Shown here piece after piece: positions 1 to 20,984 of a stretch of 20,984 nucleotides of DNA. The translations under genes and the position numbers were made by a program. Origin of the DNA: a virus. Under the pieces are notes generated by a model, which saw only the letters and a list, made by a program, of their open reading frames with translations, searched no databases and was not told the origin of the DNA. Where the stretch lies: the IMG/VR virus record IMGVR_UViG_3300037504_000160, positions 1-20,984 of that record. The stretch is one strand, 5' to 3'. Numbering within the stretch: position 1 is the first letter of the stretch; each line of letters begins with the position of its first letter.

Positions 1-290
1 AATGGTTTTGGCAAAGAATCACACGAGGTTTTGATGATCGTGAATGTTGGGGTTTAGATTTTGTTTTTGCTGAATATATGCTTCCTCGTATTAAAAGATT
101 TCGTCAACTTGATATAGGAACACCGGGTGAGTTAACGTGGGATCAATGGAGCAATATAACATGGAAAATACAAAGAGCGTTGGAACTTATTATAAAGGAT
201 GAACATGATATATTGACTCCAGACGAAGAAAAACAAGTTGAAGAAGGACTTGAATTGCTTGTAAAGTATTTTAGAGCTTTGTGGTATTAA
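1..290 (+). CDS. Conserved phage hypothetical protein, 5' end cut by window edge
   Basis: The reading frame is already open at the window start (first full codon at base 3), so the N-terminus lies outside. The visible part begins with an aromatic/basic motif, W-F-W-Q-R-I-T-R-G-F-D-D, followed by a Trp, then a LPRIKRF segment and a Trp-rich helix (TWDQWSNITWKI). From memory, the R-x-x-R-G-[FW]-D-D ... W ... LPR(I/L)K pattern occurs in small conserved phage proteins of unknown function; no enzymatic motif is seen. The C-terminal third is acidic and helical. An internal ATG at base 78 would drop the conserved motif, so it is not taken as the start. It is the first of five closely packed + strand genes. 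Function unknown. Confidence 0.7.
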   Translation, partial: WFWQRITRGFDDRECWGLDFVFAEYMLPRIKRFRQLDIGTPGELTWDQWSNITWKIQRALELIIKDEHDILTPDEEKQVEEGLELLVKYFRALWY

Positions 291-303
291 AAATAAATTG
301 ATA

Positions 304-537
304 ATGAAAGAACAAGAAATTTTTAAATTAAAAGAACAAATAGACAAGTATAAAAGTAAATTGTCTGAAAAGAAAGGTCGTCGTGAAGGGCTTTTAGAAG
401 ATATAAAAAATAAGTGGAATTGCGCGTCTCTTGACGAATTAAACGAGAAAATAGAAGAAATGGAAAATCAGAAAGAAGATGTGCAAAGTAAGATTGATGA
501 AGGTATTGAGGAACTTGAAAATAATTATGAACTTTGA
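304..537 (+). CDS. Small coiled-coil protein upstream of SMC-like half ATPase
   Basis: The 77-residue protein is almost entirely charged heptad-like helix, rich in Lys and Glu. It has a short break around the NKWNCASLDELNEKI segment. ATG at 304 is preferred; an in-frame TTG two codons upstream is the alternative. No catalytic motif or Walker A loop is present. Its stop codon overlaps the TTG start of the next gene (TTGA), so the two are probably translationally coupled. The next protein also begins with coiled coil and ends in an ABC/SMC ATPase lobe, so this small protein may contribute an arm or partner helix to the same complex. That link is inference from adjacency; by sequence it could be any small coiled-coil protein. 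Confidence 0.7.
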   Translation: MKEQEIFKLKEQIDKYKSKLSEKKGRREGLLEDIKNKWNCASLDELNEKIEEMENQKEDVQSKIDEGIEELENNYEL

Positions 538-1157
538 CAATAAAAGAACTGCGAAATACAGTAGAGAGAAAACGTGGACAAAAAGAGCGTATTGAATCTG
601 ATCTTCAAGCAATAGACGCTCGTCTGCAACAGAGTGAACAGAAATTGTCGGATCACGAGAAAGCAAGAGAAGTTATACGTGAAGTAGGATTGAAAACACA
701 ACAAGAGCTTTCTTATAACATTAGTGAAATTACTTCTATGGCTTTAGATGGAGTATTTGATGATCCGTATGAATTACTTGTAGAATTTGTCCAGCGGAGA
801 AACAAAACAGAATGTGATCTTTGGTTTAAAAGAGACGGAGAAAAAATTTATCCATTATATGCAGGAGGAGGTGCGTTAGATGTAGCTGCTTTTGCACTTA
901 GAGTGGCGAGTTGGTCTATGCAACAGCCGAGAACTCGTAACGTGCTTATTGGTGATGAAAGTTTTAAGCATTTGAAAGGAGAAGAAGCTAATAGGCGTGT
1001 TCTTGAAATGGTAAGAGAAGTTGCAGAGAAAATGAATCTGCAAATCATTCTTATAAGTGATGAGCGTGTGAGCCGTGAGGCTATAATGGATAATACGGAT
1101 AGATTGTTTGAAGTAAGTATTGAAAATGGAGTGTCGAACGTTGAAACTTTGAAATAA
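534..1157 (+). CDS. SbcC/SMC-like half ATPase (C-terminal ABC lobe only)
   Basis: Residues 1-60 are predicted coiled coil. Residues 110-120 (AGGGALDVAAF) resemble the ABC signature region of SMC/Rad50/SbcC ATPases. Residues 136-144 (NVLIGDESF) are a Walker B strand with Asp141 and catalytic Glu142. Residues 170-178 (QIILISDERV region) fall where the switch histidine is normally found, but Asp/Glu occupy it. No Walker A P-loop is present here or in the small gene before it. At 207 aa it is far shorter than full SbcC. Phage proteins containing only this lobe are known and usually annotated as DNA-repair or segregation ATPases. The start must be TTG: an in-frame stop lies just upstream and the next in-frame Met is residue 69, past the coiled coil. 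Probable role in phage DNA replication or recombination. Confidence 0.78.
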   Translation: MTIKELRNTVERKRGQKERIESDLQAIDARLQQSEQKLSDHEKAREVIREVGLKTQQELSYNISEITSMALDGVFDDPYELLVEFVQRRNKTECDLWFKRDGEKIYPLYAGGGALDVAAFALRVASWSMQQPRTRNVLIGDESFKHLKGEEANRRVLEMVREVAEKMNLQIILISDERVSREAIMDNTDRLFEVSIENGVSNVETLK

Positions 1158-1387
1158 TGTCAAAACTGGATTTACATTTATTATACAGAAAAGAAACAGG
1201 TCAAAACAGACCGTTTGGAGAATTTGGAAGCGCATGGGATGAATCTGCTATAACTGATGAGCAGCACGATTACATCGAATGGCTTGAAGAGAAAGTAGAA
1301 GAACAAGAGTATGAAATTAATTATATTCCAATAGATGGAAAAGAATTAATGCGAATTTTACATAATTATGAAGCAAAGCGGCAATAA
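1157..1387 (+). CDS. Small conserved phage protein, function unknown
   Basis: This 76-residue acidic protein starts at an ATG overlapping the ATPase stop codon (TAATG), indicating coupled translation. It carries a Y-R-K-E-T-G-x-x-x-P segment near residues 11-20 and a YIEWLEEKVEEQ helix near residues 37-48. From memory, the combination of ETG...P with a [Y/I]-x-W-L-E-x-K helix recurs in small phage proteins encoded near replication genes. No fold or activity is assigned. The last residues overlap the start of the following gene. Reality of the gene is well supported by packing and composition; function is unknown. Confidence 0.68.
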   Translation: MSKLDLHLLYRKETGQNRPFGEFGSAWDESAITDEQHDYIEWLEEKVEEQEYEINYIPIDGKELMRILHNYEAKRQ

Positions 1388-1712
1388 AAGCCAGCGAGAA
1401 CAAGACAAATGGATTGAGAAAGCATTGAAATCTTTATATCAGGAAGGATTAACTGAAGATAATATAAGGCGATATTTGCAATATGCTGATACTATTGGAT
1501 ATGAAAGAGGAATGGGAGCTGTTAAAAAACAAGGTGTTCCAAGACAAGTAGTTCAGGTGAAAGACGGTAAAATAATAAATACACACAACAGTCTTTCAAA
1601 GGCAGCTAGAAATATAGACGGAAAGCCGGAATCAATACTTAGAGTAATACAAGGCAGAAGACATACGTATAAAGGTTATCAATGGTTTTATAAAGATCAG
1701 TTTAAAGACTGA
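1368..1712 (+). CDS. NUMOD1-domain DNA-binding protein
   Basis: Residues 1-50 form a charged helical region of unknown role. Residues 60-109 match the NUMOD1 pattern: a short beta strand (VVQVKDGKII), a helix-turn-helix-like segment with S-L-S-K-A-A-R and S-I-L-R-V-I-Q-G-R-R, and the closing Y-K-G-Y-Q-W-F-Y strand. NUMOD1 modules normally provide sequence-specific DNA contacts at the C-terminus of homing endonucleases. Here no HNH or GIY-YIG nuclease motif is visible, so this may be a stand-alone DNA-binding protein or a remnant of a homing endonuclease. The start overlaps the preceding gene by 20 bases. It is the last gene of the + strand unit before it meets the late genes. Confidence 0.72.
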   Translation: MKQSGNKSQREQDKWIEKALKSLYQEGLTEDNIRRYLQYADTIGYERGMGAVKKQGVPRQVVQVKDGKIINTHNSLSKAARNIDGKPESILRVIQGRRHTYKGYQWFYKDQFKD

Positions 1713-1713
1713 T
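1696..1713. terminator. Hairpin at the convergence of the two transcription units
   Basis: ATCAGT-TTAAAG-ACTGAT forms a perfect 6-bp stem with a 6-base loop. It spans the stop codon of the NUMOD1 gene, 17 bases from the end of the opposing lysis operon. It is AT-rich with no clean U-tract, so a bidirectional terminator is only a possibility suggested by position. Confidence 0.3.
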
Positions 1714-1729
1714 AAATGCAAAATATCGG

Positions 1730-2296
1730 TTAAAATACTGATGAAAGACTTGTATAAATTCCAAAACGCAAGCCTTTTTCTTTTCCATACACGTCATATC
1801 CAACTTTATAGATTATATCGTTTAAATCTTTATACATTACAGATGGCTCTATCGTGTTTATTCCGGCTTCAGTTCCGATAAACAACTTTCTCTGGTTGTA
1901 AATTTTAGTTGTCTTGTGAATTTCTGTTGGCGTTCTGTTTATATACGTGAAACTTCTCTTCTGAAGTGAATTTTCTGAAACTATATCGTAAACTGATATA
2001 AAAGCAGAACTGTCACTTTTCAACGTGTCATTATAAATCTTCTGACGATTGTACTTTTGATACAGATGAGCGTATTTTACAAAGTAATTCGTTGTATCAT
2101 TATACTTTATAATCGTGTCAGTTTGTACTATCGTGTCCGGTTCCGGCGCAGGCAACTGTTTATACACAACAGAATCTTGATAAATTGTGTCACGAATTTC
2201 TTCTATTTTCGTGACAGTTTTACTTTCACAAAAGAACTTTTTAGTGACAAAGAAAGTTGCTCCAATAAGCAATAAAATGATTATTATGTTTTTCAT
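1730..2296 (-). CDS. Membrane-anchored spanin-like protein of the lysis cassette
   Basis: Residues 1-20 are a single hydrophobic segment (MKNIIIILLLIGATFFV) followed by Lys-Lys. A periplasmic-looking domain follows, rich in repeated D-T-I and Y-N-D-T elements, with no catalytic motif. The C-terminal half (R-K-L-F-I-G-T-E-A-G and G-L-R-F-G-I-Y-T-S-L) has alternating Gly/aromatic strands. The arrangement resembles the DUF6808-type proteins of Bacteroidota phages, recalled by pattern only. It overlaps the endolysin stop by 4 bases (ATGA), so it is the last gene of the lysis operon. Position and topology suggest an inner-membrane spanin analogue that disrupts the outer envelope, but no separate outer-membrane lipoprotein partner was found. 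Family assignment is tentative; gene reality is firm. Confidence 0.62.
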   Translation of the reverse strand: MKNIIIILLLIGATFFVTKKFFCESKTVTKIEEIRDTIYQDSVVYKQLPAPEPDTIVQTDTIIKYNDTTNYFVKYAHLYQKYNRQKIYNDTLKSDSSAFISVYDIVSENSLQKRSFTYINRTPTEIHKTTKIYNQRKLFIGTEAGINTIEPSVMYKDLNDIIYKVGYDVYGKEKGLRFGIYTSLSSVF

Positions 2297-2880
2297 AATG
2301 GTAATTCTATTTTTTCAGGATCAAGTTTTTCAAGTGGAACAGGTGGAAAGATAAAGCCTTCCAGTTTCAATCCATCAGTTACTTTCTCATTATAATTGTT
2401 TCTACAAGTATTAAAAGCCACCATTCCACCGGTTCTAACATCACTCGGACTGGTGTTTCCATCAATTGACTGAAAGTGACTTCCGTATTCTCCTCCACCG
2501 GCTTCTGTTACAATTCCGGCGTGACCTTTCCAACTCGGTTTTCCATTTTCAAACAAGCGAAATATAACGACACAACCGGCTACTTCATTCTTAGTATCAG
2601 TGGTAAATCTTGGTGAATTTTTACAATTTTTAAATGTCTCGGTTGCACTTCCGGTAAAATTTGAAAGTATCACCTCTCCGTAGTCTATTGGTCCGAATAT
2701 CTTGTAGTATATCATCTTTACAAAAAATTGACACCACGCATAGCCTTCATGCCAGCCTACTTGGCGCATCATGTTTTCAAATTCTTGTGACTCCCATCCG
2801 GCGTTTCCACGGATTTCTTCTAATCCTTTGTATTTTTCAGCTTCTCTAACTATTCGACTTAAAATCTCGCTCTTTGACAT
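2293..2880 (-). CDS. Endolysin, CHAP/NlpC-P60-type cysteine amidase or peptidase
   Basis: This 195-residue enzyme has the layout of papain-like peptidoglycan hydrolases. The nucleophile motif is GYAWCQFFV with Cys50, the general base lies in W-K-G-H-A-G-I-V with His120, and a polar third residue lies in SIDGN (Asp140/Asn142). The family cleaves cell-wall peptide stems or the N-acetylmuramoyl-L-alanine bond. There is no signal peptide, so it needs a holin to reach the wall. The C-terminal 20 residues are Pro/Glu-rich. A strong Shine-Dalgarno sequence sits 6 bases before the ATG, while the first 35 bases lie inside the upstream membrane-protein gene. It is followed by the spanin-like gene. The exact bond cleaved cannot be decided from sequence. 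Confidence 0.85.
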   Translation of the reverse strand: MSKSEILSRIVREAEKYKGLEEIRGNAGWESQEFENMMRQVGWHEGYAWCQFFVKMIYYKIFGPIDYGEVILSNFTGSATETFKNCKNSPRFTTDTKNEVAGCVVIFRLFENGKPSWKGHAGIVTEAGGGEYGSHFQSIDGNTSPSDVRTGGMVAFNTCRNNYNEKVTDGLKLEGFIFPPVPLEKLDPEKIELPL

Positions 2881-3112
2881 ATCTTATCTCCTTGTTGTTT
2901 TTAAGATGTTCTGCAATGCTTGCGCCGAGCAGAATTGTTCCGGCAGTGAATATAGTAGTAATAACTATATCAACAAGCTGAATATTGGCAGTGTTGTCAA
3001 AAGCCGACAATACAACAGAGCCAATGCCAATAATCAGACCGGCTCCGATACAAGACAGTCCTGCCAGTCTTTTACTGCTCTTTTTGCCTGTCAGATCGTT
3101 TAGAATTTCCAT
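2846..3112 (-). CDS. Two-helix membrane protein, probable holin
   Basis: This 88-residue protein has a basic N-terminus (TGKKSSKRLAG) and two predicted transmembrane helices near residues 18-38 and 47-67. A charged C-terminal tail follows (KNNKEIRYVKERDF). Small two-helix proteins encoded directly before an endolysin are commonly phage holins, which form lethal pores in the inner membrane. The G-K-x-S-S-K-R-L motif before the first helix recalls membrane proteins of Bacteroidota phages. It overlaps the endolysin gene by 35 bases and the previous small membrane gene by 41 bases. No positive marker of pore formation can be read from sequence, so holin is inferred from topology and position. Confidence 0.65.
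   Translation of the reverse strand: MEILNDLTGKKSSKRLAGLSCIGAGLIIGIGSVVLSAFDNTANIQLVDIVITTIFTAGTILLGASIAEHLKNNKEIRYVKERDFKSNS
2887..2893 (-). promoter_or_regulatory. Shine-Dalgarno sequence of the endolysin gene
   Basis: AAGGAGA lies 6 bases before the endolysin ATG and within the coding sequence of the membrane-protein gene upstream. It fixes the endolysin start and permits independent initiation despite the overlap. Confidence 0.75.
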
Positions 3113-3278
3113 TCTCCTTGTTTTTTAATTGTTTGTAAATCTTAATTCCATAATATACTATCAACACAGCAGTCAGAATCGGAGTGAGTATTGCTCCGAA
3201 TGTATTCCAAAAGTGTATGTTCAGTATAAAAGCAATTCCACTAAGTAATTTGTCAATGTGCATATATAAGCATTTCAT
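3072..3278 (-). CDS. Small membrane protein of the lysis cassette
   Basis: This 68-residue protein has hydrophobic stretches around residues 9-22 and 28-46, then a strongly basic/polar tail (YKQLKNKENGNSKRSDRQKEQ). Two starts are possible, Met1 or Met6; both lie before the first hydrophobic segment. The gene overlaps the next membrane gene by 41 bases and starts 3 bases after the preceding gene, so it belongs to the same operon. It could be a second holin, an antiholin that times lysis, or a partner of the 88-residue protein. Sequence alone does not choose between these. Confidence 0.6.
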   Translation of the reverse strand: MKCLYMHIDKLLSGIAFILNIHFWNTFGAILTPILTAVLIVYYGIKIYKQLKNKENGNSKRSDRQKEQ

Positions 3279-3281
3279 AAT

Positions 3282-3644
3282 TTAACTTTCTTTGTTATTA
3301 TCGGCAATGAATCCGAGTTGTTTCAACCGGTATATTTCCATGCCATCAAGCTGTGCTTTTTTTAAATCCTCTTGTGTGAATTTCGGAGGATTGTTAATTG
3401 TAGTTTCTGTCATTAGCATTTCATTAATTTTTTCAACTACTTCTTGCCGTTTGTCTTGTGGTACTTGTCCACTTTTGTCAGCATAAGGGCGAACGATTTC
3501 ATTTCGTTTTTCCTCTGCTTCCAAATACTTTTTCTCTACTTCCTCGTAGGCTTCCATGAGTCCATTAAATATAGACTCGTAAGTTGAATTTTTGTACGTT
3601 TTCTTGATTAGTTCAAAGTTGTTGAATAAAAGACCTAGTCGCAT
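3282..3644 (-). CDS. Soluble helical protein, resembles DUF1617-type phage proteins
   Basis: The chosen start gives 120 residues. An ATG four codons further upstream overlaps the Shine-Dalgarno GGAGGT itself, whereas the ATG chosen sits 4 bases behind it. The protein begins with a short LGLLFNNFELIKK segment. A long charged helix follows, then a polar R-x-x-x-V-x-x-Y-A-D-K turn, a second helix, and a C-terminal segment ending M-E-I-Y-R-L-K-Q-L-G-F-I. This layout recalls the small DUF1617 proteins encoded near tail and lysis genes in some phages, but the match is by pattern only. It is the first gene of the lysis operon after the reverse-oriented exported-protein gene. Function unknown; there are no membrane segments or enzyme motifs. 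Confidence 0.62.
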   Translation of the reverse strand: MRLGLLFNNFELIKKTYKNSTYESIFNGLMEAYEEVEKKYLEAEEKRNEIVRPYADKSGQVPQDKRQEVVEKINEMLMTETTINNPPKFTQEDLKKAQLDGMEIYRLKQLGFIADNNKES

Positions 3645-3648
3645 GATT

Positions 3649-3654
3649 ACCTCC
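3649..3654 (-). promoter_or_regulatory. Shine-Dalgarno sequence deciding the start of the 120-residue gene
   Basis: GGAGGT stands 4 bases before ATG 3644. The alternative ATG at 3656 is embedded in the ribosome binding site itself, which argues against it. Confidence 0.7.
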
Positions 3655-3656
3655 AT

Positions 3657-3729
3657 TAATTTTGATTAAATTTTGTGAAACTTTTTTCGATTTTTTTCGT
3701 ATAACATTATAGAGAACTTTAAAGATTTT
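3657..3729. promoter_or_regulatory. Divergent intergenic region, candidate promoters
   Basis: These 73 AT-rich bases separate the - strand lysis operon from the + strand exported-protein gene. They contain two close copies of a T-run followed by CG (T6CG and T7CG) and the segment TATAACATTATAG. Because the + gene is isolated, its promoter should lie here or slightly upstream. No convincing Bacteroidota -33/-7 pair was found, so exact sites are not called. Confidence 0.35.
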
Positions 3730-3735
3730 ATGATT

Positions 3736-4203
3736 ATGAAACGTTTAATTGTTATTTTGTTTGTTATGATTCCGTTTATCGGGAACGCTCAGTTTTTTGA
3801 TTACAGTGCTAGTGTTGAAACCGGTTATATTAATAGCCAACGGTCTATCAAGGGTTATGTTCAAGAATCTTACGCCGGATCAAATTTTTATGAATCCACT
3901 ACTCTTGAAATGTATCATCCGAAACTGTCTTTTTACAGTGATCTTCAAGTAGGGGTTCATTTTTTTAATAGGCTCATTAATTTCAAAACAAATATTCTAA
4001 CAACTTTTTCAAAGGACAATGGAATTAATTTCACTCCTTTGCTGACTAATTACATTACCAATTTATATTACGATCCTGATTTACCAATAAAAATTGGATG
4101 GAAACATAATTGTATCCACACGATTGCTCCGACTTATTTGAACGATAAAATTTATAATAGTTCATATGATCAGATTTATATAAAGTTAACAATAAAACAA
4201 TAG
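3736..4203 (+). CDS. Exported, probably outer-membrane protein encoded against the late operon (moron-like)
   Basis: The protein starts MKRLIVILFVMIPFIGNAQ, a clear signal peptide with cleavage expected after NA (an ATG two codons upstream is the alternative start). The mature part has about 135 residues with alternating aromatic/polar strands: S-A-S-V-E-T-G-Y-I near the N-terminus, DLQVGVHFF, and a terminal YDQIYIKLTIKQ. This suggests a small beta-barrel or beta-sandwich. A striking GWKHNCIHTI motif (His, Cys and His two residues apart) lies near residues 124-132. It is the only + strand gene amid the late genes and its stop abuts the tail-fibre stop. A host-envelope modifier, superinfection-exclusion factor or lysogenic-conversion protein is plausible. 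It does not show the HxSNA signature of PagL-type lipid A deacylases. Function unknown. Confidence 0.68.
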   Translation: MKRLIVILFVMIPFIGNAQFFDYSASVETGYINSQRSIKGYVQESYAGSNFYESTTLEMYHPKLSFYSDLQVGVHFFNRLINFKTNILTTFSKDNGINFTPLLTNYITNLYYDPDLPIKIGWKHNCIHTIAPTYLNDKIYNSSYDQIYIKLTIKQ

Positions 4204-7200
4204 CTATTTAGCTTTCACATTATAGTTACCTGAACCATCACCTTCAAGGTACACTTGTTTGTCCCTTAGCTGTGACAACAAATCAGCACTTGGATTAACA
4301 ACCATACCACTACCAAAAACCATAGGAGTTCCAAGCAAATGTGCACCTCTTTGATTCAGGACATATTTTGGTAATATCTGTTCTACATGAAAATAAGTAA
4401 TATCCCAATCTCCGCTTGTAATGTTGAGAACAGCCCTCAACTGATTATAATCATGTTCAATATATTCAAAGCTGTACGTATTTTCAACCCCGTATGGTTG
4501 AGAAGCATAAGTCTGTGTTTCTATTGTTGTCCAAACACCTGATATTTTTCCTTGTATTTCAAGCTCAACTTCATAATCTATGCCACTTGTATTTTGATTT
4601 TTAAAAGTCACACTTCCTGATATATAATCATACAAAGCTGCTCCTGATGATGGATATGCGGTAGATTGAGTCCCCTGATTAGTCGAGTCTGTCTCACTTG
4701 ATCTTATAGGTTGAGATGGATCAGTCGTAGAAAGACTAAGTTCATATCTTGGATTCTCACCCGTATCTCCTGAATTGTTATCATAGAGGATAAACTCTTT
4801 TGATAACCAATTTAATTTAAAACCTCCTGTATTATATGCCCACATCTTATTAGTATCTATATTGGCACCACCAATCTCCCCAGATGTTGCTGTCAAGTTT
4901 CCATCTTCATCAACTCTAAATGGAGCAGAACCCGGTGTCGTATTACCGGCCCAAAATCTATAATCTGTTCCTGCTGTTATTTCACTGTTCATTCCAACTT
5001 TGCCACTATCAGCTTTCAATTCCGTTGCCGTAAATGTCCACCCGGCAATTTGATTTGTAGAGCCAAGCGTAAATACTGTACTTCCACCGGATACACCTTT
5101 CATTCCATAATCACTTGACGAATACCAACGAAGAACAGAATAATTATCACTGTCTTCAAGAGACACAATACCATATCCCGGATTAGAAGTATTCGTGAGT
5201 GTAAGTCCACTTAAATTACCATAACGCATTCTTATATCAAACCAATCTGATTGATCTGGACTATCTTTCAATACAGCCACTTGTGTATAAGGGGAATTAC
5301 TACCAAGCGTAGTTCTTTCTATATATCCATCTCCACTAACTCCATAATCGACAATTACAGAATCATCAGAAATAGTTGTGCCGCTTATTCCACCATCATC
5401 AATTGTTGTCCAAGTCCATGATTGTTGTCCGTTAGTCTCATCAGAATAATTAGTAACTTGCCCCCAAATATCAAGTAAAGTAAGACCTCCATTTCGATCA
5501 TAATACTTAATCTTTACATAATCATTTGCTTCAAATACTGCTGTGTCTGCTGCCCCCGGTAAGTCTTCTACATATATAGTAGTCGTGTTTCCGTTGGCAG
5601 GCAGAGTAAAATCTTGTGCTATGTGAGTTACGGATTTGGCAAGTATATCTGATCCGGCCAGCGCTTGTTCTACATCTGCTGTAAATATTTGCGCCCTTAG
5701 CTCATCTGTAAATATATATCTAAAATCTGCTTGTCCCGTGTAAGTTATTCTCCATCCCGTAGTCTCCGAGGCAAAGTTATCTGTGCCAATCCATCCACCT
5801 GTCATTATTTCATTTCCCGAAAGCTGAAAATTCCCCGCTACATCCAATGCCTCAGATGGATCTTTCAAAATACCTACATTTCCCCCTGTGAATTTTAATC
5901 TGGAAGCGTTGTCTAATACAAAATCAATATCATTCGATCCATTTCCATATCCTACATAAGAACCTCGTGTTCCTGAATTATTATTAAATTCGATATAACC
6001 ATAATGAGTGTCATCTTGCCAGTTAGCCTCTACAATTCTTCCAAGTGAAGCCACCTTACTTTTATCGTTCATTGACAATTTGCCGTCAACAATATTAACA
6101 TCTCCTTTTTGAATATTGATTGTAGAAGCATTGATAGCCATATCCTTAAATGTTCCATCATTTCTATCAAACGTCCTTATTACAGACGTATTTCCAGTAG
6201 GAGAATATTCCAGCTCCATCCCTGATCCGGTTGTAGGTCTATTATTATTGTCTGTTATTCTTGTTGAATTACTGGTATTATTCCCTGCATCTGTGACTTC
6301 TTGTAGAGTAGGAACATTCGCACTTGTAAGATCAGCTACTTCTTCCCAACTACTACCGTTATAACGATAAAGTGTGCCATCATCAGTATCATACCATATC
6401 CAACCATCTTTAGGATTAGATGGAGCAGAAGATTGACGATGAATTATATCTTTTGCATGATTTTCAGTTTTATTAGAACCAGCTTCTTCAGGTGCATTAG
6501 TAGTACGCAGAGCATCTATTTCTTCAGTATCTTTCGGAGTAAAAAAGAACTCGGTAGGAATAGACACGTTTTCACCAAATAGACGATCACCACACGAAAT
6601 ATTCCATGTAGCTATTGCACTGTCTTCATCGTATTTAGTTATTCTAAACCGGAATTGAACTTCATTGGAAGTAGTATTAGGTGTATAATCTATAGTATAA
6701 CAATCATTACCACTTGAATGGTTGCCACTTATTGTTGCAAGATCAGCAGAAGAATCGAGTGAAATCGTATCTCCATTTCCACTCCAAGTACCGGCTGTAT
6801 CGGAAGTATGCGTGTTATTTGCCTCCGCACCATATATTTCAAGTTCAGCTTCATAAGATACACCACTAGAAGAATCGTCCGCATTGAGGAAACCTATAAT
6901 AATCCGGTCATTTGTCTTGTCTATACGTATGCCTACACGCTTGTCAGTGCCGGACAGATCAGGATAACCGTTCCAGTTGTCCACGTTTTGACCGGTATAA
7001 GATTTGTTAGCGGCTCCTTCTGAAGCCTCTTTTTCTACCAGATTAGCCAGTTTATTATTAACAAACTGAGTGCTTAACGCCCGTAATCCCGGAAAAGCTA
7101 CAACCTGATTTGCACCGTCCACTGAATCAAGTGTGTATTCAGTAGCCGGATTACCAACATCACCATACACATAAGAAGGAAACATTTGAACAAGCTGCAT

Positions 7201-9345
7201 CTTGACATAACCTGTTCTGTATTTCTTTTGCCACCCTACAATTCGATAATATTCAGCAGAATCACTTTCACTTGTAGGAAGAACCAATATACTGCGTGGA
7301 GAAATTTCATCATTTTTATCGTAACGTCCGAGAGAAACAAGTTTTACATAATCACGGAACTGATTAAGTTGTTGTTGCAGATAAGTCCATATAATTGGAA
7401 TATCATCCTGCCGTTCCCAACGATTCCAGCCAGATGTTCTTATATATTGAGCTGTATCAGAATCGTATGTAGTGAACGTGTTAATTTCATCATTGAATAC
7501 ACCATCACCAAATGCAAGTGACACGCTGCCACCTTCAAGTCCGTTTACATCATTTGTCTGGTAAGTTCTTTTATCTCTGGAAGAAGACTCTATTGCAGAA
7601 TCTTCTATTCTTATATCAGGTCGTCCTTTAAAAGTAAACCGAACAGTGTCATAATCACGGTTGTAAATAAAAATATCAATAGCATAATCACCTTCTTTAT
7701 CAATAACAAATGTATCATTATTAGGAGATTCCCAATAAGAATATTCATCCCAAAAGAAAAGAAAATGATCAGATTGAACATAACGATGTAGATTAGTGTC
7801 TTGTACACTGTCAGTATGATCAGTCCAAACTATGCCTTCATCCTCCCTGTCAGAATCTTTATCTGCTGGTTTGTAAATAACCACTCTCATTGTTGGAGGA
7901 TAAGTTTTAGTGGTGTCAATGCTGTTGAGTTTAAGCTGTAATCTTAATTTAATATATACTTTTTGAGTAGAAGGATCAAATTCAGTAGGCAGACTATATA
8001 CATTAAAATCTTCTGGTGAATTGATTCCAAACCAATCACTGTTTATAGCAATATCAGCCTCATTATCTGCTCTTTTATCTACAGAAACGTCTAATTTGCT
8101 ATCAGAAGATTCATTAACTGTTATACGTGTACTTTTGTTTTCGTTTGCTTTATAATCAGGATCAATTTCCCATCCCGGATCAGACAAATTTAAATCCCAA
8201 CTGTCAAGATTAGAACTGTCATCACTGCCAAGACGCTCACCAATTTTTCTTGACATGAATTCAGTATAAACACTTTTTCTAGGCTTTAATCTTTCTACAC
8301 GACCAAACGGCTCAAAATCTTCTGTATCTAAAGTAAGTTTATTATCAATAGACTGAGGAGAAGGAGATTGTACTTCAAAAGTACCTGCTTCTGTAAGTGT
8401 TCCACTAAAAAGAAATATTTGACTGTCTAATTCATTAGGATTTTCTATAATCCACTTACCATCAATTTGACGGAGTATTGCATTGAAAGGCTGAAGAACT
8501 TTTTCTATTACAGTATAACAATCGTCTACTCCTTTTAGTTCTGGATGAGATTTAACCTGCATTCCGGGAGAAGGTTGTCTTTGTCTTTCTGGATTTTCCC
8601 TGCCTTCTCTTTCAGAACGATTACCAGATGTATCCCATATACTTGTTCCTCCCTTACGTTCAGGATTCAAATTCATTCCGCCAAGCGTAGGACCCCCATC
8701 TCTTGCACCAAGACCTTTAATAAAACGTATAGGATTAATATAAGCCTCTTCTAACGGACAAACATTCGGATGTTGATTTGAACTGTCGGCATCCATCTGA
8801 TCTGTTTCGTAAGTGTTAACCATGATTTCATAATCAGGATTAACAGAAAAGCCGATTTTTTCAAGTGCAAGATGAATGACCATAAGAACAGAGAGATGAT
8901 TGTCTACAAAACGAGACTGATCTTCATCAAGCCACGGTACATCTTTTAACTGTGCAAGGCCATCAGTAGCGGAGAGTTTTATTTCATAAGGCGTATCAAC
9001 AAAATCTTTTTCTATATTTTCCGGCAGAAGCCATCCTCTGAATATTTCACTTCCTCCTTTTTTAATTATAACTTCAAAATCTTTATACCGGCTATAAATT
9101 AAGTGGTTGAATTTGCCAAGATCATCAGAGGGAGGATGTATAATAAATTCTATTTCTCGTCCGAAAATTACACGTCCAACATCTTCACGGCTTCCACGAA
9201 TACGGTCTATAATCGGATCAGGATCACCACCCCATTCAATATACTCCCATCCACCGGAGTAGTCTTTCTCGTTGATTTCTATTTCGTATTGCACTCCGTT
9301 GTAAAAGCCGTAAAAACTTCCGTAGTATCTCAGATTATATGCCAT
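4204..9345 (-). CDS. Large tail-tip/host-recognition protein with fused fibre region
   Basis: At 1713 residues this is the largest gene. Residues 1-330 resemble distal tail/tip proteins of Bacteroidota phages: the Tyr/Gly-rich opening (YYGSFYGFYNGVQYEIEI), a beta-rich region, and ILRQIDGKWIIENPNEL near 290-310. Residues from about 975 change to fibre-like modules: DGWIWYDTDDGTLYRYNGSSW, then LQEVTDAGNNT near 1013 (a motif frequent in phage fibres). Repetitive Gly/Asn/Ser/Thr-rich beta segments run on to the end. Two similar stretches, YEAELEIYG near residue 832 and YEVELEIQG near 1590, suggest a duplicated beta-sandwich. The C-terminus ends with EGDGSGNYNVKAK; no chaperone or protease domain was recognised. 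It starts directly after the tape measure stop (TAATCATGG, no Shine-Dalgarno). It likely forms the tail tip and binds the host receptor, possibly a glycan. Confidence 0.8.
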   Translation of the reverse strand: MAYNLRYYGSFYGFYNGVQYEIEINEKDYSGGWEYIEWGGDPDPIIDRIRGSREDVGRVIFGREIEFIIHPPSDDLGKFNHLIYSRYKDFEVIIKKGGSEIFRGWLLPENIEKDFVDTPYEIKLSATDGLAQLKDVPWLDEDQSRFVDNHLSVLMVIHLALEKIGFSVNPDYEIMVNTYETDQMDADSSNQHPNVCPLEEAYINPIRFIKGLGARDGGPTLGGMNLNPERKGGTSIWDTSGNRSEREGRENPERQRQPSPGMQVKSHPELKGVDDCYTVIEKVLQPFNAILRQIDGKWIIENPNELDSQIFLFSGTLTEAGTFEVQSPSPQSIDNKLTLDTEDFEPFGRVERLKPRKSVYTEFMSRKIGERLGSDDSSNLDSWDLNLSDPGWEIDPDYKANENKSTRITVNESSDSKLDVSVDKRADNEADIAINSDWFGINSPEDFNVYSLPTEFDPSTQKVYIKLRLQLKLNSIDTTKTYPPTMRVVIYKPADKDSDREDEGIVWTDHTDSVQDTNLHRYVQSDHFLFFWDEYSYWESPNNDTFVIDKEGDYAIDIFIYNRDYDTVRFTFKGRPDIRIEDSAIESSSRDKRTYQTNDVNGLEGGSVSLAFGDGVFNDEINTFTTYDSDTAQYIRTSGWNRWERQDDIPIIWTYLQQQLNQFRDYVKLVSLGRYDKNDEISPRSILVLPTSESDSAEYYRIVGWQKKYRTGYVKMQLVQMFPSYVYGDVGNPATEYTLDSVDGANQVVAFPGLRALSTQFVNNKLANLVEKEASEGAANKSYTGQNVDNWNGYPDLSGTDKRVGIRIDKTNDRIIIGFLNADDSSSGVSYEAELEIYGAEANNTHTSDTAGTWSGNGDTISLDSSADLATISGNHSSGNDCYTIDYTPNTTSNEVQFRFRITKYDEDSAIATWNISCGDRLFGENVSIPTEFFFTPKDTEEIDALRTTNAPEEAGSNKTENHAKDIIHRQSSAPSNPKDGWIWYDTDDGTLYRYNGSSWEEVADLTSANVPTLQEVTDAGNNTSNSTRITDNNNRPTTGSGMELEYSPTGNTSVIRTFDRNDGTFKDMAINASTINIQKGDVNIVDGKLSMNDKSKVASLGRIVEANWQDDTHYGYIEFNNNSGTRGSYVGYGNGSNDIDFVLDNASRLKFTGGNVGILKDPSEALDVAGNFQLSGNEIMTGGWIGTDNFASETTGWRITYTGQADFRYIFTDELRAQIFTADVEQALAGSDILAKSVTHIAQDFTLPANGNTTTIYVEDLPGAADTAVFEANDYVKIKYYDRNGGLTLLDIWGQVTNYSDETNGQQSWTWTTIDDGGISGTTISDDSVIVDYGVSGDGYIERTTLGSNSPYTQVAVLKDSPDQSDWFDIRMRYGNLSGLTLTNTSNPGYGIVSLEDSDNYSVLRWYSSSDYGMKGVSGGSTVFTLGSTNQIAGWTFTATELKADSGKVGMNSEITAGTDYRFWAGNTTPGSAPFRVDEDGNLTATSGEIGGANIDTNKMWAYNTGGFKLNWLSKEFILYDNNSGDTGENPRYELSLSTTDPSQPIRSSETDSTNQGTQSTAYPSSGAALYDYISGSVTFKNQNTSGIDYEVELEIQGKISGVWTTIETQTYASQPYGVENTYSFEYIEHDYNQLRAVLNITSGDWDITYFHVEQILPKYVLNQRGAHLLGTPMVFGSGMVVNPSADLLSQLRDKQVYLEGDGSGNYNVKAK

Positions 9346-9347
9346 GA

Positions 9348-12300
9348 TTATAATGTTTCTCCTTTTTTACGTTTATAAGTTTCTGTCATTAAATACAAGT
9401 CTTCACCTCTAAGCACCCCGTAAAGAGGTATTCCTTTTCCTCCACCAAGCATTTTGTCTTGATCAAGATCGTCAGGTGGCACAACTCTTTCACCGCTTGT
9501 AAGCATGGCCGGGTAACTATCGTTTGGATAACCCGGTGGAACTACACCACCTTCTTGGAAAAATCCAAATCCTTTCATCAGTCCACCTGTACCCATTATA
9601 TCTGCTGCTTTTTTCATAGAGCCAAAAATACCAGTTCCTACACCTGGGCCCGGGCCAACCATTGTAGTAATACCAAGTGAAGAAAGCACTATACCAAGTA
9701 TAGCAGTAGCGGCAATGGCAGATGCAATTCTGATAATCATACCTTTTATGAAATCTTTAAAGAAATCACCAAATGCCTGAAAAATATTTTTGCTGTTTTC
9801 AAGGCTTCTTTGTATTGCAGTTTGCATTCCCTGAAATGCGTTACGCATTATACGTTCAAATTCTATTCCTTCTCGTGAAAGAACGCCCATTTCTTGTCTT
9901 ACTTCAGAATAACTTTGTTTTACTTTATTAAGATTTTCAGCCATTTGATTTGCTTGAACAGAACCTTGACCTATTTTGCCTCCAAAAGCAATAGTACTAA
10001 GTGCTAATTTCCCTCTCTCACCGAGTTGAGCCATTTTTATTTCAGTATCTAATACTTTTTCTGCTGATCTCCAAAGAGCATTATTTAATTTAGTGAGCTG
10101 TTCAGTTTTGTTTGCAGCCGCTCCTATATCAGACATTATACTGTTTATAATATCCTGATACTCTTTCCAAGTTTTATTTTGCTTCTCTTGTTTTTTGGTG
10201 TTTTCTTTAGTAAGAAGGCCTTCTTTAGACATTGCATTTATAAGGTCTTCCAGTCTATTTTTTAAATTTTTTCTTCTCTCGACAAGTTCTTTTTCTTTTT
10301 GAGAAAGATCATCAAGTTTTCTTGAATATTTATCTGCTGCACCAAATGTTCTAGTCATAGCTTGGCCTGTTGGAGAAACTACTACTTCTTGTTTAGTTTT
10401 TCTACCAAGTTCAACAATTTTATCGGCAGCTTCTTTTGCTTTTTCTTGTGTTCTGTCCAATTCAAGCGATACATCAACAATCTTTCTTTGAACTTCTGCC
10501 ATTGCTTTTTTGTAAGCAGTAATTTTAACTGCTTTCAACATTTCTTTATTAACTTTATCAAGCTGTTTAGCCATTTCATTATATGACATAGACATTTTCA
10601 GATTAGTATCAAGATAATCACCATATTTACGATTAACTGTACTAATCAATCTTTGTTTTCTCTCTTCTAAAGCATTAAGTTTTGCCGCTGCTATTTTATA
10701 ATCTGCCGTGCCTTTCTGAAGAGAATCAAGTCTGTCTTTTTGTTTTCTTATTTCCTCAGAAACATCTTGAAGCTGGTCTTTGTATATACTAATTTCAGCA
10801 CGATTTCTTCTCATTGTATCCGTTGCATCCATACCGGCTTGACCGGCAGCATCCATTATTTCTCCATATCTTTGAGTTGCTTTTGCCAACTCTTGCATTT
10901 GTTTTTTCTCTTTACGTGCTTGCAATCCTAATCTAACAAGCCATTGACCCACTGTAATCAACGCTGTTATAAGTAAAGCCCACGGACCACGAAGCATACC
11001 TCTTATTACCCATCCAATCTTTTGAAGAGAAGAAATAATTGAACCAATGAGTGTAATTAATAAACCCCCTGCCATAAAAACAGGACCAATAGCAGCTATC
11101 CACTTACCAATAGTTAATATATTGTTAATTTGTTCTCTGGATAAATTATGAATAGTATCTATTAAATTCTGTAACCAATCATTTGCTCTTTTAAGTGCAT
11201 AAATCATTGGTCCTTTTATAACCTGTCCAAATTTAACAAATGTACTTTCAAGTGTAGATACAGCTTGATTAAACTGAAACTGAACAGTGCCTTGAACACC
11301 TTTAAATTTTTCATCAAGATAACCTACTAAATTAGCCCATTTACCTGTTTCTTTACTTAATTTTGGAAGTACACTAACAAGCCCACGAAGAACTTTCAGA
11401 GAAGATTTACTGAACAAATCCTGAAAAGCAACTGTTCCAAGTTCTTTTTTAACTCTTTGAAGAAAAGGCACAAGTCCTCTCTGTCTTATGAGTCCACGAA
11501 GTTCATTTCTCAGTGCATTTATTCTTGGTTTACCTTTTTCAGCAGTTTCAAGAAGATCATTAAATACATTGTCAAGATCACTTGCAATTCTCCAGCTTAA
11601 ACGTCCTTCATCACCAATTACACCTAAAACACCACCTAATGTTTTAAGTTCAACGCCAAGTGCTTTAGCATTTGAAGCAATTTCGCCTATTGTGGTGCTT
11701 ATGCGAAAAGCTCTACGCATTCCTTCTTCACCGACGAGTTTAGTAACAAATCCAGCTGCTCTACCGGGGGAAACTCCCATTGCAGCAGTGACATTTGCTA
11801 TTGCTTGTGCAAGTTGAGACATATTTCTTTGTCCGGTAATACTTGTGGCTTTAGCTGCTTTTTCAACAACTCCCATTGCCTTTGAAGCATCAATGCCTTC
11901 CTGCATTACAAGTTCTAATGAACGAGCAAGAGCAAATGGACCTTGGCCCGTTTTAGGTCCAAGTTCCATTATTTGTCTCTTGAACTCGGCTGTCTGATCT
12001 TGTGTAGCACCAAGTAGATTCTGTACCCGGTTCATCGTGGCTCCAAATCTTTTTTGAAAAGCAAGTGTAGCAGCACCGGCCCCAAGTATAGGCAATGTAA
12101 GATACATACCTGTATAAAAACCAAGGCGCATAAGACGTTCCCCAGCACGAAGCGCATGAGAAGCAATATTCTTTAGACCGGCTTCAACCCTCATAAATCT
12201 TTTACCGAGGCGTTTCATTGGTTTATCTAACTCATCAATAGATTGTTTATAATCTTTTACACCAGCTTGAAACTGACTTAAACCACGCCCTAAAGCTCCA

Positions 12301-12419
12301 AAACGAGAAGTAGTTTTATCTGTTGTTTTTTGAAGACTTTGCATTCTAGCTTTAGCCTTTTTAAAACCCCTCGTTCTTGCGGCAAGGGTTAAATACATAT
12401 TTCCAAGATTCATTGCCAT
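9348..12419 (-). CDS. Tail tape measure protein
   Basis: The 1023-residue protein fits TP901/lambda-type tape measures. Residues 1-110 are basic helix. A hydrophobic segment follows (YLTLPILGAGAATLAF, near 106-121), and the conserved core with many helices extends to about residue 400. Two further hydrophobic stretches lie near 445-465 and 480-500, and long coiled coils with KAMAEVQRK and KELVERRKNL follow. Another hydrophobic region is near 895-915. The end is typical of tape measures: FFQEGGVVPPGYPND and LTSGERVVPPDDL. Tape measures set tail length and are ejected on infection. Using the common 0.15 nm per residue rule, about 150 nm of tail is expected, an inference only. It lies between the frameshifted chaperone and the tip gene, as usual. 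Confidence 0.93.
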   Translation of the reverse strand: MAMNLGNMYLTLAARTRGFKKAKARMQSLQKTTDKTTSRFGALGRGLSQFQAGVKDYKQSIDELDKPMKRLGKRFMRVEAGLKNIASHALRAGERLMRLGFYTGMYLTLPILGAGAATLAFQKRFGATMNRVQNLLGATQDQTAEFKRQIMELGPKTGQGPFALARSLELVMQEGIDASKAMGVVEKAAKATSITGQRNMSQLAQAIANVTAAMGVSPGRAAGFVTKLVGEEGMRRAFRISTTIGEIASNAKALGVELKTLGGVLGVIGDEGRLSWRIASDLDNVFNDLLETAEKGKPRINALRNELRGLIRQRGLVPFLQRVKKELGTVAFQDLFSKSSLKVLRGLVSVLPKLSKETGKWANLVGYLDEKFKGVQGTVQFQFNQAVSTLESTFVKFGQVIKGPMIYALKRANDWLQNLIDTIHNLSREQINNILTIGKWIAAIGPVFMAGGLLITLIGSIISSLQKIGWVIRGMLRGPWALLITALITVGQWLVRLGLQARKEKKQMQELAKATQRYGEIMDAAGQAGMDATDTMRRNRAEISIYKDQLQDVSEEIRKQKDRLDSLQKGTADYKIAAAKLNALEERKQRLISTVNRKYGDYLDTNLKMSMSYNEMAKQLDKVNKEMLKAVKITAYKKAMAEVQRKIVDVSLELDRTQEKAKEAADKIVELGRKTKQEVVVSPTGQAMTRTFGAADKYSRKLDDLSQKEKELVERRKNLKNRLEDLINAMSKEGLLTKENTKKQEKQNKTWKEYQDIINSIMSDIGAAANKTEQLTKLNNALWRSAEKVLDTEIKMAQLGERGKLALSTIAFGGKIGQGSVQANQMAENLNKVKQSYSEVRQEMGVLSREGIEFERIMRNAFQGMQTAIQRSLENSKNIFQAFGDFFKDFIKGMIIRIASAIAATAILGIVLSSLGITTMVGPGPGVGTGIFGSMKKAADIMGTGGLMKGFGFFQEGGVVPPGYPNDSYPAMLTSGERVVPPDDLDQDKMLGGGKGIPLYGVLRGEDLYLMTETYKRKKGETL

Positions 12420-12422
12420 AAT

Positions 12423-12800
12423 CTATTCGTCTTTTTTCTTTTTACCTTTAAACCATTCACCGATGCCTTTAATCTTGTTTTTCATTTCATCTACACTTTG
12501 CACTTTGGATTTTTGTGCTTCTTCCGGGTCCCATTTAGGCATAAAATCAATTGGTTGTTTATCTTTAACTCCTTTCTTACCAAATCTTGCCAAGAAAAGA
12601 TTCACCATTGCTGCTATAAGTTGAGCGTTTCTCACATCACCACGCCATTCTCCAATAGGATCGAGCCTGTCATAAGCCATCCACTCGTTTAATTGCCCCG
12701 AAGTTAAATGCTGATTCAAATAATCAGGATGTGGGTAGCCTAGTTCTCGGCAGAGCCGGAATTGGAATTGTCGTTCTGGTCGTCTTCGGAGCTGGTTAAC
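12423..12800 (-). CDS. Tail assembly chaperone T extension, made by -1 frameshift from the G gene
   Basis: This frame is open from a stop at 12831 down to 12423 and lacks an ATG in a sensible place; the conserved block RELGYPHPDYL...LTSGQLNEWMAYDRLDPIGEW begins before any start codon. Motifs of this kind (L-T-x-x-Q-L-x-E-W-x-A-Y-x-x-x-x-P-x-G) mark the T part of lambda-like tail assembly chaperones. Shifting by -1 at the A AAT TTG heptamer inside the G gene joins 122 G residues to 125 T residues. The fusion is 247 aa, spanning 13165-12423. The GT form is expected in a small fraction and recruits the tape measure, whose gene starts 3 bases later. The C-terminus is basic (FKGKKKKDE). Confidence 0.82.
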   Translation of the reverse strand, partial: VNQLRRRPERQFQFRLCRELGYPHPDYLNQHLTSGQLNEWMAYDRLDPIGEWRGDVRNAQLIAAMVNLFLARFGKKGVKDKQPIDFMPKWDPEEAQKSKVQSVDEMKNKIKGIGEWFKGKKKKDE

Positions 12801-13165
12801 AAATTTTCCTTTTCCTCGTCTGTTATACCGTTAATTCTCTGAGCCACTTCAACAATTTTATCCATCTTAGCAGCACTCATTTTCTGTCCAAGTTGTTTAT
12901 ACTCATTAAAACTGAAAAGCAGTTTACCGTCTTCTCCACAAAGTGTACAAACAGCAAGTTTAGAATTGTAATCAGAAAGGTCCATTTGCATATCCTGCCC
13001 ACCTTTCGGACCTTTAACAGTTTTATACAAAGAATGCTCCCAAGTATTTTTCTCGTGAGCAGTCATCTCTCTTACATAAACAAAATTGCCATCGTCAAAT
13101 TCTACTTTTTCTTTTTTAAGCTCATCGCCTTTAAGCAGTTGTTCTTTTCCTAATAATTGTCCCAT
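12740..13165 (-). CDS. Tail assembly chaperone G
   Basis: This 141-residue protein lies in the G position: after the tail tube gene and before the tape measure, with a frameshift into the T frame near its end. The N-terminal half has a beta-rich FDDGNFVYVREMTAHEKNTWE segment, typical of tail assembly chaperones that modify-check the tube protein region (V-x-V-R-E-[ML]-T). The middle is predicted helical (KMSAAKMDKIVEVAQRINGI). The last 25 residues of the unshifted form are Asp/Asn/Ser-rich and low complexity. G is the abundant form and coats the tape measure before tube polymerisation, then leaves. The start has no Shine-Dalgarno; it uses the TTAATCATGG context shared by several genes here. 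Confidence 0.84.
   Translation of the reverse strand: MGQLLGKEQLLKGDELKKEKVEFDDGNFVYVREMTAHEKNTWEHSLYKTVKGPKGGQDMQMDLSDYNSKLAVCTLCGEDGKLLFSFNEYKQLGQKMSAAKMDKIVEVAQRINGITDEEKENLLTSSEDDQNDNSNSGSAEN
12800..12806 (-). promoter_or_regulatory. Programmed -1 frameshift heptamer A AAT TTG
   Basis: On the - strand the zero frame reads GAA AAT TTG TTA. The heptamer fits the X XXY YYZ rule, letting both tRNAs re-pair as AAA and TTT after slipping back one base. It lies in the 91-base region where both G and T frames are open. No strong downstream stem was seen; only a short CGGC-TCT-GCCG hairpin lies about 45 bases on. Confidence 0.72.
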
Positions 13166-13209
13166 GATTAATATGATTTTTGATTATACAATATGAATTT
13201 TAATTATAA

Positions 13210-13228
13210 AATCACTTGGTTAGTGATT
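13210..13228 (-). repeat. Hairpin repeat downstream of the tail tube gene
   Basis: AATCACTAACCAAGTGATT folds as a perfect 7-bp stem with loop AACCA, 11 bases after the tube stop and followed by TTATAATT. A second copy follows the capsid gene. In the 74-base gap it also forms a direct repeat of ACTAACCA with the sequence just upstream. Confidence 0.62.
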
Positions 13229-13239
13229 AGTGGTTAGTT

Positions 13240-13725
13240 TTAGAATCCACCACTAGATTCTGCCGATCCAAGTTCACCTACACTACTAGCTGAACCGTTT
13301 CCAACAAATACATCATCAGTAATCTCAATAGTCACATCACTTGCCACTTTTTCCTCCATTGGAATATCAAGCGGAAGTTCAGTAACAAATCCTTTAAATT
13401 CAAGAAAAGTAACCTCGTCGTCTGGTAAAACAACCCGATAAGTTCGAGGATCATTACCTTCAAAGTCGCTTTTCCATTTGTTGATGTAATCACTTCTGGT
13501 GTAGTTCACGTTTAGACTAAGCGTTCCCGAATCCCTAAGACCGGTGATTTTACTCCTATAACCGTTGTTATTGGAAGCGGTCTTCAGATCGGTCACGTCA
13601 ATAGTCTCACGAGAGAATCCATCAAACGTCAGAGAGTTTACTTCTGCAACCTCTTCAAACGTAGAATTGCCGGAATCCCATCTATACATTAACGCACCAA
13701 CACCGCTTATTGCTGCTGTACTCAT
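13240..13725 (-). CDS. Major tail tube protein
   Basis: This 161-residue protein has the lambda gpV/HK97-type tube layout: an N-terminal hydrophobic strand (ISGVGALMYRWD), then FEEVAEVNSLTFDGFSRETIDVTD. The E-V-x-S-L-x-x-x-G-x-x-R-E-x-I-D-V-T-D region is the hallmark of siphovirus tube proteins. A G-L-R-D-S-G-T-L-S-L-N-V-N-Y segment and alternating strands follow to about residue 140. The tail of Ser/Gly (GNGSASSVGELGSAESSGGF) looks flexible. Tube proteins polymerise into hexamer rings around the tape measure. Strong Shine-Dalgarno GGAGGT precedes the start, consistent with high expression. It is followed by a conserved hairpin shared with the capsid gene. Confidence 0.88.
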   Translation of the reverse strand: MSTAAISGVGALMYRWDSGNSTFEEVAEVNSLTFDGFSRETIDVTDLKTASNNNGYRSKITGLRDSGTLSLNVNYTRSDYINKWKSDFEGNDPRTYRVVLPDDEVTFLEFKGFVTELPLDIPMEEKVASDVTIEITDDVFVGNGSASSVGELGSAESSGGF

Positions 13726-13730
13726 TTTTT

Positions 13731-13736
13731 ACCTCC
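13731..13736 (-). promoter_or_regulatory. Shine-Dalgarno sequence of the tail tube gene
   Basis: GGAGGT is separated from the ATG by 5 bases (AAAAA). It is the strongest ribosome site in this part of the operon. It lies in a 52-base leader after the tail terminator gene. Confidence 0.75.
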
Positions 13737-13777
13737 ATTCTTCTTTAATTTTACAATATATACAGTACGTAGAGTCC

Positions 13778-14182
13778 TCAGTTTCTGCGTTGTAACTCAA
13801 AGTTTACAACCACATTGATTCTTTCGTTATCGTCCCATGCAAGTGGAGTAGGACCACTACTGCATCGGATAAGTGTATAATAAGTCCCGTTAATAGTCTC
13901 ATTGCCTCTACCGTGCAATGTCTCCATTATATTTTGTGCTAGATTCATTGCATCTACATAATCATTGTCTCTTACGACAACCTGAACAGTAGGATAATAA
14001 TATTCACTTACATTTACACCAAGATGAGCCGGTCCGGCTGGCGTATCTGCTACCGTAACACAATCATCCGGTGCGTTTGTACCATCCGGCTGTCGTCCTA
14101 CAAATAAGTTTGTTTTAAAAGTAAGACCTAGTGAACTTTCATTTTCTAAAAGTGTTCTTATATCATCTGAACTTGGATTCAT
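13778..14182 (-). CDS. Tail terminator protein
   Basis: This 134-residue protein fits siphovirus tail terminator/minor tail U-type families. It opens with a helix (SSDDIRTLLENES), then shows LFVGRQP, a V-T-V-A-D-T-P strand, a YYYPTVQVVVRDNDYVDAMNLAQNIMETLHG beta-helix unit, and closes with a DDNERINVVVNFELQ strand. These proteins cap the tail tube end that joins the head. Its ATG overlaps the stop of the gp10-like gene (TAATG), and a strong AGGAGGA ribosome site sits 8 bases upstream. Position between the gp10-like and tube genes supports the assignment. Length is typical of the family. Confidence 0.8.
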   Translation of the reverse strand: MNPSSDDIRTLLENESSLGLTFKTNLFVGRQPDGTNAPDDCVTVADTPAGPAHLGVNVSEYYYPTVQVVVRDNDYVDAMNLAQNIMETLHGRGNETINGTYYTLIRCSSGPTPLAWDDNERINVVVNFELQRRN

Positions 14183-14769
14183 TATATAGCTCCTCCTCTT
14201 ATTGTTGCTCCGTATTTAACACCTTTAACCGGTTTTCTTTTGCCTTTTATATTAGTAGTTTTATAAAGCATTCCCATCATTTGTTTTCTTTTGTTCATCA
14301 TAGCAGATTGAAAGAATTTTGCTCCACTTCCCGGTCTTGTCCAGTTTATTCTTTTTCCTGCATTTACTGCAATACCCATTTCATGAACATATACAGTATA
14401 AGGAGCCGTGTAACCACAAATTACATAAGGATGATCTTTAATTTTTGCCTCACCTCTATATTTATTAATAAGTGCATAATGATTGGCTGCCATCTCTCCA
14501 CCACCCCATTTACCTTTACCTCGTGGTGCAAATTTGGCTTTATTGCCCCACACAACATTTCCACTATTATTTACTATAAATCTGCTTTGTCTTAAATTAC
14601 CAGTATCTCTTGGTATTCTCGGCGGAATAAGATCAGCGTCCTTATGTATAGCCGCAGCAACTTTAGTAAGCCCCTCAGTAGAATTAATCTTCATATTCTC
14701 CAAAGCCCTGTTAAGATTTTTCTCAACTTCTTCAAATCCTGTTACTGTTGTCTTGCCAAATCGTGCCAT
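14182..14769 (-). CDS. HK97 gp10-like head-tail/minor tail protein
   Basis: The protein has the family pattern: G-F-E-E-V-E-K-N-L-N-R near the start, an amphipathic helix, P-R-D-T-G-N-L-R-Q-S-R (the hallmark PxDTGNLR element, residues 53-63), and Y-T-V-Y-V-H-E followed later by W-T-R-P-G-S-G-A-K-F-F-Q-S-A. At 195 residues it is somewhat longer than many relatives, with a basic C-terminal tail (IKGKRKPVKGVKYG). HK97 gp10-like proteins sit at the head-tail joint or help tail assembly. Its start overlaps the stop of the stopper gene (TAATG) and its stop overlaps the terminator start. It shows no sign of damage. Confidence 0.88.
   Translation of the reverse strand: MARFGKTTVTGFEEVEKNLNRALENMKINSTEGLTKVAAAIHKDADLIPPRIPRDTGNLRQSRFIVNNSGNVVWGNKAKFAPRGKGKWGGGEMAANHYALINKYRGEAKIKDHPYVICGYTAPYTVYVHEMGIAVNAGKRINWTRPGSGAKFFQSAMMNKRKQMMGMLYKTTNIKGKRKPVKGVKYGATIRGGAI
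14191..14197 (-). promoter_or_regulatory. Shine-Dalgarno sequence of the tail terminator gene
   Basis: AGGAGGA lies 8 bases before the ATG, inside the last codons of the upstream gene, so initiation does not depend only on coupling through the TAATG overlap. Confidence 0.65.
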
Positions 14770-15134
14770 TATAAATACGCCTTTCTGTTAAAACTTCTAC
14801 CATCAATAGAAGGCACTTTTCTAAATCGTTTTATATGCCAAGTTACTTTTGACTTCTCTGGTATTTCTGTCTCATCAGAATCAAGATCATCTAAAGTGCC
14901 TTTATATATCATACTTTGTTCTACCAAATCCTGAAGTACAAGAATCTGTGCATTGGATATAATCTGTTTGCCTTGATCGTTGACAATCACTTCTCGCTCG
15001 TACATCCACCGGCAATTTATTTCAACGGCAGATTTATATTCATGACCGCCATATCCATCCGGCCCGGAATACTCCCAATAAACTGCTGTATCAGTGCAAA
15101 CTCTATTTAAAAACTCTGTAAATTCACTCATCAT
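14769..15134 (-). CDS. Head closure (stopper) protein
   Basis: This 121-residue beta-rich protein matches siphovirus head-tail stoppers by pattern. It shows D-T-A-V-Y-W-E-Y-S-G-P-D-G-Y-G-G-H near the N-terminus. It continues E-I-N-C-R-W-M-Y-E-R-E-V, then G-K-Q-I-I-S-N-A-Q-I-L-V-L-Q-D-L, and a basic end. Stoppers close the connector after packaging and give the docking surface for the tail. Two ATGs stand in tandem at the start (residues 1 and 2); choosing either changes only one residue. It overlaps the connector gene by 11 bases and lies between connector and gp10-like genes, the usual place. Confidence 0.82.
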   Translation of the reverse strand: MMSEFTEFLNRVCTDTAVYWEYSGPDGYGGHEYKSAVEINCRWMYEREVIVNDQGKQIISNAQILVLQDLVEQSMIYKGTLDDLDSDETEIPEKSKVTWHIKRFRKVPSIDGRSFNRKAYL

Positions 15135-15495
15135 AATCAGTTTCTATTGCCCAAAATCCTGCTTCTCCTTTACTGCCTACCATAATACCAGTAGTATCAA
15201 GTGTAATTACTACTTGCCCGTATCGTGTAGCTTGTAGATTTTGTCCAAATTTACCCGCATATTCTACTTGTGCATTATCCACTTCTTCACGAGTGACTTC
15301 TTTCTGCCTGCTCATTGCAATAAGATGAGCTGTAAACCACTTTTCTATTTGTTCAAGCAGATCAGCAGAAAGCCCTTCACCACCTAATTTGTCTGTCACG
15401 TATATATTGGCAGTAGTAATAAATGATTCTACTACCGAATCAGATAGATTAGTGTCTATCACATCTTTAACATCTGTTGCCGTAGTTCTTGCCAT
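15124..15495 (-). CDS. Head-tail connector (adaptor, HK97 gp6-like)
   Basis: This 123-residue, mainly helical protein shows the adaptor pattern. A helix with D-V-K-D-V-I-D-T-N-L-S-D comes first, followed by S-F-I-T-T-A-N-I-Y-V-T-D-K-L, then L-E-Q-I-E-K-W-F-T-A-H-L-I-A-M. A C-terminal G-Q-N-L-Q-A-T-R-Y-G-Q-V-V strand and L-D-T-T-G-I-M-V element follow. Such adaptors form the ring between portal and stopper. The gene resumes head-tail order after the six-enzyme cassette; its ATG overlaps the stop of the last sulfotransferase gene (TAATG) and an AAGGAG stands 11 bases upstream inside that gene. Confidence 0.86.
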   Translation of the reverse strand: MARTTATDVKDVIDTNLSDSVVESFITTANIYVTDKLGGEGLSADLLEQIEKWFTAHLIAMSRQKEVTREEVDNAQVEYAGKFGQNLQATRYGQVVITLDTTGIMVGSKGEAGFWAIETDYDE

Positions 15496-16187
15496 TATTT
15501 AATTACTCCTTCCTTTTTATATGAGTGCATAAGTTTCGGAGAAATGAAATTATATACTTTATCCGGTTTCCATCGCAGACCAAGCCATTGTATAGTCTCT
15601 TGCATCTCCTGATAATCACCATAAACCATTTTAGAAGGCCAAACCTGACGAACATTTAATCCATTCATTACCATTTCTACAAACCGTTCTTTGTGATAAT
15701 ACACATACCACTGCCAGTCTTCACGAGTATTAAAGGCGTTCATAAAACCGGTCTTCATGCAACTGTTAATGATGTCCTCATCCTTACGCCTTACAATAAT
15801 CCATGTGGCATTAGGAAAAGCATAATGCCACGCAGGCCACATAAGTGCCATTTTTGCACCTTTATAAAACCACGGTCCGCCTTTATATCCTTGTTCAAGA
15901 AACACATCTTCGACTCTCTTTCTCCAATCATTCGGTATTGGCAATGTATTTATATCAGGCAAAGGATATTGACCTTTCGGATCAACACCAAGTTGTTTTA
16001 AGTAAGGCTTAACAACTGTGTTTCTTATTTTTGCATTTTCATACATACCTTTTTGATTGTTCTTGTTAGGTCCCGACATCTCACCACCAAATGCACCACA
16101 AATGTTTATCACTCCTGCTGTTGCGGAAGTCATTGACCGGGGCACTCCGGTAATTAAAATCGGTGCTTTTTCAATTTGTTTTTCCAT
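15495..16187 (-). CDS. Sulfotransferase-family protein
   Basis: The 230-residue protein starts with a beta strand into a PAPS-binding loop, ILITGVPRSMTSATAGVI (residues 10-27), matching the G-x-P-R-S-x-T pattern of sulfotransferase 5'-phosphosulfate loops with Arg17 and Ser18. A second motif, WIIVRRKDEDIINSCMKT (about 129-146), matches the 3'-phosphate binding segment with Arg133/Arg134 and Ser142. No signal peptide or membrane helix is present, so it acts in the cytoplasm using host PAPS. Its acceptor is unknown; a sugar or a protein would both fit. It is the last gene of the enzyme cassette and overlaps the connector start. It begins in the TAATCATGG context, with no Shine-Dalgarno. Family confidence is high, acceptor not predictable. 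Confidence 0.78.
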   Translation of the reverse strand: MEKQIEKAPILITGVPRSMTSATAGVINICGAFGGEMSGPNKNNQKGMYENAKIRNTVVKPYLKQLGVDPKGQYPLPDINTLPIPNDWRKRVEDVFLEQGYKGGPWFYKGAKMALMWPAWHYAFPNATWIIVRRKDEDIINSCMKTGFMNAFNTREDWQWYVYYHKERFVEMVMNGLNVRQVWPSKMVYGDYQEMQETIQWLGLRWKPDKVYNFISPKLMHSYKKEGVIK

Positions 16188-16199
16188 GATTAGTTATTT

Positions 16200-16925
16200 T
16201 TATTTCCAATATTCTTTTATCCACTCATCTTTTATTTGATGAGGACGTGGCTCACCATGACACGATACTATTCTTGTATTTTTCGGAGGCTTTGTCCTCT
16301 TTGTATTGCGTACAGAATGTTTATAACTTATAATTTGACCGGGTACAATTTTATACCATTTATCAGCAATATCATTCGCAACGTGTCTCATCCAATACCT
16401 TTCACGGCCTCTTGTAATCTGTTCTGCTGCTTTAACGTCATTTATAAAAGGATTCCAGAAAATGTCTTCTGTTTCTTTGCCAGCACGAAAACTCATTATA
16501 TCTCCATCCAGTTTGCTTTTATCTTTAAAACTTGTCCTCGTGCAAAATTTGCCTTTATATTTCATAATATCTTTAAGAGAACCTGTTATAACTAAATCCA
16601 AATCAAGACAAAGAACTTGATCACCAAATAAACCGGCATCACGAGAAAACATATAAAGACGAGGCAAAACCCCTTTTTCAGAGAACATCGGTAAATATCT
16701 AAGTTCTACATTACTATCAATATTCAACTCTACATTTGTAAAACAAATAAACTTAAAATCTTCCTCGGCAAATCTGTTTACACCATAATATAAATTGTTT
16801 ACATATTTTTCTACAAGCGGGCGGGAGACTGTACCAATTCTCTTTAAATGATGAACAAATTCACCTTTTAATTCTTGCTTTTCCTGCCATCGTTCTCCTT
16901 CCCAATAAAAACATATAACTTGCAT
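16200..16925 (-). CDS. GT8-like glycosyltransferase, second copy
   Basis: This 241-residue protein opens with a beta strand, MQVICFYWEG. A D-F-K-F-I-C-F-T-N strand, a P-R-L-Y-M-F-S segment and the metal-binding LCLDLDLVITGSL (D-L-D at 108-110) follow, as in GT-A-fold glycosyltransferases. A C-terminal RIVSCHGEPRPHQI (about 218-231) with Trp-Ile-x-x-Y-Trp at the end is typical of GT8-like phage and prophage proteins. Nucleotide-sugar donor and acceptor are not predictable. It is a diverged paralogue of the gene before it: same strand order, same D-L-D position, same acidic start. The start overlaps the previous stop (TAATG). Cytoplasmic, no membrane segment. Confidence 0.8.
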   Translation of the reverse strand: MQVICFYWEGERWQEKQELKGEFVHHLKRIGTVSRPLVEKYVNNLYYGVNRFAEEDFKFICFTNVELNIDSNVELRYLPMFSEKGVLPRLYMFSRDAGLFGDQVLCLDLDLVITGSLKDIMKYKGKFCTRTSFKDKSKLDGDIMSFRAGKETEDIFWNPFINDVKAAEQITRGRERYWMRHVANDIADKWYKIVPGQIISYKHSVRNTKRTKPPKNTRIVSCHGEPRPHQIKDEWIKEYWK

Positions 16926-17614
16926 TATTCCCTTGCAATTTTATCCAACCACGGCACTGGATCAGGATTTCTAAATGACATATTTTTTGGATTGCCAGTG
17001 ACCACAATTGTTTTATTGTTTACTGTCTTTCTTTTAATAACTGTATTTATTTTCGTAATCCATTCTCTTTTAAAAGTAGGCTGATGTGGAAGCCAATCAG
17101 CATATATATCTTGTTCACTTCTATATTTATTCATCAATCGGTCAGCATCTTTTCTAAATTTATCATATACCCATGTCAGTTTACCGGGAGTAAAAAGCAT
17201 TGTTCCAGCTTGATATTTTACTATCTTTAGACCGTCTTTCGTATTAATATGTACATTTCCTTTTTTATCCAATTCTGGAGATGGAAACATCACCAAATCT
17301 CCTTGTGTATCTAAAATTGGTTGGAGTCCCTTTATTATATGAGTATCCAAATCTAAATATAAAGTACGTCCACAAGGTAAATCCGGTCTGAATAGTTCTA
17401 CTTTAGACCACCATCCCGGCCAATCATGTAACAATTCAATCTTTTCAGCCGGAATATCTGCATTCATATCATTTGTAAGACAGTAAAACCTGAATGGGCG
17501 GTCTATATGTTTTGCCACAGTCTGACGAAGTAACTCCACATCTGATTCTTTATAATCTCTTTTTCTAAAATTACCTTTCCATAAAAGGCACATTATATTG
17601 ATTCTATCTTTCAT
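16925..17614 (-). CDS. GT8-like glycosyltransferase, first copy
   Basis: The 229-residue protein shows a GT-A layout. It has an opening strand INIMCLLWKGNF, then F-R-F-Y-C-L-T-N-D, a D-W-P-G-W-W-S-K-V-E-L-F segment and the divalent-metal motif LYLDLDTHIIKGL (D-L-D at 88-90). The G-W-W-S-K-x-E-L-F plus D-L-D pair is characteristic of a glycosyltransferase group common in phages and prophages. Probable transfer of a nucleotide-activated sugar to an unknown acceptor. It overlaps the methyltransferase gene by 11 bases and the second copy by one codon. Sequence after residue 190 is basic, ending with PWLDKIARE. No signal peptide. Confidence 0.8.
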   Translation of the reverse strand: MKDRINIMCLLWKGNFRKRDYKESDVELLRQTVAKHIDRPFRFYCLTNDMNADIPAEKIELLHDWPGWWSKVELFRPDLPCGRTLYLDLDTHIIKGLQPILDTQGDLVMFPSPELDKKGNVHINTKDGLKIVKYQAGTMLFTPGKLTWVYDKFRKDADRLMNKYRSEQDIYADWLPHQPTFKREWITKINTVIKRKTVNNKTIVVTGNPKNMSFRNPDPVPWLDKIARE

Positions 17615-18128
17615 TTATATCTTCTTTTTTACAATACCAAACATTATCTACACCTGCTTCATACCAATTTTTTGTGAAAGAACTTATTGCCTTTTTAACT
17701 CCTTTAAAATTAATATCATGACCACAAAGATAACCACCGGCTGCAAGTTTTGATGACCACGCTTCTATATCTTTCTTTACAGACTCTTCATCATGACTTG
17801 CATCAATAAATATAAAATCGAGTGTGTTTTCCTTAACTTTATCTGCCATTTTCCATGAAATACCTTCTAACAATTCAACTCTTTGTCTAAAAGGATAAAT
17901 TCTGTTTAGAAATACTTCTCTGACCTTTTTACTGTCCCATTCATTTCCCATTACACCACCTATTTCTCCGTAAGAAACATCCACCCATATATCTACAGCA
18001 AAAAGCGATAAGCCCGGATTCTTTTCAAGTAAAAAATAAGTTGTCTTACCATAAGCACACCCTATTTCTGCTCCGATCTTAAAATCGTTATTTTTTATCA
18101 GCCGATTTAGCCAGTGCATTCTTTTCAT
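17604..18128 (-). CDS. Class I SAM-dependent methyltransferase
   Basis: The protein (174 aa) has the Rossmann-like methyltransferase core. Motif I is IGAEIGCAYGKTT (about 18-30), binding S-adenosylmethionine. The acidic end of strand 2 is LFAVDIW, with Asp46 placed to bind the ribose hydroxyls. The catalytic-side motif is DFIFIDASHDEESVKKDI, and a G-G-Y-L-C-G-H-D-I motif follows. The I-D-A-S-H-D-E-E-S-V-K-K-D pattern belongs to Methyltransf_24-type small-molecule and sugar methyltransferases. Methylating a sugar or an attached group fits the neighbouring glycosyl- and sulfotransferases, but no acceptor can be read. It overlaps the GT8-like gene by 11 bases. Confidence 0.83.
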   Translation of the reverse strand: MKRMHWLNRLIKNNDFKIGAEIGCAYGKTTYFLLEKNPGLSLFAVDIWVDVSYGEIGGVMGNEWDSKKVREVFLNRIYPFRQRVELLEGISWKMADKVKENTLDFIFIDASHDEESVKKDIEAWSSKLAAGGYLCGHDINFKGVKKAISSFTKNWYEAGVDNVWYCKKEDINER

Positions 18129-18142
18129 TTTCTATAATTATT

Positions 18143-18730
18143 TTAAAGCTCTCCATGTTTTTTGCAAAAATGTTTCAAATCTGGATGAAACTGAAATGCT
18201 TTTTCTGCCACTTCTTTTGCAAGTGAATAATTTTTCCACCGATTAAGTACATCCATTTGCTGACCTTTGCCATTAAAACTCCTGCTGTCAAAAGAACTGC
18301 CTCCGGCTTCATTGCCTACTTCATTAAGACTGTCTTCAGAATAAGTACCACCGAGGCTTCTACAAATCATTTTTCTATAATTACGGCTCATGAAAAAATC
18401 ATCGTAGTAAACCCGAATTACACAAGCACCTTTTAAATAATTTGTCTCACCATAATATTCCTTTGCAATAGAATACCACCATTTTACACTTCTGACAATC
18501 CTTTTTTTAGTAGAAACTCCATTAGATTTAGTATAAGAAGCAATCCAATTTTTAAAACTTCTAAGATTCAATATAACAACCTCACCTTTTATTGGCCACT
18601 CCTGTGAAAAAGTAATTGGTGAATAATTCTCTATCTCTTTAACTTCTACACCCGGAAGCCAATCCTCTATCATCCTTCTTATAAAAGAATGACCAGAACG
18701 TTTTGGATATAATTGATAAATCTTATTCAT
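18143..18730 (-). CDS. Sulfotransferase-fold protein
   Basis: This 195-residue protein has a loop Y-P-K-R-S-G-H-S-F-I-R-R (8-19) resembling the 5'-phosphosulfate loop of sulfotransferases. It also has V-V-I-L-N-L-R-S-F-K-N-W-I-A-S-Y (51-66) resembling the 3'-phosphate segment with Arg57 and Ser65, V-I-R-V-Y-Y-D-D-F-F (104-113), and a late N-R-W (163-165) often seen near the end of the family. The match is weaker than for the second sulfotransferase in the cassette, so an inactive or otherwise altered relative is possible. It overlaps the preceding gene by 8 bases. No signal peptide or membrane helix. Best read as a PAPS-dependent sulfotransferase of unknown acceptor. Confidence 0.68.
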   Translation of the reverse strand: MNKIYQLYPKRSGHSFIRRMIEDWLPGVEVKEIENYSPITFSQEWPIKGEVVILNLRSFKNWIASYTKSNGVSTKKRIVRSVKWWYSIAKEYYGETNYLKGACVIRVYYDDFFMSRNYRKMICRSLGGTYSEDSLNEVGNEAGGSSFDSRSFNGKGQQMDVLNRWKNYSLAKEVAEKAFQFHPDLKHFCKKHGEL

Positions 18731-19412
18731 TAATCACTTCTTCTAAACTAACTTTTTTCAGCTCTTTAATTGCAGAATGAGGTGATACATTGAGAATTTC
18801 TATGCCTAACTTATCTGCGTCTTCTTTTATCTTACTAAAACCTCTCATATGCCGCTGAAAGAGATTATCATTAATTTTTTTCTTGTATTCTCCGTGCCAA
18901 TGCGTTTTGCCTCCTTCATCCGGCTTCATATCAAATCCAAGCAGATAGATTCTTTTTACTCCGAGATGCCTTGCAACAGAAATTGTAGCCGCCCCGGTGT
19001 TATAATTCCAACAAATTGTATCTGGATTTTTACTTATGCCCATTCTATTGTTGTCTCTTTTCATTAGTCTTACTCCGGCTTTTTGATGATGAGCATTTAA
19101 CTTCTCGTTCATAAACCCGATTTTAAGATTCGGAAACCGAGCAAGTTCTTTTCTGTTGTGATTGAAAAAACCTCTGTCACCAAATGTTACTACTTGTATC
19201 CAACCGCCGATTTTAAAAGCTTTATTTGTACCAATCACGTTCTTATCGTGTAAAAACTCCAGATACGGAGAGTATGTACTCAGAGGCTTTTCACCTTCCA
19301 TAACCTCTTGAATAACGTCCTCCGGTACTCCAAACTGCCGGGGCATCGAAGGCCCGCCTCCGAGTATCCAACACTCACCATCCTCCCACAAAGGAGGAAC
19401 ACGAAAAGCCAT
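18723..19412 (-). CDS. DUF115/GT42-like putative glycosyltransferase
   Basis: This 229-residue protein has ECWILGGGPSMPR (13-25), a nucleotide-binding-like opening strand and Gly-rich turn, then V-I-G-T-N-K-A-F (59-66), V-V-T-F-G-D-R-G-F-F (74-83), and N-T-G-A-A-T-I-S-V-A-R-H-L-G-V-K-R-I-Y-L-L-G-F-D-M (138-162). This order is shared by DUF115 proteins, by Maf-type flagellin glycosyltransferases and by GT42 sialyltransferases; a role in attaching a sugar is plausible but donor is unknown. The H-W-H after the D-M could hold a catalytic histidine. First gene of the cassette, one base after the acidic protein stop. No Shine-Dalgarno seen. Confidence 0.7.
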   Translation of the reverse strand: MAFRVPPLWEDGECWILGGGPSMPRQFGVPEDVIQEVMEGEKPLSTYSPYLEFLHDKNVIGTNKAFKIGGWIQVVTFGDRGFFNHNRKELARFPNLKIGFMNEKLNAHHQKAGVRLMKRDNNRMGISKNPDTICWNYNTGAATISVARHLGVKRIYLLGFDMKPDEGGKTHWHGEYKKKINDNLFQRHMRGFSKIKEDADKLGIEILNVSPHSAIKELKKVSLEEVINE

Positions 19413-19413
19413 A

Positions 19414-19845
19414 TCAGTCGTTTTTACCGTTTAACTCATCACAATAATTCTGAGCATCTTCGGCTTTCAGAGCTTTTGTATTCATCTTCTTACTGCCATC
19501 AGGAGTTATTACATCATACCACGGTCCTCCACGATGTTGAAGATAAAACTCGTTTTTCACTACAGGCTGTTCTTGCCTTTCATCAGCCTGTTCATCCAAC
19601 CTGTTCTGAGGCTCTTCCTGTTCAGGATCGAAACCATCTTCTAATTTCTTAACCTGTTCACGTCCTGCAAGAGGTATTTGATCCTCCCAAGCTCTGAATT
19701 CTTCGTTGAATTTAACTTTGTACCCGGTAGTAAGACGCATCGTGCCTCCGCCTATGTGTTTTTTCCAAAGCGGACGAGGATCACTGTCTGTTTTCCTCTT
19801 TCTTGCACCTTGCGCATCACTTACCCATTGATCTTGTTTTGCCAT
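19414..19845 (-). CDS. Small head-associated protein with acidic linker, function unknown
   Basis: The 143-residue protein has three parts: a basic start (KQDQWVSDAQGARKRKT), a small beta-like segment (GGGTMRLTTGYKVKFNEEFRAWEDQIPLA), an acidic Gln/Glu/Asp-rich linker about residues 65-95, and a short domain with HRGGPWYDVITPDGSKKMNTKAL followed by a helix. The W-Y-D-V-x-x-P-D-G-x-x-x-N-x-K-A-L pattern recalls a small domain seen downstream of some phage capsid genes, but I could not name it. Neighbouring genes are capsid and the enzyme cassette; it may decorate the head or assist its assembly. The start uses the TTTAATCATGG context without Shine-Dalgarno and follows the hairpin after the capsid gene. 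Confidence 0.6.
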   Translation of the reverse strand: MAKQDQWVSDAQGARKRKTDSDPRPLWKKHIGGGTMRLTTGYKVKFNEEFRAWEDQIPLAGREQVKKLEDGFDPEQEEPQNRLDEQADERQEQPVVKNEFYLQHRGGPWYDVITPDGSKKMNTKALKAEDAQNYCDELNGKND

Positions 19846-19872
19846 GATTAAAAGTTTTAATTAATAATTAGA

Positions 19873-19891
19873 AATCACTTGGTTAGTGACT
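19873..19891 (-). repeat. Hairpin repeat downstream of the capsid gene
   Basis: AGTCACTAACCAAGTGATT forms a 7-bp stem (one G-U pair) with loop AACCA, 15 bases after the capsid stop and before an AT-rich stretch. An 18-base core is identical to the copy after the tail tube gene, and the single stem change keeps pairing. Confidence 0.62.
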
Positions 19892-19906
19892 TATTATTAG
19901 ACATTA

Positions 19907-20968
19907 TTAGCTAGAAGTGTATTTAACAATACCAGTAACATCATCCTTAGTCCACCTGATCTGAGGAACTGCAATACGGATAACCTTATAATTAGTCACA
20001 TAAGGTCCGTCAGCTTGCCATTCAACAACCTGTGGTCCCATACCATCAAGCAAACGTACAGTTTCAGGACTCATTTGAACAAGCAATACAGTATCAGCAG
20101 GAAGCGTGTCAACAGCTACAATCCTGTCAAGATCATTAATAGCCAAAAGCCTCTGCTGAATAGTCTGACGAGAAGCACCGCTTACATCATAATCATCCTG
20201 AATTGCCAGTTCATAAGATTTAGGAATGAACAGCATAAAAGGACCAAAGAATTTATTGGACCTTGCATCTGCCAACATATTCATCACATCATCTTTGATG
20301 TTTTCAGAAGAAGTAGCACTATCATCCCATTTATTAATCAAACTGCCGGTACTGGAATAGCTAGTAGAAAGAAGACTTGGAATAGTTTTATTAGTCTCCA
20401 ACTGATAGCCGTCACCAGTAGTAAAGAGCATATTCTCCAACTCCTGATTAACAGCACGAGTGGCATCTTCTACCATATCGGTTTGGATATCACGTCCCAT
20501 ATTACGGCTCAATTCAAGTTCCCTTGCATCAATGTCAAAATCAGACATTATGATCGGTACGGGAGTGTATTGAGTATCGTAAACCGGACGAGTGCTTCTA
20601 CCTCTGTCAGTAGGAGACATACTAACGTGCGCTCCTGCATCAACAGATTTCTGATGCCATTCATACTCGGTAATACCCATTGCATTGTTGAGAGATTTAA
20701 CCAGACCGGCATCAATCAAAGCTTGAATACCCTGTAGCCTGTCTTTGCGAGTGGCAATGACCGTCTCGTCAAGTTGCTTCCATTCATCTCTCCTCAAAGT
20801 ACCATAAGTCTGCATAGACGGATAAATCCTGTCTACCGCTTTATGTTTGCCGTCCTTGTGAGTAATAAAAACCCTTCCGGTCTTAGTATCAACCCACGGA
20901 CGCAGTTTATACGTATCTAGTAAACTTCTTCCCTGACTGGAGTTTACATCCATTACATTTATATTCAT
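19907..20968 (-). CDS. Major capsid protein (HK97-fold, encapsulin-like subgroup)
   Basis: The complete 353-residue gene matches encapsulin-like/HK97-fold capsid proteins. Features: TYGTLRRDEWKQLDETVIATRKDRLQGIQ about 55-81, G-L-V-K-S-L-N-N-A-M-G (88-98), then an S-V-D-A-G-A-H-V-S-M-S-P segment, then T-P-V-P-I-I-M-S-D-F-D-I-D-A-R-E-L-E-L-S-R (P-domain region). The R-D-E-W, P-I-I-x-x-D-F and A-R-E-L-x-x-S-R elements are typical of this capsid group. No cleaved scaffold or delta domain is obvious at the N-terminus. It has the strongest Shine-Dalgarno in the window and is followed by a conserved hairpin. It forms the shell; upstream protease or portal genes would lie beyond the window end. Confidence 0.86.
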   Translation of the reverse strand: MNINVMDVNSSQGRSLLDTYKLRPWVDTKTGRVFITHKDGKHKAVDRIYPSMQTYGTLRRDEWKQLDETVIATRKDRLQGIQALIDAGLVKSLNNAMGITEYEWHQKSVDAGAHVSMSPTDRGRSTRPVYDTQYTPVPIIMSDFDIDARELELSRNMGRDIQTDMVEDATRAVNQELENMLFTTGDGYQLETNKTIPSLLSTSYSSTGSLINKWDDSATSSENIKDDVMNMLADARSNKFFGPFMLFIPKSYELAIQDDYDVSGASRQTIQQRLLAINDLDRIVAVDTLPADTVLLVQMSPETVRLLDGMGPQVVEWQADGPYVTNYKVIRIAVPQIRWTKDDVTGIVKYTSS

Positions 20969-20973
20969 AATTT

Positions 20974-20980
20974 ACCTCCT
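20974..20980 (-). promoter_or_regulatory. Shine-Dalgarno sequence of the capsid gene
   Basis: AGGAGGT lies 5 bases before the ATG (AAATT between), the best ribosome site in the window, in line with the need for hundreds of capsid copies. Confidence 0.8.
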
Positions 20981-20984
20981 TTTA

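What the first reader, a model, noticed from the sequence alone, without database searches (positions are those of the whole stretch)
15495..19412. Six-gene glycan/sulfate/methyl-transfer cassette inside the head-tail module
Between the capsid and connector genes lie a DUF115/GT42-like protein, two sulfotransferase-fold proteins, a SAM methyltransferase and two GT8-like glycosyltransferases. They are packed with 1-12 base gaps or overlaps and co-oriented with virion genes, and none has a signal peptide. Seen: motifs and packing. Known: these families transfer sugars, sulfate (from PAPS) and methyl groups. Inferred: a sulfated and/or methylated glycan is built during virion assembly, either on a virion protein or on a host envelope glycan. 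The head-tail module normally has no such enzymes, so placement hints at modification of virion proteins. This is the most plausible candidate here for an undescribed system.
Basis: partly seen in the sequence, partly recalled or inferred. Interest (0 to 1): 0.78.

Follow-up and report, generated by a model that had tools for sequence, protein, structure and literature searches.

The report
Phage virion sugar-and-sulfate coat locus
In many uncultured tailed phages a swappable set of sugar-, methyl- and sulfate-adding enzymes sits between the shell gene and the neck genes, held between two nearly constant enzymes and sometimes accompanied by an enzyme that makes the sulfate donor, which suggests these phages put a variable, partly sulfated glycan on their own particles (inferred, not yet shown).

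Summary
The six genes are real, intact, co-oriented and packed (-11 to +14 nt) between capsid and DUF4054 connector genes. Five are placed in the stated families, directly or through relatives; the 18143-18730 protein has only motif-level support.

The main result lies outside the window. In 50 non-redundant uncultured-phage loci chosen by capsid protein, 44 carry the GT42/DUF115-like gene after the capsid/DEC genes, 35 carry the 15495-16187 sulfotransferase, nearly always directly before the connector, and 5 carry neither. Between these anchors the genes turn over (19% shared between two loci, against 91% for structural genes) but are glycan enzymes under purifying selection. An APS-kinase homologue, the enzyme that makes the sulfate donor PAPS, abuts the sulfotransferase in 15 of 17 cases where it was found. 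Both anchors also sit together in the head module of a prophage of an isolate, Euryhalocaulis caribicus. The 418 cassette ORFs are almost all soluble.

Best explanation: a late virion-modification locus that builds a variable, often sulfated glycan on a virion protein. Head-module cassettes that modify virions are known (Corndog); the sulfation arm, fixed anchors and variable interior are new. The acceptor is not shown; host-surface modification remains possible.

The parts
19907..20968 (-). Major capsid protein, DUF6260/Linocin-like family; upstream boundary
   Evidence: PF19774 E 3e-15, phrog_771; relatives
19414..19845 (-). DEC: small two-domain protein of unknown function between capsid gene and cassette; candidate decoration protein / acceptor; its N-terminal domain is fused to cassette proteins in some relatives
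   Evidence: co-occurs with ST42 in 41/44 vs 2/6 loci (Fisher p 0.002); fusions; absent beside the pair in Euryhalocaulis
18723..19412 (-). ST42: DUF115/MptE-like, GT42/Maf-like glycosyltransferase; conserved first cassette gene
   Evidence: phrog_4603 E 2e-27; PF01973 in 19/24 aligned members; fold: Maf 5mu5 Z 15.0, CstII Z 12.3
18143..18730 (-). SULT2: putative sulfotransferase, motif-level only (PKRSG loop, R(x)7S); no relatives found
   Evidence: a family-supported sulfotransferase occupies the same slot in L010 but is not detectably similar
17604..18128 (-). MT: SAM methyltransferase, Methyltransf_24; weak match to rhamnosyl O-methyltransferase/CmcI
   Evidence: PF13578 E 2e-15, PF04989 E 3e-4
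16925..17614 (-). GTa: GT8-like glycosyltransferase with invariant DLD
   Evidence: phrog_1962 E 4e-18; alignment A9; profile to GT8 structures E 1e-4
16200..16925 (-). GTb: phrog_1962 glycosyltransferase with invariant D108/D110
   Evidence: phrog_1962 E 1e-20; alignment A8; no solved relative by profile
15495..16187 (-). SULT1: PAPS-type sulfotransferase; conserved last cassette gene, 1-nt overlap with the connector gene. The window copy has Met at the nearly invariant Gly19 of the PAPS loop
   Evidence: 78 relatives; Sulfotransfer_3 in 46/47; model pLDDT 92.8; tyrosylprotein sulfotransferases Z 15.5; invariant residues
15124..15495 (-). DUF4054 head-tail connector protein; downstream boundary
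   Evidence: PF13262 E 5e-8, phrog_302

Best explanation
This is a virion-modification ('coat glycan') locus of a large group of uncultured tailed phages. It is expressed late, in the same operon as capsid and neck genes. The conserved Maf/GT42-like enzyme (ST42) transfers a sugar; exchangeable interior enzymes (here two GT8-like transferases, a probable sugar O-methyltransferase and perhaps a second sulfotransferase) extend and decorate it; the conserved sulfotransferase (SULT1) adds sulfate from PAPS, which some of these phages appear to make with an APS kinase homologue encoded beside it. The likeliest acceptor is an exposed virion protein (DEC, capsid or tail tube). Shown here: gene content, order, conservation, fold, co-occurrence with APS kinase, selection. 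Inferred: enzyme activities, late expression, glycan identity and order of steps, the acceptor, and the benefit (a changeable, charged particle surface).
For: Fixed architecture in capsid-seeded, non-redundant loci: 34 of 50 have both anchors, 44 ST42, 35 SULT1; in all 71 loci ST42 is the first non-DEC gene in 59 of 63 and SULT1 is directly before DUF4054 (APS kinase allowed) in 52 of 55. Packing: DEC-ST42 within 20 nt in 99/100, SULT1-DUF4054 in 79/84. Sulfation chemistry: invariant PAPS-loop residues and R134/S142, Sulfotransfer_3 in 46/47, sulfotransferase fold, and an APS kinase homologue adjacent to SULT1 in 15 of 17 distinct cases. Glycan chemistry: interior families include methyltransferases, GT2, GT11, GT47, epimerases, GDP-Man dehydratase, hexapeptide transferases. 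Soluble: only 2 of 418 cassette ORFs have a strongly hydrophobic segment. Constraint: pN/pS 0.03-0.38 in one closely related pair. Virion link: DEC N-domain fused to ST42 in L150 and L220 and to other cassette proteins in L117, L208, L209, L228. Independent context: ST42-SULT1 pair inside the head module of an Euryhalocaulis prophage. Precedent: Corndog methyltransferase and glycosyltransferases between portal and protease genes (PMC4351075), reported to modify capsid and tail tube (PMC11600133 citing Freeman 2023).
Against: No acceptor is identified and nothing shows the modification on virions. DEC is missing beside the Euryhalocaulis pair, so it cannot be the universal acceptor; fold matches of SULT1 and ST42 to enzymes that act on proteins show shared fold, not substrate. 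The window copy of SULT1 departs from a nearly invariant glycine of the PAPS loop. The window and most relatives show no APS kinase and would need host PAPS. Similar islands in pelagimyophages were read as host O-chain modification (PMC7029224). P1 PmgO, a distant relative of ST42, is dispensable for lytic growth (PMC10695390).
Confidence: 0.56

Rival explanations
1. The cassette alters the infected host's surface polysaccharide (glycosylation, methylation, sulfation) to block superinfection or ease release; being beside virion genes only gives late timing.
For: Published reading for glycosyltransferase islands in structural regions of pelagimyophages (PMC7029224) and for the Gratiaviridae glycosyltransferase beside portal and capsid genes (PMC8008677). 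Variable sugar enzymes fit host-glycan diversity.
Against: Almost no membrane-embedded ORF in 418 cassette ORFs, whereas known seroconversion systems use membrane flippases and lipid-linked transferases (general knowledge); position fixed between capsid/DEC and connector; DEC-domain fusions; the Corndog precedent.
Confidence: 0.27
2. The enzymes modify the phage genome (hypermodified bases with glycans or other groups) to evade restriction.
For: Phage glycosyltransferases can hypermodify DNA (Pyle 2024, cited in PMC12619734); the methyltransferase matches a PHROG labelled DNA methyltransferase.
Against: Thymidylate synthase family over the cut-off in only 1 of 25 long relatives; the Pfam match is Methyltransf_24 with a weak sugar O-methyltransferase match, not a DNA methylase; late head-module position.
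Confidence: 0.05
3. A site where unrelated moron genes accumulate, with no common function.
For: High gene turnover (19% shared); inserts also occur between later genes in some loci (L055, L064).
Against: The interior is strongly biased to glycan chemistry, under purifying selection, with two fixed anchors and an APS kinase that tracks the sulfotransferase.
Confidence: 0.07

Closest known systems
Virion-glycosylation cassette of cluster O mycobacteriophages (Corndog; PMC4351075; Freeman 2023 as cited in PMC11600133)
   Same: O-methyltransferase and several glycosyltransferases inside the head gene block, reported to modify capsid and tail tube
   Different: No sulfotransferase or APS kinase in the passages read; different place (portal/protease); fixed anchors around a variable interior not described there
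D3/PAJU2-type Pseudomonas phages (Detrevirus)
   Same: ST42 relative (E 1e-30 to the ST42 profile) and a methyltransferase inside the head-tail block
   Different: Inserted between head closure and tail completion genes; no sulfotransferase seen; function unknown; the D3 capsid paper does not mention glycosylation
Phage P1 PmgO / P7 HdmB
   Same: C-terminal ST42-like similarity, annotated as putative morphogenetic function
   Different: Weak match over 39% of the query; PmgO dispensable for lytic growth (PMC10695390)
Maf flagellin glycosyltransferase / GT42 sialyltransferases CstI-II
   Same: Fold of ST42 (Z 15.0 and about 12)
   Different: No NeuB and one CTP_transf_3 match in 47 records, so the donor sugar is unknown
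Hypervariable host recognition cluster of pelagimyophages (PMC7029224)
   Same: Variable island with GT8 and other glycan genes in the structural region
   Different: Much larger (44.6 kb), includes tail fibres, read as host O-chain modification

Membership tests
PAPS-dependent sulfotransferases (SULT1, 15495-16187) | Family profile match | tested here: met
   Sulfotransfer_3 in 46 of 47 aligned members; the window copy alone is sub-threshold
PAPS-dependent sulfotransferases (SULT1, 15495-16187) | 5'-phosphosulfate loop and 3'-phosphate R...S motif | tested here: met
   Invariant G14, R17, S18, T20, S21, R134, S142; window has M at nearly invariant G19
PAPS-dependent sulfotransferases (SULT1, 15495-16187) | Sulfotransferase fold | tested here: met
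   Z 15.5, rmsd 3.5, 194 residues to 5wri; sulfotransferases hold the top ranks above adenylate kinases
PAPS-dependent sulfotransferases (SULT1, 15495-16187) | Sulfuryl transfer activity | not testable with these tools
   Needs purified protein
PAPS-dependent sulfotransferases (SULT2, 18143-18730) | Family profile or structural match | tested here: inconclusive
   No profile, PDB or homologue hit; two short motifs only
GT42 / DUF115-MptE / Maf glycosyltransferases (ST42) | Profile and fold match | tested here: met
   PF01973 in 19/24 aligned members, window copy sub-threshold; Maf Z 15.0, CstII Z 12.3
GT42 / DUF115-MptE / Maf glycosyltransferases (ST42) | CMP-sialic or other nonulosonic acid donor | tested here: inconclusive
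   No NeuB in 47 records, CTP_transf_3 in 1; the host could supply the donor
APS kinase (relatives, not in the window) | Profile, Walker A and DGD..R motifs | tested here: met
   PF01583 over cut-off; PDB APS kinases E 4e-21; invariant G12, K13, D36, D38, R41
APS kinase (relatives, not in the window) | Complete C-terminal part including the lid | tested here: not met
   Best profile matches stop near position 100 and the ORFs are 123-161 aa, so these are called APS kinase homologues
GT8 glycosyltransferases (GTa, GTb) | Match to GT8 | tested here: inconclusive
   GTa profile to GT8 structures E 1e-4; GTb none; no Pfam GT8 hit
Virion-glycosylation cassette (Corndog type) | Glycosyltransferase and methyltransferase genes inside the virion structural operon | tested here: met
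Virion-glycosylation cassette (Corndog type) | Glycan on capsid or tail protein | not testable with these tools
   Needs virion mass spectrometry
Serotype-conversion (gtr-like) cassette | Membrane flippase / lipid-linked transferase | tested here: not met
   2 of 418 cassette ORFs exceed KD 2.0 over 19 residues; simple hydropathy test only

The most novel reading that the evidence does not exclude
A widespread phage group makes sulfated virion glycoproteins with its own sulfotransferase and, in some members, its own PAPS-making APS kinase, and swaps the glycan like a serotype through a variable locus between fixed anchor genes.
Probability: 0.42. Interest if true: 0.85.

Novelty: new variant of a known kind. 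Interest (0 to 1): 0.7.

Why it matters
The role of sulfotransferases in phage genomes has been called unclear (PMC10580990). This locus gives a concrete, testable answer: a dedicated sulfation step tied to virion genes, with donor supply in some members and an isolate prophage as a possible model. If true, it would add sulfation to known virion modifications and reveal a serotype-like variable coat in tailed phages, relevant to phage recognition by hosts, grazers and antibodies.

Tried and rejected
Capsid single-sequence scan found no relative; the alignment did. SULT1 and a consensus-like sequence of its family have no match in 50,697 phage records. SULT2 has no relatives in IMG/VR or in the fetched loci and is not detectably similar to the family-supported sulfotransferase in the same slot of L010. 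Nonulosonic-acid synthesis by the phage: not supported. DNA hypermodification: not supported. Tests of congruence were only rank correlations of identities (SULT1 with structural genes about 0.27, ST42 0.50-0.76); SULT1-seeded sampling truncates the range, so no claim of exchange is made. Promoter and terminator scans near chance; no RNA family, no tRNA. Host: seven relatives in genome contigs scatter over phyla and mostly come from MAGs, so no host is assigned. Open-access text searches gave no report of this locus; subscription papers are mostly not held and Freeman 2023 could not be read.
Full report
What is there. The window is a 20,984-base fragment of an uncultured phage, held as one virus record. 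On the - strand it carries, in order of transcription, capsid protein, a small protein (DEC), the six genes of the finding, DUF4054 connector, further connector and neck genes, major tail protein, tail chaperone, tape measure and a 1713-aa protein. The six ORFs are intact, with spacings from -11 to +14 nt.

Family placement. ST42 (18723-19412) matches the phage 'alpha-2,3-sialyltransferase' family; family members match DUF115/MptE-like, and a confident model (pLDDT 92.8) is nearest the Maf flagellin glycosyltransferase (Z 15.0) and CstI/CstII (Z about 12). SULT1 (15495-16187) is below Pfam thresholds alone, but 46 of 47 aligned members match Sulfotransfer_3; the PAPS-loop and R...S residues are invariant, and the model (pLDDT 92.8) is nearest tyrosylprotein sulfotransferases (Z 15.5). 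The methyltransferase is clear, and the two glycosyltransferases belong to phrog_1962, one with a GT8 link. SULT2 (18143-18730) rests on two motifs.

A recurring locus. SULT1 finds 78 relatives in IMG/VR (43-63% identity) and none in 50,697 phage records. To avoid the bias of that search I started from the capsid protein. Among 50 non-redundant loci that span capsid to DUF4054, 34 carry both ST42 and SULT1, 10 ST42 only, 1 SULT1 only and 5 neither. Over all 71 loci the first non-DEC gene is ST42 in 59 of 63 and the last before DUF4054 is SULT1 in 52 of 55, apart from APS kinase. Empty forms exist: L120, L124, L130, L186, L229 (L120 and L130 have identical capsid proteins over the aligned part), and the cultured Brevundimonas phage StAshley, which shares the capsid and connector families without a cassette. 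The capsid-to-connector distance ranges from 4 to 8743 nt, median 4445.

Variable interior. Between two loci on average 19% of interior genes have a homologue in the other, against 91% of structural genes. A Pfam census of 194 interior proteins finds methyltransferases, GT2, GT11, GT47, radical SAM, epimerases, dehydratases, hexapeptide transferases, sulfotransferases and APS kinase. In one closely related pair (L041, L043) the interior genes have pN/pS 0.03-0.38 against 0.05-0.19 for the DUF4054-to-tail-assembly genes, so they are under purifying selection.

Sulfate supply. Small ORFs (123-161 aa) next to SULT1 in some loci are APS kinase homologues (PF01583 over cut-off in 9 of 47 records; PDB APS kinases E 4e-21). 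Of 17 distinct cases 15 abut SULT1 and one more is one gene away. Their profile match ends near position 100, so the lid part is missing or changed. This is the strongest sign that the sulfotransferase is used as one. The window itself shows none.

Virion or host. For the virion: end genes overlapping or touching DEC and DUF4054, almost no membrane proteins among 418 cassette ORFs, the DEC N-domain fused to ST42 or other cassette proteins in L150, L220, L117, L208, L209, L228, DEC co-occurrence (p 0.002), the ST42-SULT1 pair between head-morphogenesis and protease genes of an Euryhalocaulis prophage, and the Corndog precedent (PMC4351075, PMC11600133). For the host: published readings of comparable islands (PMC7029224, PMC8008677). 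DEC is absent next to the Euryhalocaulis pair, so the acceptor is open.

Verdict. A sulfating, methylating glycan locus tied to virion genes is well supported; its target is inferred. Virion modification by head-module cassettes is known; sulfation with donor supply, fixed anchors and a variable interior make this a new variant.

Noticed in passing
L085 8396-9612: Euryhalocaulis caribicus JL2009 (isolate) carries ST42 and SULT1 side by side between head-morphogenesis and maturation protease genes of a prophage-like region with a different capsid family (phrog_264).
   Followed up: partly
L117 11132-13249, L228, L208, L209, L220, L150: The N-terminal DEC domain is fused to larger cassette proteins, twice together with an ST42 domain.
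   Followed up: partly
L055, L064 between DUF4054 and the next connector gene: Several extra genes are inserted between DUF4054 and the following connector gene in a few loci: a possible second variable site.
   Followed up: no
window 3730-4203 (+): A 157-aa ORF with a hydrophobic N-terminus ending in NAQ looks like a secreted protein of Bacteroidota type, a hint at the host.
   Followed up: no
window 2293-2880 (-): Protein with a sub-threshold CHAP match (E 2e-4) and a weak endolysin PHROG match: probable lysis or tail hydrolase.
   Followed up: no
window 4204-9345 (-): A 1713-aa protein downstream of the tape measure with almost no family match.
   Followed up: no
phage P1 pmgO, P7 hdmB: P1 PmgO resembles ST42 over its C-terminal part; P1 offers a laboratory system to ask whether such proteins glycosylate virions.
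   Followed up: partly
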